Source of the DNA: Roseofilum acuticapitatum BLCC-M154
GTDB lineage: Bacteria > Cyanobacteriota > Cyanobacteriia > Cyanobacteriales > Desertifilaceae
Assembly: GCF_030068475.1 (NCBI RefSeq)
Contig: NZ_JAQOSP010000141.1
Location: 1-64,000, forward strand
Direction: 5' to 3'
Length of the DNA: 64,000 bases
Positions within the stretch are counted from its first letter, which is position 1; every line of letters starts with the position of its first letter. The position numbers and the translations under genes are program-made. Positions 1-64,000 of this stretch are shown here, piece after piece. The notes under the pieces are model-generated. The model was not told where the DNA came from, did no database searches, and saw only the letters and a list, made by a program, of their open reading frames with translations.

Positions 1-89
1 ATGGGAACTTGCTTGGCTTTGGCATAAAGTTTAAGTGTCTCATACTCGGTTTCAGACAATAAAAGTTGCAGTCGTTTTGTTCTTGCCAT
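1..89 (-). CDS. partial small antitoxin-like protein (N-terminus only)
   Basis: A reading frame begins with ATG at 89 and runs leftward off the window, so only 29 residues are visible (it starts MARTKRLQLLLSETEYETL). Short basic N-termini followed by an LSETEYE-type strand and helix are common in ribbon-helix-helix antitoxins or DNA-binding proteins, but too little is present to assign a family. A TATA-rich stretch lies just upstream in its direction of transcription (about 100-125) and could hold a promoter. Most of the gene, and any toxin partner, lies outside the window. Confidence 0.45.
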   Translation of the reverse strand, partial: MARTKRLQLLLSETEYETLKLYAKAKQVP

Positions 90-255
90 AATCTCTAATA
101 ATGTGTATAATTAGAGTATAGCGGATAGGGTAATCAACCGCGTTAAAAACCCAGTAGCCGCAAGGAATCTAGAGTAAGTGGACTCATTGAACCAAGAATC
201 CACTCGCCTTTAGGCAGTGGAGTGTCAAAATGTCTCTTAACGATTTGCCAAGTTC

Positions 256-408
256 CCTCATCCCCCAGCCCCTTCTCCCCCAGGAGAAGGGGAGCAAAAG
301 TCCATCTCCCGTGGGAGAGGGATTTAGGGAGAGGGCAGATCTTAACCGTTGTCCTCATCCCCCAGCCCCTTCTCCCGTGGGAGAGGGATTCAGGGAGAGG
401 GCAGATCT
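256..408. repeat. two tandem copies of a palindromic CCCTTCTCC / GGAGAAGGG repeat
   Basis: Two consecutive units (about 256-346 and 352-408) each carry a CCCCAGCCCCTTCTCCC arm and a GGGAGAGGGAT-TAGGGAGAGGG arm able to fold back on each other. The same core occurs at about 20,938-21,020 and inside the element at 48,054-48,230. The stretch 90-255 holds no gene I can support. The repeat lies directly before the transporter gene that begins at 436, so it may form part of its leader. Confidence 0.75.
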
Positions 409-435
409 TCGCCTGTCACCCTCAACTCTGGAAAC

Positions 436-1449
436 ATGCATCTAAAATCCCTCAACTCTCAATCCCCTTGGCTCTTCTCCCTACTGCTCATCTCCCCCTT
501 CTTCTTTTGGGGAACCGCCATGGTTGCCATGAAAGGTTCCCTCCCCCACACCACCCCCTTCTTCGTGGCTACCCTGCGCCTCGTTCCTGCCGGACTGTTA
601 ATCCTGCTCACCGGTTGGCTCACCCAACGTCCCCAACCCCAAGGCATCAAAGCCTGGTTATGGATTAGCCTCTTCGCCCTGATCGATGGAACCCTCTTCC
701 AGGGCTTTCTCGCCCAAGGATTAGTCAGAACCAATGCTGGACTCGGCTCCGTGATGATTGACTCCCAACCCCTAGCCGTCGCACTGATGGCTGCCTGGTT
801 ATTCGGGGAAACTATTGGTTGGTGGGGGGCATTGGGCTTAATCTTGGGAGTTAGTGGTATCAGTCTGATCGGCTTACCCGATGAATGGATTTTAGGCGGC
901 TTCCCTCTAGAGGAGATCCAGATCGGCCAGATTTTCCAGAACGGACAAGGCTTAATGCTCTTTGCCGCCCTCTCCATGGCGATAGGAACGATTCTGATCC
1001 GCTATGTGAGCCGTCATGCCGATCCGGTGATGGCTACCGGTTGGCATATGATCCTGGGTGGACTGCCCCTGATGCTCGGCTCTGGACTTTGGGAAAGCCA
1101 TCAGTGGGATCATCTGTTGCTCACGGATTGGCTGGCGATCGCCTACTCAACCACCTTTGGCAGTGCGATCGCCTACGGCCTCTTTTTCTACTTCGCCTCC
1201 TCCGGCAACCTCACCAGCCTCAGTTCCCTCACCTTCCTCACCCCCGTCTTTGCCCTCTTCTTTGGTAATCTGATCCTCGAAGAAGTCCTCAGTCCCCTAC
1301 AATGGCTAGGTGTAGGATTAACCCTGATCAGCATCTACCTCGTCAACCAACGGGAAACCTTAGCGGCCAAATTTAACCTTAAATTTTCCCCGAACCCGGA
1401 TTCCTCCCTCGCTCAACAGAGAGTCGAAATTGACAAACATAACCCATAA
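436..1449 (+). CDS. DMT-superfamily EamA-type permease
   Basis: The 337-residue product is almost wholly hydrophobic, with about ten predicted membrane segments in two homologous halves (roughly residues 15-140 and 172-305). This is the typical arrangement of EamA drug/metabolite transporters in the inner membrane. The frame is open from a TTG at 349, but that extension is encoded by the upstream palindromic repeat, so ATG 436 (start MHLKSLNS) is preferred. Family members export amino acids, metabolites or drugs; the substrate cannot be read from the sequence. The C-terminal tail after the last segment is hydrophilic. The gene stands alone, with about 215 bases before the next one. Confidence 0.85.
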   Translation: MHLKSLNSQSPWLFSLLLISPFFFWGTAMVAMKGSLPHTTPFFVATLRLVPAGLLILLTGWLTQRPQPQGIKAWLWISLFALIDGTLFQGFLAQGLVRTNAGLGSVMIDSQPLAVALMAAWLFGETIGWWGALGLILGVSGISLIGLPDEWILGGFPLEEIQIGQIFQNGQGLMLFAALSMAIGTILIRYVSRHADPVMATGWHMILGGLPLMLGSGLWESHQWDHLLLTDWLAIAYSTTFGSAIAYGLFFYFASSGNLTSLSSLTFLTPVFALFFGNLILEEVLSPLQWLGVGLTLISIYLVNQRETLAAKFNLKFSPNPDSSLAQQRVEIDKHNP

Positions 1450-1665
1450 ACCTTGGTCTTAGCCTATGGTAAAATCTTCCTAGAATCCTCCATATCCATA
1501 CCTACAAAATTGCTCAACCCCTTCCGAGCATCTGCTGAAGCCCCCCTTACCAGAGCATAGCTCGTAAAATAGGGTAAGTAGGCTTGCCACCCAGAGCAAT
1601 CCAAGGTATCACAGACTCATAGATCCCGATCCATCAACTCGCTTTTCCGGCAACGGCTTACCCTA

Positions 1666-3168
1666 ATGTCCTATCGCCTCCCCCTATGCATTTTTAGTAC
1701 CCTTGCCAGTCTAGGAATCATCAGTTCTGGGACGGCGATCGCCCGCCTTCCCCTCCCTCACCCTGAAAACCCCTCTTTTCTCCTCGCCCAAGCCTCCGAA
1801 AATGCCTGCGCCCAGGGTCTAGACTTAGCCCAAAAAGCCAATCAAGCCGGAAAAAGTGCCACCACAGCCGGCCAATGGACTCAGATTTCCCAGCAATGGC
1901 AACAAGCAGCCGACTTCATGACTCAAGTGCCGCCAGAAGATGACTGTTATACCAAAGCCCAAGATCGGATTTACTTTTATCGCAACAATAGTCAAATTGC
2001 CTTAGAAGAAGCCGAAAAAAGCCGTACCCCCAGGCCCTTTCTTTCCCTAGGCGCTCAAGGAGAAGCCGTAAGCCAACTTCAGCAACAGCTCAAAACCCTA
2101 GGCTATTTTCAAGGGGAAGTCGATGGTATTTTTGCCCAAACTACCCAGGAAGCGGCGATCGCCTTCCAAAACGCCCAAGGCTTAACTCCCGATGGGCAAG
2201 TGGGTCAAAATACTTGGGATAGCCTAGACTCCGCCCTCCTTACCCAAACTCCCCAGGAAACCCCCACCGAAGAAAGCAAACCCCGAAACAATAAAAAACC
2301 CTCCAAGAAACAAGGGATACTCGGTTGGGTCATCATGGGTTTAGGCGGTTTAACCGTTTTAGGGGGAACGATTTTTATCCTGCTTAAGCTACTCAACCGA
2401 GGAGATGAAGAAGACGAATTTGAAGACGAAGAAGACGATCCAGATACCTCATCACCTGAACTCATGCCTTCCCTTGCACAAGCCACTCTAGAAAAACTCC
2501 GTAATGGGAAATCCGATCCTGGCGATCGAGAAACAGAATCACAAAGCTTATCGGAAGAGGAACTTGAGCCAATCCTCCCAGGACAACCAAGCCATCCAGA
2601 ACTGAAAAAAGAAGATCCACCTCCAGAAGAATCACCCCAAGAATCCGAAGAAAATCATCAGATTTTGCCCATTAATGAAACCACCCGGTTACCCAAACTC
2701 ACCCTAGTTGAGGATTTAATTAAAGACTTAGAAAATATCGATCCCCAAAAACGCCGCCAAGCCATTTGGGAATTGGGACAACGGGGTAACTCTCTAGCCG
2801 TGCAACCCTTACTTAATTTACTCTTTGATTCGGATTCAGGACAGCGCACCCTAATTTTATCTGCCCTATCGGAAATTGGCATAAAAACCATTAAGCCCAT
2901 GAATCGCGCCCTATCCTTATCTTTGCAGGATGAGAATCCCGAAGTGAGAAAAAATGCGATTCGAGATTTTACTCGCATGTATGAACTGATTGCCACAGTC
3001 AGCCATATGATGTGTCATGCAGTTGACGATCCTGATGAAGAAGTGCAAGAAGTGGCAGAGTGGGCAGTGCTGCAATTACGACGTATTAGTGCCATGTCCA
3101 ATCGAGTAAAACTGAAAGAGAAACGCTCTTCTGATTCATCCGATGACTTTTTAGATGATGAGGATTAA
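1666..3168 (+). CDS. secreted/membrane peptidoglycan-binding protein with HEAT-like repeats
   Basis: The 500-residue protein starts with a signal-peptide-like segment (residues 1-27). A peptidoglycan-binding-1 type domain follows at about 126-187 (pattern LGAQGEAVSQLQQQLKTLGY, then DGIFAQTTQEA and DGQVGQNTWDSL). A clear membrane segment lies at about 217-243, then a very acidic linker (EDEEDD) and a C-terminal helical region (about 345-475) with HEAT-like repeats (WELGQRGNSLAVQPLLNLL). One plausible topology puts the wall-binding domain in the periplasm and the repeats in the cytoplasm, linking envelope to an internal partner. The fusion is visible; the partner and role are unknown. It is convergent with the histidine kinase gene. 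Confidence 0.75.
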   Translation: MSYRLPLCIFSTLASLGIISSGTAIARLPLPHPENPSFLLAQASENACAQGLDLAQKANQAGKSATTAGQWTQISQQWQQAADFMTQVPPEDDCYTKAQDRIYFYRNNSQIALEEAEKSRTPRPFLSLGAQGEAVSQLQQQLKTLGYFQGEVDGIFAQTTQEAAIAFQNAQGLTPDGQVGQNTWDSLDSALLTQTPQETPTEESKPRNNKKPSKKQGILGWVIMGLGGLTVLGGTIFILLKLLNRGDEEDEFEDEEDDPDTSSPELMPSLAQATLEKLRNGKSDPGDRETESQSLSEEELEPILPGQPSHPELKKEDPPPEESPQESEENHQILPINETTRLPKLTLVEDLIKDLENIDPQKRRQAIWELGQRGNSLAVQPLLNLLFDSDSGQRTLILSALSEIGIKTIKPMNRALSLSLQDENPEVRKNAIRDFTRMYELIATVSHMMCHAVDDPDEEVQEVAEWAVLQLRRISAMSNRVKLKEKRSSDSSDDFLDDED

Positions 3169-3205
3169 GAACGTCCTTACCCATCCCCATTACCAACCTA
3201 ACTCT

Positions 3206-5554
3206 CTATAAATAGTGTTCTAATAAAACTTCAATTTCTTCCACTTTAAATTCATGGGCGAGTTGAAGAATGAATTCAGAAAACTCTGAATAATTTCCTT
3301 CCCAAGTAGCTATTTTTTCTCGAATAGCAATAGTATCGGCTTCTTGGGTAAGTTTTAATAATTCTTCAAGGTCTTGATGGGGAGGTAAATATATAAAATC
3401 AGGGGCTTTTTTTTCTAGGGTTTCTTCTCTCTTGCCTGGGTATTCTGGAGTCTCATACAGCCATTTTAAATTTATAGTTTTGCCCTGGGGCAATTCATTG
3501 TGAGCTAAGGGAATATGAAGAGTAAAGAAAAATTCGCTCCCTTCACCCAGTTGGCTTTTAACCTCAAGAGTCCCCCCCATCAGTTGCACAATGCGTTGGG
3601 AAATGGTTAATCCCAGACCGGTTCCTTGAGCTTGTTGACCCAGATCTCCCACTTGTTCAAAGGCTTCAAAAAGTTTCTGCTGGTCTTCTAGAGCAATACC
3701 CCTTCCGGTATCCATCACTTGAAAGAGAATGGAAGCATTGGTTTGTGATAATTCCAGTACATTTACCCTTAATATCACCGAACCATGATCTGTAAACTTA
3801 ATGGCATTAGCCAATAAATTAATTAAAACTTGTCGCAACCTTTTTTCATCGACTTCAACCCGTTCAGGTAATTGGTTGCCAGGCTGATAAATGAACTGAA
3901 TGTTCTTTTCTTGGGCACGAATTCTACAAATTTCTACCACACTTTGCAAGACATAGGGCAAACAGACAGGAGCAGGAACTAATTCTAATTTGCCTGCCTC
4001 GATTTTGGATAAATCTAAAATCTCATTAATCAAGGTCAGTAAATGAGATCCAGATTGATAAATAATATTAACTCTATGCTGTTCTCGATCGCCTAATGTG
4101 GAGCTGCGCTGCAAGAGTTGGGCATAGCCCAGGATGCCATTGAGGGGGGTTCGCAGTTCATGACTCATGCTGGCTAAAAAATCGCTCTTGGCTTGATTCG
4201 CAACTTCTGCTTGCTGTTTTGCCCTAGCTAATTGTTGGTTAGATTCCTGTAATTCTGCGGTTCGCTCTTCAACTTTTTGTTCTAAAGTTAAAAAAATATT
4301 TTGCAGTTGTTCTGCCATATTGGTGAAGGACTGAGCCAGTTGACCAACTTCATCGTTACGATTAATATCAATCCGGCTCTCCCATTTTCCGGTGGCAATA
4401 TCTTTAGCAGCTTGATTGATACTAATAATAGGTTTTATGACCCATTCAGCCATGATAATCCCTAAGAGTATGGACAAGATTAAAGCCCCAATACACATGA
4501 TGATGGTAATCTGAGTATTCGTATTAATTTGTTCCATAAAATCGGATTCTGGGACGGCAATCACCACTAACCAATCTAATCCTCGTTTGTCACTGTAGGG
4601 AATAACCTCAACAAATTGGCGATCGCCATCTAGATTAAAATCGAGTTGCTCTACTGTATGAATCGCTGCTAAAGTTGTATATTTTTGTTTTAGAGTTTGA
4701 GCGGCTAGGCGAATTAGAGCATTTTCGGCATTTTCGGCTTTGACTCGTTGCACCCCTTTTATGGTGTTTAGGGTGACGGGGGTGAGGGTAGAATTGGCCA
4801 CGAGCGTGCCATCCCGTTCCATGATGAAAATTTGCCCAGTCTTGCCAATTTTTAAGCTGGATAAAAAGTCGTTAATTTGAGAGAGATACAGACGAACGGT
4901 TAAGACTCCCAAAAGTTCTCCTTGTTCGCCATAAACGGAGATACTTGTTGGTAAAACTAAAAGGTTATCATCAGAAAAAAAGCTAAAAATAGGGTTCCAA
5001 GATTGTGCATTTTGTAACAGAGTATTTTTGTACCAGTTCCGGGTTCGAGGGTCAAAGGCGGGTTGGACAGCAATAATACCGGTGCGATCGCCATTTTCAT
5101 CTAAACTATAGGTGGTCATTTGGTAGTTGGTGGAGGCATCAGAGACTTGTAGGATAATATCGGAGCGATCGCTAGTATATTCAATGGCAGTGAAGTCCCC
5201 ATTATGGCTACCAAAGGCAATATTGCCAATACTCGGAAAAATTTTGAGCTGTTTCCAAAATTGCTGTTCTCGACTAGCGGCATCCAGAAGGTTAAAGTTA
5301 CCCTGTGTGGAATTTTCAAGATTCAGTTGATTGATTAGATGGGGGGTTTCTAAATACCGATCTAAATAAAGCTGTACTCTAGTCACTATTTCTTCCCTCA
5401 GTTCCAGAGCAAGCTGATTAACAGCTTGTTGTCCGTTGCGAATCGACAACCAACCCGTTAAGATCACTGAGGCAGAAATTTGCATCACAAAGGGAAGAAT
5501 TAAAACCGTTCTCAGGGATTTTCTCTGATAAAAGGGTTTTGCGAATAAGGTCAT
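3206..5554 (-). CDS. membrane sensor histidine kinase (Cache-HAMP-HisKA-HATPase)
   Basis: The 782-residue protein has a membrane segment at about 16-37 and a large extracytoplasmic region (about 40-345) of Cache type. A second membrane segment (about 348-372) is followed by HAMP (about 373-425), a short coiled coil, a HisKA domain with the phospho-acceptor H465 in SHELRTPLNG, and a HATPase domain (about 568-682). That domain shows the N box (LLANAIKF), DTGRGI and GTGLGLT. About 100 residues follow the kinase core and contain no receiver domain, although hybrid kinases often carry one there. No response regulator is adjacent, so it is an orphan kinase in this window. Cache sensors usually bind small extracellular ligands; the ligand here is unknown. 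Confidence 0.9.
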   Translation of the reverse strand: MTLFAKPFYQRKSLRTVLILPFVMQISASVILTGWLSIRNGQQAVNQLALELREEIVTRVQLYLDRYLETPHLINQLNLENSTQGNFNLLDAASREQQFWKQLKIFPSIGNIAFGSHNGDFTAIEYTSDRSDIILQVSDASTNYQMTTYSLDENGDRTGIIAVQPAFDPRTRNWYKNTLLQNAQSWNPIFSFFSDDNLLVLPTSISVYGEQGELLGVLTVRLYLSQINDFLSSLKIGKTGQIFIMERDGTLVANSTLTPVTLNTIKGVQRVKAENAENALIRLAAQTLKQKYTTLAAIHTVEQLDFNLDGDRQFVEVIPYSDKRGLDWLVVIAVPESDFMEQINTNTQITIIMCIGALILSILLGIIMAEWVIKPIISINQAAKDIATGKWESRIDINRNDEVGQLAQSFTNMAEQLQNIFLTLEQKVEERTAELQESNQQLARAKQQAEVANQAKSDFLASMSHELRTPLNGILGYAQLLQRSSTLGDREQHRVNIIYQSGSHLLTLINEILDLSKIEAGKLELVPAPVCLPYVLQSVVEICRIRAQEKNIQFIYQPGNQLPERVEVDEKRLRQVLINLLANAIKFTDHGSVILRVNVLELSQTNASILFQVMDTGRGIALEDQQKLFEAFEQVGDLGQQAQGTGLGLTISQRIVQLMGGTLEVKSQLGEGSEFFFTLHIPLAHNELPQGKTINLKWLYETPEYPGKREETLEKKAPDFIYLPPHQDLEELLKLTQEADTIAIREKIATWEGNYSEFSEFILQLAHEFKVEEIEVLLEHYL

Positions 5555-5668
5555 AGATATTAAAAACAGGATTTTATGGTAGTTTTTATATCCTAATCCC
5601 CCATTTGTCTACTGTAGAAACTCCTTTTTTCAGGTTGGCAGAAACTGAGGACATCCTTAAGGTTTAGG

Positions 5669-7066
5669 TTATCTAGAGGCTACGGAGGCACAGATTACCC
5701 CTTGAGCTTCTAGAACAGCAGCCACGCGCAAAATGAGCGCCTCATTGTAGGGAGCGGCCATAATTTGTACCCCTACAGGGAGTTTATGGGGTCGATGGAT
5801 GGGAACGGATAAGACGGGTAATCCAATGAAGGAGAGGGGTTGAGTATAGCGACCCAAATTGGGACGCAGCAGGATGTCTTCTCCCTCAATATTTAGGGTA
5901 GTTTGACCGATGGGGGTAGCCAGACAGGGAGTAGTGGGGGCAAGAATAACATCGACTTCCCGAAAGACTTCCCGGATGCGATCGCGATACCAGCGTCGAA
6001 AACGCTGTGCATTTAAATACCATTGTACCGGAATCATGGCCCCTGCCAAAAAGCGATCGCGCGTCGCCGGATCGAAATCCTGGGGAGAGCGTTTCAAGTC
6101 GGACAAATGCAGATTCGCCCCTTCACTAGCGGTAATTAAATAAGCGGCTTCTCTTGCTCGCTCCACTTCCGGTAAGCTCACCCTCTGGGTTACACCTAGC
6201 ACCTGGGCGACCTTTTCCAAGGCTTCAAACACCTCTGGTTCTCCCCCCTGAGTAAAATAATCATCGGCGATCGCGATTCGTAAAGATTCGATTTTTTGAT
6301 GCAGTTGGGGTAAACAAGGTTCAGGGGGCAGGGTGCAACAGACCGGATCGAGAGGATCTTCCCCTTGCAAAATATCAAACAACGTTGTGATGTCCCGAAC
6401 GGAACGCCCAAAGGGGCCAATATGATCCAAGCTACTGGAAAACAACTTTACACCAGCACGGGAGAGACGGCCATAGGTCGGTTTGAAGCCATAAACGCCG
6501 CACAACGCCGCCGGAACCCGGATCGAACCATTGGTATCTGAGCCTAAACTAAAGGGCACTAAACCGCCAGCAACGCAGGCTGCTGAACCTCCCGATGAGC
6601 CTCCAGCTATTCGGGTCAGGTCATGGGGGTTATGGGTGGGGCCATAATGGGCATTTTCGGTGACAAACCCATAGGCATACTCATCCATATTCAAGGCTCC
6701 CATAAGGATAGCCCCCGCTCTTTGCAAACGGGCGATCGCCGTGGCATCTGAGAGAGCAGGAGCATGGGAGCGATGGATTTTAGAACCGGCAACCGTGGTG
6801 ACTCCAGCAATATCAAACAAATTCTTCACCGCAAAGGGAACCCCCGCTAGGGCCCCTGGTCTGTCTCCCCGCTCCAAGCCTCGATCCATGGCTTTGGCCT
6901 TGTCCAGGGCTTCCTCTGCCAATAGGGTGGTAAAACAGTTGAGAGCTGGATTATAGAGATCGATACGGTTTAAGGTCGCTTCTAGAATCTCCTGGGCACG
7001 ATATTGTTGGTTGCGTACTCCACGGGCGATCGCAACTGCATCGAGATAATCAAGATCCAAGGTCAT
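5669..7066 (-). CDS. AtzE-like amidase-signature hydrolase
   Basis: This 465-residue amidase-signature enzyme keeps the Ser-cisSer-Lys triad: K81 in PFAVKNLFD, the glycine/serine motif GGSSGGS at 155-161 and the nucleophile region around S181 (NGSIRVPA). The closest recalled group is the AtzE amidohydrolase family, which acts on carboxybiuret-type substrates in s-triazine and related nitrogen catabolism. Support comes from the small DUF4089/AtzG-like gene immediately upstream, whose stop overlaps this start by 4 bases (ATGA), indicating translational coupling. GatA of the Glu-tRNA amidotransferase has the same fold, but no gatB or gatC lies nearby. Substrate specificity is inferred only. Confidence 0.8.
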   Translation of the reverse strand: MTLDLDYLDAVAIARGVRNQQYRAQEILEATLNRIDLYNPALNCFTTLLAEEALDKAKAMDRGLERGDRPGALAGVPFAVKNLFDIAGVTTVAGSKIHRSHAPALSDATAIARLQRAGAILMGALNMDEYAYGFVTENAHYGPTHNPHDLTRIAGGSSGGSAACVAGGLVPFSLGSDTNGSIRVPAALCGVYGFKPTYGRLSRAGVKLFSSSLDHIGPFGRSVRDITTLFDILQGEDPLDPVCCTLPPEPCLPQLHQKIESLRIAIADDYFTQGGEPEVFEALEKVAQVLGVTQRVSLPEVERAREAAYLITASEGANLHLSDLKRSPQDFDPATRDRFLAGAMIPVQWYLNAQRFRRWYRDRIREVFREVDVILAPTTPCLATPIGQTTLNIEGEDILLRPNLGRYTQPLSFIGLPVLSVPIHRPHKLPVGVQIMAAPYNEALILRVAAVLEAQGVICASVASR

Positions 7067-7251
7067 GGCTTAAAAATGGGAGCAACTTCAAGATCTTCAG
7101 GCAAAGGAAATTGGTTTAGGGATTGGGCGATCGCCATCAACCGAGTCATATTTTCGATCGTGCCGGGTTGATTCGCCCATTCTGGCGGCAAATCGAGCAG
7201 GGATGCCATTTGTACCACAAAGGTTTCTGGATTGGGGTCTTGAGTATTCAT
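7063..7251 (-). CDS. AtzG-like (DUF4089) small amidase partner
   Basis: The 62-residue protein resembles DUF4089/AtzG small subunits: a short helical polypeptide with a LDLPPEW motif and a hydrophobic/proline C-terminus (FPLPEDLEVAPIF). In the known AtzEG complex this subunit wraps the amidase in the way GatC wraps GatA. Its final codons overlap the amidase start by 4 bases, so the two are very probably co-transcribed and translated as partners. Family assignment is from recalled pattern, not from a search. Confidence 0.7.
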   Translation of the reverse strand: MNTQDPNPETFVVQMASLLDLPPEWANQPGTIENMTRLMAIAQSLNQFPLPEDLEVAPIFKP

Positions 7252-7434
7252 AGAATCGGTTTACCAAAGCCTCCCATACTTGTAGCAATTTACCATAAGG
7301 CATGAACGCGATCGTCTAGAGTTGACAGTGGATAGTCAAAGCGTGGATAGTTGACGATTGAGAGTTAACCGTCACCCATTCCACCAGGTCTCTCCCTAGT
7401 GTTGTGTCTCTGCTTCTATTTTCCTCATTCTGGT

Positions 7435-9054
7435 ATGGTTTGGCGACAGGGGTTTAAGGTTTCTTCATGGATTTTAGTAGCGCTCTCTGGGGGTTTATGC
7501 TCTTTGGGCATCCATCACGGGGCGATCGAGGCCCAAGAATCAGCGCCTCCTCTTCCCTTAGCGGAGTCTAGCGATCTGCCCACCCAGATTACAGTTGAGC
7601 AATTTGAGGTCATCGGAAGTACGGTATTGAGTGCTGAAGAATTAGCCACTCTCACTGCTCCTTTCACCAACCGTCCCCTGTCCTTAGCCGAGTTATTCCA
7701 AGTGAGCTACGAGATTACCCAAGCCTATCACGATCGCGGCTATATCAATTCTGGAGCATTTATTCCCCCCCAAGAACTGCAAGGAGGGGGGGTTATCCTT
7801 CAAGTGATAGAAGGGGGAATCGAGGAGATTGAAGTGACGGGAAACCGACTGTTACGCACTGCATATATTGAAGAGCGTCTGCGTTTAGCCACTCAAAAGC
7901 CTTTTAATGTGAATCGTTTATTACAAGGATTGCAACTGCTGCAAGTCAATCCCCTGATTGAGCGTCTATCGAGTGAGTTATCCACCAGCGCCCAACCGGG
8001 GTTAAGTCGGCTCAGGGTTAAGATTAGGGAAGCGGATTCCTTACAAGGACGGATTGTGGCTGATAATGCTGGTTTACCTAGTGTGGGCAGTTTTCGCCGA
8101 GGATTCGGACTGACGGAGGGCAATCTGTTGGGATGGGGCGATCGCCTCAATTTCGATTATTACCAGACTGACGGCAGTCACAGCGTTGAGGTTGGCTATA
8201 CTTTTCCCCTTAATCCGCGCAATGGAACCCTAGAACTGGCCTATGGTAGGACAAGCAGCGAGATGATTGAAGAGCCATTGAATCCCCTAGATGTAGAAAC
8301 GGCATCGCGCTATTATGAACTCGCTTTCCGGCAACCGATTTTACAAAATCCTACGGAAGAGTTGGCGATCGGAGTGACATTATCACGCCAAGAAAGTGAA
8401 ACTTTTTTAGAGGATCGAGCCTTTCCCCTTGCTTTAGGTGCAGACGATCGAGGACACACCAAAGTAACCGCCTTACGTTTCTTCCAAGAATGGACAAAAC
8501 GCAATCCCACAGAAGTTTTATTTTTGCGCTCTCAATTCAGTTTCGGCATCAATCTTTTCGGAGTGACTGAAAACCCCGATCCCCTTCCCGATAATCATTT
8601 TTTTGCCTGGCACTTACAAGGACAATGGTCTAAACTCTGGGGTGAAGAAAACCTCTTACTCTGGCGCAGTCATTTACAACTGGCAACTAACCCCTTACTC
8701 CCTCTAGAAGCCTTTCGCTTAGGGGGATTAGATACAGTGCGCGGCTATCGTCAAGATGGCATATTAACCGATAGTGGTTGGTTTTCTGCCTTAGAATTGC
8801 GCTTTCCCCTATTTAAAATTCCCCAGTGGGATAGCCAAATCCAATTGACTCCTTTTTTTGATTATGGCATCGGTTGGAATCTCTCTGGTAGGGATAACCA
8901 ACAGTTATCTTCCCTAGGAATAGGATTGCTCTGGCAACAAGACAATTTTACTGCTGGAGTACAGTGGGGAATGGCGTTAACCGATAGTCCAGTGGATCGA
9001 AGAACTTGGCAAGAACATGGGTTTTCTTTCTTTATTTTGTATCAGCCTTTTTGA
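7435..9054 (+). CDS. TpsB/ShlB-type outer-membrane secretion pore (POTRA plus beta-barrel)
   Basis: From ATG 7435 the product is 540 residues and begins with a signal-peptide-like segment. A POTRA domain follows (about 45-130: ITVEQFEVIGSTVLSAEEL and later GYINSGAFIPPQ), then a second POTRA-like strand region (GGIEEIEVTGNRLL) and a C-terminal barrel ending in FILYQPF, with an aromatic last residue as expected for BAM substrates. The barrel motif LGGLDTVRGYRQ matches the conserved loop of FhaC/ShlB pores. Such proteins export large TpsA exoproteins; none is encoded next door, so its substrate lies elsewhere. The open frame extends back to a GTG at 7399, but the ATG yields the better signal peptide. 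Confidence 0.88.
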   Translation: MVWRQGFKVSSWILVALSGGLCSLGIHHGAIEAQESAPPLPLAESSDLPTQITVEQFEVIGSTVLSAEELATLTAPFTNRPLSLAELFQVSYEITQAYHDRGYINSGAFIPPQELQGGGVILQVIEGGIEEIEVTGNRLLRTAYIEERLRLATQKPFNVNRLLQGLQLLQVNPLIERLSSELSTSAQPGLSRLRVKIREADSLQGRIVADNAGLPSVGSFRRGFGLTEGNLLGWGDRLNFDYYQTDGSHSVEVGYTFPLNPRNGTLELAYGRTSSEMIEEPLNPLDVETASRYYELAFRQPILQNPTEELAIGVTLSRQESETFLEDRAFPLALGADDRGHTKVTALRFFQEWTKRNPTEVLFLRSQFSFGINLFGVTENPDPLPDNHFFAWHLQGQWSKLWGEENLLLWRSHLQLATNPLLPLEAFRLGGLDTVRGYRQDGILTDSGWFSALELRFPLFKIPQWDSQIQLTPFFDYGIGWNLSGRDNQQLSSLGIGLLWQQDNFTAGVQWGMALTDSPVDRRTWQEHGFSFFILYQPF

Positions 9055-9064
9055 TGCCCAATCG

Positions 9065-10015
9065 TTACTTTTGAGTTCTGCGTCCTCTAGTTGATGAAGT
9101 GGGTTTTAATTGATTTTTAAGCAACTTAGGAATATCGCTCGGTTTCTCGGCTACGGGAATTTTACCGGCTTGAAAGGCTTCTAACTTGCGATCGCCCATA
9201 TCTGTACTCACCATCGAACCCCGTCCTGCTTTCGTCTCCCTCACCAATAACCGGGAAGCAATTAAGGTGGCAGCATGGCCCTTACGACGGGGTTGGGGGG
9301 CCCGTTGACCCGCTAAATAGGCGACTACCGGTTTATCAATGGCTTCTGTAATATATTGGGCTGCTTGTTCTTCTCCCCCTAGTCCATCAATCTCACCCAC
9401 CAAAACGATCGCATCGGTCTGCTCGTCTTCTTCTAATATTTGTAACCATTGGGCAAAAGAAGATCCTAAAATAGTTTCCCGGCCTAAACCCACTCCTATC
9501 GATTGACCCAATCCGGCTTGACTTAACTCTAGAGCGACCTGATAGGTGAGAGTATCCGCGCAACTGATTAAACCAATGCGGCCGGGAGTATAGCATTGGC
9601 TCGGATGGGTTCCTAACAAGACTTGACCGGGTACAATAATCCCCGGACAATTGGGCCCTAAGACCAAGGTTTCCGTCACTTCCGCTTTCCGCAGCAGTTT
9701 CACCATATCCAGGGGAGGCATTCCAGAGGGAATTAAAATCAGATTGCGAATTCCGGCGGCGATCGCCTCTAGAGACGCATCCAGCATTTCATAGGGCGGT
9801 ACAAAAATCAACGAGGTATCAATTCCCTCCATATGGCTCACGGCCTCTTCCACCAAATCAAAGGTGGGAATCCCTTCAATGTCTTGGCCGCCGTCTCCTG
9901 CGCTCACCCCGGCTACCACATTTGTGCCATACTCCTTCATCAACCGGCCATGGACTCGTCCTAAAGCCTGGTTAATTCCTTGGACTAATACTTTTTGAGT
10001 CTGACTAAAGTTCAT
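9065..10015 (-). CDS. sucD: succinate-CoA ligase alpha subunit (divergent)
   Basis: The 316-residue protein has the CoA-binding Rossmann domain (VLVQGINQALGRVHGRLM) and the ligase domain with LGPNCPGIIVPGQ and the loop RKGHAATLIAS, whose His matches the phospho-histidine site. Several normally invariant stretches differ: GRIGLISCADTLTYQ replaces the usual ...SRSGTLTYE. It lies 32 bases downstream of sucC on the same strand, so the two form an operon making both subunits of the TCA-cycle enzyme that interconverts succinyl-CoA and succinate with ATP formation. A basic tail (TRGRRTQK) extends the C-terminus. Divergent specificity within the acyl-CoA synthetase (NDP-forming) family cannot be excluded. 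Confidence 0.85.
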   Translation of the reverse strand: MNFSQTQKVLVQGINQALGRVHGRLMKEYGTNVVAGVSAGDGGQDIEGIPTFDLVEEAVSHMEGIDTSLIFVPPYEMLDASLEAIAAGIRNLILIPSGMPPLDMVKLLRKAEVTETLVLGPNCPGIIVPGQVLLGTHPSQCYTPGRIGLISCADTLTYQVALELSQAGLGQSIGVGLGRETILGSSFAQWLQILEEDEQTDAIVLVGEIDGLGGEEQAAQYITEAIDKPVVAYLAGQRAPQPRRKGHAATLIASRLLVRETKAGRGSMVSTDMGDRKLEAFQAGKIPVAEKPSDIPKLLKNQLKPTSSTRGRRTQK

Positions 10016-10047
10016 GGGTCATTCTGGCACTTAGTTTTACAGAATAC

Positions 10048-11271
10048 TTACAGCTTACTGGGAGCTAAAGTCGCTTTAATCGCTGCTTCTAGGTCTTCGA
10101 TCCAGGTGATTTGGAATTGAGCCAATCGTTCGGCGATCGCCGGACTCAAGGGATCTCCTACCAATCTGAGGATAATGGGGATGGGGTCATAGGCAGGCGA
10201 TCTCGATCGCTGTTCTAATACTTTCAGAATCGTCTCAGCAATGCGATCGCTCGGCGTTAAGCCACTCATCAAATTCACCAGTATAACCTCCACTGGATCT
10301 TGATCGAGTACCAACTCCAACCCCCGATCAATGCGCTCGCAGAATTGATCCGCCAACCATCCCCCTTGAAAATCACCGGCAATTTCCAAGCACCGGGCTG
10401 GATTGCCACCGCTACTATAGATTAGATCCAGGGTAGCCATCATCAGTCCTGTTCCATTCGATAACACACCGATCGTGCCCTCTAAATCCATGAGATGGAA
10501 GTCCAAATCTTTAACCCTATCGGGTTTCTGGGGGCGATAATGCCACTCATCCCTGGCGCGATCGCCATTATTGTCGAATATCGACCCAGGAGCATGAACC
10601 GATCCGGGGGCATGTTGATGCAATAGCTCCATCACATCCGGATGGCGACTTAAGGCTTCATCATTCACCGTTACCTTACCATCTAAAGCCATTACACTAC
10701 CATCTGGACTCACTCCCAAAGGATTAATCTCAACCACATCCAGGTCTTTATCCACAAATAACCGATACATTTTTTCAATAATCTGACTCACCGATTGAAT
10801 TAAGCGTCCTTGAAGTCCCATCTTCAACACCAAGCGGCGAGCATAAAAGGGTGAAAAGCTCCGATCCACCACCACCACTTGCATGTGTTCCATCACCGCA
10901 TCGAGATCGACCCCTCCTTTATTCGACCCTAATAGTACCGGTCGTCTCGCATGGGTATCCAAAACCACTGCTAAATACAACTCGCGATCGGCATTATATT
11001 TAGCCTCAGCCAGAATCACATCCGGATAATCACCCATAATGGGTAAATTCACAATTGCTTGGGCTGCCGCCACCGCATCAATCGTATTTTCGGCAAATTT
11101 CACCCCTCCAGCCTTACCTCGACCCCCAGCCCGCACTTGGGATTTTAGGACTACGGGATAGGGAATCTTCAATCCCTTCAAGTCTGCCGGATGGTTGATG
11201 CACTGAGACGGCAAGATGGGAATACCAATCTGGGCAAATAGTTCCTTAGCCTGATACTCTAATAAATCCAT
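10048..11271 (-). CDS. sucC: succinate-CoA ligase beta subunit
   Basis: The 407-residue ATP-grasp protein begins MDLLEYQAKELF, the canonical start of SucC, at ATG 11271; a longer TTG start at 11292 is unlikely. The glycine-rich nucleotide loop (RAGGRGKAGGVKFA), the VVEINPLGV metal-binding strand and the C-terminal ligase domain (LSNGTGLMMATLDLI, then VNLMSGLTPSDRIAETI) are all present. It pairs with the downstream sucD and acts in the cytoplasmic TCA cycle. Many SucC sequences have GG where this has LSG in the late loop, so the sequence is somewhat divergent. It is divergently arranged from the ECF sigma gene across a 160-base spacer. Confidence 0.88.
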   Translation of the reverse strand: MDLLEYQAKELFAQIGIPILPSQCINHPADLKGLKIPYPVVLKSQVRAGGRGKAGGVKFAENTIDAVAAAQAIVNLPIMGDYPDVILAEAKYNADRELYLAVVLDTHARRPVLLGSNKGGVDLDAVMEHMQVVVVDRSFSPFYARRLVLKMGLQGRLIQSVSQIIEKMYRLFVDKDLDVVEINPLGVSPDGSVMALDGKVTVNDEALSRHPDVMELLHQHAPGSVHAPGSIFDNNGDRARDEWHYRPQKPDRVKDLDFHLMDLEGTIGVLSNGTGLMMATLDLIYSSGGNPARCLEIAGDFQGGWLADQFCERIDRGLELVLDQDPVEVILVNLMSGLTPSDRIAETILKVLEQRSRSPAYDPIPIILRLVGDPLSPAIAERLAQFQITWIEDLEAAIKATLAPSKL

Positions 11272-11431
11272 ATAAAATTCGGGGTTAGACAAGATGGTAG
11301 CTTCGTAATCTTTGATTTTATCTAGAATTTAAATCTCTAGAATTTTCAGTTTATCACTGACCCGATTGAACCTTCTGTCCCTCCCCATAGTCTAAACATA
11401 CAGAAATCACTAATGACGAGGAACGGGTTGC

Positions 11432-12028
11432 GTGGCTGCTAGACTAGCTCATGTTTGGGACTCTCATCAGAGCAATGGCGATTCTGAATCCCAATTAAAT
11501 GATTCAGAATTAGTTCGTCGATGTGTTCAGGGAGATCCCCAGAGCTATCGCCTATTATACCGCCGTTATCAATCCCCAGTGCGCTCTACCCTCTATCAAC
11601 TCTGTGGGTCATCCTATCTAGATGATGGGGTTCAGGAGGTCTTTTTACGGGTTTGGAAAGGACTACCGAAGTTTCGGAAAACGGCCAAGTTTTCCACTTG
11701 GCTTTACCGAATTACTTGTAATGTAGCCTTCGATCGCCGGCGACAATTAGCTCAACAGCATCAATTGTCCTTGAGGGTGGATCTTCCATCTGTGTCTGAA
11801 GACACATCTGATTTAATGCAATTGCATTACCAAGATTTGGTGCGTCGGGGTCTAGAACATTTGAGCTGGGAACATCGCACTGTGGTGGTTTTGCATGATT
11901 TGGAAGATATGCCCCAAAAGGAAATTGCCCAGGTTTTAGAGATCCCTTTGGGAACGGTGAAATCGAGGTTATTTCACGGTCGAGCAGCCATGCGTCAGTT
12001 TTTGGAAGAACAGGGAGTGCAATTATGA
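11432..12028 (+). CDS. ECF-type RNA polymerase sigma factor
   Basis: The 198-residue protein contains sigma region 2 (LLYRRYQSPVRSTLYQL to FSTWLYRITCNVAFDRRR) and region 4 (WEHRTVVVLHDLEDMPQKEIAQVLEIPLGTVKSRLFHGR), the two domains of extracytoplasmic-function sigma factors. Translation starts at GTG 11432, preceded by GAGG. Its stop overlaps the next gene's start (ATGA), and that gene encodes a single-span membrane protein of anti-sigma type. A Spy-like periplasmic protein follows, so the three genes look like an envelope-stress regulon. Confidence 0.92.
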   Translation: MAARLAHVWDSHQSNGDSESQLNDSELVRRCVQGDPQSYRLLYRRYQSPVRSTLYQLCGSSYLDDGVQEVFLRVWKGLPKFRKTAKFSTWLYRITCNVAFDRRRQLAQQHQLSLRVDLPSVSEDTSDLMQLHYQDLVRRGLEHLSWEHRTVVVLHDLEDMPQKEIAQVLEIPLGTVKSRLFHGRAAMRQFLEEQGVQL

Positions 12029-12429
12029 AGCCAATCGATTCTTGCTCTTCATCGAGTGAGTCGGGAAAAGACGATCGCCTAGTAGAGTTTCTACATCAAT
12101 ACCGGCCTTGTCCTCCACCGGAAGCTAAGGGACTCGAAGACCAGATTCTGCAAGAGATCCAGAGCCTTCATCCGGAAAGTCCTAGGGGTCAGAGAAGGAG
12201 AAAGGTATGGTTCTTCGGGGCGATCGCCGCTAGTCTAATTTTGGGGATCGGTGGATATGCTCGCTGGTCTACCCAAATGGCCAGCCAACCCCTATCTGAA
12301 GAAGAAATAGCGTCATTAGATCGATTTTTGCAAACCACTTGGGAGGGGACGGTGAGTCCCTCTAACCAAGAGTCTGCCTGGGTTGAAGATCCTTGGTTTC
12401 TACAGGAATCTTTCCCATCCACCAATTAG
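12025..12429 (+). CDS. putative single-span membrane anti-sigma factor
   Basis: The 134-residue protein has a soluble N-terminal part of about 60 residues with a charged helix (GKDDRLVEFLHQYRPCPPPEAKGLEDQIL is its extent, residues about 13-42), one membrane segment at about 66-82 and a short extracytoplasmic tail. Size, topology and the 4-base overlap with the sigma gene are those of ECF anti-sigma factors, which hold the sigma factor at the membrane until an envelope signal releases it. No zinc-binding HxxxCxxC motif is visible, so it is not of the ZAS class. Function is inferred from context. Confidence 0.72.
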   Translation: MKPIDSCSSSSESGKDDRLVEFLHQYRPCPPPEAKGLEDQILQEIQSLHPESPRGQRRRKVWFFGAIAASLILGIGGYARWSTQMASQPLSEEEIASLDRFLQTTWEGTVSPSNQESAWVEDPWFLQESFPSTN

Positions 12430-12459
12430 TTATTCATTCAATTGAAGAGGTCTTTCAAG

Positions 12460-13083
12460 ATGATGTCGGTTAAACCTATGTCTATCACTCGTGTTTGTGC
12501 GGTTACCTTAAGTGTTTTGATGTTGGGTGCGGGGATGGCGGAAGCTAAACCCCGTGGCAATTGGGAGAATCGGGGATTGGGTCAGGAAGTGGCTGCTGCT
12601 CGCAGTAATGGCAATTCCGGTAACTGGGATCGTAGCGTGTTAGACGGGCAAAGTAATGGGGAGAGTCAAGGAATAAGGGTGAGTCAACGGGGAGGAGGCC
12701 AGCGTGGAGGAGGTCAGCGCGGGCCGGGGGGATTGATGCAGAATTTGAATCTGTCGGAACAACAGCAACAGCAAATTCAAGCGATTCGAGACCGCTATGA
12801 ATCGCAATTTGAACAAAATCGCAATGCGATGGAGCAAGCTCGCGAGCAGTTGCGGACGTTAATGACGGGAAATGCCAATGATAGCCAAATTCGCGCCCAA
12901 CATCAGCAGGTGCAACAGTTGGCTCAACAAATGGGTAATCTTCATTTTGAGAGCATGATGGAAATTCGCAATGTGCTGGATGATACTCAACGGCAACAGT
13001 TTGGTGAGATGATGAATCAAAGACGCGATCGCTTTGGTTCTGGCTCAGAAAATGGCCCTGGGAATCGTCGGGGAAATCGATAG
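12460..13083 (+). CDS. periplasmic Spy/CpxP-like helical protein
   Basis: The start at ATG 12460 is set by the Shine-Dalgarno AAGAGG at 12,445-12,450. The product has a signal peptide (to about AEA), a Gly/Asn/Arg-rich low-complexity linker with repeated GGGQRGGG, then an all-helical core (NLSEQQQQQIQAIRDRYE ... LTD-type LDDTQRQQFGEMM). This layout, with a Gln-rich helix and a closing DDTQRQQF motif, is that of the heavy-metal/stress-responsive Spy, CpxP and ZraP proteins. It follows the sigma/anti-sigma pair by 30 bases, so it may be the periplasmic sensor or the main target of the sigma factor. Exact role unknown. Confidence 0.72.
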   Translation: MMSVKPMSITRVCAVTLSVLMLGAGMAEAKPRGNWENRGLGQEVAAARSNGNSGNWDRSVLDGQSNGESQGIRVSQRGGGQRGGGQRGPGGLMQNLNLSEQQQQQIQAIRDRYESQFEQNRNAMEQAREQLRTLMTGNANDSQIRAQHQQVQQLAQQMGNLHFESMMEIRNVLDDTQRQQFGEMMNQRRDRFGSGSENGPGNRRGNR

Positions 13084-13256
13084 GGATTGAGGTTGAATCC
13101 TGAATAATGAATAGAAGGTGAGTTATCAGAAGAATGGGTCTAAAACCCCGTCCTTCTAGGACGGCTTTGTATTAGAGAGAGAGAGCTTCTCTCTCTCTCT
13201 CTCTACACCATCAATAGAATTTGTACTAAAATAGTCAGCATAATGCGTAAGTCACC

Positions 13257-14432
13257 ATGCTAGTCCTCGAATCAAAACTAAAAGGAAGAACAGAGCAGTA
13301 CAACCTCATTGAAGAGGCGATCCGGACTGCTCTGTTTTGTCGTAATAAAGCTTTGAGATATTGGATGGACAATTATGGTACAGATAAATACGACTTAAAC
13401 AAATACATGCCTTTCTTGGCAAAAGAATTTAGTTTTGCTAAGAAACTCAATTCTCAAGCAAGGCAAGCCAGTGCAGAAAGAGCCTGGTCTGCGATTAGTC
13501 GATTCTTGGATAACTGCAAGAAGAAAGTATCAGGTAAGAAAGGGTATCCGAAATTTAAGAAGCATGGTCATTCAGTTGAATATAAAACAACAGGATGGAA
13601 GCTGAGTGAAGATCGGAAATACTTAACTTTGACTGATGGCTTCAAGATTGGCAGATTAAAATTAGTCGGCAGTCGCGATCTAAACTTCTACCCCATTGAG
13701 AAAATTAAGCGCATCAGATTAATTCGCCGTGCCGATGGGTATTATGCTCAGTTCTGTGTAGATATTGAGCGTAAAGAAGAAATAGAGCCAACACATACAA
13801 CGATTGGTTTAGACGTTGGACTTAATCATTTTTATACGGATTCAAAAGGTCAGGTCATTGAGAATCCTAGATACCTTAGAAAATCAGAGCTACAACTCAA
13901 AAAGTTGCAGCGTAAAGTTTCTAAAAGGGAAAAGGGATCTGCTAATCGCCGCCAAGCCATTAAGCGGTTAGCTAAAAAACATTTGCAAATAAGTAGGCAG
14001 CGTAAAGACTTTGCGGTAAAGACTGCAAGGTGCGTAGTTCGATCTAACGATCTGATTGCCTATGAAGACTTGCAAGTGCGGAATATGATTAAGAATCACA
14101 AGCTGGCTAAGTCAATCACTGATGCAAGCTGGTCAATGTTTCGCCAATGGGTTGAGTATTTTGGCAAGGTGTTTGGTAGGATGACTATTGCAGTGCCTCC
14201 CCAATATACCAGTCAGAATTGTTCAAATTGCGGTAAGCAAATTGTCAAAACATTGAGTCAAAGAACGCATTGCTGCGGGCATTGTGGTACTGTACTAGAC
14301 CGTGACCACAATGCGGCTCTAAATATCTTAGCTAGTGGGCTAAATAGGGTAGGGCATACCCAAATTCACGCCTGTGGAGAGAACGACCTCTGTCAAGTAG
14401 ATGCAAGTCTGCTGGGTAAGTTGTCTCGCTGA
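13257..14432 (+). CDS. tnpB: TnpB RNA-guided endonuclease
   Basis: The 391-residue protein is near full family length. It has the N-terminal wedge/helical region, then a RuvC fold with catalytic residues D186 (TTIGLDVGL), E270 (LIAYEDLQV) and D350 (DRDHNAALN). A zinc ribbon C322-x2-C325 ... C340-x2-C343 (CSNCGK, CGHCG) is inserted before the last motif. No frameshift is seen, so it is probably active. TnpB cuts DNA next to a short target motif under guidance of an RNA made from the element's right end, and so favours retention of the element. No tnpA is present. Confidence 0.93.
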   Translation: MLVLESKLKGRTEQYNLIEEAIRTALFCRNKALRYWMDNYGTDKYDLNKYMPFLAKEFSFAKKLNSQARQASAERAWSAISRFLDNCKKKVSGKKGYPKFKKHGHSVEYKTTGWKLSEDRKYLTLTDGFKIGRLKLVGSRDLNFYPIEKIKRIRLIRRADGYYAQFCVDIERKEEIEPTHTTIGLDVGLNHFYTDSKGQVIENPRYLRKSELQLKKLQRKVSKREKGSANRRQAIKRLAKKHLQISRQRKDFAVKTARCVVRSNDLIAYEDLQVRNMIKNHKLAKSITDASWSMFRQWVEYFGKVFGRMTIAVPPQYTSQNCSNCGKQIVKTLSQRTHCCGHCGTVLDRDHNAALNILASGLNRVGHTQIHACGENDLCQVDASLLGKLSR

Positions 14433-14470
14433 ATCAGGAATCCCCGTCACTTCAGTGCGGGGAGTGTCAA
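14330..14470 (+). ncRNA. putative right-end omega RNA scaffold of TnpB
   Basis: In IS605-type elements the guide RNA overlaps the 3' end of tnpB and finishes in the right-end hairpin. Here the hairpin at 14,442-14,462 and the terminal GTGTCAA match that layout, so bases from 14,471 onward (TTCCGTGCCCGGAAAC...) would act as the guide. The 5' boundary is a guess; the existence of the RNA is inference from the family. Confidence 0.45.
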
Positions 14471-14940
14471 TTCCGTGCCCGGAAACACCAGTTTATATCA
14501 TCGGTTCGAGTTTTGGGGGATTAACGGCGGCTTGGTTAGGACAACTTTATCCTCAAGTGCAGGGGTTAGTTTTACTGGCTCCTGCCTTTGAATTTTATGG
14601 CTATTGGGTGACTCAATTTATCGAGTCTGACCGGCAAGAATGGCAAAAACAAGGCTATTGGCCCGTCTATCATTATGGAGAAAAGCGATCGCTCCCCCTA
14701 CACTACGGCTTCATCTCCGATTTGCTTCAATATCCATCTTCTGCGCTCACCCGTGCCATTCCCACCCTAATTTTCCATGGCTTAAACGATGAAGTGATTC
14801 CCATTCAACAGAGTCGAGACTATGCTCAGAGCCGACCTTGGGTCAAGTTAATCGAATTAGAGAGCGATCATGGTTTAGGCGATCGAGTGCCCCAAATTTG
14901 CCTAGGTATTCAAGATTTTTTAGCGGAAATTGCTGTCTGA
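14471..14940 (+). pseudogene. 5'-truncated YqiA-like alpha/beta hydrolase
   Basis: Immediately after the tnpB element an open frame encodes the C-terminal two thirds of a small esterase of YqiA type. The nucleophile elbow IGSSFGGLTAAWLG, the acid region FHGLNDEVIP and the base region ELESDHGLGD are all kept. The first roughly 60-70 residues, including the expected N-terminal LHGF oxyanion motif, are missing and are not found on the left side of the element. The loss therefore involved a deletion and not a simple insertion. The frame continues into tnpB-end sequence (ATG at 14,401), so a fused product is possible but unlikely to be functional. Confidence 0.7.
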
Positions 14941-15003
14941 CCCGGAGCAAAATTTGATATGCTGATCCCATCTTCAGCACTACTTCTGAGTGAGTTTAAG
15001 TCT

Positions 15004-16146
15004 ATGTTGTCTTTCATCCGTCCGGCGATCGCCCAACTGAATGCCTATCAACCCCACCCAGGAGACATCATTGGCACTCATCCCCAGACCTTAGATCGAC
15101 TCGATACCAATGAAAGCGCCAACGATTTACCCGAAGATCTCAAACAGAAATTAGCCCAACTTTATCTTCATCCCCTAGAAGCTAATCGCTATCCCGATGG
15201 CAGTCATCACCAATTAAAACAGGCCATCTGTGAATATGCCAACGAATCCGCCCAAATTGTGCCAGAACCAGCCCTTTCCCCCACTCAAATTTGCCTCGGC
15301 AATGGCTCCGATGAACTGATTCGCTCGATCCTCATGGCCACTTGCTTAGGGGAGAGAGCGGCCATTTTAACCGCTAATCCCACCTTCTCCATGTATGGAA
15401 TTTTAGCCCAAACCCTAGGTATTCCCGTCATGAGCGTCGATCGCCATCCCCAAACCTTTGAAACCGATCTAGAAGCAGCTCAAAAAGCCATAGAATCAGA
15501 GACTTCAGTCCCCATCCGGGTGGTGTTTATGGTACATCCCAACTCCCCCACCGGTAACCCCCTCACCTCCGCAGAAATCCAATGGCTAAAACAACTGCCT
15601 CCAGAAATCTTGGTCGTAATTGATGAAGCCTATTTTGAATTTAGTCAACACACCCTCGTCCCAGAATTAGCTCAACATCCTAACTGGGTGATATTACGCA
15701 CCTTCTCCAAAGCCTTTCGGTTAGCCTCCCATCGCGTTGGCTATGCAATCGGTCACCCTGAATTCATTAATGCTCTCGAAAAAGTGCGATTGCCTTATAA
15801 CTTACCGACTTTTTCTCAACTCGCGGCCCTTTTGGTACTCCAGAACCGTAAATCGATTCTTAGCACCATTGATGCCCTGTTACAACAAAGAGAAGAACTC
15901 AATGAAAAACTCAATCAACTTTCTCTACTCAAAGTTTGGCCCAGTCGCGGGAATTTTCTCTATGCTCGGCTAAATTCTACCAGCCAACTGACCCATGCAG
16001 AAATTGGCGATCGCCTCAAAACCCAAGGCACTCTCATCCGCCATACCGGAGGAGGACTGAGGATCACCATTGGTAATTCTGATGAAAATCAACGCACCTA
16101 CCAAAGACTCCATCACCTTTTAACCTCCACTGCCATCCCTAACTGA
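15004..16146 (+). CDS. hisC: histidinol-phosphate aminotransferase
   Basis: This PLP-dependent class I/II aminotransferase has the HisC features LDTNESAND near the N-terminus, NRYPDGSHHQLKQAI, the HPNSPTGNPL loop, VVIDEAYFEF and the PLP lysine in RTFSKAFRLASHRVGY. It transfers an amino group from glutamate to imidazole-acetol phosphate in histidine synthesis. ATG 15,004 (start MLSFIRPAI) gives 380 residues, the usual length. An upstream in-frame ATG at 14,959, preceded by GGAG, would add 15 residues and cannot be ruled out. No other his gene is nearby, as is usual in cyanobacteria. Confidence 0.93.
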   Translation: MLSFIRPAIAQLNAYQPHPGDIIGTHPQTLDRLDTNESANDLPEDLKQKLAQLYLHPLEANRYPDGSHHQLKQAICEYANESAQIVPEPALSPTQICLGNGSDELIRSILMATCLGERAAILTANPTFSMYGILAQTLGIPVMSVDRHPQTFETDLEAAQKAIESETSVPIRVVFMVHPNSPTGNPLTSAEIQWLKQLPPEILVVIDEAYFEFSQHTLVPELAQHPNWVILRTFSKAFRLASHRVGYAIGHPEFINALEKVRLPYNLPTFSQLAALLVLQNRKSILSTIDALLQQREELNEKLNQLSLLKVWPSRGNFLYARLNSTSQLTHAEIGDRLKTQGTLIRHTGGGLRITIGNSDENQRTYQRLHHLLTSTAIPN

Positions 16147-16705
16147 GTAATCGAGCCTCATGAACGGTGTCTGGAAAAACGCCAACCATGAGGGCAAAGG
16201 CTTCATCTGGTGTACTAGAGACCGTTTTAGCACCAAAAAATCCCTCAAAATTCTGAAGAATTTTTTGCGCCCGTTTGACAGAAACACTATCACTCGTAAT
16301 GCCATGGAGAAGACGAGTCCACTGAATGCGAGTTAAATAAGCTTGGTACAATTCTTCTGGACTTTGGGGAAGGACTAACTCCAGATTACCCATCGGTAAA
16401 CAGCCATGGCAATCTGAATCACAGATACCACCCACAGCAGCCCCAGGACCGGCAAATTCTGAATGACAGCGCTTATAGACAATCAGTCCATTACGACGCT
16501 TCTTACTAACGATCCAAACTTTTCCTGATTTCAATTGACTCAAAGAATCGGGATCTGGCATCTCTACCATTGTTTGACTAAGTTTTCGAGCATGAGATCG
16601 ATGGTGTGGACAATTCTCCTGAACCGACTGGACTCCCCTATGTGAAGTCAAGTCTGGTGTTGGAGAAGGAGAGGATTGGTAGCAGTTTAGATGATTGCTA
16701 TCCAT
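16139..16705 (-). CDS. hypothetical protein, Cys-rich centre
   Basis: I do not recognise this 188-residue protein. It has a disordered-looking, Ser/Pro/His-rich N-terminus of about 45 residues, a central strand region (KVWIVSKKRRNGLIVYKRC) and a cluster of cysteines (C-x-x-D-C-H-G-C). The C-terminal helical part contains SPEELYQAYLTRIQWTRLLHG. The cysteine cluster could bind a metal. Its 3' end overlaps the end of hisC by 8 bases, convergently. No signal peptide or membrane segment is seen. The coherent composition and the length support a real gene. Confidence 0.6.
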   Translation of the reverse strand: MDSNHLNCYQSSPSPTPDLTSHRGVQSVQENCPHHRSHARKLSQTMVEMPDPDSLSQLKSGKVWIVSKKRRNGLIVYKRCHSEFAGPGAAVGGICDSDCHGCLPMGNLELVLPQSPEELYQAYLTRIQWTRLLHGITSDSVSVKRAQKILQNFEGFFGAKTVSSTPDEAFALMVGVFPDTVHEARLLS

Positions 16706-17229
16706 TTGCGATCATAATCGGTTAAGTTCACAAGAGGTGATAAGAAAGAAAAAGAGTAGGAGATTGGATTGGATGGTTATGGATCATCCGAATGGATTCC
16801 GAAACAAACCCAGTTTAAGTGCATTAACTCTACCTGGCAACAGCGAGTGAGTCCCCTAGGTTCAGAAAATAGATCGTCATCTCCGCTATCTTTACCGATT
16901 GCAGCCCTGTATTCAGGATTCGATTAACTCAAAGCTGCTTATCTGTTGTCGATCTCGATCGCTGGTGCAGTTGCAGAATCAATATTTTGATAGGTATTGT
17001 TAAAATTATCGAATCTTCTTTTCAGTATAAATCCTATAGTGAGTCCCTCCCTTAACTTCATCAAAACTTCATAAAACTCGGCAAAAGAGGGCACAATTGC
17101 AAAGATTTAAAGAAGTTTAGGGGTTAACTCTACCCAAAGCCTAGACGCTTGACTTACGATGAAGGAAGTATAAGCACACACCGGCATCAAATTGAATCCG
17201 TCTCACATAATGATAAGACGATAAGTATC
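16706..17229 (+). promoter_or_regulatory. 524-base spacer with direct repeats before the sugar transferase
   Basis: No gene is supported here. At 17,054-17,061 and 17,065-17,072 the octamer AACTTCAT is repeated with an 11-base period, followed by a partial third copy (AACT at 17,075). That is one helical turn apart, as for binding sites of OmpR/PhoB-type response regulators. The reading frame of the downstream gene is open back to a TTG at 17,149, but composition changes at the ATG at 17,230. The site is a prediction. Confidence 0.35.
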
Positions 17230-17898
17230 ATGAATAGTAACTATCCCCTAGGTTCAAGCTGGGAGTTGGTATCAGTTTTGCCTAGACCCCATCATCCTTC
17301 TACAGATTGCCCAATTAAACGTTCCATCGATATTGTGGGCAGTCTGGTGGGTTTGCTGATTCTAGCTCTAATCTTTATTCCGATCGCCATTGCCATTAAA
17401 CTCGATAGTCCCGGGCCCATTTTCTTTAGTCAGCGCCGCTATGGACTCCATGGTAAGCCGTTTACCATCTACAAGTTTCGCTCGATGGTCACCGATGCGG
17501 ATAGCCTCAAGTCTAAGGTGAAAAACAAGGCTAGTGGCTTAATCTTTAAAAATGAATCCGATCCCCGCGTGACTAAAGTTGGACAGTTTTTACGCAAAAG
17601 TAGTTTAGATGAGTTTCCCCAATTCTGGAATGTGCTACTCGGAGATATGAGCTTAGTCGGGACTCGTCCCCCTATCCATGAGGAGGTCGTTCGCTATAAA
17701 CCCCATCATTGGAGACGCTTGGATGTGAAGCCGGGTTTAACGGGACAGTGGCAAGTGAGCGGCCGTTCCTTAGTGAAGAATTTTGAGGATATTGTCAGTC
17801 TAGATTTAGAATATCAATCCCTCTGGACTCCTCTCTACGATCTACAGATTATTTGGCAAACGATTCATGTGGTCTTACGTCGAACCGGTGCTTGTTAA
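17230..17898 (+). CDS. monotopic sugar-phosphate transferase (WcaJ/PglC-type)
   Basis: From ATG 17,230 the protein is 222 residues. It has an N-terminal hydrophobic re-entrant/membrane segment (SIDIVGSLVGLLILALIF), then the bacterial sugar transferase core: SPGPIFFSQRRYG, FTIYKFRSM, the catalytic Asp-Glu pair in SSLDEFPQFWNVL, GDMSLVGTRPP and KPGLTGQWQVSGR. These enzymes move hexose-1-phosphate from a UDP-sugar to undecaprenyl phosphate, the first step of exopolysaccharide or glycan assembly. It is the short catalytic form without the large N-terminal membrane domain. galE lies just downstream and convergent, and could supply UDP-galactose. Confidence 0.88.
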   Translation: MNSNYPLGSSWELVSVLPRPHHPSTDCPIKRSIDIVGSLVGLLILALIFIPIAIAIKLDSPGPIFFSQRRYGLHGKPFTIYKFRSMVTDADSLKSKVKNKASGLIFKNESDPRVTKVGQFLRKSSLDEFPQFWNVLLGDMSLVGTRPPIHEEVVRYKPHHWRRLDVKPGLTGQWQVSGRSLVKNFEDIVSLDLEYQSLWTPLYDLQIIWQTIHVVLRRTGAC

Positions 17899-17932
17899 CC
17901 GATTGCACTAGATCTTAAAGTGACGGTGTTTA

Positions 17933-17963
17933 GGGGTCAACGGTTGTTGACCCTGTTTCTATT
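17933..17963. terminator. hairpin terminator between sugar transferase and galE
   Basis: GGGTCAAC (17,934-17,941) pairs perfectly with GTTGACCC (17,946-17,953) around a GGTT loop, followed by a T-rich run (TGTTTCTATTT). It sits between two convergent genes, so it terminates at least the plus-strand transcript. Confidence 0.7.
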
Positions 17964-17997
17964 TGGGGGGAGTGGGGAGATGATGACCCATTACTCA

Positions 17998-18996
17998 TTA
18001 CCCATGGCGAGATTGATGCCATTGCCAGGCATGACGAATAATGGTTTCAACATCGGGATAGAGGGGAGTCCAGTGGAGGAGAGTTCTGGCTTTATCACTA
18101 CTACCAACTAATATAGGTGCATCTCCGGGACGGCGATCGCACTCAACCGCCTTAATTTCACATCCCGTCACTTGGCGAGCGCTTTCAATTACTTGTCTGA
18201 CGGAAAAGCCATTGCCATTGCCGAGATTAAAGACTTCACTTTCGCCGCCTTTTAAGAGGTATTCTAAACCCAGCACATGGGCAGCCGCTAAATCGACCAC
18301 ATGAATATAGTCTCGCAGACAGGTTCCGTCTTCGGTGTCGTAATCTGTGCCAAAAATGGATAAAGATTCCCGTTTTCCTAAAGCGGTGTGCAGCGCCAAG
18401 GGAATCAAATGGGTTTCGGGATGATGATCTTCGCCTAATAAGCCTCCGGGTTCGGCTCCGGCGGCATTAAAATAGCGGAAACGGACGGATTTTAAGCCAT
18501 AGGCGCTATCAAAATCGGTTAGGATACGTTCTACCATGGCCTTACTCGCTGCATAGGGACTCATGGGATTTTGGGGATGATCTTCGGGGATGGGGAGGGT
18601 TTGGGGTTCTCCGTAAATGGCGCAAGTGGAGGAGAAAACCAGCTTGTTCACTTTCGCGTTTAGCATGGCTTCGAGTAGGGTTAGTGTGCCATGAACGTTG
18701 TTGCTGTAGTACATGCCGGGTTTATGGACAGATTCGCCAACGGCAATAAAGGCGGCAAAGTGCATGACGGCCGCGATGGGATAGGTTTGGAAGATTTGAT
18801 CGAGTAAGATGCGATCGCCAATATCTCCGACAATTAAGGGGACTTTGAGAACATTTTCCACTAAATCCTGATGGCCATAACTGAGATTATCTAGGATAAT
18901 CACTTCATAGTTGGCCTGTTGTAAGGCTAACACGGCATGGGAGCCTATATAGCCTGCTCCACCGGTTACTAAAATGGTTGGTTTTTGTTGCGCCAC
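17998..18996 (-). CDS. galE: UDP-glucose 4-epimerase
   Basis: This 332-residue extended short-chain dehydrogenase has the NAD-binding TGGAGYIGSH loop, the catalytic Y-x3-K (MSPYAASKAMVE), FRYFNAAGA and the GalE-type C-terminal region (NLGNGNGFSVRQVI, RRPGDAPILVGSS). It interconverts UDP-glucose and UDP-galactose in the cytoplasm. The start is GTG at 18,996, overlapping a weak AAGG. Placement opposite the polyprenyl sugar transferase suggests a role in exopolysaccharide precursor supply. Confidence 0.93.
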   Translation of the reverse strand: MAQQKPTILVTGGAGYIGSHAVLALQQANYEVIILDNLSYGHQDLVENVLKVPLIVGDIGDRILLDQIFQTYPIAAVMHFAAFIAVGESVHKPGMYYSNNVHGTLTLLEAMLNAKVNKLVFSSTCAIYGEPQTLPIPEDHPQNPMSPYAASKAMVERILTDFDSAYGLKSVRFRYFNAAGAEPGGLLGEDHHPETHLIPLALHTALGKRESLSIFGTDYDTEDGTCLRDYIHVVDLAAAHVLGLEYLLKGGESEVFNLGNGNGFSVRQVIESARQVTGCEIKAVECDRRPGDAPILVGSSDKARTLLHWTPLYPDVETIIRHAWQWHQSRHG

Positions 18997-19105
18997 CTTA
19001 AAAAGCCCCTTGTTAATTGATGTTTGTCTGGTAGTTGCATTACCCTAGATCTGGATCATCTTAACCCTAATCTTTCACGCCAGTTAGCGATTTGTTCTTT
19101 AAGTT

Positions 19106-19489
19106 ATGACAGATATTGCCCAAGAGATTACTGCCATTGATAACGAACTCTCGAAACGAGAGATTGCCCTCGATCCGGGGGGGTATTTTATTATTTACCT
19201 GGATCGAAAGGCTGGACTGATTTGTGCCAAGCATTTTACCAATATTATCAACGATCGCGGTCTGGCGGTCGATCCGGACACGGGGAAAGTGATTCCCGCG
19301 AAGGGGAAGGTGGAGCGTACGGCAAGTCAAGTTTATACGGCACGAACGGCTAAGGAGCTTTGTGTGAAGTTATTTGAAAGCGATCCTCCCTGTGCGGTGA
19401 CGATGCTCGATCATGCGGCATACCTGGGACGGGAGTTGGTGCGGGCGGAGTTTGCTTTGGTTCAGGGTATGGAGTATATCCAAGATTAA
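19106..19489 (+). CDS. cyanobacterial conserved protein, DUF4346-like
   Basis: The 127-residue protein matches my recollection of the DUF4346 family found across cyanobacteria. Recognisable segments are LDPGGYFIIYLDR, ICAKHFTNIINDRGLAVDP, VERTASQVYTARTAKELC and LDHAAYLGRELVRAE. It has no signal peptide or membrane segment and is therefore cytoplasmic. The function of the family is unknown to me. The AT start at 19,106 lacks a strong Shine-Dalgarno. It is divergent from galE and followed by acsF after 265 bases; that spacer contains no other gene I can support. Confidence 0.7.
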   Translation: MTDIAQEITAIDNELSKREIALDPGGYFIIYLDRKAGLICAKHFTNIINDRGLAVDPDTGKVIPAKGKVERTASQVYTARTAKELCVKLFESDPPCAVTMLDHAAYLGRELVRAEFALVQGMEYIQD

Positions 19490-19754
19490 GGAATATGAAG
19501 CCATTGCGATCGCCGGATCTCAGACTCCCAGAATAGCTGTATCCCCTGTGTTAATCAGGAAATTAGCTCGATCGCTCTCTAGATCAATCAAGAAACGTAA
19601 CGAAATTGTTGCAACTCTTAACATAAAAATGGCGATCGCTGCCTCAGACCTTGTTAGACTAAGACCCTAGATACTTTAAAAGCACTCCCTCATCGGAGAT
19701 CCAAACCCCCATCAGGGAAGACACTCATAACTCAAAACCAATCGTTAAAGACCT

Positions 19755-20831
19755 ATGGTAAGCTCGGCTGAAAAACCCGCTTTTCAAGAAATCCGTCCCG
19801 GAGTAAAAATCCCGGCCAAGGAAACTATCCTTACTCCTCGATTCTACACCACAGACTTCGATGAGATGGCCAAGATGGACATCTCAGTAAATGAAGCAGA
19901 ATTGCAAGCGATTCTAGAAGAATTTAGAACCGATTATAATCGCCATCACTTTATCCGTGACGAAGAATTTAACCAATCCTGGGATCATATCGATGGTGAA
20001 ACTCGTCGCTTGTTTGTGGAATTTCTCGAACGCTCTTGCACGGCTGAGTTTTCTGGCTTCTTACTCTATAAAGAATTGGGCCGTCGCCTCAAAGATAAAA
20101 GCCCCGTTTTGGCAGAATGCTTTAACTTAATGTCCCGTGACGAAGCCCGTCATGCTGGATTTTTGAATAAGGCCATGTCTGACTTTAATCTGTCCCTAGA
20201 TTTAGGCTTTTTGACCAAAAGTCGCAGCTATACCTTCTTCAAGCCTAAATTCATTTTCTACGCCACTTACCTGTCAGAAAAAATTGGCTACTGGCGCTAT
20301 ATCACCATCTATCGGCATTTAGAGCAACACCCGGAAAATAGAGTTTATCCCATCTTCCGCTTCTTTGAAAATTGGTGTCAGGACGAAAACCGCCATGGTG
20401 ATTTCTTTGATGCCATTATGAAGTCTCAGCCCCAAATCCTGAACGATTGGAAAGCTAAACTGTGGAGTCGCTTCTTCCTGTTGTCGGTGTTTGCGACGAT
20501 GTTCCTCAATGATATCCAACGGTCAGATTTCTATGCGTCTATTGGTTTGGATGCTCGCGAATATGACATCTATGTGATTAAGAAAACCAATGAAACGGCG
20601 GGTCGGGTATTCCCGGTTATGCTAGACGTAGAAAATCCGAAATTCTATGAATATTTGGATATTTGCGTCGAGAACAATAAGAAATTACGGGAAATTGATG
20701 CCTCTAGCAGTCCTAAGTTCTTGAAACCCCTGCAAAAGCTGCCCCACTTCCTGTCTAATGGCGTACAGTTCATCAAATTGTATTTCATGAAGCCTATTGA
20801 TGTAACGAATATGCAAGGCGCTGTGCTGTAA
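19755..20831 (+). CDS. acsF: Mg-protoporphyrin IX monomethyl ester oxidative cyclase
   Basis: The 358-residue protein is a diiron oxygenase of the AcsF/ChlA family. The ligand pattern is visible as E-x6-H-type helices: [19 protein letters not shown], then [19 protein letters not shown] and [19 protein letters not shown]. It forms the isocyclic E ring of chlorophyll using O2. Length and sequence are typical. It is followed by a strong terminator, so it is transcribed alone. Cyanobacteria often have a second, low-oxygen paralogue; none is in this window. Confidence 0.95.
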
Positions 20832-20854
20832 TCGGATTTTTTCATGAGGTGAAA

Positions 20855-20885
20855 GGGTTCTGCCAAGATTGGCAGAGCCTTTTTC
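20855..20885 (+). terminator. rho-independent terminator after acsF
   Basis: The stem TCTGCCAA / TTGGCAGA, extended by GG/CC pairs, has a two-base GA loop and is followed directly by TTTTTC. It lies 24 bases after the acsF stop codon. Confidence 0.88.
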
Positions 20886-20916
20886 TTGGGTTTAATTAGG
20901 GTATGTAGCAGTTTTC

Positions 20917-21022
20917 AAATGAGTTATCAACAGTTTGCCCTCATCCCCCAGCCCCTTCTCCCGCAGGAGAAGGGGAGTAGAAGTCCCTCTCCCGTGGGAG
21001 AGGGATATAGGGAGAGGGCAAA
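20917..21022 (+). repeat. copy of the dispersed palindromic repeat, with terminal AAATGAGTTAT
   Basis: The segment starts AAATGAGTTAT and continues CCTCATCCCCCAGCCCC, TTCTCCCGCAGGAGAAGG and TCCCGTGGGAGAGGGATA. The same order of parts, in reverse orientation, is found in the element at 48,054-48,230, including the AAATGAGTTAT terminus. This copy lies inside the reading frame of the gene that starts at 20,919. Confidence 0.75.
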
Positions 21023-21686
21023 ATCTCTCGTCTATCTGATTCTGGGATCTCTGCTGGGACTATGGGGAATTCAGATCGCCGCCTATGCGGATGCACTCGA
21101 TGTACCGCCAGGGGTTTTAGAAGAGTCTCCGGTTTTACAACGGTGGCAAGAGGACGTGCCGAATGTGCTGGAGGAGATCCAAACTGATCCGAGTCTTCCC
21201 ACGCGACTGAGAGGGGGGTATTCCCAGTTTCCTTCCTCGGAGCATCTGGGGGGGTTTCATGTGGGGTTGGAAGATTGGTGGTTGGGGAGAACCCGGTTAA
21301 GTGTGAGTGGGGGGTATGAGGGATCTTTTGGGGGCGAGCGATCGCACTTATCCTTGGATCTCCATTATCATTTGCTACCTTTGGGTGGATACTTTAACGT
21401 AGCTCCCGTTTTAGGCTATCACCATCTGGGAACCCCTGACTATTCAAGGGGAGGGGTTAATATAGGGATGCGGCTAATCTTGATTCCTTCACGGGGAGGC
21501 GGTACAGATTTATCCCTTTCGCAAACCTTTGTCAATCCTGGAAGTGGCACAGAAATCGGTTTAACGACTCTCTCGATGGGTTATGCTCTAACGAAGAAAT
21601 GGCGCTTAGGAACGGAGATTGAAAAGCAAAATTCCACGGAGCGCAAGGATAGTCGGGTGAGTATTTCTATGGAATGGATGTTTTAG
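20919..21686 (+). CDS. putative outer-membrane beta-barrel protein with repeat-encoded N-terminus
   Basis: From ATG 20,919 the protein is 255 residues. Residues about 8-34 (ALIPQPLLPQEKG..., GEGYRERA) are encoded by the dispersed palindromic repeat. A signal-peptide-like segment then follows (SLVYLILGSLLGLWGIQIAA), a linker, and a C-terminal region rich in alternating strands (RTRLSVSGGYEGSFGG, SHLSLDLHYHLLPLGG) that ends with the aromatic WMF expected of an outer-membrane barrel. No ATG, GTG or TTG occurs between the repeat and the signal peptide, so the repeat appears to supply the start codon. Export may be impaired by the extension. I do not recognise a family. Confidence 0.6.
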   Translation: MSYQQFALIPQPLLPQEKGSRSPSPVGEGYRERAKSLVYLILGSLLGLWGIQIAAYADALDVPPGVLEESPVLQRWQEDVPNVLEEIQTDPSLPTRLRGGYSQFPSSEHLGGFHVGLEDWWLGRTRLSVSGGYEGSFGGERSHLSLDLHYHLLPLGGYFNVAPVLGYHHLGTPDYSRGGVNIGMRLILIPSRGGGTDLSLSQTFVNPGSGTEIGLTTLSMGYALTKKWRLGTEIEKQNSTERKDSRVSISMEWMF

Positions 21687-21850
21687 CTGCACGGGATTTC
21701 TAAGCAATTGTACCATAGAGTGGGGCGATCGCACATCCCCCACAGGAGTGAACTGTAAATCCTCCACCTGGGTGAAGAAATTCCCGGAGAATTTTCCTAT
21801 ACTCAAAACTATAACATCCGATCTATACACCAGTGTGGGAGGCAGGAAAT

Positions 21851-22312
21851 ATGAAACTTACCAATGCAGCAATCTTAGCCCTATTTACTCCTCTTCTATG
21901 GTTCAGTCCAGCGAAAGCTGAAAATCCCGCTCACGTGCAACAACTCCTCGAAACTCGTGCTTGTATGGGATGTGACCTCTCTGGTGCAGATTTAAGCCTG
22001 CAACATTTGATTGGGGCAGATTTACGCAATGCTGATTTATCGGGTGCTAATTTGACTGAAGCGAACTTAGAAGGTGCAGATCTCACTGGTGCAAATCTGG
22101 AAGGTGCTAACCTTACGGATGCATTCCTCAATCAAGCCAGTTTACATGAAGCTAATCTGGTAGCGGTTAATTTTACTCGTGCTTCTTTGATTGAAGTCGA
22201 TGTTACCCAAGCGGATATGGAAGACCTGACGATTACGGAAGCCACCATTTACAATACCCAAATTGGGGTGGGTGGAACAGCGCCAGAACCCGGTGAAGAT
22301 GTAGAATTTTAA
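21851..22312 (+). CDS. secreted pentapeptide-repeat protein
   Basis: From ATG 21,851 (preceded by AGGAAA) the 153-residue product has a signal peptide (KLTNAAILALFTPLLWFSPAKA), a CMGC motif at the start of the mature part, and about fifteen A(D/N)LxG/x pentapeptide repeats (GADLSLQHLIGADLRNADLSG) that would form a quadrilateral beta-helix. An acidic tail closes it. Pentapeptide proteins of this form are abundant in cyanobacteria; their role is mostly unknown. It is convergent with ftsE, the stops overlapping by 4 bases. Confidence 0.82.
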   Translation: MKLTNAAILALFTPLLWFSPAKAENPAHVQQLLETRACMGCDLSGADLSLQHLIGADLRNADLSGANLTEANLEGADLTGANLEGANLTDAFLNQASLHEANLVAVNFTRASLIEVDVTQADMEDLTITEATIYNTQIGVGGTAPEPGEDVEF

Positions 22313-23058
22313 TCCACTTGGCTCAAGTGTCCTTGGTGTAAAGAGAACACCGGTTTGCCTAAAAACTGAATCAGTCGTTCGTCATGGGTGGTTACTAGGA
22401 TGGTAATCCCCATGCGATTGAGTTTTTGCAAGATTTTCATCACTTGCATCGCATTGTGGGAATCTAGGTTACCCGTAGGTTCATCGGCTAGGAGGAGAGG
22501 AGGTGTACCAACGAGAGCGCGAGCTAAACTGGCTCGTTGCTGTTCTCCTCCAGAGAGGTAACGGGGGAAAGAGTTGGCTTTGTGGGATAAGCCTAACATT
22601 CTCAGGGTAGCGGGTAGACGACGCTGGATTTCGGGTTGGCTCAAGCCTTGGGCGTGAAGGACGAAGGTGAGGTTTTCGGCGATGGTTTTTTGGGGAATGA
22701 GTTGGTAGTCCTGGAAGACGATACCCATTTTACGCCGCAGTTGGCAGAGGCGATCGCCCTTTAAGTCAGTCATGGTTTCCCCTAAAACGGTCAAGTTCCC
22801 CGATGTCGGTTTTTCTGCTCCATAAATGAGCTTGAGAAAGGTGGATTTTCCGGCTCCAGATGCTCCCGTAATGAACAGAAAATCCCCTTTATAGACGACT
22901 AAGGAGACTTGACGCAGGGGACAAGTACCCTTCTCATAGGTTTTGTTAACCTTCTCAAACTCAATGATAATTTCTTTTCCCGAAGTCGAAGATTTTGGGG
23001 AAGGAGAGGGTTGCCACCATTGCTGAACCGACTGTAGGGTTTGCTTGAGGGTTTTCAT
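22309..23058 (-). CDS. ftsE: FtsE-like ABC transporter ATPase
   Basis: The 249-residue ATPase shows Walker A GASGAGKST, the Q-loop VFQDYQLIP, signature LSGGEQQR, Walker B LLLADEPTGNLDS and the H-loop TTHDE. The ADEPTGNLD and QRASLARAL context is that of FtsE/LolD-type ATPases, and FtsE is the better fit (FQDYQL, IPQKTIAENL). FtsE works with the membrane protein FtsX to control cell-wall hydrolases at division; no ftsX is adjacent. The N-terminal 30 residues are a variable Ser/Pro-rich extension. It lies 3 bases downstream of the glycosyltransferase gene, so the two are probably co-transcribed. Confidence 0.85.
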   Translation of the reverse strand: MKTLKQTLQSVQQWWQPSPSPKSSTSGKEIIIEFEKVNKTYEKGTCPLRQVSLVVYKGDFLFITGASGAGKSTFLKLIYGAEKPTSGNLTVLGETMTDLKGDRLCQLRRKMGIVFQDYQLIPQKTIAENLTFVLHAQGLSQPEIQRRLPATLRMLGLSHKANSFPRYLSGGEQQRASLARALVGTPPLLLADEPTGNLDSHNAMQVMKILQKLNRMGITILVTTHDERLIQFLGKPVFSLHQGHLSQVD

Positions 23059-23061
23059 GCA

Positions 23062-23844
23062 TCAGAAGGACTGCGTTAAGGATAACCAGGCAAACCGAGG
23101 GAGGGCTAACATTCTGCGCCAACGACTCGGTTCTTGATAGAGGCGATACACCCATTCTAAATTGCGATCGCGCAACCAAGCCGGAGCGCGATCCTTTCGT
23201 CCTGCCCAAATATCAAAACTTCCTCCCACTCCAATCCAAATAGAACCCGGACACAGAGAACGATGTTGGGCAATCCACAATTCTTGACGAGGAACGCCCA
23301 AGCCCACATAAATTAAATAGGGTTGTTTTTCTTTCAATGTAGCTAAAAGATTTTGCTCTTCAGCCTCCGACAGATAGCCATGTTGCACCCCTGAAATCTT
23401 CAGATCTGGGCACTGCTGCTGCCACATTTGCGCCGCATCTTGGGCAACTCCCGGCTCTCCGCCATAGAAAAACGCCCCTCTAGAGTCTTCCTCTGGCGAG
23501 GATAACTCACCCATACGACAGAGCAAAGTTTCCGCTAATTCAATCCCTGGAAAGCGCTGGATCTGATAGCCTTGCCATTGTAAGTATAAAACCACTCCTG
23601 ACCCATCAGGAATCACCAAATCCGCTTGGCGGATAACTTGGGCTAGAGCCGGATTTTCCCGCGCTTGCATCGTCATTTCCGCATTCAGAGTCACCACATG
23701 GGCCCCTTGGCCTTGCCTGAGTTGATGCAGTAACCAACCGGGATAATCCTCACATAAATGAATGGGAATATCCATCACCTGCGCCGGTTCTGGACTCTTC
23801 ACCAGATTATTCTCCATCCTCACCCCTTCTAGTGATTCCATCAT
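23062..23844 (-). CDS. WecG/TagA/CpsF-family glycosyltransferase
   Basis: The 260-residue protein carries the family hallmarks HVVTLNAEMTMQARENP, IPDGSGVVLYLQW, RFPGIELAETLL, VGLGVPRQELWI and GVGGSFDIWAGRKDRAP. Members transfer an N-acetylmannosamine(uronic acid)-type sugar to lipid-linked N-acetylglucosamine in cell-surface polymer synthesis. Two starts are possible: ATG 23,844 with AAAGG upstream, or ATG 23,817 with AAGGGG upstream. It is translationally close to ftsE. Confidence 0.88.
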   Translation of the reverse strand: MMESLEGVRMENNLVKSPEPAQVMDIPIHLCEDYPGWLLHQLRQGQGAHVVTLNAEMTMQARENPALAQVIRQADLVIPDGSGVVLYLQWQGYQIQRFPGIELAETLLCRMGELSSPEEDSRGAFFYGGEPGVAQDAAQMWQQQCPDLKISGVQHGYLSEAEEQNLLATLKEKQPYLIYVGLGVPRQELWIAQHRSLCPGSIWIGVGGSFDIWAGRKDRAPAWLRDRNLEWVYRLYQEPSRWRRMLALPRFAWLSLTQSF

Positions 23845-23965
23845 TCTTGCCTTTCACCGTCTATGGTCAGTGCTTCCGTATTTTACCTTAGACCTACCCT
23901 AGCTATTCAGAGTGGGGGCAAAGAGGCGATCTATCATAGAGTGATTAAGGATTCAAGGTGCAGGA

Positions 23966-24943
23966 ATGACCGATTTTGATTCACCCTGGAAAGAGGCTAT
24001 TTCGCTTTACTTTCGTGATTTTATGCGCTTTTTCTTTCCCCTGATTGAGGCAGAGATTGCTTGGGCAAAGGGCTTTGAATTCCTGGATACCGAACTCCAG
24101 AAAATTAAGCGCGAAACCGAAACCGGGCGACGAGACGCGGATAAACTGGTCAAAGTCTGGAATAGGCATGGGGAAGAAATTTGGGTGTTGTTACACATCG
24201 AAGTGCAATCACAAGCCCAATCGGAGTTTGCTGAACGCATGTATATCTACAATAGTCGAATCTTTGACACCTATCGTCGAAATATCGCCAGTTTAGCCGT
24301 TTTAGCGGACGATCGCCCCTCTTGGCGACCCTATCGTTATCAGCGAGACTTTTGGGGATGTCAGGCCCGCTTAACCTTTCCCATTGTCAAGCTTCTTGAT
24401 TACAATGTCAGTGAGCTAGACAATGACCCTAACCCCTTTGCTGCCCTGGTTCAAGCTCATAGAGCAGCCCAGAGCATGGGTGAAAACCCAGAGGGGGGCT
24501 ATGAGAATAAACTGGCTGTAGTCAAAAGTCTCTATCAACGGGGATTATCCCGCCAGGATATTATCGAGCTATTTCGGTTGATTGACTGGCTCATTGCTCT
24601 ACCAGAGCGAGAAGAGCGGCGTTTATGGAGAGAAATTGAGACGTTAGAACAGGAGAGCTATATGCCTTATATTACCAGTGTTGAACGGTTTGGTATTGAG
24701 AAAGGACGCGAAGAGGGACGCGAAGAGGGACGAGCTAAAGGGCAACAAGAAGCGATTCTCCGTATCCTGGAAGTCCGTTTTGGTGATATTGGATTAAGAT
24801 TAGTCGAGCAAGTGCGGAAGATCGATAATCTGGAGATCCTGGGAGAGCTGTTGACTCAAGCGGTAACGGCTCAATCTTTGCCAGCTTTTGAGGAAGTCGT
24901 CATTGAATTGGGCGCGATCGAGGAGGATAATAGTAATCCCTAG
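23966..24943 (+). CDS. Rpn/PDDEXK-type protein with DUF4351-like C-terminus
   Basis: The 325-residue protein begins with a nuclease-like domain typical of the Rpn/transposase_31 group: FLDTELQKIKRE, RRDADKLVKVW and WVLLHIEVQSQAQSEFAERM. The D...EVQ pattern corresponds to a PDDEXK core in which Lys is replaced by Gln, as is common in this family. A helical middle part leads to a Glu/Arg repeat linker (EKGREEGREEGRAKG) and a C-terminal region resembling DUF4351. Such proteins are numerous in cyanobacteria, often called putative transposases, but are more probably recombination-promoting nucleases. It ends 16 bases before the histidine kinase gene. Confidence 0.75.
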   Translation: MTDFDSPWKEAISLYFRDFMRFFFPLIEAEIAWAKGFEFLDTELQKIKRETETGRRDADKLVKVWNRHGEEIWVLLHIEVQSQAQSEFAERMYIYNSRIFDTYRRNIASLAVLADDRPSWRPYRYQRDFWGCQARLTFPIVKLLDYNVSELDNDPNPFAALVQAHRAAQSMGENPEGGYENKLAVVKSLYQRGLSRQDIIELFRLIDWLIALPEREERRLWREIETLEQESYMPYITSVERFGIEKGREEGREEGRAKGQQEAILRILEVRFGDIGLRLVEQVRKIDNLEILGELLTQAVTAQSLPAFEEVVIELGAIEEDNSNP

Positions 24944-24959
24944 TGCCTAAAATTTCTCG

Positions 24960-26330
24960 ATGTTTCAAACGACTCGTCGCCGTTTAGCTTTGTGGTACAC
25001 TGCCGTGACTGCGGTGCTGCTGCTGTGTTTTGCTGGGGGGATTTATGGGTATGTGCGGGCGACGTTGATTGAGCGGATTGATGATACCTTGAATCATGTG
25101 GTGGAGGTGGTGGAGCGATCGCTGATTTTTGAGGCTCTGTCTAGCGCTAATCGTCAATCTCCCCATTTCCAGATTAACCTAGAAGCGAGTTTTCAAAACC
25201 AGGTGGAACCGACGGAGGACGATCGCATTGATTTAGAATGGTTTAGTCCCACAGGAGAGTTATTATGGTCAACTTGGGAAACGCCTCTGGATCTGCCTCT
25301 CCATTTTAATCGCATGGGGGAAACGGTGCGAATTGGGCGATCGCCCCAGGAAAATCTTTGGAATGATAGGGATGATATTCTACTGCGACAAGTGACCGAC
25401 CGTGTACAAGTGGGTCGGGAGGTGTTAGGATACCTGCGCGTTAGCCATCCTTGGTTTGAAGTGACGAAACCTACCCGTCAGTTAATGGTGGATTTGGCAG
25501 CAGTTGTTAGTTTAACGATCATAGCAGTGGCGGCGATCGGTTGGTTCTTGTCGGGTTTAGCCATGGAACCAGTGAGAGTAAGCTATCTGAAACTGAAGCA
25601 ATTTACCTCCGATGCATCCCATGAATTAAGAAACCCCATTGCCACCATTCAAACCAACGTTCAAGTTGCCCTTGCCGATCCGAGTTTAGATCCTCAACAA
25701 CATCAACATTTACAAGTCGTCGAACGACTGACGCGACGGATGGGAAGGTTAGTCAACGATCTGTTATTTTTAGCTCGGCAAGATAGTGGCATGGTGGAGC
25801 AGCAATGGCAACCTATTCCTTTAGATGCTTTAGTGATGGAAGTGATTGAAGAACAGCAACTGATTGCGCGATCGCTGCAGTTAACCTTAGAGTTTAACCT
25901 AGAGGCTCCCGATTCTGCTGGCGATCGAGACCCGTTTACCGTTGCTGGAGATTGGACTCAGTTAAGTCGTCTCTGCACGAACTTAGTGAGTAATGCTCTG
26001 CAATATACCCCGGCTGGAGGAACGATTACGGTGAGTTTAACCCAGGGTTCTGGAATACACTTGCAAGTCAAAGATACAGGGATGGGCATTGCTAAAGGGG
26101 ATTTACCCTATCTCTTTGATCGCTTTTATCGAGTCGATCCGGCTCGCAGCCGCGATGCACGAGATCCGGAAGGTCAAGTGGCGACAGGATCGGGGTTAGG
26201 ATTAGCGATAGTGAAGGCGATCGTTGATAATCATCAGGGCAGTATTAAAATAGAATCGCAACCGGATCGAGGGACAACCGTTACTGTGAATTTACCAGAA
26301 TATCGACCAGATCAAGGATTATCGAGTTAG
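24960..26330 (+). CDS. membrane sensor histidine kinase
   Basis: The 456-residue protein has membrane segments at about 12-32 and 179-200 flanking a periplasmic domain of about 145 residues. HisKA follows with H221 in DASHELRNPIATIQTNV, then a HATPase domain (NLVSNALQYTPAGG, DTGMGIAKGDLPYLFDRFYR, GSGLGLAIVKAIV). The layout resembles the cyanobacterial RppB/NblS-type kinases, RppB being closer in size. No HAMP domain is obvious, and no response regulator lies next to it. The signal is unknown. Confidence 0.88.
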   Translation: MFQTTRRRLALWYTAVTAVLLLCFAGGIYGYVRATLIERIDDTLNHVVEVVERSLIFEALSSANRQSPHFQINLEASFQNQVEPTEDDRIDLEWFSPTGELLWSTWETPLDLPLHFNRMGETVRIGRSPQENLWNDRDDILLRQVTDRVQVGREVLGYLRVSHPWFEVTKPTRQLMVDLAAVVSLTIIAVAAIGWFLSGLAMEPVRVSYLKLKQFTSDASHELRNPIATIQTNVQVALADPSLDPQQHQHLQVVERLTRRMGRLVNDLLFLARQDSGMVEQQWQPIPLDALVMEVIEEQQLIARSLQLTLEFNLEAPDSAGDRDPFTVAGDWTQLSRLCTNLVSNALQYTPAGGTITVSLTQGSGIHLQVKDTGMGIAKGDLPYLFDRFYRVDPARSRDARDPEGQVATGSGLGLAIVKAIVDNHQGSIKIESQPDRGTTVTVNLPEYRPDQGLSS

Positions 26331-26387
26331 GGAGGAATATCTGTTATTTTGGATCAATCTTCCCATCTGAAATTTCTCCAAAAAATA

Positions 26388-26410
26388 GAGTGCGTTATTT
26401 AACGCACCCT
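26388..26410. terminator. hairpin downstream of the histidine kinase
   Basis: GTGCGTTA and TAACGCAC form a perfect 8-bp stem with a TT loop between two convergent genes. The flanks are A-rich on the left and T-poor on the right, so it may serve the minus-strand gene better than the plus-strand one. Confidence 0.55.
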
Positions 26411-26494
26411 ATTATAAATCGTGACTCTAGGGTATTTTGCCACAACCGAACAAAATAGAGATACTCTCAAAAAGTTAAACAATCATATAGAGCC

Positions 26495-26893
26495 TCATAA
26501 ATCCCAATTCTCCTTAATTGCTTTAATTAAAGATCGAGTAGGATATTCAACATCTGTACAATAAGCCCATTTTAACCAAGCATTAATTGCTGTTTTTAAT
26601 CTTTGTGGGTATTGTGCGACAACTGCGAGTAACTCTGAACTCTCAAGGTTGACACCTTCGTGCTGAAGTTCCAGGCTTCTAGGCAATTGAGTAGAATCAA
26701 ACACTTTTTGAGTCGAGGTGTAACCAGAGGTATTGGTCACTTCAATCGTCTTTAATGAGGGAGAAGCGTCAGCAGCAAAACTCATCAAAGTATTTTTTTG
26801 TACTAAGTCATGTACTAGGGCTAAGATTTCATATCCTTTGGGATGATTCATGGCAGCCATAGCAACATCCTTACTATTGAATTCGTTATTCAT
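26495..26893 (-). CDS. hypothetical small protein divergent from the DGQHR gene
   Basis: I do not recognise this 132-residue protein. It is acidic to neutral and mostly helical, with no membrane segment; a recognisable stretch is RLKTAINAWLKWAYCTDVEYPTRSLIKAIKENW near its end (shown in part: INAWLKWAYCTDVEYPT). It is divergently transcribed from the DGQHR-domain gene across 148 bases. This arrangement suggests shared control or a functional pair. The start at 26,893 has no strong Shine-Dalgarno; an ATG at 26,860 (MAAMNHPKG) is an alternative. Confidence 0.55.
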   Translation of the reverse strand: MNNEFNSKDVAMAAMNHPKGYEILALVHDLVQKNTLMSFAADASPSLKTIEVTNTSGYTSTQKVFDSTQLPRSLELQHEGVNLESSELLAVVAQYPQRLKTAINAWLKWAYCTDVEYPTRSLIKAIKENWDL

Positions 26894-27041
26894 AATTTTC
26901 TACTTACTTGGGAAACCAATATAAACATAGCGCCCGTCACACGCGATGTCAAGTGTGATTTTACAAAAAAAGATGTGGCACTCTTCAGGAATTGTGTTAC
27001 TATGGTTGTGGTAATAACGAATCGTACAATATACAAGCACT

Positions 27042-28322
27042 ATGGTTTCTGAAACGACTACTTTCTCTGAAGCTAACGACAATCAGAGAGACGATGACTC
27101 TTTGGTGACGGAAGAACTGACTAAAGCTATCACTGATAGCATTCAACCGATTATGGTCAAGTGGTATAGAACAGGACAAACCTATTTGGCCATCGGATCT
27201 AAGCATGGAGGTCGTTTGATGCTTCAAATCAATGCTCATGCTGCGGAAATCCCTACCCTTCTAAGAGGGAGGAGTGTTACTCATCATAGTAATGATCCCA
27301 GTTCTGGAAAAAATCGTCCCATTAATGATGAGCATGTAAAAAGGATTAAAAACTATATTATTGAACGGGCTGAATCAAAAAATAAGTGGATTTTGGGAGC
27401 AATTACTGCTAATGTCGATCCATCCAAAATCCAATATCAAAAGATTTGGGGAGATTTGTATGTTATGGTTATTTTGCATAATACATCACTAGAAATTACT
27501 GATGGACAACATCGCAGAAGGGCAATTGTTGAATTAATTGAATCTGATGGAATACAGCGCGATCTGATTAAAGATTGTACTTTTCCAATTAACTTAGTCC
27601 TTGAGGGTGAGTTTGAACAATGTCAAACTGATTTCTGTGATATGGCTCAAACTCTTGCAATTCCTCAATCCCTTTTGGTCGCTTATAGTGGCTTTGGGAA
27701 AGATGCAATTGCTAGAATTGTTGTTGAAAATGTCAATATGTTTTATGAAAAAACACAAAAGATAAAATCCACACCCGGATCTAAGACCGGTTACATTTAC
27801 ACTATTAATTATGTAGCCAAGCTGGTCAGTTGTGCATTTACAGGCTCTCCTAATGACAAGTTATCTGAGGTGAACAAACAGGATTTGGTCAAACAGTATG
27901 GACAGGAACTGAGTAACTGTCTAAATTCCTTTTTTCTTTTCTATTCACAAACCGCAGAATTTCCAAACAAAAGCCGAGAGTGGCAAAAAACAGCACGTTT
28001 AACTGGAGAGATCATTGGCAAAGACCAACTGTATTGGAAGGATGCCGCAAAATTTCGTGAGTCTTGCATTTTAGGCATTAGTGTTGGCTTGGAAATTTTA
28101 GGCTCTCTCTTGCACTATATTCGTCAATACAATGAAAATGACGGTTTTGATGAAGAAATGGTGAAACAGATTGCTCAAGATATCGATTGGTCAAAACAAG
28201 GGCCATGTTGGAAAGATACAGTTATTGTTCCCGATGGAAAAGGTGGAACTAAAATTAGTGCGGGTCGAGGTTCTGCAAAGACAGCTTTTCAAAACTGTCT
28301 CAAACAACTAGACTGGGAATAG
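27042..28322 (+). CDS. DGQHR-domain (DndB-like) protein
   Basis: The 426-residue protein contains the defining motif ITDGQHRRRAIVEL at about residues 149-162, with a preceding strand region (WGDLYVMVILHNTSLE) and a long helical C-terminal half. DGQHR proteins include DndB, the regulator of DNA phosphorothioation genes, and related proteins of defence islands. No dndA, C, D or E gene is nearby, so this is a stand-alone member. Its DNA is AT-richer than the preceding genes. The promoter region 26,894-27,041 is shared with the divergent small gene and has a TACAAT -10-like box about 30 bases before the start. Confidence 0.8.
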   Translation: MVSETTTFSEANDNQRDDDSLVTEELTKAITDSIQPIMVKWYRTGQTYLAIGSKHGGRLMLQINAHAAEIPTLLRGRSVTHHSNDPSSGKNRPINDEHVKRIKNYIIERAESKNKWILGAITANVDPSKIQYQKIWGDLYVMVILHNTSLEITDGQHRRRAIVELIESDGIQRDLIKDCTFPINLVLEGEFEQCQTDFCDMAQTLAIPQSLLVAYSGFGKDAIARIVVENVNMFYEKTQKIKSTPGSKTGYIYTINYVAKLVSCAFTGSPNDKLSEVNKQDLVKQYGQELSNCLNSFFLFYSQTAEFPNKSREWQKTARLTGEIIGKDQLYWKDAAKFRESCILGISVGLEILGSLLHYIRQYNENDGFDEEMVKQIAQDIDWSKQGPCWKDTVIVPDGKGGTKISAGRGSAKTAFQNCLKQLDWE

Positions 28323-28450
28323 TGACGAAGTAGGGGTAATTATTAATTGCAGTGGTGGCTATGTCTTTTATTCGCGATCGCTCTTCCCATCCGAGGCGAT
28401 CGCCCCCAAACCCCCTACCCTACTATCCCTATCCCAGGAAGTATAAGGGT

Positions 28451-28792
28451 TTAGGCGATCGCAAACTCTGTAAACTTCCGACTTTCTGGCTCGTGAAACG
28501 CCAGTACAATCTCTTCTTTTACTATACCTTCCCTTAATAGCTCATTGGCAATACCTTCCTCTGTCCAATCTTCTTCTATATAAATTTTCTCATTTTTAAT
28601 CCGAATATGAACGTGAATATTTCTAATTTTTTTCTTGTCTTCCCATGCCATAAATATCCAAAGATAATGGTCATGATCTTCATCAAATACTAAGCAACTT
28701 TCTCGGTCTAGATGATATGAGGCAGAGACCCATTCATGATACTCAGTCAAAATTTTCTTAATTGAGCAACGATAATGCTCTAGTCTTTCCAT
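28451..28792 (-). CDS. xisI: XisI-family protein, copy 1
   Basis: The 113-residue protein matches the XisI family, one of the factors required for excision of the fdxN element in Anabaena. Its C-terminal half, [18 protein letters not shown] to KFTEFAIA, is nearly identical in all four copies of this window, whereas the N-terminal half varies. Its start overlaps the end of xisH by 13 bases, the same overlap as in all four pairs, so the two are coupled. It is cytoplasmic, about 13 kDa. No XisF recombinase or excisable element is visible. Confidence 0.9.
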   Translation of the reverse strand: MERLEHYRCSIKKILTEYHEWVSASYHLDRESCLVFDEDHDHYLWIFMAWEDKKKIRNIHVHIRIKNEKIYIEEDWTEEGIANELLREGIVKEEIVLAFHEPESRKFTEFAIA

Positions 28793-29196
28793 TCTACAAT
28801 TTCCTCCTTATCCATATCAACCACAATTAAAAAGAGTTGGTTTAGTTTTGTTACTTCCTGAATTGATTCTCGCCTAAAGAAGTTCTGGTAAATACTATCT
28901 TTGATCGCCAGATAAATTTCATATTCCGGTTCAGTTAAACCAATAAAATTTCGGTAAAGAATATATTGTCCTAGAGCAATTTCAAAGTCTCGCATCAATG
29001 AAGGACTAAGAAAGCTTTTAATTTCGACGACAATTTTACGATCGCGCTGCTCTGCTAGAATGGTTTTCTCTGCTGAGAGATCCGCAAACAATTCAGCATC
29101 TTTATATTTAATCTTGTAAGGATCGGCAACGATCGTCCAACCGTCCTTAATTAAAGCGTTTTTGACAGCATTGTGGTAAGTGTCTTTTGCTGGCAT
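28780..29196 (-). CDS. xisH: XisH-family PDDEXK-like protein, copy 1
   Basis: The 138-residue protein begins [19 protein letters not shown] and has the XisH family pattern. D39 (LFADL) with E58 and K60 (VVEIKSF) fits the D-(E-x-K) catalytic core of PDDEXK nucleases, with GQY following. That suggests a nuclease-like fold; activity is inferred. It is preceded by AGGAGG and a leader shared with the other copies, and is followed by xisI with a 13-base overlap. XisH and XisI act together in Anabaena element excision, but here the pairs are multiplied beside toxin-antitoxin genes. Confidence 0.9.
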   Translation of the reverse strand: MPAKDTYHNAVKNALIKDGWTIVADPYKIKYKDAELFADLSAEKTILAEQRDRKIVVEIKSFLSPSLMRDFEIALGQYILYRNFIGLTEPEYEIYLAIKDSIYQNFFRRESIQEVTKLNQLFLIVVDMDKEEIVEWKD

Positions 29197-29240
29197 TTTC
29201 CTCCTATGTGTGAGTTGAGGATACTGGTATTATAGCATCG
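29197..29240 (-). promoter_or_regulatory. conserved leader/promoter of xisH copy 1
   Basis: On the minus strand TATAAT (29,229-29,234) is followed by a 24-base segment with CCTCAACTCACACAT and then AGGAGGAAA before the ATG. The same leader precedes all four xisH genes at the same spacing. Confidence 0.7.
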
Positions 29241-29288
29241 CCCCCACACTCCCCTCTCCATTCTCCCTATCCCAGGGAGTATCAGGGG

Positions 29289-29630
29289 TTAGGCGATCGC
29301 AAATTCCGTAAACTTGCGAGTTTCAGGGGAATGAAACGCCAGTACAATGTCCTCTTTCGGTACACCTTCTCTCAGTAGCTCAGTCGCAATACCGTCCTCT
29401 GTCCAATCTTCTTCTATGTAGATTTTCTCGTTTTTGATCCGAATGTGAACATGAGTGTTATTAATTCTTTTCTCATTCACCCAATCTATAGACATCCATA
29501 GATAGTGGTCTCGATTTTCATCGAAGATTAAACAAGTTTTATATTTCTTTTTCTGCGAACAATTAGCCAGGTGATTATATTCCGTCAAGATTTTTTGAAT
29601 ACATTGGCGATATTTGGTTAATCTATCCAT
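29289..29630 (-). CDS. xisI: XisI-family protein, copy 2
   Basis: The 113-residue second XisI keeps [17 protein letters not shown] and ends RKFTEFAIA like copy 1. It differs mostly in residues 10-55 ([18 protein letters not shown]), where partner specificity could reside. It overlaps xisH copy 2 by 13 bases. Upstream of the next pair lies a C-rich spacer repeat with the string CTCCCTATCCCAG. See copy 1 for the family. Confidence 0.9.
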
Positions 29631-30025
29631 TGTACAATTTCCTCGTCTTTTATATTGACAACTAATAAAGAAACGTGATTTAACTTAACTGCCCCTTGAA
29701 TAGATTTTCTTTGAAAGAATGTTTCATAAATTTGATCGTTCACTGCCAAGTAAATTTCTTGATATTCATCTTGAGCTAATTGAATCATGTTTCGATAAAA
29801 AATATATTGCCCTAAAGCATTTTCAAAGTCCTTGATTAAGGATCGACTTATGAAACTTTTAATTTCAATAATTATTTTGCGCTGCCTTTGTTCATTTTCT
29901 ATAGCTAAGTCCGGATAAAGCTCAACATCTTCATATTCAAGAGGGTAAGGATCGGCAACGATCGTCCAACCCTCCTTAATTAAAGCATTTTTGACGGCAT
30001 CGTGGTAAGTGTCTTTGGCTGGCAT
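29618..30025 (-). CDS. xisH: XisH-family PDDEXK-like protein, copy 2
   Basis: The 135-residue XisH copy has D39 (YPDL), E54 and K56 (IIEIKSF). It is three residues shorter than its neighbours because of a deletion in the loop before the E-x-K strand. The N-terminus [19 protein letters not shown] is nearly identical to copy 4, while the C-terminal half diverges, so the copies appear to be evolving apart on one face. Confidence 0.9.
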
Positions 30026-30066
30026 TTCCCTCCTATGTGTGAGTTGAGGATACAGGTATTATATCA
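30026..30066 (-). promoter_or_regulatory. conserved leader/promoter of xisH copy 2
   Basis: TATAAT on the minus strand at 30,058-30,063, then the common ACTCACACAT leader and AGGAGG (with one base changed to GGGAAA) before the ATG. It differs from copy 1 by very few bases. Confidence 0.68.
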
Positions 30067-30156
30067 AAGGCGATCGCCCCCTCCCCACTCCACCTCATCA
30101 GGCGATCGCCCCCACACTCCCCTCTCCATTCTCCCTATCCCAGGCAGTATCAGGGT

Positions 30157-30501
30157 TTAGGCGATCGCAAATTCCGTAAACTTCCGCTTCTCTGGAGAAT
30201 AAAACGCCAACACAATATCTTCTTTCGGCACTCCTTCTCTCAATAACTCAGTCGCAATACCTTCCTCTGTCCAGTCTTCTTCAATATGAATCTTCTCATT
30301 TTTGATTCTAATATAAACCGAAATCGCTCTGACTCGCTTTCTGGAAGTCCAACCAATATCAAACCAAAGGTATTGATCTCGTTCTTCATCAAAGGATAAT
30401 ATTGTATCTATTCCCTCCAAGTTGGGGGTTTGGCTGGCAATGCGATCGTATTCGGTTAACGTTTTTTTCACTAGAGAGCGATAGTTTTCTAATTTATCCA
30501 T
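30157..30501 (-). CDS. xisI: XisI-family protein, copy 3
   Basis: This 114-residue XisI retains the near-invariant C-terminal half ([18 protein letters not shown]) and the end RKFTEFAIA. The N-terminal half (LENYRSLVKKTLTEYDRIA, then SFDEERDQYLWFDIGW) is closer to copy 4 than to copies 1-2. A 13-base overlap links it to xisH copy 3. Confidence 0.9.
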   Translation of the reverse strand: MDKLENYRSLVKKTLTEYDRIASQTPNLEGIDTILSFDEERDQYLWFDIGWTSRKRVRAISVYIRIKNEKIHIEEDWTEEGIATELLREGVPKEDIVLAFYSPEKRKFTEFAIA

Positions 30502-30905
30502 TGGACAATCTCCTCATGGGTAAGATCGATGACAATCAACCATATTTGATACTGTTGAATGACTAACTCAATACCTTTTTTCTGAAAAAATGTTTCATAA
30601 ATATCTTGGTCAATAGCTAGGTAGAGACAGTAAGTTGGATGAATTTGAGATAATAGAGTTCGATATAAAATGTATTGCCCTAAAGCACATTGAAATTCAT
30701 GAACCGCAGACGGATTGATGAAACTTTTCATCTCGACTACAATATTGCTATCTTCTTTCTGTGCGGAAAATAGCTTTTTCCCTGCTACATCAGCAAATAA
30801 GGTCATTCCTTCGTATCTGATTGTATAGGGATCGCGAACAATTTCCCAACCATCTTTAATCAAGGCATTCTTAAAGCTTTCATGATAAGTGTCTTTGGCT
30901 GGCAT
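30489..30905 (-). CDS. xisH: XisH-family PDDEXK-like protein, copy 3
   Basis: This 138-residue XisH is the most divergent of the four. D39 (LFADV), E58 and K60 are kept, but the strand reads VVEMKSF instead of VVEIKSF and the ensuing helix has CALGQYILYR. The N-terminus begins [19 protein letters not shown]. It shares the leader and 13-base overlap of the other pairs, so it is still expected to be expressed. Confidence 0.9.
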   Translation of the reverse strand: MPAKDTYHESFKNALIKDGWEIVRDPYTIRYEGMTLFADVAGKKLFSAQKEDSNIVVEMKSFINPSAVHEFQCALGQYILYRTLLSQIHPTYCLYLAIDQDIYETFFQKKGIELVIQQYQIWLIVIDLTHEEIVQWIN

Positions 30906-30946
30906 TTTCCTCCTATGTGTGAGTTGAGGATACTGGTATTATAGCA
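30906..30946 (-). promoter_or_regulatory. conserved leader/promoter of xisH copy 3
   Basis: TATAAT on the minus strand at 30,938-30,943 with the same ACTCACACATAGGAGG leader. The following spacer to 31,045 contains several GCGATCGC octamers and no gene. Confidence 0.7.
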
Positions 30947-31045
30947 AAGGCGATCGCCTCTCCAGAACCAGCGATCGCCCTCTCCCTACTCTACTCCATC
31001 AGGCGATCGCATTTCCAGACCCAGCGATCGCCTTCTGAGTCAGTA

Positions 31046-31450
31046 TCAGGGTTTAAGAGATCTCACATAGGGTTGAGAAATTTTCAAGTTACGAATTACT
31101 CGATAGTGTTTAATATTGAAAGTACATAGTGTTGCTTGTTGACCTAAAGCACAATGAGCAATTAAAGCATCGAGTAAACCTAAACCATCAGACAAATGAT
31201 ATTGGCTAAAATCTGATAGCGCTTTTGTACAATCAGCTTCAGTTAACCAAATGACTGGCAAGGGTGCAATTAACTTAAATACTTGATTGACTTCTTGCTT
31301 ATTTTGGGCATTTTGAATTAACTCCATCACTACAAAACCAGGAATACTCGGAATTTCGGATAAGGTCGAAAACCATTCAATTGCAGGTTGATGACCTCTG
31401 AGAACATCAATTAGAATATCTGTATCGAGTACAAGCATTAATTTTTCCAT
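31046..31450 (-). CDS. VapC-like PIN-domain toxin
   Basis: The 134-residue PIN protein has the acidic residues of the RNase site in LDTDILIDVLRG, VVMELIQNA and GLLDALIAHCAL, and ends the core with TFNIKHY in place of the usual TxNxxHF. VapC-type toxins cleave RNA, often tRNA, and are held inactive by the antitoxin encoded upstream. The antitoxin stop is directly followed by this start (TAAATG), so they are co-translated. An ATG 12 bases further in (MLVLDTD) is an alternative start. Confidence 0.88.
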   Translation of the reverse strand: MEKLMLVLDTDILIDVLRGHQPAIEWFSTLSEIPSIPGFVVMELIQNAQNKQEVNQVFKLIAPLPVIWLTEADCTKALSDFSQYHLSDGLGLLDALIAHCALGQQATLCTFNIKHYRVIRNLKISQPYVRSLKP

Positions 31451-31711
31451 TTAGAACGGTTGACGGCGTTCAGCTTGATAACGAATTTGACGAGCATAGT
31501 TTTGACTATCCTCAATTTCAGGACGAGAATTGATTAATCCTTCTTTTTGCCAATAAGAAATCAACTCTGAGCCGGTTTTGGGAGTGTTATTCAAGACTTG
31601 TCTTAGAGAAAGGAGATGTAAAATATATTCGGATAAGGAGAGGTTAATTTGTTGGGCTTCAATCGATAATTCTTGTTCTAGTTCTTGAGGTAAATTGATC
31701 TGAATGGTCAT
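31451..31711 (-). CDS. ribbon-helix-helix-type antitoxin of the PIN module
   Basis: The 86-residue protein begins with a ribbon-helix-helix-like pattern (TIQINLPQELEQELSIEA, then NLSLSEYILHLLS) followed by a C-terminal tail that would bind the toxin (ISYWQKEGLINSRPEI). It lies directly before the PIN toxin gene on the same strand. This order and size are typical of type II VapBC modules, in which the antitoxin represses its own promoter. Confidence 0.8.
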   Translation of the reverse strand: MTIQINLPQELEQELSIEAQQINLSLSEYILHLLSLRQVLNNTPKTGSELISYWQKEGLINSRPEIEDSQNYARQIRYQAERRQPF

Positions 31712-31856
31712 ATTGTGAAGTTAGGGATTGGGTATTGTAAATTTGGGTTTATTGTAACTTAAGATTAAGGCGATCGCCCTCTCCCCACTCCACCCCATCA
31801 GGCGATCGCCCCCACACTCCCCTCCCCATTCTCCCTATCCCAGTCAGTGTCACGGT

Positions 31857-31907
31857 TTAGGCGATCGCAAATTCCGTAAACTTCCCGGTTTCTGGCTCGT
31901 GAAACAC
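31857..31907 (-). pseudogene. remnant of the 3' end of another xisI
   Basis: On the minus strand this segment translates as [16 protein letters not shown] followed by a stop codon, matching the C-terminus of the intact XisI proteins (copy 1 ends [15 protein letters not shown]). Upstream of these 16 codons the similarity stops abruptly at about 31,910, just before the second PIN module. It is preceded on the downstream side by the same CTCCCTATCCCAG spacer repeat as the intact pairs. The rest of that xisHI pair has been lost, apparently replaced by the toxin-antitoxin genes. Confidence 0.85.
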
Positions 31908-31961
31908 TATTTTAGGCTATGATGAGACTATCTTAATCCAAACTGCATGGAGGTAAGTATC

Positions 31962-32258
31962 ATGTTATCCACAGAGCTGAGACAAGAATCGATAGTCAAG
32001 AGAATTGGGGATGTAGTTTCGATTTTGATGGAAGAACGCCCTTTATTCCAAGAAGATCTTAATGATTCAGAAATGATTCAACTTTTAGTTAAACTTGCTC
32101 AAGATAACTTAAGCTTTGAAGAATTTGATAGTATGCCAGATGCTGAGTTAAAAGAACATTGTAGTTTTGTTATGGCTACAGAACTTTTGTCAAAAATTGG
32201 TCAAGATTTTACTCCTGAGCAAATGGCTATCTTTGATGAAGCGATAAAACGAAAGTAG
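31962..32258 (+). CDS. antitoxin-like partner of the second PIN module
   Basis: The 98-residue start at ATG 31,962 is fixed by the Shine-Dalgarno GGAGGTAAG at 31,949-31,957. The protein is acidic and helical (DLNDSEMIQLLVKLAQD, LSFEEFDSMPDAELKEH). I do not recognise a named antitoxin family, but position (8 bases before a PIN gene, same strand), size and charge make it the probable antitoxin. Its DNA is clearly AT-rich. Confidence 0.7.
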   Translation: MLSTELRQESIVKRIGDVVSILMEERPLFQEDLNDSEMIQLLVKLAQDNLSFEEFDSMPDAELKEHCSFVMATELLSKIGQDFTPEQMAIFDEAIKRK

Positions 32259-32265
32259 TAGACTT

Positions 32266-32670
32266 ATGAGTTATTTATTAGACACCAATATTATTTCTTT
32301 AGCTGTCAAAGATAATTTGAAAATAAAAGCTAAACTAGAAGGACTAAAATTTCAAAGAAGAAAAATTAATTTTAGTTGCATTACTTATTTTGAAGTCAGG
32401 AGAGGCTTCCTGGCTGTTGATGCTCCTAAACAACGGGAACGCTTTAATCAAATTTTCCAAGATTATCAAATTATTTTCTTAGATGATTTAGCTATATTAG
32501 AGAAAGCTGCTGAAATTCATGCTAATTTGAGATTAAGGGGTTTACCGATACAAACTGAAGATGTTTTAATTGCAGCGAGTGCAATGGTTAAGAATTTGAT
32601 TATGGTTTCTAATGATACGGATTTAGCCAGAGTTCAAGGTTTGAGTTTAGAGAATTGGTCAGAATTATAA
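32266..32670 (+). CDS. VapC-like PIN-domain toxin (second module)
   Basis: The 134-residue PIN protein shows YLLDTNIIS, TYFEVRRGF, TEDVLIAASAM and VSNDTDLARV, the four acidic-site segments of type II toxin RNases (VapC group). It follows its likely antitoxin by 8 bases. This plus-strand module sits between xisHI pairs 3 and 4 and opposes them, so it was probably inserted into the array. Confidence 0.88.
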   Translation: MSYLLDTNIISLAVKDNLKIKAKLEGLKFQRRKINFSCITYFEVRRGFLAVDAPKQRERFNQIFQDYQIIFLDDLAILEKAAEIHANLRLRGLPIQTEDVLIAASAMVKNLIMVSNDTDLARVQGLSLENWSEL

Positions 32671-32700
32671 ACATTGAGTTTAGCCTAAATTCGACAGGCG

Positions 32701-32762
32701 ATCGCCCCCACAACCCCCTTCCCATTCTCCCTATCCCAGTGATTATCACGGTTTAGGCGATC
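32701..32762. repeat. 62-base direct repeat, left copy, flanking xisHI pair 4
   Basis: The 62 bases from 32,701 are identical to 33,539-33,600. The repeat consists of the CTCCCTATCCCAG spacer and reaches into the stop and last codons of xisI copy 4 (stop at 32,753). The two copies bracket the whole xisHI pair 4 with its promoter. Confidence 0.9.
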
Positions 32763-33094
32763 GCGAACTCCGTAAACTTTCGGCTTTCAGGCGCATGAAA
32801 CGCCAGTACAATATCCTCTTTCGGTACACCTTCCCTCAGTAGCTCAGTCGCAATACCTTCCTCTGTCCAATCTTCTTCTATGTATATTTTCTCATTTTTG
32901 ATTCTCACATAGACAGAAACAGCTTTAATTCTTCTGCCATCTTTCCAGCCAATATTAAACCAGAGGTATTGACTTCTGTCATCGTCAAACATTAACACTT
33001 CATCGATATCCGGATCGGGGACTTGTGCAGAAATGCGATCGTACTCAGTTAAAATATCCTTGATCAGTGTTTGATAGTGGATTAGTTTGTCCAT
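32753..33094 (-). CDS. xisI: XisI-family protein, copy 4
   Basis: This 113-residue XisI ends RKFTEFAIA. Its N-terminal half (LIHYQTLIKDILTEYDRISA, MFDDDRSQYLWFNIGW) is closest to copy 3. The 13-base overlap with xisH copy 4 is kept. Its 3' end lies within a 62-base direct repeat, and the second copy of that repeat lies beyond the xisH promoter. Confidence 0.9.
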   Translation of the reverse strand: MDKLIHYQTLIKDILTEYDRISAQVPDPDIDEVLMFDDDRSQYLWFNIGWKDGRRIKAVSVYVRIKNEKIYIEEDWTEEGIATELLREGVPKEDIVLAFHAPESRKFTEFAIA

Positions 33095-33498
33095 TTGGTA
33101 ATCTCCTCTTGATTCAGATCCACAACTAATAATAAGACTTTATAGGTTTGGATAATCAGTTGAATTGCTAATTGCTCAAAAAACTTTTGATAAATATCTT
33201 TTCCAATTGCTAAGTAAATTTCACAGTCAGGTTGGTTAATGGAAAGGAAAGTTTTGTAAATTAGGTATTGACCTAGTGCTGTCTCGAATTCCCGCATAGG
33301 AGAGCGACTGAGAAAACTTTTGATTTCAATTACAATTTGTCGTTCTTGTCTAGTGGCAGCAATTGTTTTTTGACTCGCGAGATCGGCAACTAATTTAACT
33401 TCTTCGTATTTAATAGGATAAGGATCGGCAGTAATTGTCCAACCCTCCTTGATTAAGGCATTTTTTACGGCATCATGGTAAGTGTCTTTTGCTGGCAT
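33082..33498 (-). CDS. xisH: XisH-family PDDEXK-like protein, copy 4
   Basis: This 138-residue XisH has D39 (LVADL), E58 and K60 (VIEIKSF). It shares the N-terminus [19 protein letters not shown] with copy 2. It is the last complete copy and is separated from copy 3 by the two toxin-antitoxin modules. It is followed downstream (lower coordinates) by its xisI partner. Confidence 0.9.
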   Translation of the reverse strand: MPAKDTYHDAVKNALIKEGWTITADPYPIKYEEVKLVADLASQKTIAATRQERQIVIEIKSFLSRSPMREFETALGQYLIYKTFLSINQPDCEIYLAIGKDIYQKFFEQLAIQLIIQTYKVLLLVVDLNQEEITKWTN

Positions 33499-33536
33499 TT
33501 TCCTCCTATGTGTGAGTTGAGGATACTGGTATTATA
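33499..33536 (-). promoter_or_regulatory. conserved leader/promoter of xisH copy 4
   Basis: TATAAT on the minus strand at 33,531-33,536, with the common ACTCACACATAGGAGG leader before ATG 33,498. Confidence 0.7.
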
Positions 33537-33538
33537 GC

Positions 33539-33600
33539 ATCGCCCCCACAACCCCCTTCCCATTCTCCCTATCCCAGTGATTATCACGGTTTAGGCGATC
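33539..33600. repeat. 62-base direct repeat, right copy
   Basis: Identical to 32,701-32,762. Here the TTAGGCGATC end, which is the last codons and stop of xisI in the left copy, runs into unrelated sequence, so this looks like the scar of a further, lost xisHI pair beside the DUF262 gene. Confidence 0.88.
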
Positions 33601-33619
33601 AGAACAGCAACTTCCCCGA

Positions 33620-35410
33620 CTAAATATCTAGTCCCCAAACTTTCATAGCGATATTTACCAACATTTCTTGGCGTTGATCAATAGAAGAATCATCCCATAC
33701 TTTGAAATTAACTAAACCAAGCTGACTCATAGCACGATTTAGCTGTGTATCGTTACCAACATGAGGAATTTCCGATAAAGAACGAGTTATTAAAATTTGA
33801 GATTGCTGATATCCCGATAATTTATCATCATAATCATTGTCAGAAATAGAACTATTAATTGTTTTTTCTAACAAAGTTAAATTTCCTAGTTTTTGTGATT
33901 TTAAATTCTTCCTAGATTGTGGTAGTATATGTTCAATGGTAATATTCTTATCAAGATAAAATCCTAATTCTTTACTATTTCCATATGCTGTTTTTTCAAC
34001 AAATTGTGAAATTTTAGCTAAAATATAGCGAAGACGATATTTCGCTAAATTAGATTCAGATAGTTGAAGCAAAGATTGCCTAAAATCGTCTTTTAAAGAA
34101 TTAAGTTCAGGAATAAAGTATTTTTCAATAAAAGAATCTAGTTCCTCACTCGTCTTCACCAATCTTAAGTGTTTTGACCAACGCGCAAACTCACGACCCA
34201 AATTAAAATCTTTGCGTCTAGTTTTTCTTGTAATAGCGTAAACAAAAAATAAGTTTTCAAGATACAAGGATAATTTATTAAAAAGATCTATTCTTAAAAA
34301 ACGTCCGCTTAATAATAATATTAATTGTTGTTTGGAACGTCCCTGGATTTGAGCAAGATTTTTTAAGTGATAATTGTCAGAATTATCAATATTTTTAGCT
34401 ATTGTAAATTTACAATAGTGTTCAGCAGCCAACGTTAAAGTTTCAATGAATTTTATTGGATTTTTCTGTATTTCATGTTTTTCTTGGTTTTCAAGAAACC
34501 AATCATAAATTTCTTCTTCTGGAAAAGTATTAGACAAGTTAACTGGATAATGAGACATTAAGTAATATCGCATAAATGATAAAGGTTCTTGCTTATGTTG
34601 AGAGAGTATTGTAAGAAATTCTTGCCATTTTTTAGTTAAGCTACTCCAGTCTCGATTATAGTTATTGCCGTTAGAAGTATGAATAAACAAATAATTTTTT
34701 AGTAAATCTACAGGATTCAGTCCGATTCCTCTTTCATTAATGGTCTCAAAAACCTTAAGGGCATTTTTAAGATTTGGACTTTCTATTCTAATCAACTTAG
34801 TTCGATTAGCAATAAATGAACAAGCTTCTTTGAATTTTTTAGAGTTAGCTTCTAAGTTATCATTCAAGAAATTTTTGATGAGTTTCCATGCTTTATCTAT
34901 GTTTTGAGCAGATTGTGAAGATTTAAGTAAGGATTGTTCATACTTATCTCCTTCTAAAATACAATCCAGTATTTTTTGCCCTAAGCTATCATATTGTAGA
35001 GACAATCTATATTTATCAATATCCTCACCTGTGTTCATATCTTGAGCAAAACCTTTGATTAAGTTTTCAGTTACTCTTGATTCATCTCCTAATTCTTTAA
35101 TACAGTCTCTAATGGCGCAAAAAATCAAATAAACTGTAGTTAATCTTTGTTGTCCATCGATTAACTGAAATGTTTTTTTATCATCAGTTCTATCTGGACA
35201 AACAACAATAGAACCTAAAAAATATTCCGAGAACTGATTAGAGCTTTCATATTCATATAGTCCTAATCCTTCAAATAAATCTTCAAGTAATTTTTTTACG
35301 TTATCTTCCTTCCAAACATATTCACGCTGAAAATTAGGTACAGTATAAAAATCTTGAAACAAGTCTGCAATACTCAAATTTTTCGATTCAATTGTTGGAA
35401 TATTAGACAT
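33620..35410 (-). CDS. GmrSD-like DUF262/DUF1524 protein
   Basis: The 596-residue protein has an N-terminal DUF262 (ParB/Srx-like NTPase) domain with YTVPNFQREYVWKEDNV, FLGSIVVCPD and the signature LIDGQQRLTTVYL. It also has a C-terminal DUF1524 region with the HNH-type motif ITIEHILPQSRKNL and NLTLLEKTINSSIS. This is the single-chain form of GmrS/GmrD type IV restriction enzymes, which use a nucleotide to cut modified (for example glucosylated hydroxymethyl-cytosine) phage DNA. The gene is AT-rich. It stands next to a repeat scar of the xis array, so it belongs to the same accessory island. Confidence 0.88.
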   Translation of the reverse strand: MSNIPTIESKNLSIADLFQDFYTVPNFQREYVWKEDNVKKLLEDLFEGLGLYEYESSNQFSEYFLGSIVVCPDRTDDKKTFQLIDGQQRLTTVYLIFCAIRDCIKELGDESRVTENLIKGFAQDMNTGEDIDKYRLSLQYDSLGQKILDCILEGDKYEQSLLKSSQSAQNIDKAWKLIKNFLNDNLEANSKKFKEACSFIANRTKLIRIESPNLKNALKVFETINERGIGLNPVDLLKNYLFIHTSNGNNYNRDWSSLTKKWQEFLTILSQHKQEPLSFMRYYLMSHYPVNLSNTFPEEEIYDWFLENQEKHEIQKNPIKFIETLTLAAEHYCKFTIAKNIDNSDNYHLKNLAQIQGRSKQQLILLLSGRFLRIDLFNKLSLYLENLFFVYAITRKTRRKDFNLGREFARWSKHLRLVKTSEELDSFIEKYFIPELNSLKDDFRQSLLQLSESNLAKYRLRYILAKISQFVEKTAYGNSKELGFYLDKNITIEHILPQSRKNLKSQKLGNLTLLEKTINSSISDNDYDDKLSGYQQSQILITRSLSEIPHVGNDTQLNRAMSQLGLVNFKVWDDSSIDQRQEMLVNIAMKVWGLDI

Positions 35411-35492
35411 AAAATATGTATACTTAAGATTTAATCAACAGATATCTGAATTTTGAAGGTGAGCCATTATCCGGCCCACCCTAACCATTATA

Positions 35493-38084
35493 CTACACTA
35501 CAGCCTCTTCTAACTTGGGCATCTCCTCCACAGGAATCACGCGACCGAAATCCTCGAAACCTTCAATCTCATTGAAGTTCAGGTAACGGTACAACTCAGC
35601 CTTAAACGGATCAACCTTCTTAGCCACAATATCTAAATACTCTTCAACAGTGGGGATTTTACCGAGAAGAGCGCAGACTGCTGCCAACTCAGCCGAGCCT
35701 AAATAGACTCGCGCACCTTTACCCATGCGGTTGTTAAAATTACGGGTAGAAGTCGAAAAAACCGTGGCATTATCTTCCACTCGCGCTTGATTTCCCATGC
35801 ACAAGGAACATCCCGGCATCTCCGTTCTTGCACCAGCAGCAGCGAAAATACCGTACACTCCTTCATCCCGTAACTGTTGTTCATCCATGCGGGTTGGGGG
35901 ACAGATCCACAGGCGACCTTTGACCGTTCCTGCCCCTTCCAAAATCTTCGCCGCCGCCCGATAATGGCCGATATTGGTCATACAAGAACCGATGAATACC
36001 TCATCAATTTTATCCCCGGCACATTCGCTCATTAACTTGACATTATCCGGGTCATTGGGAGCGGCGACAATCGGTTGTTTAATCTCGTTTAAATTGACCT
36101 CAATAATATCAGCATACTCCGCATTTTCATCGGCTGACATTAACTCTGGGTTTGCTAACCATTCCTCCATTTTGGCAATACGACGAGTCAAGGTCATCGC
36201 ATCCTGATAGCCCCTGGCGATCATGTTTTTCATTAGCACAATATTAGAGCGCAGATATTCCGCCACCGTGTCCGTACTCAACTTAATCGTACAACCCGCA
36301 CACGATCGCTCTGCCGTGGCATCCGTTAACTCAAACGCCTGCTCTAACTTCAAGTCCGGTAAGCCCTCCATCTCCATCACCCGACCATTAAACACATTTT
36401 GCTTGTTCTCGGTGGCGACAGTGAGCTTACCCTGTTGCATGGCTACCCAGGGAATGGCGTTGACGATATCCCTGAGCGTTACCCCCGGTTGCAACTCACC
36501 GGTAAACTTGACTAACACGGACTCTGGCATATCCAAGGGCATCACCCCCAGAGCCGCCGCAAACGCCACCAACCCGGAACCGGCGGGGAAGGAAATACCC
36601 AGGGGGAACCGGGTGTGGGAGTCGCCCCCCGTGCCTACGGTGTCCGGTAAGAGCATCCGATTGAGCCAGGAGTGAATGATGCCATCTCCCGGACGCAGGG
36701 CAACCCCTCCGCGAGTGGAGAAGAAGTCGGGTAAGTCCTTGTGGGTTTTGATGTCTACGGGTTTGGGATAGGCCGCTGTATGGCAGAAAGTTTGTAAGGT
36801 GAGGTCGGCATTAAAGCCCAAACAGGCCAGTTCTTTCAGCTCATCCCGCGTCATCGGCCCGGTGGTATCCTGGGAACCGACCGTGGTCATGATTGGTTCG
36901 CAGGAGGTTCCGGGACGCACACCGGGCAGTCCGCAGGCTTTGCCCACCATTTTTTGCGCCAGGGTAAACCCTTTACCGGTATCGTTGGGCAGACTGGGAC
37001 GGGTGAATAGGGGACTCGGTTCATATCCCAGGGCTTCACGGGTTTTATCGGTTAAGCTGCGTCCGATGAGTAGGGGAATGCGTCCACCGGCACGAACTTC
37101 ATCGAGAATGGTTTCGGGTTTGAGGGTGAAGGTGGAAATGACTTCTCCCGCTTGGTTGGTAATTTCCCCTTTGTAGGGATGGATGGTGATCACATCGCCC
37201 GTGTTCAGTTTGCTGACATCGCATTCGATGGGGAGTGCGCCAGAGTCTTCAGCCGTGTTGAAGAAGATGGGGGCAATTTTACCACCGAGAATGTATCCTC
37301 CTGCCCGCTTGTTGGGTACAAAGGGGATATCTTCGCCGATGTGCCAGAGAACGGAGTTAATGGCAGACTTGCGGGAGGAACCGGTTCCGACAACATCGCC
37401 GACGTAGGCGACGGGATGGCCGTTTTCTTTGAGTTTGGCGATGGTTTGCAACCCTTCCGGCATCCGCGACTCTAGCATAGCCAGGGCATGGAGGGGAATG
37501 TCGGGGCGAGTGGTGGCGTGGGGTGCGGGGGAGAGGTCATCGGTGTTGGTTTCTCCGGGCACTTTGAAGACGGTGACGGTGATGGCTTCAGCCAGTTTGG
37601 GACGGCGGATAAACCAGACGGCGTTTGCCCAAGCGTCGATCGCTTGTTTGGCATAGGGGTTCACGTCTGAGAGTTCTAGAACTTCATTAAAAGCATCAAA
37701 AACCAGGGTGATTTTACTCAGAGCGCCAGCCGCTTCACTGGCCATGCCGTTATCATTGCTTTTGAGGATATCGACGAGCGATCGCACATTATATCCTCCC
37801 ACCATCGTCCCCAGCAGGTCGATCGCCCCCTGATGGGAAATCAACGGACACTGGATCTCATCTTTCGCCACAGCAGTCAGGAACCCGGCTTTCACATAAG
37901 CCGCTTCATCCACTCCAGGCGGAATGCGATCGCGCAATAACATCAGCAGTTCTTCTTTCAGCTCCTCTGGCGGATTTTTCAGCATCTCGCACAACTCGGA
38001 GGTTTGAGCGGCATCCAAAGGCAAGGGAGGGATACCCAGAGCAGCCCGTTCTTGGGCATGTGGACGATAATCATCTAGAAACAT
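35493..38084 (-). CDS. acnB: aconitate hydratase B
   Basis: The 863-residue protein is AcnB by its N-terminal HEAT-like region ([20 protein letters not shown]), the swivel domain in N-terminal position ([21 protein letters not shown]) and the Fe-S aconitase core. Cysteine ligands are visible in [15 protein letters not shown] and [13 protein letters not shown]. It isomerises citrate to isocitrate (and hydrates 2-methylaconitate) in the cytoplasm. The gene is flanked by the accessory island on one side and a small coiled-coil gene on the other. GC content returns to the level of the core genes. Confidence 0.96.
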
Positions 38085-38119
38085 AAGCGTTGTAGTTCTC
38101 CTGATTCGTTTCTCTCATT

Positions 38120-38302
38120 ATGAAGGAGTCTCCCAGTGTAGCGCCCGATCGACTCAGGAAAACGTATCCTTTGCTCCGTAATGGTTATCAAGTTCACGAA
38201 CTAGAAGCAGAAGATATAATTTATGCAGAAGCCCAAGATTACCTAAATCAGGAGGAAAAATGGTCAGAGAGCGTTGGACAGATGAAAGGATTGATCGGTT
38301 AG
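38120..38302 (+). CDS. possible small protein
   Basis: A 60-residue frame (starts MKESPSVAPDRLRKTYPLLRN) lies divergent from acnB and overlaps the next gene by 43 bases in another frame. Its composition (charged, YAEAQDYLNQEEKW) is not that of random translation, and the overlap would allow coupling. No homologue comes to mind. Low confidence. Confidence 0.35.
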   Translation: MKESPSVAPDRLRKTYPLLRNGYQVHELEAEDIIYAEAQDYLNQEEKWSESVGQMKGLIG

Positions 38303-38535
38303 CGGACAGTGTAGATGAACTTAGAGACAGCATAGATGGGTTGAGAGTAACTAGCCAAGCTTTATTGCAAGTGGCAGCTCAACATCAACAAGAGATGGAA
38401 TTAATTAAGGAGCGACAAGCCGAAAGCGATCGCCGCATGGAATTATTAACGCAACGACAAGCGGAAAACGATGCCAGGTTTAATGTGTTACTCGAAGAAG
38501 TTCGGTATTTGATTCGCCGAGAGGGAGAGGATTAA
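38260..38535 (+). CDS. small coiled-coil protein
   Basis: The 91-residue protein starts at ATG 38,260 after a strong AGGAGGAAAA. It is almost entirely a heptad-patterned helix (RIDRLADSVDELRDSIDGL, MELIKERQAESDRRMELL, then TQRQAENDARFNVLL) with a repeated RQAE(S/N)D unit. Such proteins are common in cyanobacteria and are often near Uma2-like nucleases, but the role is unknown. It is probably oligomeric and cytoplasmic. Confidence 0.75.
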   Translation: MVRERWTDERIDRLADSVDELRDSIDGLRVTSQALLQVAAQHQQEMELIKERQAESDRRMELLTQRQAENDARFNVLLEEVRYLIRREGED

Positions 38536-38576
38536 GAGCGATAATGCGACCCATCGCTGGTGCGATCGCACCACAA

Positions 38577-41186
38577 TTATGCTTGTCCCTTGCGAGTCAT
38601 TCCAATTCCAGACAGATAAAGATCGGGAACTTTATACCGTTCCACCTCATTTTCACTCCCTTCATAAATTGACAGCAACCCGACTTCCCTCGCTAGGCTC
38701 AACTGATCGTCGAATCCTGTTATCTCAGTTGCTTTAAACGGAGAATACCCAATCTCCTTCAGGCGATCGACTAATTCTTCAAGCTCCCGAAACTCTTCAT
38801 TAATTAAAGCATTTAAGGCTTGTTCTGAAACTTTTTCCAGAGAAGAGCTTAAAGCACGGGGACGAATAATCGTCTTCTCATAGGGATTCTGTTTCTGTTC
38901 TCTCTGTTCCCAGTTTCTAGCTTCTGCAAAAAGTTGTAAAAGAGCGCGAGGACTGTGATTATCACTTCCATCAGCGATGCGTTTCCAGACCCAATTTCGA
39001 GTAAAGGCAGATTTACCACCTCTCATTCGTTCTCCCACTAGAAGATTCCAGATTGCAAAGACTTGTGATTCACTTAAACGATCGTAATTGTTCCAAATTC
39101 CACCTTGATCAACTGATTCTACCATTTGTTTAAAGGTTTCAGATTTCAATGCTTGTTTGATCGGAACCTTAAAGAACGTTGCCTTATCTTTCCAGACTAA
39201 AGTCACTGAACGCCCATAAGAATGGCTTTTATTATCAAATTTTAGCGTTCTCCAGATATCCTCGCGCAACAAAACTTTGAATTTCAAATATTGCAGACTC
39301 TCACCTATATCTGTTACTAAAGACAGTAAACCTTCAATCGCTTGAGTCCGTCTATCTCGATCGGGCTGAGTATTGCCAAAGCCTGTGTCCAATCCATCAA
39401 TGAGTAGGAATAGAGGAGATCTTACCGCGCCATCAAAACGGGTTAACCAATCTCTGGATAATAAGCCAATTTGAGAAATAGGTAGGAGATTTTCAAACCA
39501 GCGAACGACTTCTAATTCGCTCCTTGGATGGCTTCCTAAAACTTCTAAAAAAGCTGTATCCGGTTTAGGTGCTTCTCCATCCCAGGAAATCCAGCAAGCT
39601 AAACAAATTTGTAGCAACCAAAAATCTCGCCAGTTCTTTCCATTCCTTTCTAATATTTGACTAATAAAACTAAATCCTTCCGAATTGATTATCCAAGGAC
39701 GATTACCTTTAAGAGGACTCGGAGATAAAACAACAATAGAATTAAAATTTGAGTCTTCTAGTAAGCGTCTAAAAATTGCTGTTTTACCCGTTCCTTTTCG
39801 ACCTAGAATTAATGAAATATTCGATTGAAGTGCCCTGTTAACCAAGTCAGTTTGTACAAAGGTTTCTAGAAAATTATCTTGGGATTCTGCTGTTCCTCCT
39901 GAGAATCGCAATTCCTGCAAAATTTGGTTTTTACTACTTGACAAATTACTGGGAATCTGCTCTTCGCTGGCTGTAGGTAGAAAGCGCTCTAGCCATTCCG
40001 CGATCGCCTCAAAATCACGCCATGCATCGCGATTAAGCAAGATTTTGTCTGAAGTAGCAATAACTTCACGATAGGGAATAAAGTGGGTAATTTCAGGGGC
40101 TTTAATCGGTTCTGTACTCGATCGCTTTTCCCGTAAAATAGACAGCCATCCTTCAATCCAATCAATGGCTCGATGTTGATATCTCTCCACCACTTCTGGT
40201 GCTTGACTCGCAGGTATGGGAGAAACAAGAAATCGAGGTTCTGGTGTTAAAGATAATTTTGTTCGTCTTGTCTTTGCTGAGAGTAAAGCGCGAACGAGTT
40301 CACCTGTCCCGACTAGAGTTTGAGGATGGGGAAAAAATACAATAATAGCTAGGTCAGCTAAATCAAATAGCAGAGGAGCATTCAGGGGCGTAATTCCTGT
40401 CCTCGCATCGAGTAAAATAACATCAGGCTTAAACGTTAGATTGTGACTGAGAGCTTCTATCAACTGCCGTAATGGGTTCTGGTCTTCACGATACCATGCA
40501 CCTGGATCAATAAAGTTGAGCAAACGAGCATAATTCGCATTTGGTAATCCTGCTGGCAGGCAATAAATTTCCTCTGTTTCTGATACTCTAATAATATGAT
40601 TTTGGATGTTAGGATTTTCCCCTCGATCCAAACTCAATAAAATAGAAACCAAACCCTGTCCCTCCTCAATTTCATCTTCTTTTCCCCATAAAGCGGCTAA
40701 CCCTGGTGCTTCTAAATCCAGATCCACACAGAGTACAGTTCTTCCTCGACTGGCAAGAATTTGAGCGGTATAAGCCAAGGCTGTCGATCGCCCCACTCCA
40801 CCTCTGAGAGAATAGAAAGTAGTTACAATGGGGAGGTCAAGGTCATCATCGAGATCGGATGGAAACAGGATTGCTTCAGGATCGGGGGATTTGGCTAATG
40901 CTTCCGGCCAAAGGGGTAAGTCTTCTAAGGTAGAATCAATAGGGAGAGAACCGGCCCATTCTTGCTCTTCAGGAGTAAGCAAATCTAACCACTGAATAGT
41001 CAAGTCTTCCAGTCCTTTTAAGGCTATATTCTTGCGTTCTGCGGGTGATTTTCCCTGAAATTCTGGAGAAATGACAGCAATACGCCAGCCCATAAAAGGA
41101 TCGGGTTGAACTCGCAAGTCTTGAACCTCTAAAGTAGCCGATGACATATTATCAAGAATATGTTGTTTAAGATCTTGGTGATTCAT
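38577..41186 (-). CDS. BolA-like / RGGVGR ParA-like ATPase with second P-loop domain
   Basis: The 869-residue protein has three visible parts. Residues 1-72 look BolA-like (RIAVISPEFQGKSPAERKNI). Residues about 120-400 form a ParA/MinD-type ATPase with the variant P-loop FYSLRGGVGRSTALAY (127-135 core), where KGGVGKS is usual, and CVDLDLEAPGL. Residues about 455-870 form a second nucleotide-binding region with ILGRKGTGKTAIFRRLL and LLIDGLDTGFG, of AAA/STAND type. It is 4 bases overlapped with the upstream HEPN-like gene. KGGVGR-variant ATPases are known from predicted conflict systems. The function is unknown; I infer a sensor/switch ATPase controlling the HEPN partner. Confidence 0.8.
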   Translation of the reverse strand: MNHQDLKQHILDNMSSATLEVQDLRVQPDPFMGWRIAVISPEFQGKSPAERKNIALKGLEDLTIQWLDLLTPEEQEWAGSLPIDSTLEDLPLWPEALAKSPDPEAILFPSDLDDDLDLPIVTTFYSLRGGVGRSTALAYTAQILASRGRTVLCVDLDLEAPGLAALWGKEDEIEEGQGLVSILLSLDRGENPNIQNHIIRVSETEEIYCLPAGLPNANYARLLNFIDPGAWYREDQNPLRQLIEALSHNLTFKPDVILLDARTGITPLNAPLLFDLADLAIIVFFPHPQTLVGTGELVRALLSAKTRRTKLSLTPEPRFLVSPIPASQAPEVVERYQHRAIDWIEGWLSILREKRSSTEPIKAPEITHFIPYREVIATSDKILLNRDAWRDFEAIAEWLERFLPTASEEQIPSNLSSSKNQILQELRFSGGTAESQDNFLETFVQTDLVNRALQSNISLILGRKGTGKTAIFRRLLEDSNFNSIVVLSPSPLKGNRPWIINSEGFSFISQILERNGKNWRDFWLLQICLACWISWDGEAPKPDTAFLEVLGSHPRSELEVVRWFENLLPISQIGLLSRDWLTRFDGAVRSPLFLLIDGLDTGFGNTQPDRDRRTQAIEGLLSLVTDIGESLQYLKFKVLLREDIWRTLKFDNKSHSYGRSVTLVWKDKATFFKVPIKQALKSETFKQMVESVDQGGIWNNYDRLSESQVFAIWNLLVGERMRGGKSAFTRNWVWKRIADGSDNHSPRALLQLFAEARNWEQREQKQNPYEKTIIRPRALSSSLEKVSEQALNALINEEFRELEELVDRLKEIGYSPFKATEITGFDDQLSLAREVGLLSIYEGSENEVERYKVPDLYLSGIGMTRKGQA

Positions 41187-41611
41187 CGACTTTTCCTCCT
41201 AGATTGACGACGAAGTTGCTGCTGTATCTGTCTGGTTAATTGTTTGGCTCCATCTAGTAATTCTGCAATAGAGATACTACTATCCAAACTGAGTTGATAC
41301 CGTAAGGATGTATCCCAGGATTCGATAAAAAATGTCTTTGCTCCTTTAGAGTCGTGCAAATCTGAGAGGCGAAATTTTGCAGCTTCCCATAAACCCCGGA
41401 GATTATGTCCCTCATTACCATGCTTGGGAAATCCCACATTGCGATCGCGCAGTAATGCTTTTAGGCTACATTCTATCGCATATCCAGCCATATAAACACA
41501 GCCGATTGAGGTCGATCTGGCTTGGTAAATCGCGTCTGCATCATTTCCTCGCTCACGGGCAAGATCTAGCCAATCCTGGGATTGGTTGGGATGTTGAGAA
41601 GCCATAGTCAT
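41183..41611 (-). CDS. HEPN-domain-like protein
   Basis: The 142-residue protein resembles HEPN domains: WLDLARERGNDADAIYQA, then GCVYMAGYAIECSLKALLRD and HNLRGLWEAAKF, with a basic C-terminus (QQQLRRQSRRKSR). A possible Rx6H pattern (RNVGFPKH) lies after the AIECSLKALL helix, but whether it is the RNase site is unclear. It is translationally coupled (ATGA) to the large ATPase. HEPN proteins are often RNA-cleaving effectors or their partners. The start at 41,611 lies inside the terminal sequence of a dispersed repeat; the second ATG at 41,605 is also possible. Confidence 0.72.
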   Translation of the reverse strand: MTMASQHPNQSQDWLDLARERGNDADAIYQARSTSIGCVYMAGYAIECSLKALLRDRNVGFPKHGNEGHNLRGLWEAAKFRLSDLHDSKGAKTFFIESWDTSLRYQLSLDSSISIAELLDGAKQLTRQIQQQLRRQSRRKSR

Positions 41612-41725
41612 ATCAAGTCCGTTGGATCAGTTACAGTATGTCATTGTGAATGGAACGCAGTGGAATGAAGCAATCTCAACCATCTCGGTAGTTTTGGAGA
41701 TTGCTTCCCTGCGATCGCAATGACA
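41610..41725. repeat. truncated copy of the ATATCAAGTCCGTT inverted-repeat element
   Basis: This segment matches 47,873-47,990 over most of its length (ATATCAAGTCCGTTGGATC, TATGTCATTG, AAGCAATCTCAAC, GATTGCTTCCCTGCG, CGCAATGACA). The right terminal repeat is missing. It abuts the start codon of the HEPN-like gene on one side and the end of the alpha-2-macroglobulin gene on the other. Confidence 0.85.
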
Positions 41726-41736
41726 TGCCCTATCAC

Positions 41737-44700
41737 TCAATTATCCACCAGTAACCGAGACGAAGCATTGCGACCAAACTCCTCTGGAGCATATTGTAAG
41801 TGCGCTTCTGCACCCGGCCAGAGATAGGAACCCGGTGTAACGGATCGCGCCAAATAATGCACTTCATAGATCCCAGGGGTGAGGCGATCGCCGTAAGCCA
41901 CCACTCGGTCTTTGTACACCTGTTGGTAGTCGATTTGCCAACTATCGGCATCCGCTTGCACTGCTTGATTCGCCGTCTGAAACTCTGTATTCACCGCCTC
42001 GAAACCGGCTGGGAGGGGGTCTGTAATCACCACATGATCCACGGGATGATCCGTAATAATCTCTAAGGCTACGTCAAACACTTGACCCGCTTCTACTTCA
42101 AAGGGTTGGTCGCGATCGTAGAGTCCCGTGGTTCGCAGCACCTCCTCCTCATTCGCTCGGCGCACCTGACGCACCACCCGCAGACCATTTAACCGTCCCG
42201 GTTGACTTCCCGTTAAGCGGTAGCCATAGGAGACGAGATAATGGAGGTTTCCGGGGCCAGATTTTTGCAATACTAGATCGCTGTTTCCCTTGGGTAACTG
42301 AGCCATGGGGACGCTCAAATTCCAGGTCGAATTCTCGTAACCCTGAAACTGGGTATTACCCAAACTTTGACCCGCAAACGTCACCCCTACGCCAAAATTG
42401 GGGGGCGTGCTTTCCGTTTGTGCGTAGGCAACTAAAGCATCCAGCGCTTGGGCATTATTATAGGTACTGCCCCAAGTGCCATTGCGACGCAAGGAGAGCA
42501 AACTGGTTAACAAGCGCCCAGTTTCTGCGGGGGAAGCATCTTGGGCAATGAACAAACGCAAGGCTTCCGCTTGTGCCGTGGTTGCTGAGGACAACCATTG
42601 ATAGCGTTCGGGTAAATTAATCGTTGCCCTGCGTCCCGTCTGATAGATAGACTCGCGAATTTGATTAAACAGGCTTTGGCTTTCTGTCCTCCATTGGGGG
42701 AAATTGGACAAGTAGCGAGCTAACTTAATCTGCGTAACGGGATCGAATTCGCTGCGGACGCTGTAGATATCCGAGAGGAACTCATTTCGCACATCTCCCC
42801 AGGCAGCTAGAGCGATGAGGGTTTCTAGGCGCAGGGTACTTTTACAGAGGGCAGAGGTACAAAAATCCTCATTTTCGGGGTCAGCTAACAGGTCTTGCAG
42901 ATAGCGCTTGAGTGGGTCAACTTGGATACCGTCTGGGGAAAATCCGGCGTTGGATGCTGCCGCGATCGCCTCGGCCACATAGGGCGTAAGATACGGGTCA
43001 GACTGGCGCACTCCTGGATAGCTACTAAATCCGCCATCTTCCCGTTGCAGACTCGCGAGTTGATTGAGTGCCTCACTGGTTTTTTGGGACAGATTGAAGG
43101 TATTTACAGCTTGTCCATATTGGCTACTCAAGCGTTGCAGACTTGCCGCAATCAGCAGTTGACTTGCCATGGGTTCGGCAAAGGGCAGGGGGTTCTCGGC
43201 AAATACCTGTTGAGCAGGCGCGAGAATTTGGGGCATTAAGGTACTGGCGAGGTTAATGTCTAATCCTCCCGTATCGATGGCGGTATCGGGCGCAACATTG
43301 ACCGGTAGGGTGACGGTGTTGGTGCTGGTTCCGGACTCGACCACCTGTTCAGTCACTTCTAATGCTTTAATCTCTAAGGGCACTTCAAAGGCATCCACGG
43401 GTTGGCCGTTGAAATTAGTCGCAAAGGTTACCGTAGCTGTACCAGGTTCACTGACGGCTACGGGGAACCTCTCGCCCAGGGTTCCCTGACTCGATCGCAC
43501 CTGACGAGAGTCCATACTATTATTAGTAGACTCGAAGGTTAACCCGCCACTGACGGTTCCGGTGATGTCTAAGTTACCGGTGGCTTCCGTGGTATTGGTG
43601 ATCGAGAGACCAGCATTTAGGCGATCGCCCGGTCGCACGAATTGGGGTAAAATCGGATTCGTCAGGATGGGCTTACTGGTGATAAATGTGGTTTCCCCAT
43701 TGCCGAAGCGCAGACTACCATCTTTGGCAACTACCATCACCCGCCAGGTGGTCAGGTCATCGGGTAGGGTAAACGTGACACTGGCTTGTCCCTGGTTATT
43801 GGTAATCACGGAACCGTTGTAATAGGCCAAGGGTTGGAAGTCTCGACGGGTGCGCGTGTCGGCTCCTCCCGCAGAAAATCCACCGCCATATCCCCAACCT
43901 TTAGCCAGGGGGGAAGCTTGGGGTTGCAAGACGACATCGGGACGGTTATCGCTAAACCGGGTAGAGATGGGTTGCTCGGCGTATACGGTGTCGAGCAGGT
44001 TGGGGGCGCGATAGCCCGTCAGTTGTAAGATGGCTTCGTTGACCACCATTACTGTCAGTTCTCCTGCTACCGGTGAGCCGGTGTTATCCCTGAGTTGTAG
44101 CTGTACGGTTTGGGATTCCCCTGGTTGCCTTCGGGGATTAGATGGGGTAGCTTCGACAGATAAGAGGCGATCGCTCAAATCAATCTTAAAGGGCGCAAAC
44201 CCGATTTTGACCAAGTTATCCACATCTTCAGGATTTGCGGTTTCCAAGGACTCGCCCTGACGCACCAGAACCGCCTCGAATGCGGCATTCGGTAGCATCT
44301 CTGGCGTGACTTCAAACTGTACTTGGGGGGCCCCGCCTTGCACGGGTTGCAGGGCTTGGAATAGGGGTTTATCGCGGATAATGGCAAAGTAGAGTTGCCC
44401 CTGTTCATAGGGAGATTGAATCAGCGCGGTTGCCGTATCTCCGGGCTTATAGGTCTCTTTGTCTAGTTTAATTTCTAGCTTATCTTCATCTCCTCGACCC
44501 CAACGCACCCCACTGCCTCCGGTTGCCCAGATTTGCAAGTCGGTAGCAGTGGCGCTATTTTGACTGCCTGCAAAGTTAGCACGGATGCGATAGGAACCGG
44601 AGTCCGGGGGCGTGAGTTCAGCCGTGGTGGGGGTTTGAGCGGAGCGGACGAAGGTTTCGCCCACGGTTTCATATTCGACTTGGGTGCGATCGCTCCGTCC

Positions 44701-47517
44701 TCCTTCCACCACACGAGTTACGCTAGAGTAGGTCATTTTCTGTAACTCCAGTCTCACCCGCTCTCCCGCTTTCGGGTTCCCCTGTGCATCGGTAACCACC
44801 ACTTCCACAGGAAAGGCTTGCCCCGCATCCGCCACAAAGTTACTCTTCAGACCGATAATATTGGCACTCGGCAACACAGTCAGGGTTTGCGAGTCACTCA
44901 CGGACAAATTCGAGACATCCGAAACCGACACATCCACCTGATAGGTCATGGGATAGGGCAAATCGGCATCTAGGTTAAACCGTTGCTCCCCAGAACCGGA
45001 ATCATCCAGGGTTTGCCGCGTTTGCAACACTTCCGTTTCTACCACAGGCGCTTCTTCCGGCCAAAACCATTGCGGGCCAAAAGTATACCCTTGCCATTGC
45101 TGGGGATTAAACTGGGTTTGGCGACGAGTGACATAATATTCTGCGCTGCCACCAATAACAGGAGCGCCAAACAGATAATTACTGCTCGTTGTGGCTGTGA
45201 TAGAATCTCCGGGTTGGGCCACCTCTTGATTTAAGCCAACTTCCACCTTAAAATTGGGCGGATTAAATTCAGCCACCTGGAAGTTACCGGTTAAGGTAAT
45301 GCCAGAACCTTCGGCACGAATGACATATTCTCCCACTTCCTGAGTTTTGGCTAAGGGAACCTCCAGGGAAAATGTGCCAAAACCGTTCGTTCTATAGTTT
45401 CCTAAGTCCGTTTCCTTGCCTTTGGGGTCTTGAATTTTCACCCGATAATTGGCTCGCGTATCGGTTTTCAGGTCTCCCTGTTCCAGATAGTACGCCACTC
45501 CGGTAAATGTGGCTTGCTCTCCGGGTTGATAGAGCTGGCGATCGGAAAATATTGTACCTCTAGAAACAGGTTTTGTATCTTCCCAATCGGCATAAATGCC
45601 ATAACCATAAGCCCCACTATAAGACTCAGTGCGGGTGAATGCCCAATCTTGACCTTCTCTGGCAATAACGAGCAGTTCGGGAGCTTCAGAAAACCGACTT
45701 CCTCCCATACAACTTCGCAAGTTTTGGGCCGTTAATTGTAGTAATCCTAAATCATCGGTTTGTCCCGTGGCACAAGCTCTAGGTTGGGGTCTCGATTTTG
45801 CTCCTAATTGGGATTGATAAATCTCTACTGTAGCACCAGGAACGGCTTGCCCATCATCTAGGTGATTGACACGAATTAAACCCGACTCTGGGAACCATTG
45901 GGCAAATACTCCCAGATTGGTCAGTTCTACTAATCCATAAAAGGTGGGGGTATTCCATTGCCGCTCCCCATTTTCTTCATAGGAGTTGGTTCTGGCTTTC
46001 ACCCCATAGGCGAGTAGTCCTGATTCTCCGCCTAATTCTGATTTTAAGTTGACTGAATTAATAAGGGTTTGGTTTTGTTGACCAGAAACTTGATAGGATT
46101 GCCATTGATTTTCGGAGGGTAAAATATCGTTGCCATTCCCTTGAGGATAGGCAGAGTCTACATAGACTAAATCGGTGGGTTCTAGGGGACGAAATGCGGC
46201 TTGATATTCTCCATCGGGGAGGTTAACACTGGAAATATCAAGCTGTAAATCTTCAGTGTTAGGTAAAATATTTAATCCACGCTGCACCCAAATATCCGCA
46301 GCTACATTTCCCGTCTCGTATTGTAGAGTAACTGGATTTTCTAGGGTTTGCCCAAATCGATCCTCTAATTCAGAGCCGATGGTAATCGTATAATTGGTAT
46401 CCGGCTCTAATGCCCAGGGGTTAAGCTGAATTAGGTTGGGTTCATAGGTGAATCGCACTAGGGGAGGGGCGTTGGGTGCGGGAGGGGGATTTATCGTAAT
46501 GGTATTAACGGCAGATTCGGCGACAATGGGATTATTAAATCTCAATTGGGGGCTACCTTTAATAAATCGCCCATAGGTTCCACCAGGGCCGGGTTCGCCG
46601 GTGGTTTCGAGTTCGTCAAAGTTGAGGGCGTTGTAGGTTTTAAATTGACTAGAAAAGGGGATTTCGCTGGCTAAGTTGCCGTTAGCGGGTTGTAATCCGG
46701 CGGAGATTTCTAGGCTGTAGGGGGTGTTTTTTTCGAGGTTTTTTTGGGGGGTAATGATATAGTCGTATTGTTGCTGGGAGGGATCGAATTCTGTTTGGGG
46801 CGTGAGGTTTGTGCTGTTTTCATCGAGGGCAATATTCAGGGCAATGTCGCGATCGCTCCCCGCAGAGACTAAGCGAGTATGCTCGGCTAAGGAATTTAGG
46901 TCTAAGGGAACATTGGAGGTAAATTTGAGTTGGGGATTAATATCTACCGGTTCCGGGTTGCCATTGCTGTCTAGATTCGTGCCCGGAAGATTGGAAAGCT
47001 GAATGGGAAGGGTGTTAAATGTCCAAGCAAAATCCCGGTCTAATTGATGGTTATTCAGGTCTTTTAAGCCTTGTTTGAGCGTTACTTGTACCCTGGTAGC
47101 TAAGGGAAGGGCGCGATCGGCTTGAAATCCTACCATGCGCGGGGTTAAAAAGCGAAATGTTCCCGGTATTCTGGGGGTAATTTCAAATTTATTGAGTAAG
47201 TCTCGTTGTTGGGGAGAGTCGAGACTTTCTAGGGGAATCAGAGGATCGGTAAAGATCACATTAATTTGATTCAGGGGTTTAGCTTCTTCCGTGGGGTTAA
47301 TGCTCTCAATCCAAGCGGGGGGAGTGGCTAAGGGGAGGGGAGAGACGCTAGGGAGGGGTTGATTTCCCGATCGCATCCCACCGATTCTACATCCTGTCAA
47401 GGTCAGCACAAAGAGCAAGATGAATACTAATACTCTATGCTTGCGGTAATATTGGCCAATCCCACGACGAAGTTGGCGGTATTGTCTTATTCCGAGCATG
47501 GCGCGACGACGGGACAT
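41737..47517 (-). CDS. alpha-2-macroglobulin-family lipoprotein
   Basis: The 1,926-residue protein has a basic start, one membrane segment and a lipobox (TLTGCRIGG, C43), so it is probably a periplasmic lipoprotein. Ig-like MG domains follow, and a bait-like and complement-like region (PLAYYNGSVITNNQGQASVTFTLPDDLTTWRVMVVA spans this, centred on PDDLTTWRVM), then the alpha/alpha toroid region near 1,450-1,700. The thioester motif CxEQ expected near NPLPFAEPMASQ is absent, as in YfaS-like variants. Bacterial members trap proteases to protect the envelope after damage. The usual partner, penicillin-binding protein 1C, is not adjacent. Confidence 0.88.
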   Translation of the reverse strand: MSRRRAMLGIRQYRQLRRGIGQYYRKHRVLVFILLFVLTLTGCRIGGMRSGNQPLPSVSPLPLATPPAWIESINPTEEAKPLNQINVIFTDPLIPLESLDSPQQRDLLNKFEITPRIPGTFRFLTPRMVGFQADRALPLATRVQVTLKQGLKDLNNHQLDRDFAWTFNTLPIQLSNLPGTNLDSNGNPEPVDINPQLKFTSNVPLDLNSLAEHTRLVSAGSDRDIALNIALDENSTNLTPQTEFDPSQQQYDYIITPQKNLEKNTPYSLEISAGLQPANGNLASEIPFSSQFKTYNALNFDELETTGEPGPGGTYGRFIKGSPQLRFNNPIVAESAVNTITINPPPAPNAPPLVRFTYEPNLIQLNPWALEPDTNYTITIGSELEDRFGQTLENPVTLQYETGNVAADIWVQRGLNILPNTEDLQLDISSVNLPDGEYQAAFRPLEPTDLVYVDSAYPQGNGNDILPSENQWQSYQVSGQQNQTLINSVNLKSELGGESGLLAYGVKARTNSYEENGERQWNTPTFYGLVELTNLGVFAQWFPESGLIRVNHLDDGQAVPGATVEIYQSQLGAKSRPQPRACATGQTDDLGLLQLTAQNLRSCMGGSRFSEAPELLVIAREGQDWAFTRTESYSGAYGYGIYADWEDTKPVSRGTIFSDRQLYQPGEQATFTGVAYYLEQGDLKTDTRANYRVKIQDPKGKETDLGNYRTNGFGTFSLEVPLAKTQEVGEYVIRAEGSGITLTGNFQVAEFNPPNFKVEVGLNQEVAQPGDSITATTSSNYLFGAPVIGGSAEYYVTRRQTQFNPQQWQGYTFGPQWFWPEEAPVVETEVLQTRQTLDDSGSGEQRFNLDADLPYPMTYQVDVSVSDVSNLSVSDSQTLTVLPSANIIGLKSNFVADAGQAFPVEVVVTDAQGNPKAGERVRLELQKMTYSSVTRVVEGGRSDRTQVEYETVGETFVRSAQTPTTAELTPPDSGSYRIRANFAGSQNSATATDLQIWATGGSGVRWGRGDEDKLEIKLDKETYKPGDTATALIQSPYEQGQLYFAIIRDKPLFQALQPVQGGAPQVQFEVTPEMLPNAAFEAVLVRQGESLETANPEDVDNLVKIGFAPFKIDLSDRLLSVEATPSNPRRQPGESQTVQLQLRDNTGSPVAGELTVMVVNEAILQLTGYRAPNLLDTVYAEQPISTRFSDNRPDVVLQPQASPLAKGWGYGGGFSAGGADTRTRRDFQPLAYYNGSVITNNQGQASVTFTLPDDLTTWRVMVVAKDGSLRFGNGETTFITSKPILTNPILPQFVRPGDRLNAGLSITNTTEATGNLDITGTVSGGLTFESTNNSMDSRQVRSSQGTLGERFPVAVSEPGTATVTFATNFNGQPVDAFEVPLEIKALEVTEQVVESGTSTNTVTLPVNVAPDTAIDTGGLDINLASTLMPQILAPAQQVFAENPLPFAEPMASQLLIAASLQRLSSQYGQAVNTFNLSQKTSEALNQLASLQREDGGFSSYPGVRQSDPYLTPYVAEAIAAASNAGFSPDGIQVDPLKRYLQDLLADPENEDFCTSALCKSTLRLETLIALAAWGDVRNEFLSDIYSVRSEFDPVTQIKLARYLSNFPQWRTESQSLFNQIRESIYQTGRRATINLPERYQWLSSATTAQAEALRLFIAQDASPAETGRLLTSLLSLRRNGTWGSTYNNAQALDALVAYAQTESTPPNFGVGVTFAGQSLGNTQFQGYENSTWNLSVPMAQLPKGNSDLVLQKSGPGNLHYLVSYGYRLTGSQPGRLNGLRVVRQVRRANEEEVLRTTGLYDRDQPFEVEAGQVFDVALEIITDHPVDHVVITDPLPAGFEAVNTEFQTANQAVQADADSWQIDYQQVYKDRVVAYGDRLTPGIYEVHYLARSVTPGSYLWPGAEAHLQYAPEEFGRNASSRLLVDN

Positions 47518-47670
47518 TCTCTCTTCCCTCAGTGAATCTGATCTTGTCTTACCTGATGGGAGTAGCGTTTGGGAAGAGTTTGTAGATATACTTTACAATC
47601 TGTGACTTAATGTGATGACTCAGCGTTGTCAGAATCAAGTCTGGTTAATCTCAAAAGAGAAGCCCGGTTA

Positions 47671-47760
47671 ATGGAAAAAAAAGCGGGCAAGATGCCCGCA
47701 CTCCTCGAATTCTTTGATATGACTGGAGTGGGAGCATCTTGCTCCCTGGATTTTTAATTA
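47671..47760. repeat. tandem hairpin repeat, unit 1
   Basis: The unit contains GCGGGC-AAGAT-GCCCGC, ACTCC ... GGAGT and GGGAGC-ATCTT-GCTCCC, bounded by an A-run and a T-run, so it can fold into a nested hairpin. A second unit follows at 47,786. The upstream bases 47,518-47,670 hold no gene I can support. Confidence 0.85.
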
Positions 47761-47785
47761 GGGTATTTAAGCGAACTTGATATTA

Positions 47786-47872
47786 ATGGGAAAAAAAAGC
47801 GGGCAAGATGCCCGCACTCCTCGAATGGCTGAATATTACTGGAGTGGGAGCGTCTCGCTCCCTTGGTTTTTA
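47786..47872. repeat. tandem hairpin repeat, unit 2
   Basis: Nearly identical to unit 1 in both hairpins and flanks (GGGAGC-GTCTC-GCTCCC here, with a compensated loop). The two units are separated by 25 bases and lie between the alpha-2-macroglobulin gene and glgP. Confidence 0.85.
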
Positions 47873-48010
47873 ATATCAAGTCCGTTGGATCAGTTCTAAT
47901 ATGTCATTGCGAATAAAACGCAGTGGAGTAAAGCAATCTCAACAATCTCGATAGTCCTAGCGATTGCTTCCCTGCGGTCGCAATGACAACTATTCAAACG
48001 GACTTGATAT
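47873..48010. mobile_element. 138-base MITE-like element with perfect 14-bp inverted ends
   Basis: ATATCAAGTCCGTT at 47,873-47,886 is the exact reverse complement of the segment at 47,997-48,010. The interior is also palindromic (GTCATTGCGA ... TCGCAATGAC; GCAATCTC ... GCGATTGC). No protein is encoded. A shortened copy is at 41,610-41,725. It may be mobilised in trans by a transposase elsewhere. Confidence 0.8.
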
Positions 48011-48053
48011 AATGATGGTATTTCCGCGAAGCGGACATGAATAACCGGACTTG

Positions 48054-48230
48054 ATATAGCTAGTCTAAATGAGTTGTGCAACAGGAAAGTCCCTCTCCCT
48101 ATATCCCTCTCCCAAGGGAGAGGGACTTTTCCCCCTTCTCCCTTCGGCTAGGCTCAGGGCAATGCCTGCGGGAGAAGGGGGTAGGGGGATGAGGGGCAGG
48201 TATTACATAACTCATTTAGGTTTGCTATAT
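48054..48230. mobile_element. 177-base MITE-like element built on the palindromic repeat
   Basis: The ends (48,054-48,075 and 48,209-48,230) are 22-base inverted repeats with four central mismatches: ATATAGC-nnnn-CTAAATGAGTT on the left and its complement on the right. The interior carries the CCCTCTCCC / GGGAGAGGG and CCCCCTTCTCCC / GGGAGAAGGGGG arms also seen at 256-408 and 20,917-21,022. It encodes no protein. Confidence 0.78.
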
Positions 48231-48275
48231 AAGATCATCCGATCGCCATAAAACCCATCCTACTCAATCCCAAGG

Positions 48276-50864
48276 CTAAGACCCCAGTTTTTGGGGAACT
48301 TTCAAACCCGCTAAGGCTTGATTATATTCTTCGAGTTCAACTTTTACGGGTTTAACGCCCCAAATTTGTTCGCAATATTCACGAATGGTGCGATCGCTAG
48401 AAAATTTGCCCATGCGGATTGAATTCAAAATCGACATCTTGATCCAATTCTCTTGATCGGCATAGGCCAGATCCACCTTATCTTGACAATCAATGTAATC
48501 CTGATAGTCAGCAAACAGCATATAGGGGTCATTGTACATCAAGGAATCCACCAGAGGCTTGAACAGGTTGCGATCGCCATGGGAAAAGAATCCAGAAGCA
48601 ATGCGATCGATCGTTTGCTTGAGTTCCGCATTTTGTTCATAATACTCCCAAGGCTTATATCCCTGTTGTTTCAGCTCTGCCACCTCTTGAGCCGTCAAAC
48701 CAAACAGGAAGAAATTCTCTGCACCCGCTTCTTCCCGGATTTCAATATTTGCCCCATCTAACGTACCAATAGTCAGAGCGCCATTCATGGAAAACTTCAT
48801 ATTTCCCGTTCCCGATGCTTCTTTACCCGCCGTCGAAACTTGCTCGGATAAATCGGCACAGGGATAAATTTTCTGCCCCAAGGACGCATTAAAGTTAGCC
48901 AAGAAAACCACCTTAATTCGACCGCGCACATCGGGGTCTTTATTCACCACTTCAGCCACGGAATTAATCAACTTAACGATTAACTTGGCCATAAAGTATC
49001 CCGGTGCAGCCTTACCCCCAAAGATAAAGGTTCTCGGTTGAATCTTCAGACCTGGATTCTGCTTAATCCGGTTATACAGCGTGATAATATTCAACACATT
49101 CAGGTGCTGGCGTTTATATTCATGAATCCGCTTTACTTGAATATCAAACAAGGAGTTGGGATCGATTTCCAACCCATTGTGAGTGCGGATATATTCCGCC
49201 ATCAACTGTTTATTGTGCTGTTTAATCTTGTGCCACTCCGATCGAAATTCTGGATCTTCGACAGAGCTTTCCAGTTGACGCAACTGATCCACATTTTTTA
49301 ACCACCCTTCGCCCAACTTACGGGTAAAAAGTTCTGACAATTTGGGATTACTTAATAAGAGCCAACGACGGGGGGTAACTCCATTGGTCTTATTGTAGAA
49401 TTTCTCCGGCCAAAGCTTGTAAAAGTCTTTCAGAGTATCCTGTTTGAGTAATTCTGTATGTAAGGCAGCCACTCCATTAATGGCATGGGAGCCGACACAG
49501 GCTAAATTAGCCATGCGGACTTTCTTTTCTGCGCCTTCTTCAATCAGGGAGAGACGGCTGAGGAGTTCTAAATCATCAGGATACCAATGCTTGACATCTT
49601 CGAGGAAACGATGGTTGATTTCGTAGATAATTTCCAGATGACGGGGAAGAACGGCTTCAAATAGGCTCACTGACCACCGTTCTAAGGCTTCTGGCATTAG
49701 GGTATGGTTCGTGTAGGCAAAGGTTTTTTGGGTAATGCGCCAGGCGATATTCCAATCAAAGCCATGTTCATCAAGCAATAAACGCATCATTTCGGCGATC
49801 GCCACCGTCGGGTGAGTATCATTGAGTTGAACGGCGGTCGTCTCTGGTAAATTATCCAGAGTTTTATGACGCATCAAGTGAACCCGGATAATATCCTGGA
49901 GGGAACAAGAGACAAAAAAGAATTGTTGCTCCAGTCGCAGTTGTTTCCCTTGGGGAGTATTGTCATTGGGATAGAGAACTTTGGAGATAGTTTCAGAGCG
50001 CATTTTTTCCGAAACTGCACCATCATAGTTCCCCGCATTAAACTCACTGAAATCAAAATCATCACTCGATTCTGCTTTCCATAACCGTAGGGGGTTAACG
50101 GTATTGGTATCATAGCCAGGAACCGGCGTATCATAGGGAATCCCCATCACCGTTGTACCGGGAATCCAACGAATTCTTGGCCGTCCTTTTTCGTCGTGGT
50201 AGGTTTCCGTATGGCCACCAAATTTGACTTCTACAGCTTGATCGGGACGAGCAATTTCCCAAGGATTACCCAGACGTAACCATTTGTCAGGAATTTCCGC
50301 TTGCCAGCCATCCTGAATAATCTGATGGAAAATTCCGAATTCATAGCGAATCCCATAGCCGACGGCAGGAATTTCTAGGGTAGCTAGGGAGTCGAGGAAG
50401 CAAGCAGCTAACCGACCTAAACCCCCATTACCTAAGCCGGGATCGGGTTCGTGTTCGAGGATTTCTTCGAGATCGAGACCCGATTCTTCGACCGCTTGAC
50501 GGACTCGCTCATAGAGGTTCAGATTAATCAGACTATTGCCTAAATGCCGACCCATGAGAAATTCGGCTGATAGATAATAGACGGTTTTTACGTCATTTTC
50601 CAGGTAGGTTTTCAGGGTTTTGAGCCAACGACTCAGGAGGCGATCGCGCAGAGTATAGGCGAGAGCCATGTAAAAATCATCTTGGGTGGCTAAGGATTCA
50701 TACTTTCCTTGTAAGTAAAATAAGTTATCTGCAAAGGCACGTTTAAGTGTCTCTACACTCATTCCTGTCCGGTCATCTTCAATCTGAATCGGACATTGTT
50801 CTTCAGGGATCATACGTTCGTTCATACAGTTCTTGCAGTTCTCGCCATAGTGGTGATGTGCCAT
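48276..50864 (-). CDS. glgP: glycogen/alpha-glucan phosphorylase
   Basis: The 862-residue enzyme has the typical GlgP sequence, including NGGLGRLAACFLDSLATL, GYGIRYEFGIFHQ and the PLP-binding loop ASGTGNMKFSMNGALTIGT with its lysine. It releases glucose-1-phosphate from glycogen, the cyanobacterial carbon store. A cysteine/histidine-rich N-terminal extension (MAHHHYGENCKNCMNER) could bind metal or respond to redox. It stands alone; the repeat block lies just downstream. Confidence 0.96.
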   Translation of the reverse strand: MAHHHYGENCKNCMNERMIPEEQCPIQIEDDRTGMSVETLKRAFADNLFYLQGKYESLATQDDFYMALAYTLRDRLLSRWLKTLKTYLENDVKTVYYLSAEFLMGRHLGNSLINLNLYERVRQAVEESGLDLEEILEHEPDPGLGNGGLGRLAACFLDSLATLEIPAVGYGIRYEFGIFHQIIQDGWQAEIPDKWLRLGNPWEIARPDQAVEVKFGGHTETYHDEKGRPRIRWIPGTTVMGIPYDTPVPGYDTNTVNPLRLWKAESSDDFDFSEFNAGNYDGAVSEKMRSETISKVLYPNDNTPQGKQLRLEQQFFFVSCSLQDIIRVHLMRHKTLDNLPETTAVQLNDTHPTVAIAEMMRLLLDEHGFDWNIAWRITQKTFAYTNHTLMPEALERWSVSLFEAVLPRHLEIIYEINHRFLEDVKHWYPDDLELLSRLSLIEEGAEKKVRMANLACVGSHAINGVAALHTELLKQDTLKDFYKLWPEKFYNKTNGVTPRRWLLLSNPKLSELFTRKLGEGWLKNVDQLRQLESSVEDPEFRSEWHKIKQHNKQLMAEYIRTHNGLEIDPNSLFDIQVKRIHEYKRQHLNVLNIITLYNRIKQNPGLKIQPRTFIFGGKAAPGYFMAKLIVKLINSVAEVVNKDPDVRGRIKVVFLANFNASLGQKIYPCADLSEQVSTAGKEASGTGNMKFSMNGALTIGTLDGANIEIREEAGAENFFLFGLTAQEVAELKQQGYKPWEYYEQNAELKQTIDRIASGFFSHGDRNLFKPLVDSLMYNDPYMLFADYQDYIDCQDKVDLAYADQENWIKMSILNSIRMGKFSSDRTIREYCEQIWGVKPVKVELEEYNQALAGLKVPQKLGS

Positions 50865-50970
50865 TCTACAGCCTATTCAAAAACTGAGAACGAACTTTTG
50901 ATGCATTTTTAAGATTTGCTTGATTCCTGAAACTGACTTTACCCCCTACCCTCTCTAATAGACTGTTGAG

Positions 50971-51585
50971 TTACCATCCCAACAGAGAAACCGCCGATTC
51001 TTTTTCCCAAGAGGATTTGAGGGCTTCTGGCACAGCCGTAGCGTTGGTGTCTGCGGCTGAACCGATCCGGGTTTCAATGCAGAAGGAGGCGGTGTTAAAT
51101 CCGCCGAAGCGCTTCACGGTACTGGTTCGCATCCGAATATCGTCCGAATCGCTGGCGAACGAAAATCGCTCGATCGCGCTCATGGTTTCATATTCGGTAA
51201 TTAAGTTCAGTCCGTCTTCATCATCCATTTCATACTGTCCAGCCACGGGGACAATTTCTGCATAGCCTTTTTCCCGCAAGAGTTTACCTTTGCGCGGGTT
51301 ATCCACATCAGGAACGATCACCATCACCGTTGAATCTTCATGACCTTCTCCTTCCCGATCCCAACCCATACTGCCGTGCCATTGCACCAGTGCGCCTCCG
51401 GCAGCTAATTGGCCATCCACTTCATGCATGGTGCAAATTTCTTGCACTCTGGGATCGTCTGGAGTTAAGGCGCTAACGGTGATTTCGAGTTCTCCCAGTT
51501 CTGCACGCCGAAAGGCCAGGTGATGGGTTGAACGCCGCGATCGCCATGTGCCTGCACTGCGCTGAAAAAACTCCATTGCATCCAT
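50971..51585 (-). CDS. CpcS/CpeS-family phycobilin lyase
   Basis: The 204-residue protein starts MDAMEFFQRSAGTWRSRR, a hallmark of CpcS/CpeS lyases, and keeps STHHLAFRRAE, WHGSMGWDR, KGKLLREKGYAEIVPVAGQYEM and TSTVKRFGGFNTASF. The family is a lipocalin-like fold that attaches bilins to a conserved cysteine (usually Cys-82) of phycobiliproteins. Which subtype it is (CpcS, CpcU, CpeS or CpeU), and so its substrate, cannot be read here. No phycobiliprotein gene is in the window. Confidence 0.88.
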   Translation of the reverse strand: MDAMEFFQRSAGTWRSRRSTHHLAFRRAELGELEITVSALTPDDPRVQEICTMHEVDGQLAAGGALVQWHGSMGWDREGEGHEDSTVMVIVPDVDNPRKGKLLREKGYAEIVPVAGQYEMDDEDGLNLITEYETMSAIERFSFASDSDDIRMRTSTVKRFGGFNTASFCIETRIGSAADTNATAVPEALKSSWEKESAVSLLGW

Positions 51586-51807
51586 CTAGATTAACCTCCT
51601 CGATTTCTGGGTAACGATTTTGACGTTTGTATTTTAATCTCCCTTTTAGTTTACATGAGAGTCATGCTAAAAATGAATCACATCGCCAGACCGGAGTTAA
51701 ATTGTTATTTGACCCGGAGCGCGATCGCGTCTCCCCAGGAGAATCGCTATCAAGTCATAATGGAATAATATTGCCGCATTCCGACAATCCATACAAAGGT
51801 CAACACT

Positions 51808-52446
51808 ATGCAAGTCACTCTTGAACAGTTAGTTATTCTTCCCGGCCATCAACTTTTAATGAAAGACATTAGTTGGCAGATGTACGAAGACTTGCTAGAC
51901 AATTTAGGAGAAAAACGCGGGTCTCGGATTAATTACAGCCAAGGAATATTAGAAATCATGACACCCTTACCCGAACACGAAGACGATAAAGTAATTATTG
52001 GTAATCTAGTAGAGATTCTGCTAGAAGAACTTGATATTGAGTTCAGAAATTTGGCCTCGACGACCTTTAAAAGTCAAACCATGAGACAAGGACTTGAAGC
52101 TGACCAATGTTTCTATATCGAAAATGAGGCAGCAGTTCGCGGTCAAAAGCGAATTGATTTAAGTGTAGACCCGCCCCCCGATTTGGCTATTGAAATTGAT
52201 CTTACCTCTCGGACTCGGTTTAATAATTATGAAGCCTTGGGAGTGGGGGAACTGTGGCGCTTTAATGGTACAAGTTTAGAAATTAATGTGCTGCAAGATG
52301 GTGTTTATATTCAATCTGATGAAAGTCCTCATTTTCCTGGACTTTCTTTAACCCAAATTATTCCTGAATACCTAGAACGCAGTAAAGTTGAAGGCAGGAA
52401 TAAAACCATGAAAGCATTTCGGGCTTGGGTTAGGGAGCTTCTTTAG
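51808..52446 (+). CDS. Uma2-family (DUF820) putative endonuclease
   Basis: The 212-residue protein has a PDDEXK-like Uma2 core: GILEIMTPLPEHEDDKVIIG, STTFKSQTMRQGLEADQCFYI and PPDLAIEIDLTSRTR, followed by YEALGVGELWRFNG. The D/E-x-D pattern (EADQ ... AIEID) corresponds to the metal site, though Lys is replaced by Asp. Uma2 proteins are highly multiplied in cyanobacteria; the physiological role is unknown. The basic tail (RSKVEGRNKTMKAFRAWVREL) is usual. Confidence 0.88.
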   Translation: MQVTLEQLVILPGHQLLMKDISWQMYEDLLDNLGEKRGSRINYSQGILEIMTPLPEHEDDKVIIGNLVEILLEELDIEFRNLASTTFKSQTMRQGLEADQCFYIENEAAVRGQKRIDLSVDPPPDLAIEIDLTSRTRFNNYEALGVGELWRFNGTSLEINVLQDGVYIQSDESPHFPGLSLTQIIPEYLERSKVEGRNKTMKAFRAWVRELL

Positions 52447-52595
52447 AGGAGGTTGTGCAATAGAAGGAGTTATTTGAGTGAGCGCCATGATTTTGGACAT
52501 CTAATGTCAGTTTTTTCCCGGTTATGCTCATCGGTGACTCAGGTCTTCCTCTCTATGATACCCTTATTCCTACAGAGGATTGAGGAAAAAGTCGA

Positions 52596-53138
52596 ATGTT
52601 CAAACGCCTAGCGATCGCCACCCTCATGGGATTAACCCTGATGTTGACCAGTTGCGTTTCTGCGACCAGTGGACTGCAACAGTATGTCAATGCCACCAAA
52701 GGATATGAGTTTTTATACCCCAATGGTTGGGTGGCAGTGAAAGTTAGTGGGGGGCCGGATGTGGTTTTCCACGATTTAGTAGAGAGAACGGAAAATTTAT
52801 CCGTGGTCATTAACCCAGTGGAGGGAGAGAAAGAATTAAGCGATCTCGGAACCGCAACAGAAGTGGGATATGAACTCTCAAAAACCGCGATCGCCCCGGA
52901 AAATACAGGACGCAGTGCAGAATTGGTGAACGCAGGTTCTAAAACCCTTGGTGATAAGCTCTATTACTTGTTGGAGTATGAGGTCAATATTCCTGACCAA
53001 CCCCTGCGTCATAACCTCACCAGTGTGGCCGTCAGTCGCGGAAAATTGCTCACGTTTAGTTTATCGACAACGGAAAAACGCTGGCAAAAACTGCATACTC
53101 TCTTTGAACAAGTGGTTCAATCGTTTAATGTTTATTAG
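52596..53138 (+). CDS. psbP: CyanoP (PsbP-like) photosystem II lipoprotein
   Basis: The 180-residue protein has a lipobox (LMLTSC, C20), so it is anchored to the lumenal face of the thylakoid. The PsbP fold follows: YVNATKGYEFLYPNGWVAVKV, VVFHDLVERTENLSVVINPV and a C-terminal segment RWQKLHTLFEQVVQSFNVY. CyanoP assists photosystem II assembly, near D2. It ends 12 bases before the Maf gene, so they are likely co-transcribed. Confidence 0.92.
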   Translation: MFKRLAIATLMGLTLMLTSCVSATSGLQQYVNATKGYEFLYPNGWVAVKVSGGPDVVFHDLVERTENLSVVINPVEGEKELSDLGTATEVGYELSKTAIAPENTGRSAELVNAGSKTLGDKLYYLLEYEVNIPDQPLRHNLTSVAVSRGKLLTFSLSTTEKRWQKLHTLFEQVVQSFNVY

Positions 53139-53150
53139 ATCCATGATGAA

Positions 53151-53771
53151 ATGATGACCATTCCTCCCTTGGTCTTAGCTTCGGCCTCCCCAGCTCGGTT
53201 GCGCTTACTCCAACAAGCGGGAATCTTTCCCCAAGTGCATCCGAGCCATTTTGATGAGTCCCAAGTGCAAAGTTCAGACCCAGAAACCTTGGTGAAAACC
53301 TTGGCCCAACGCAAGGCAGAAACGATCGCCCCGGAATATGAAAAAGGCGATCGCCTGCCCCTAATTTTGGGGTGTGATTCCATACTGGCAATCAACCGTC
53401 AAATTTATGGTAAACCTGCCAGCGCTGCCGAAGCTATGAGCCGTTGGCAGGAAATGCGCGGTCAAAAAGGCGATTTATATACGGGTTATGCTTTGTTAGA
53501 CTTAAATCAAAAGACTTCAGTGATTACCGCAGAAGTAACGACGGTCTATTTTGCCCGTGTGAGCGATCGCGCCTTAAGAGCCTATATTGCCACCAAAGAA
53601 CCCCTCAACTGTGCCGGAGCCTTCGCCATAGAAGGCAAAGGGGGCATATTTGTCGAGCGCATCGAAGGCTGTCATATGAATGTGATTGGTCTGAGCTTAC
53701 CTTGTCTGCGATCGATGGTCGAGCAGTTGGGGTACGACATCACCCAATGGTGGGAGCCATCGACCTATTAA
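53151..53771 (+). CDS. Maf-family nucleoside triphosphate pyrophosphatase
   Basis: The 206-residue Maf/Ham1-like protein has the start LVLASASPARLRLLQQAGI, the central ALAQRKAE-like LAQRKAETIAP, GCDSILAINRQIYGKP and NCAGAFAIEGKGGIFVERIEG. Maf proteins hydrolyse non-canonical or modified nucleotides (dTTP/UTP or 7-methyl-GTP types). It follows psbP by 12 bases. The ATG at 53,151 is followed by a second ATG; the choice does not matter. Confidence 0.9.
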   Translation: MMTIPPLVLASASPARLRLLQQAGIFPQVHPSHFDESQVQSSDPETLVKTLAQRKAETIAPEYEKGDRLPLILGCDSILAINRQIYGKPASAAEAMSRWQEMRGQKGDLYTGYALLDLNQKTSVITAEVTTVYFARVSDRALRAYIATKEPLNCAGAFAIEGKGGIFVERIEGCHMNVIGLSLPCLRSMVEQLGYDITQWWEPSTY

Positions 53772-53851
53772 ACCCCTAATGCTCTTAAGATTGCTACACT
53801 AAAGTTAAGAATCCGCAATCGACAATACTTCGGCCAAGTTTGGGGAGAAAT

Positions 53852-54943
53852 ATGGCGAATGAGCAAGCCTCCAATAAATTACTTCAGTTTCCTAACAACG
53901 TAACCTGGGAAACGGATTTAGCCCGTCTGTGTGGAGAAGACGAGTTATTTCGCGATCGCTATCAAATGTACAAACTCCTGGGACGGGGTGGGTTTGGAGT
54001 CACCTTTCTAGCTAAAGATTTAGGCGCAAACCAACAGCCTTGGTGCGTGATTAAACAACTTTGCCCTAAAGTCAAACATGCCAAAGGACTCGAAAGGGCC
54101 CGTCGCTGCTTTCGCCGAGAAGCCAAAATTCTCAGCCAGTTAGGGAATCATCCCCAAATTCCCCAAATGTTCGACTATTTTGAAGAAGAGGGGGAATTTT
54201 ATCTCGTTCAAGAATACATTCAAGGGCGAACCCTCTCCCGCGAGATCCGACATTACGGCCAATATACAGAAAAGCAAGTCAAGTCCTTTCTCCTAGAAAT
54301 TTTACCCCTATTAAAATTTATTCATGAGCAAGGAGTCATCCATCGGGATATTAAACCCCCCAATATTATTCGCCGACATAGTAGATCCCAGTCTTCCACA
54401 GGAGAATTGGTTTTAATTGATTTTGGTGCAGTCAAATACTTAATCCAAGAAACCGAATCGAATCATACCATTACAGCAACTGCTTCTACGGCTTTTGTGG
54501 GAACCTTTGGCTTTTCTCCCCCCGAACAATTAGCCCTACGACCCACCTTTGCCAGCGATCTTTATGCCCTAGGCATTACTTGTGTTTATATGTTAACCGG
54601 TCAGTTTTCCTCCGATGATGACCTCCCCCATTTTCGCCCTAAACAATGGTGGCGCAATAATGTGGAAGTCAGCGACCAATTTGCGGATGTTATCGATCAA
54701 CTGTTGGCGGTCGATCTCGACGAAAGATATCGTTCAGCTCAGGAAGTGCTAACCGCTCTAGATCTTGCCCCCCATCTAGAGAGTTTAAACGAGTGTCTGA
54801 CCCATCAACCCCAACCGAAAAAACCCGAACCCCAGGAATATATATCTCCGGCCCAGAAACGCGCTCAAGAGATCCGAGCGCGTATGGAACGGCTGCAAAA
54901 ACGGCAAAAGTTGGGAACTCGCAATTTTCCCCAGCATTGGTAG
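53852..54943 (+). CDS. Hanks-type serine/threonine protein kinase
   Basis: From ATG 53,852 (Shine-Dalgarno GGGGAGA) the 363-residue kinase shows the glycine loop LLGRGGFGVTFLAKD (about 42-56), the ATP lysine K68, catalytic HRDIKPPNI, DFGAVKYL and an APE-like FSPPEQLA. This is the cyanobacterial form (HRDIKPPNI; RPTFASDLYALGITCVYMLTG). The C-terminal tail is short and charged, with no membrane segment, so it is soluble. An upstream TTG at 53,840 is less likely. Confidence 0.92.
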   Translation: MANEQASNKLLQFPNNVTWETDLARLCGEDELFRDRYQMYKLLGRGGFGVTFLAKDLGANQQPWCVIKQLCPKVKHAKGLERARRCFRREAKILSQLGNHPQIPQMFDYFEEEGEFYLVQEYIQGRTLSREIRHYGQYTEKQVKSFLLEILPLLKFIHEQGVIHRDIKPPNIIRRHSRSQSSTGELVLIDFGAVKYLIQETESNHTITATASTAFVGTFGFSPPEQLALRPTFASDLYALGITCVYMLTGQFSSDDDLPHFRPKQWWRNNVEVSDQFADVIDQLLAVDLDERYRSAQEVLTALDLAPHLESLNECLTHQPQPKKPEPQEYISPAQKRAQEIRARMERLQKRQKLGTRNFPQHW

Positions 54944-54972
54944 CTGAAATGCTTGGCTGGGATAAGATTCAT

Positions 54973-56160
54973 CTATTTTTGGGAATTGTTCATTACATCT
55001 GCCTGAATCGATTGAACAAACTCCACATATTGAGGGTATTCTTCCTGCCATCGATCTCTATCTTGGCGATTTTGGGCTAAAACTCGATCTAGGTTATCAC
55101 GAGTTAAGAGAACTCCAAAATCTGGGGGAACTTCTTCTTCTTGATAACCCAAAATGCGATTGAGAACCCAATCGCCAATGGGCTTAGTATAATGGGAATC
55201 ATCTACATAATAATTCATCTTTTCGCTTAACTCTTCTGTGTTAACCAAGTTATAATTAGAAAAATCCCAAACCGAACCCATTAACTCGACGATTTGACGC
55301 TTCCACTCTTCAAAAACTGACCATTTTCCACTGGCATAAATAGATTGCGATCGAATGACATGAGCGGGAGAAATAAATACAATTAACTCTATGTTATTTT
55401 CTTGGCAAAGGTTGACAATAGCCTTAAAGTCCTTCATATACTTTGCTGATAGCTGATAATTTTGATGCTCTATAAAAAAGAGTTTAGTTGACCCCTGAAA
55501 GCGAATTTCTGTATTGCCATCATGAATCTTAAAGTAGGGTAAAAATCCCTTGTGTGCTGAAAATTGCTCGGATTTTGGAGTGTCAAAATTAGCTTTAATA
55601 GTTTCCTGGCTACTGGCTAAGGTGTCTAAAGATAACGTAGTATTGATAGCATCTTTCCCAGAAATCTGCTTTTTTTCTAAACGGTATTCGGCAAAACCTG
55701 GCTGATTTTGGATATGGCGATCGAAAGTAAAAAAATCGAGTCCTAAAATAACGCGCTTAAGCCTAGGATTATTGACCCAAGTATGCTCAAGATATCGTCT
55801 GATTTCATAGATATTTGCCCCATTGAGACCTAAGTTATAAACGGGAGGAAAAGTATCTAGAGCGGGATGATCGGGATCTAAACCTCGTTTGACCCTAGAT
55901 GAACCGAGTAAAATGGTATTGGGTTGAAGATGAATGATGTCTATGGCTTTATAGAGTCTGTCATTATCTTCTTTGTTGGGCTTGTAATCATTGAGTTCTC
56001 GGAGGGTGAAAAATTGATTGTAAACTCCATAGGGATCGATGAGAAAATTAAATCCGCCGATTATTAATAAAGGCAAGATAATCCAAAAGCCTAATAAAAG
56101 TTCAAAGGCGATCCATTGATTTTGGCGGTTTCGGCGTTTTTGATATTTTTTAGATGACAT
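54973..56160 (-). CDS. membrane-anchored SGNH/DltD-like protein
   Basis: The 395-residue protein has an N-terminal basic region with one membrane segment (about 17-37) and a large outer domain. TILLGSSRVKRGLDP resembles the GDS-type block of SGNH esterases, VYNLGLNGANIYEIRRYL the following helix, and YVDDSHYTKPIGDWV the terminal D-x-x-H block. This places it near DltD/AlgX-like polymer acyl-transfer proteins, which modify surface polysaccharides. Exact function unknown. It is convergent with the kinase gene. Confidence 0.68.
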   Translation of the reverse strand: MSSKKYQKRRNRQNQWIAFELLLGFWIILPLLIIGGFNFLIDPYGVYNQFFTLRELNDYKPNKEDNDRLYKAIDIIHLQPNTILLGSSRVKRGLDPDHPALDTFPPVYNLGLNGANIYEIRRYLEHTWVNNPRLKRVILGLDFFTFDRHIQNQPGFAEYRLEKKQISGKDAINTTLSLDTLASSQETIKANFDTPKSEQFSAHKGFLPYFKIHDGNTEIRFQGSTKLFFIEHQNYQLSAKYMKDFKAIVNLCQENNIELIVFISPAHVIRSQSIYASGKWSVFEEWKRQIVELMGSVWDFSNYNLVNTEELSEKMNYYVDDSHYTKPIGDWVLNRILGYQEEEVPPDFGVLLTRDNLDRVLAQNRQDRDRWQEEYPQYVEFVQSIQADVMNNSQK

Positions 56161-56193
56161 ATGTTGTCTAAATATCGGATTTTACTGATCATT

Positions 56194-57801
56194 TTAGGGA
56201 TGTTGCTCCCAAATGTCTCTGACCCAGGTAAGATCGCGGTAATTAATGCGGGCAATGGGTTCGAGGGAGGTGAGGATGGTTTTGCCATAGCTGCGGTGAA
56301 GGGCGCGGGTATCTAATAGGGCGACGACTCCCGGACGGACTGGGGCGATCGCCCGTTTCAGGTTTTGGATGGCAGTCGGTAGTAGATATTCTCGAAACCA
56401 GTCTAAGCGCCTTTGTTTATAATAGGCCACTCGTCCAGCCACGAGGGGATGTTCTAAGGAGGGGATGGGTAAGGCGACAATGATCAATAAACCGGGGGTG
56501 GGGAGGATGCTTTGATGCGATCGCCAAAATTCCCAACCACAGACTAAAATCCCATGGCTTTCTAAGCTGGTTTTTTCCACTTGTACTTTGGAGCCGAATT
56601 CACCAGCTAAAGTGGCGGCAATTTGGGCTTTGAGGGGCACATCGGCGACTAAAATAACGGTTAAATTGCTTTGATTTCCTCGCACACTGAGTAACCCTTG
56701 AATTTCAGGTAAGACTTGGATTTGAAATTGGGGGGTATTGGGGAGGGGGAGGCGATCGGGTAAATAGAGATGGATTAAATCTTGATTACTAGAGGTAAAT
56801 TGAATGCAGGTGAGATCCTGGAGTCCCATTTGGGCACAATAGCGAGTGGCATTGGGTTCTCGATCCAGGGTTTGCCCAATTAAAACTACGGGTTGATTAG
56901 CCCATAGGGGAGACAGGATTGGGGCGATATCTATGGGGCCAGACCAAAGGGTAAATTGACCGGTAGAACGATGAATATCGGCCCATAGGAGATGTTCTTC
57001 TGAGGATGAAGGGAGGCTGAACTGTTGCCAGGGAGAGGGGAGGATAAGCTGATAGTCGTCGAAGTAATCGAATAATTGGGCGATCGCCTCTCGATCCTCC
57101 TCAGTCAGTAAACAGCACTCGTAGGGGTTGGGGGGATGCTGAAAAATGGATTTGGTGAGCTTAACTTGAATGTCGCGAATGGGGTCTCGGTGTTGGGGAC
57201 TGGCTAACATTAAATCTGACCAGTCTTTGGGAGTTAAGCATTGGTTCACCTGTTTTCTTGTCCAGTCCTCTAGGTCATCTACACCATCAATGAGGGTGGG
57301 AATACCAAGGGGGAAGCGCTCTCCTGGGGTGTGGGGATGGAGGCGATCGCCGAAAAACTGTTCTGGAGTCGTCAACAAAATACCGGAAAAATCGGCATGG
57401 GGCCAGCGATCGGCCACCACCACCGACTTCACCCAACTGAGAGCTAAGGTCTCCTGTAATTGGGGAATTTCCACCATCTGCAACTGCTGTAAGACCTCCT
57501 GGGGCCCCACCCAAATGGCTGGCCCCGGCCACATCAACAAGGGAACCAAATAACTCACCCGATAAGGTTGTCCTTGATAAAGGGGGCGACCCGTCTGAAT
57601 TAAAGCACTCCGTCCCAAACGCATAGCCCGCGCCACCAACCGGGCCATCGTTAACTGATGGGGCCAGGAAGGAGAAGCAGACAAGCGCAAAAACGCTCGC
57701 AGTTGCTGATGGACTTCCACCTCAATCACAGGTTTACCTTTGCGTCTCGCTTTTACAGGAATCAATTGCACACTTCTTCCTATTGTGACACTTGCTGCCA
57801 A
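56194..57801 (-). CDS. degenerate DinG-like helicase-family protein
   Basis: The 535-residue protein resembles the DinG/XPD helicase_C_2 architecture in its last 110 residues (LEHPLVAGRVAYYKQRRL, YLLPTAIQNLKRAIAPVRPG, VVALLDTRALHRSYG). The ATPase motifs are lost: the expected Walker A reads IQTGRPLYQGQPY and the DEAH box reads TLIDGVDDLED. It therefore probably binds but does not unwind nucleic acid. It is full length and in frame, so it is conserved, not simply broken. The start is TTG at 57,801, or GTG at 57,771 preceded by AGGAAG. Confidence 0.6.
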   Translation of the reverse strand: MAASVTIGRSVQLIPVKARRKGKPVIEVEVHQQLRAFLRLSASPSWPHQLTMARLVARAMRLGRSALIQTGRPLYQGQPYRVSYLVPLLMWPGPAIWVGPQEVLQQLQMVEIPQLQETLALSWVKSVVVADRWPHADFSGILLTTPEQFFGDRLHPHTPGERFPLGIPTLIDGVDDLEDWTRKQVNQCLTPKDWSDLMLASPQHRDPIRDIQVKLTKSIFQHPPNPYECCLLTEEDREAIAQLFDYFDDYQLILPSPWQQFSLPSSSEEHLLWADIHRSTGQFTLWSGPIDIAPILSPLWANQPVVLIGQTLDREPNATRYCAQMGLQDLTCIQFTSSNQDLIHLYLPDRLPLPNTPQFQIQVLPEIQGLLSVRGNQSNLTVILVADVPLKAQIAATLAGEFGSKVQVEKTSLESHGILVCGWEFWRSHQSILPTPGLLIIVALPIPSLEHPLVAGRVAYYKQRRLDWFREYLLPTAIQNLKRAIAPVRPGVVALLDTRALHRSYGKTILTSLEPIARINYRDLTWVRDIWEQHP

Positions 57802-57914
57802 ACCTGCACGCCATTGAGCCAGAGAGGTCGTTTCATACCATTTCTACTTCATTGTGCAAGACTTTAGCTCTGTAAAGCCATCTGATAAAAGCTATGGAGA
57901 GTGGAGGTTTATTA

Positions 57915-58148
57915 ATGAACTTTGATCAAATGTCGATTAAAGAGTTAAGAGCCTATGTTTTAGAGCATCGTGATGATATGGAAGCATTAGATGCTTTAGT
58001 CAGTATGAAACCGGTATTCGGCAACAAGTCGAAGCGGGAAACGAAGGCAGAATTGTTGCGATATCAGGTTAAAGATATCACATATTCTCGAAAGACGGGA
58101 GATAAATCAAAGGCAATTCCTTCTGATTCTATGGCAGTTAGTAAATAG
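57915..58148 (+). CDS. small DUF6887-like protein
   Basis: The 77-residue protein starts at ATG 57,915 behind GTGGAGGT. The segment NFDQMSIKELRAYVLEHRDD resembles cyanobacterial DUF6887 proteins, which occur in small paired gene sets of unknown function. The second half is basic and disordered. Its last 85 bases overlap, convergently, the end of the STAND ATPase gene. Confidence 0.6.
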   Translation: MNFDQMSIKELRAYVLEHRDDMEALDALVSMKPVFGNKSKRETKAELLRYQVKDITYSRKTGDKSKAIPSDSMAVSK

Positions 58149-59395
58149 CGTCGCTTCAAGGAGTCTAATCCGTTAATTAAGTCGGTTGAGGATAAGGATA
58201 AGTCGGCTCTTAACTGTTCCCGCGAAATTGGAAGATTGCTTTGACTTAAGTGGAGGGCAATTTCTTGTTCAGGAGGAGATAAACGGTTAAAATTCTCTTT
58301 CATGCGAGTTTGCATGGTTTGAGTGAGAATCAGGTGGTCTTCGGTGAGGAATTCAGCGATATTGCCGGAAAAAAGGGTTTGAATTAAGCTAGAGATTTGT
58401 TTAAGATAAATGGGATGACCTTCATAGTTTTTCAGGATTTGCAGGGCGCTGTCGCTCTCTCCTAAGCCGAAATTTTTCAATAGTTCTGTGGTGTCAAATC
58501 CGCCCAGTTCTAAGCATTTGATGGGATAAAGTTCTGTATCTAAAGCCATCATCTGTTGATTTTTTTCTTGACTGATGACGAGAAGGGTGGATTGATGGTC
58601 AATTTCGGTAATTTTGGTGAGTAGGGTTTGGTAATCTTGGGCTTCTGGTTTATAGTGTCCGGCGAGTTGACCGGGTATAAAAAGGTGTTGGAAGTCATCC
58701 AGGACAAGCAAGCATCGGCGATCGCGTAAAAGCTGGAATAATTGAGTCAGCAGAGGATGGGTGAGGAGAGTATCGGGATTAACCGTGGTTAAGATGTCCT
58801 CGATAATGGTATTTAAGCTAGGGGAGAATGGGATACTTTTCCAGATGATGGTATCAAATTTCTCTAAATTTAAGTCAATCCAGCGCTTCACGAGGGTTGT
58901 TTTACCAATCCCGGCGATGCCAACTACGGAAATCAGGGGAATATTTTGGTTACAGAGCCAATCAGAGAGTGTGCTGAGTTCGGTGGTGCGATCGCAGAAT
59001 GTCCTGATTTTTGGAGCAAGGCTTAAATCATGATTTGATTGGGGTGCAGTGGATTTGGTTGCTTCGGTGCTGGTGGTTTGGCGATCGGTAGGGCAAGTAA
59101 TATGGCTATGTAGTGACTGAACCACTTGAGAATTAACCGCTCGCTCTAACGTCCAACAAAAATTAGCTTTCTTAACTTCGTCACCTAATGCATCAGATAA
59201 GACCTTGAAAAGCTTGCGGCTCTCGTCACCGATATAGTTTTCACTGTAGCGACCGGGAATGTCTTCAGCCATTTGTTGGTAAGTCTTGCCTTCCCACAGG
59301 CCTTGAACGATGTTCTTCTGCAAATCGTCTAGATGTTTACCCGTTTGATTCTCGACTAGGCGATCGATGAACTGCAACATTTCTGTAACATCCAT
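58064..59395 (-). CDS. short STAND (NB-ARC) ATPase with N-terminal vMAP-type domain
   Basis: From ATG 59,395 the protein is 443 residues. The N-terminal domain (LQFIDRLVENQTGKHLDDLQ, then IVQGLWEGKTYQQMAEDI) is the typical cyanobacterial vMAP-type/HTH region, followed by an NB-ARC ATPase with VVGIAGIGKTTLVKRWI, CLLVLDDFQHLF and the later EGHPIYLKQ, and a winged-helix-like end. The usual C-terminal sensor (WD40, TPR or pentapeptide repeats) is missing, because the frame stops at 58,064. STAND proteins act as signalling or defence switches. An extended GTG start at 59,422 is possible. Confidence 0.82.
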   Translation of the reverse strand: MDVTEMLQFIDRLVENQTGKHLDDLQKNIVQGLWEGKTYQQMAEDIPGRYSENYIGDESRKLFKVLSDALGDEVKKANFCWTLERAVNSQVVQSLHSHITCPTDRQTTSTEATKSTAPQSNHDLSLAPKIRTFCDRTTELSTLSDWLCNQNIPLISVVGIAGIGKTTLVKRWIDLNLEKFDTIIWKSIPFSPSLNTIIEDILTTVNPDTLLTHPLLTQLFQLLRDRRCLLVLDDFQHLFIPGQLAGHYKPEAQDYQTLLTKITEIDHQSTLLVISQEKNQQMMALDTELYPIKCLELGGFDTTELLKNFGLGESDSALQILKNYEGHPIYLKQISSLIQTLFSGNIAEFLTEDHLILTQTMQTRMKENFNRLSPPEQEIALHLSQSNLPISREQLRADLSLSSTDLINGLDSLKRRYLLTAIESEGIAFDLSPVFREYVISLT

Positions 59396-59541
59396 GAAAT
59401 CAACGTAGAATAAAGGTTTCACGTATTATACCATACTTTTCACTGAGAAAACCAGGGATTTTCTGGCTTGTGCTTAATAATATGTCATAAACTTGACCAA
59501 AAAATCAGTTGTTTTCAACTTGTTTAATTCGATTAAGATCT

Positions 59542-59640
59542 ATCATACTTGTTTTATCGTTATCGGAAGAATGTGAAATTAGTCAAATTCACAACTCTTT
59601 CAGAAGTTCAAGAACATTCCATAGAAGCCCTAGTTACAGC
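59542..59640 (+). pseudogene. decayed copy of the 5' end of the dynamin-like gene
   Basis: The bases 59,542-59,640 align with 61,192-61,288, the leader and first codons of the GTPase gene at 61,231 (shared strings include CTCTTTCAGAAGT and ATAGAAGC). The start codon and Shine-Dalgarno are altered and similarity ends after about 100 bases. It is the trace of a duplication. The rest of the spacer 59,396-59,711 shows nothing else. Confidence 0.75.
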
Positions 59641-59711
59641 AAAATTTCATCTTCAATTGTTGTCAATATTGTCTTCTATGTAAAACTCTGTATCTAAATA
59701 GGTGACGTAAT

Positions 59712-60224
59712 ATGAGTAACAACAATTTACTAACTGCTGCTGTGGCTGGAGCTGTGGCTATTCTAGTGCCTGGAATGATGGTATATTACAATTTCAATGA
59801 ACGGTTAGATAATGCTCAAGATGAGATTCAACAACTTCAAGCAAACCTCGATCAAACAACCCAGCAGCTTCAAGATAAGGAAAGTGTTGTGGATGAACAG
59901 GCCGAAGAAATTTCTGAGTTAGAAGGTAAAGTTTCTTTATCTCAGCAGACGCTTAGTACCAAGGAACAAGAGCTAAACACAAGAGTTCAAGAAATTAGAC
60001 GTTTGCACAACGATCTTGGAACTGTAAGCAAATGCTTGACTGGGGTAGTTGAAGTAATAGATGCATCCGAAAGGGGAGATGAGGCTGGAGTAATATTATC
60101 TTTAGTCGGACTTGAAGAACCTTGCGAAAAATCTGAAAGAATTGTTCAAGAAGTTGAGAATTTTGAAAATTCTTCAGGATATCCTTATCCTGGTAATAAT
60201 CCTCCAATTCAAACCAGTAATTGA
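59712..60224 (+). CDS. membrane-anchored coiled-coil protein
   Basis: The 170-residue protein has one N-terminal membrane segment (LLTAAVAGAVAILVPGMMVYY), then about 75 residues of heptad coiled coil (DEIQQLQANLDQTTQQLQ, EISELEGKVSLSQQTL) and a short C-terminal domain with two cysteines (KCLTGVVEV ... EPCEKS). I do not recognise a family. It lies upstream, on the same strand, of a second membrane protein and two dynamin-like GTPases, so it may be a membrane receptor or scaffold for them. It is AT-rich. Confidence 0.7.
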   Translation: MSNNNLLTAAVAGAVAILVPGMMVYYNFNERLDNAQDEIQQLQANLDQTTQQLQDKESVVDEQAEEISELEGKVSLSQQTLSTKEQELNTRVQEIRRLHNDLGTVSKCLTGVVEVIDASERGDEAGVILSLVGLEEPCEKSERIVQEVENFENSSGYPYPGNNPPIQTSN

Positions 60225-60235
60225 TATTAGCTCAA

Positions 60236-60276
60236 ACATTGTATTGTTGAACACAATACAATGTGTTTTCGTTTTT
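60236..60276 (+). terminator. rho-independent terminator after the coiled-coil gene
   Basis: ACATTGTATTGT (60,236-60,247) pairs perfectly with ACAATACAATGT (60,253-60,264) around a TGAAC loop and is followed by GTTTTCGTTTTT. It separates the coiled-coil gene from the next gene, which may be partly attenuated. Confidence 0.85.
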
Positions 60277-60312
60277 AGAAAAAATAAACCTTGTTAGGAA
60301 GAGGCTATTGTC

Positions 60313-61164
60313 ATGGTATGGGTAATTTTCTTTGCAATAATAATAGGAATGATTATATATTTGGCTTATTGGATAATTACCACACCGATAAAAGTCACTG
60401 CAAATGCTATAAGCGAAGCCCAATATCAAGGCAGACAAAAAAACGCAATTCATTCAATTAATGCTAAAAAAGGGAAAATTAAGATACATTTTTATTCACA
60501 AAACAAACTTAGTATTGAAGGGTATGACAATAAGGGAAAACTTATTTCGTCAGAGTGGAAAGAAGATTTTCAAGTCGCTAGAAAATTTGGTCGCGAGCTA
60601 GAACATGCTAAGTGGAGAAAAAGCTTTATATCTAAGCTAACAAGAAGTCATGAGAACCAATGGGAAGCTATATTAAATAAGTCATGGAGCGCTATAAGAG
60701 CATTGGAGGAGCGAGATCGCGTTATAGGAACGATAATTTCTGAGCCGCAAACAGACGCGATCGCTCAATTTGCAGACCAAGCATTGGTTAGTCTCTATTA
60801 TAAATCAGCCCATGATAACAATCAACGGCTTTGTGATGAAATTGTTGAAGAATTAGAGCAGGCGACAAAAGACTATGAAAACGCAGAAGATGAAGATGAA
60901 AGAATAAGTATTTCCACGGCAATAAAAACTCATAAAATTAGACTGGATAAACAGAAAAAAGTGGAAAAGACACTGCGGTTAGTCGATAATGAGTTTAAGT
61001 CTTTAGAGGCTACACTTGAATTAGTTATAGAAGGAATTCGCGCAGAAATATCTTCTCATCACTTAAGTGTCAACCCAAGGCTATCTTCTTACGATTCAAC
61101 TTTATTGGAACTCAAGTTACCAATTCTCGATCAAATTTGGCAATCTACCATTGAATCATCTTAG
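60313..61164 (+). CDS. N-terminally membrane-anchored helical protein
   Basis: The 283-residue protein begins with a hydrophobic helix (VIFFAIIIGMIIYLAYWII) and continues as a cytoplasmic, highly charged helical protein with coiled-coil parts (ELEQATKDYENAEDEDERIS, KTHKIRLDKQKKVEKTL). A small strand region (KIKIHFYSQNKLSIEGYDN) sits after the membrane segment. No family is recognised. It precedes the GTPase gene by 66 bases on the same strand and belongs to the same AT-rich cluster. Confidence 0.7.
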   Translation: MVWVIFFAIIIGMIIYLAYWIITTPIKVTANAISEAQYQGRQKNAIHSINAKKGKIKIHFYSQNKLSIEGYDNKGKLISSEWKEDFQVARKFGRELEHAKWRKSFISKLTRSHENQWEAILNKSWSAIRALEERDRVIGTIISEPQTDAIAQFADQALVSLYYKSAHDNNQRLCDEIVEELEQATKDYENAEDEDERISISTAIKTHKIRLDKQKKVEKTLRLVDNEFKSLEATLELVIEGIRAEISSHHLSVNPRLSSYDSTLLELKLPILDQIWQSTIESS

Positions 61165-61230
61165 TTTGCACTTCCTTAGTATTCTTAAGCACGTTCATGC
61201 TTGTTATATAGTTATCAGAAGGAGATAAAC

Positions 61231-62769
61231 TTGACTGATTTCAGCACTCTTTCAGAAGTCAAAGAGCATTTTATAGAAGCTCTAACTACTCTTCCTGAGC
61301 AAACCATTCTTGTATCTGGTGAATCTAATTCCACGTTTACCGAAATCAATCTTAGTGAGACGGTTAGCCAAGATATTCAACGACTGCAAAACTTATGGGA
61401 ATTTCTAGAGAGCTATCGTAACTTAAAAATAATTGCCTTAGTTGGTATGGTAAATACGGGAAAATCCGCTCTAGGAAACCATCTCTTACATTGTGGAGAA
61501 TCGGGTATTTTTGAAGAAGCGTGCATTCGTGAAACTTCAGAAGCTCAAGAAGCCAAGATTGACGAAGAGACTATCGTTATTGATTTACCAGGATTAGGCG
61601 CTGTTTTATGTGACGAAGATGATAAAGTTGTCCGAGGAATTATACGTCGAGCAAATCTGCTCCTACTGGTTCTTGATATTAATTATCCAATCCCAAGACA
61701 CCTTTACGATTTTCTCAAAAGTGATGAAGTCATAAAAAGTGGAGGTTTGCAGCGAATCATCATTGTTGTTAATAAAATTGATTCCTTACAAGATCTACCA
61801 GAAAAAGTACAAAAAAAACAAATACAAAAATATATTAATTTCTTAACCAATGGTAATTCTCAAATGGAATTTGAAGGAATTTCAAAACTCTTTGACTATG
61901 AAATCCCTATCGTACCCTTTTCAGTTAAGCAAGCCAGAGAAAATACAAATTCCGCCTTAGAGTATGAGTTACAGCGAGTCATTAATCTTTCTCTGGAAGC
62001 AAGCTCCAATACAGCTATCTATCGTGCGGAGTATGATTTACTTCAAATAGCGGCAAATTATGTACTTATTCTGATCGGTTATGCCACAATCCAAGAAAAG
62101 AAAGAAGATTTAGATCGGCGCATGACATCATCCATTAAAGCCGTCAGATCGGAAATTAATGACTCATTACAACGAGAAATTCAGAGATTTGCCGAGCGGA
62201 TTATATCTATTCGAGATTCTTGTTACAAAGAAATGAGTAATAGCTATACAACAACCAGTGCAGAACGATTTTGGCAGGGAGATAATTTTCAATGGAAGAA
62301 AGAAAGAATTAATAAATGCCGAGAACGATATAAAGAGCAAATGGTGTCAGAGTTTAATCAATTTTCCCGTAATTTGCGTACCAATGTATCAATCATCGCT
62401 CGCAGTCTGTTTGGTGATGTTCAAATCAGTGTCCCCAATGGGGATTCAATCACATCAGAGCTAAAAAGTTCTATTTATGAAATTTGGGATGCTTTTGATG
62501 ATTACTGGTTTTTGGATAAGGATAGCTATACATTCAATCGCAGCCTAGATCAATCAACCAATTGCTTGAATAAAGCTGTAGATTATCTAAAGGATTGGTT
62601 ATCTGAATTAGACGATCGAATTTCTGATACTTTACGCTCTAAAATTAATAATATGACTTTATTTCAAGAATACTCATACTACCTGTCTCATGCCCAATTA
62701 TTAGAATCTTTTTGCCAGAAGTTTGTATCAATTGATTATTTGAGAGATATTTTTTTGAATCAACAGTAA
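61231..62769 (+). CDS. dynamin-like GTPase, first of a pair
   Basis: The start is TTG 61,231, set by AGAAGGAGA at 61,217-61,225 (a longer in-frame TTG at 61,201 is unlikely). The 512-residue protein has a GTPase domain with P-loop GMVNTGKSA (72-79), G3 DLPGLG (118-123) and G4 NKID (181-184). A hydrophobic stretch (about 285-300, NYVLILIGYATI) and a long helical C-terminal region with coiled-coil character (SINDSLQREIQRFAERII) follow, fitting a bacterial dynamin-like layout. Such proteins often work as pairs to remodel membranes or to act in defence. The next gene encodes a second GTPase. Confidence 0.82.
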   Translation: MTDFSTLSEVKEHFIEALTTLPEQTILVSGESNSTFTEINLSETVSQDIQRLQNLWEFLESYRNLKIIALVGMVNTGKSALGNHLLHCGESGIFEEACIRETSEAQEAKIDEETIVIDLPGLGAVLCDEDDKVVRGIIRRANLLLLVLDINYPIPRHLYDFLKSDEVIKSGGLQRIIIVVNKIDSLQDLPEKVQKKQIQKYINFLTNGNSQMEFEGISKLFDYEIPIVPFSVKQARENTNSALEYELQRVINLSLEASSNTAIYRAEYDLLQIAANYVLILIGYATIQEKKEDLDRRMTSSIKAVRSEINDSLQREIQRFAERIISIRDSCYKEMSNSYTTTSAERFWQGDNFQWKKERINKCRERYKEQMVSEFNQFSRNLRTNVSIIARSLFGDVQISVPNGDSITSELKSSIYEIWDAFDDYWFLDKDSYTFNRSLDQSTNCLNKAVDYLKDWLSELDDRISDTLRSKINNMTLFQEYSYYLSHAQLLESFCQKFVSIDYLRDIFLNQQ

Positions 62770-62799
62770 TGTCGAACTGCAATTAAAGGAGGAACAACC

Positions 62800-64000
62800 A
62801 TGAACCAACAACTTAGCTATAAAACTTTTAGGGTTAACATTGATACTCAAACATTACTCGATGACTTTGCTCCAGTTTTTATCAAGGATATTTCTCAAAA
62901 GTTTCAACCGATTTTTGAATTAAAGGAAGATTATTGTTCTCGATTAGAAACTCATTGTCAGCAACTTCAGTCATTTTCAGAATTTTCTGCGCTTGTCACT
63001 ACGTTGCGTCAATATGCCCAGAAACTCAACGATGATTTCTGGGATTGCACAGAAAATGTCCAATATTTTACTCTGGTTTTTATGGGTGCAGTGAGCGCAG
63101 GTAAAACCTCAATGATCTGCGATTTACTTAATGTTAATCCAGATCGCCTGAATCAAGAACTTCGATCTTGCAATAATTTCGAGGTTGGACGAGATGATGT
63201 CGTTATTGCTGGTGAAGTTGCTACAACGAATGTCTATGAATTTTTGGTTGATTCTAGTCGTATTCGGTTAGTTGATATTCCAGGAACAGGAGGAGTTGTT
63301 CATGATAATACAACGATCGCTCCCTTTGTGAATAAAGCAGATTGTGTAATCTTCTTATGTAATGCTCAATCCGATCTAACTCGTGATGACTATGATTTTG
63401 TAGTTAGTCATATTGTAGGTCTCAGAGATACTAATGAGCTAACACCTAACACTGCTTCTGATAAAAAAGCTTTGATTGTTATCAATAAGTGGAATACGGT
63501 GGCACGAGATTTACCCTCTGAAAAGCAAAAGCAACAATGGCAAAAAAAACAAGAGTGGATTCTTTGGGGTGACAGCAAGACTAAAAAAAATGGAAACTTT
63601 AAAGGTTTAAGCGATCTGTTTAAGCGAACATTAACTATTGTTCGAGCGACTACCAGTCAAAGAATTTTTGACGACGAAACTGGAAGCTACGATCGCTATG
63701 GACAGCTTGAGCTTGAAGAAGTAATTGATGCTCTTAAAAATATTTTACTGGAAGAAGGACTGCAAATCAAGCTGGAACGTCCAAAGATTATTTTGAAAAA
63801 ATCTTTATCTGAGAGCAGAGAATTATTAGCCAACGAAAGAACTCAACGCTCGGTTGATGAATTGGTTGAAAAGCTAAAACAAATGGGAGTTAAAATTGCA
63901 GTTGACTCCAATTCGATTATGATCCTTTTGAATTCTCGGTTAGATAATTTACAGAATCGTTTGAAGAACGATCTTTTTTACCAAATCAAAGAGGGATTCG
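62800..64000 (+). CDS. second dynamin-like GTPase, partial (runs off the window)
   Basis: The frame opens at ATG 62,800 behind AAAGGAGGA and stays open to the window's end (400 codons). It has P-loop FMGAVSAGKTSM (G96-S104), a possible G2 at TT142-143, G3 LVDIPGTGG (159-163) and G4-like NKWN (229-232), where the usual Asp is Asn. Helical regions follow (SLSESRELLANERTQRS, QRSVDELVEKLKQMGVKI). It differs clearly from the neighbour in sequence, so the two are ancient partners and not a recent duplication. The C-terminus is not visible. Confidence 0.8.
   Translation, partial: MNQQLSYKTFRVNIDTQTLLDDFAPVFIKDISQKFQPIFELKEDYCSRLETHCQQLQSFSEFSALVTTLRQYAQKLNDDFWDCTENVQYFTLVFMGAVSAGKTSMICDLLNVNPDRLNQELRSCNNFEVGRDDVVIAGEVATTNVYEFLVDSSRIRLVDIPGTGGVVHDNTTIAPFVNKADCVIFLCNAQSDLTRDDYDFVVSHIVGLRDTNELTPNTASDKKALIVINKWNTVARDLPSEKQKQQWQKKQEWILWGDSKTKKNGNFKGLSDLFKRTLTIVRATTSQRIFDDETGSYDRYGQLELEEVIDALKNILLEEGLQIKLERPKIILKKSLSESRELLANERTQRSVDELVEKLKQMGVKIAVDSNSIMILLNSRLDNLQNRLKNDLFYQIKEGF

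Follow-up and report, generated by a model that had tools for sequence, protein, structure and literature searches.

A rare pair of dynamin-like GTPases as putative exchangeable cargo of a divergent STAND NTPase in a cyanobacterium

Introduction

Do two membrane proteins and two adjacent dynamin-like GTPases, encoded one after another in Roseofilum acuticapitatum BLCC-M154, form a single membrane-surveillance or membrane-remodelling system? The initial annotation of the window (a stretch of 64,000 bases, the first part of a contig of 69,501 bp) proposed that they might, with the membrane proteins as the receptor or anchor of the GTPases. Several families bear on this question. Eleos, which pairs LeoA with LeoBC, has a defence role. 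In the usual picture, NLR-like proteins are sensors that either contain a killing domain or set one off directly, and STAND transcription regulators such as MalT are also known. The LeoABC dynamin-like proteins have been described (PMC4159319), and a phage infection phenotype has been reported for Bacillus subtilis DynA (PMC8844932). The GTPase-centric class of conflict systems is nearly absent from cyanobacteria (PMC7159879), and a survey of sigma factors noted proteins that combine region 4 with NB-ARC in this phylum (PMC11119718).

Results

The four open reading frames named in the initial annotation lie where it placed them, as judged from the ORF list and the contig sequence (Table 1), and the region is indeed AT-rich compared with its neighbours (GC 34-37% over 59.5-64 kb vs ~42-50% on its left side, at 56-58.5 kb). 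Because the contig continues beyond the end of the window, the second GTPase, G2, could be completed; extending past 64,000, as had been suggested, puts its stop at the window-equivalent position 64755. The limits of the proposed unit had to be redrawn. All four listed genes are present, but the start at 59712 left out the divergent gene for a compact STAND NTPase, which is the constant part of the locus, and the end lies near 66411. Toxin-antitoxin genes neighbour the locus.

Table 1. Features of the STAND-dynamin locus, in positions of the window
Feature	Position	Strand	Basis or remark
Compact STAND/NB-ARC NTPase	58064..59395	-	NB-ARC Pfam match; proposed sensor and transcription switch
Putative control region between STAND and cargo	59424..59550	.	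Family-wide 10-bp periodicity
Degenerate copy of the G1 5' end	59543..59632	+	36 bp upstream and 18 codons of G1; local blastn
TM1, accessory cargo, 170 aa	59712..60224	+	N-terminal membrane segment and coiled coil
TM2, separable cargo, 283 aa	60313..61164	+	N-terminal membrane segment and helical soluble part
G1, dynamin-like GTPase without membrane segment, 512 aa	61231..62769	+	Model fold; PADLOC LeoA
G2, dynamin-like GTPase with C-terminal hydrophobic hairpin, 651 aa	62800..64755 (window part to 64000)	+	Dynamin_N; PADLOC LeoBC

The description of two unlike GTPases in tandem proved correct: both are intact, divergent dynamin-like proteins, and G2 starts 30 bases past the end of G1. The start of G1 was put at the ATG at 61231 because all four cyanobacterial homologues begin at the equivalent residue; the TTG chosen by the ORF tool (61201) lies upstream. 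The motifs are intact in G1 (P-loop GMVNTGKS, G3 DLPG, G4 NKID) and in G2 (P-loop GAVSAGKT at residue 96, G3 DIPG, G4 NKW). No hydrophobic segment was detected in G1, and one was found in G2 (residues 529-564), where it is kept in all six homologues compared. In Pfam, G2 matches Dynamin_N over the cut-off and G1 gives weak GTPase matches; below threshold, G2 also matches the helical domain of bacterial dynamins (1.6e-3). The AlphaFold2 model of G1 (pLDDT 79.9) contains long helices, and in a fold search of the PDB its best match was LeoA (4aur), followed by BDLP (2j69); the global TM scores were low (~0.3), as is to be expected of flexible proteins with several domains. The model of G2 (pLDDT 55.5) was too poor for such a search. 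The features of a bacterial dynamin pair, namely a GTPase domain with a long helical stalk (in the G1 model) and a hairpin (in G2), are therefore present. Selection on both proteins is purifying (dN/dS 0.12-0.22), which rules out diversifying selection on the GTPases.

The G1-G2 pair is rare. One scan of the genomes of 84,980 species found it in Sphaerospermopsis, Tychonema, Symploca and Crocosphaera, and a plasmid search added a Methylomagnum plasmid (L010). A search of 291 genomes from the class gave no further match to G1, and one of 390 genomes gave a single further match to the G2 profile; within the genus, the pair occurs in two of six genomes. In all five other loci (L011-L014 and L010), G2 directly follows G1 in the same order, with identities to the window proteins from 63/74% down to 36/37%. 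The view of the GTPases as a conserved pair is thus strengthened by their adjacency in five further loci, and the pair has moved horizontally. No matches to it were found in phage records or viral contigs, and a phage origin was dropped for this reason. Of the six loci compared, only the window and L012 have a STAND gene next to the pair. None is visible in L010, L011 or L013, and the pair can therefore live without the switch; in L014, a shorter divergent HTH-like ORF lies by the pair.

The two membrane proteins behave differently from the GTPases. Both had been described as an N-terminal membrane segment plus a coiled coil, and each does have one N-terminal hydrophobic segment; TM1 is clearly coiled-coil, but the evidence for a coiled coil in TM2 is weak. 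Spanins, SMC and laminin came up as weak matches of TM1; we took this as generic coiled-coil similarity and rejected kinship with these proteins. The only homologues of TM2 were found in the congener G394 (98%) and in G430 (55%), which belongs to another family of the same order. In G430, the homologue is the sole cargo of a different STAND, without G1-G2, and the gap of that STAND has its own 10-bp array (lag-10 p 0.001). None of the five other G1-G2 loci contains TM1 or TM2, and therefore the four genes do not make up a fixed unit. Together with the occurrence of TM2 alone in G430, this absence rules them out as obligate partners of G1-G2 and speaks against the receptor or anchor role first proposed for them. 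The four-gene order recurs solely in the congener G394, as a horizontally shared copy, and not in other genomes.

The sequence ahead of TM1 bears on how the two genes came to lie there. The degenerate copy of the G1 5' end between STAND and TM1 is 74% identical to 61195-61284 (90 bp; local blastn E 2e-13); the start of G1 itself is 80% identical between the window and the G394 copy. This remnant suggests that the STAND gene once faced G1 directly and that TM1-TM2 were inserted later. In Tychonema, a STAND gene directly faces G1. The comparison suggests that TM1 and TM2 are later-added accessory cargo.

Within the genus, the segment 59551-64803 is swapped for other cargo between homologous flanks. 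In G391, the STAND gene and control region are 90% identical to the window over 58069-59550, a 149-aa membrane protein follows, and homology resumes at 64804 (95-99%). At the same ExoD-AHCY site, G392 encodes a STAND protein of 76% identity, with a different operon of five genes as cargo; STAND is missing from this site in G390, G393 and G394. G394 holds the block 58068-66411 (8.36 kb, 95.3% identity) at a different site with unrelated flanks. Synonymous divergence between the two copies is 0.01-0.04 in TM1, TM2 and the C-terminus of G2 and 0.24-0.37 in G1 and in residues 1-400 of G2; it is 0.65 in a neighbouring core helicase gene, and the core ExoD-AHCY region is 92.5% identical in DNA. The drop in identity at 61.2-64 kb coincides with the jump in synonymous divergence and was read as allelic recombination. 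We read the history of the block as a probable recent transfer combined with allelic recombination.

The STAND protein is ~443 aa long from the ATG at 59395 (the ORF tool had chosen a GTG at 59422), with an NB-ARC match above the Pfam cut-off (8.1e-12) and the Walker A motif GIAGIGKTT. It stops after the NTPase and arm region, and the Pfam search gave no repeat family that would correspond to C-terminal sensor repeats. The N-terminus is a putative DNA-binding, helix-turn-helix-like region; that of the L012 homologue matches Sigma70_r4 at 4.8e-4, below the curated cut-off. The family is multicopy, with 3-28 matches per genome in relatives. In 20 family loci, fetched by similarity regardless of orientation from eight related genomes with near-duplicates included, we defined the cargo gene as the first ORF of at least 70 aa on the 5' side of STAND. 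This gene was divergent in 20 of 20 loci, an outcome of ~1 in 10^6 by coin-toss that becomes less extreme when a few near-duplicate loci are allowed for. Pfam matches among the cargo include MMR_HSR1 and AIG1 GTPases, an AAA ATPase, radical SAM proteins with small peptides, vWA with PP2C and a ricin-type lectin, alongside membrane proteins. Radical SAM and NfeD-like cargo, for instance, may have no part in defence. In a sample of more distant loci, automatic calls were noisy; a reading by hand gave divergent cargo for ~9 of the 11 STANDs that bear an HTH.

The gaps between STAND and cargo in this family contain direct repeats spaced by 10 bp, for example TCCGACATTT and TCCTATTTTT. The periodicity was tested by autocorrelation, as earlier short-word counts were insensitive for most loci. 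Across 19 non-redundant loci compared with dinucleotide shuffles, self-identity reached z 9.4 at lag 10 and z 5.75 at lag 20, and lags 9 and 11 were near background (1.6 and 0.4 SD above shuffles). No 10-specific peak appeared in 74 ordinary upstream regions or in WD40-type STANDs, and a second set of compact STANDs gave z 4.1. The window locus alone has a weak 10-bp signal (p 0.023), and autocorrelation gave none in its close relatives L078 and L079. In the window, the control region contains TATTATA, -10-like on the minus strand, and then degenerate operator-like elements, CCATACTTTT at 59431-59440, CCAGGGATTTT at 59452-59462 and a third at 59497-59522. One helical turn per repeat suggests that protomers would lie side by side on one face of the DNA. 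Covariation between repeat and HTH sequences is suggestive by eye; we do not claim it, as it is confounded by relatedness. In the open-licence literature, we found no description of such an operator arrangement with divergent cargo.

Discussion

By sequence comparison, we have established a conserved pair, a divergent STAND family with variable cargo, a 10-bp periodicity, the replacement of cargo and horizontal transfer. The explanation that we favour, with a probability of roughly 0.6, is that the locus combines a constant STAND sensor-switch with an exchangeable effector, which in this case would be a dynamin pair acting on membranes. The N-terminal HTH region of STAND would bind the 10-bp-spaced repeats between its own gene and the divergent operon; once a trigger is sensed, its oligomeric state would change and the cargo would be switched on. 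By analogy with their family, soluble G1 and hairpin-bearing G2 would form a hetero-oligomer on the membrane, which they may remodel, tether or seal, with TM1 and TM2 as accessory membrane proteins, probably added later. The benefit, least certain of all, may be that the cell can react when phages or other causes damage its membranes.

Other explanations start from the same genes. A four-part membrane-surveillance system of TM1, TM2, G1 and G2, with the membrane proteins as receptor or anchor and STAND as a mere neighbour, would fit their common strand and short gaps, the presence of all four in the G394 copy and a 51-aa hydrophobic ORF ahead of G1 in L012. However, TM1 and TM2 are missing from the five further loci of the pair, TM2 alone is STAND cargo elsewhere, the G1 remnant between STAND and TM1 points to an insertion at a later time and the synonymous divergence of the parts is unlike, 0.02-0.04 in TM1 and TM2 vs 0.24-0.37 in G1 and G2, and we consider such a system very improbable. 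It is also improbable that the GTPases are a divergent Eleos with STAND as an accessory or chance neighbour. The initial annotation held that the parts are not those of Eleos; this is true of the membrane proteins, but the nearest PADLOC matches of the GTPases are to Eleos, below member level (G1 to LeoA, 9.4e-11; full-length G2 to LeoBC, 5.2e-19, 66.8 bits). In the fold search, too, G1 is best matched by LeoA, and tree tests reject neither G1 with LeoA (p 0.073) nor G2 with LeoBC (p 0.117). Nevertheless, ~20 true Eleos loci in 242 genomes score 290-383 bits against the LeoBC model, whereas ordinary cyanobacterial dynamins score 60-75 bits, in another comparison up to 77, a range that includes G2. 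Cyanobacterial Eleos loci have LeoBC first, the reverse of the LeoA-like G1 before the LeoBC-like G2, and the P-loop of their LeoBC lies near residue 210-290 rather than 96, G2 having no ~290-aa N-terminal extension. By profile comparison, G1 is nearer to G2 than to either LeoA or LeoBC, and the two group together in the best tree (94/72). Score, gene order and the missing extension rule out canonical membership of Eleos.

A different objection concerns function. The STAND family could consist of ordinary MalT-like regulators of stress or metabolic operons, with G1-G2 in envelope maintenance and not in defence. The existence of MalT and of the cyanobacterial proteins with region 4 and NB-ARC makes this plausible, and the cargo includes radical SAM/peptide pairs, a ricin-type lectin and NfeD-like proteins, the last recognized by reading translations. 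On the other hand, GTPases recur as cargo, one of them of the AIG1 type, and extreme rarity, horizontal transfer, replacement of cargo at one locus and toxin-antitoxin neighbours look more like conflict cargo; we regard the housekeeping explanation as unlikely, yet with real weight. Similar to MalT-type activators, the STAND NTPase would act at DNA repeats by a divergent operon, but its putative DNA-binding region is N-terminal instead of C-terminal, it has no sensor repeats and its cargo is highly variable.

We call G1-G2 a separate dynamin pair that would work like other tandem bacterial dynamins. With Eleos it shares tandem dynamin-like GTPases, a hairpin in only one of them and a sporadic distribution, but it matches the models much more weakly, in reversed order, and is in places linked to a divergent STAND. 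BDLP1/2 and Campylobacter DLP1/2 (PDB 2j69, 5owv, 5oxf) are likewise tandem pairs of dynamin fold with a helical stalk and a hairpin in one partner; G1 and G2, which branch separately in the tree, are rare and mobile as cargo, whereas those proteins are widespread. DynA of B. subtilis is also a bacterial dynamin, but there two dynamins are fused and no STAND switch is present. Systems with a constant module and variable effectors, including the vWA-MoxR and GTPase-centric classes, also join a constant regulator to fast-varying effectors and are sporadic in multicellular bacteria (PMC7159879); here, however, the constant part is a single STAND by a 10-bp repeat array. No GAP1 protein, the partner in GTPase-centric (DO-GTPase/GAP1) systems, was noticed in the gene neighbourhood.

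We regard the locus as one allele of a site at which effectors are exchanged and a STAND protein is the putative transcription switch; the effector of this allele is a rare dynamin pair. More tentatively, and short of an even chance in our estimate, NLR-like STANDs across cyanobacteria could be sequence-specific switches, each with its own 10-bp operator array, that drive divergent effector cassettes swapped by recombination in conserved flanking sequence; the alternative effectors of this single immune-like architecture would be dynamin pairs, AIG1-type GTPases, peptide-maturase pairs and vWA-PP2C sets. If true, this would link the NTPases of innate immunity to transcription control through swappable effector genes, and the 10-bp array with its divergent STAND would offer a handle for a systematic search for undiscovered effectors. 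A new mobile dynamin pair outside Eleos may also help to ask why bacterial dynamins come paired.

Flanking genes and edges of the GTPase block

In Crocosphaera, G1, the first gene of the tandem dynamin-like GTPase pair G1-G2, is divergent to an HTH-like ORF of 167 aa without an NTPase domain, and the gap between them holds two CCTGATGT repeats. A hydrophobic 51-aa ORF sits in Tychonema between G1 and STAND, the compact NB-ARC NTPase gene. On the Methylomagnum plasmid, a TIR-domain protein (TIR_2, 2.3e-20) is encoded ~0.9 kb downstream of the pair. Directly upstream of the pair in Sphaerospermopsis lie two more, unrelated dynamin-like genes in tandem, accompanied by a lipase-like gene and an IS, for a total of four dynamins in ~11 kb, G1-G2 included.

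Within the transferred block, a 102-aa ORF, which by eye resembles a PIN-domain C-terminus and has no Pfam match, overlaps the end of G2. Next to it comes an intact VapBC-like pair, and the ORF and this pair move together with the block. A short interspersed repeat with copies in the window also occurs at the left edge of the block in the congener genome G394 (L032) and is a possible mobile repeat.

Coordinates of the features described
Feature	Location	Strand
HTH-like ORF	L014:9382-9885	minus
Hydrophobic ORF	L012:9796-9948	
TIR-domain protein	L010:16081-16758	
Additional tandem dynamins	L011:2575-6872	
102-aa ORF and VapBC-like pair	contig 64685-65890	
Interspersed repeat	window 255-337, 20917-21020, 48052-48229	
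GIY-YIG-like cassette	L083:1894-5851	
Radical-SAM cassettes	L089:1690-3376; L095:2050-3743	

Other cargo of STAND relatives

Small NfeD-like proteins (GxVxFQGSWWxAR) are repeated STAND cargo across different genomes (L127, L135, L136). Another STAND-linked cassette combines a GIY-YIG-like protein with vWA, PP2C and kinase-like genes. At two other loci, STAND-linked cassettes encode a small Cys-rich peptide and a radical-SAM enzyme, which may form a peptide-maturation pair not described before.
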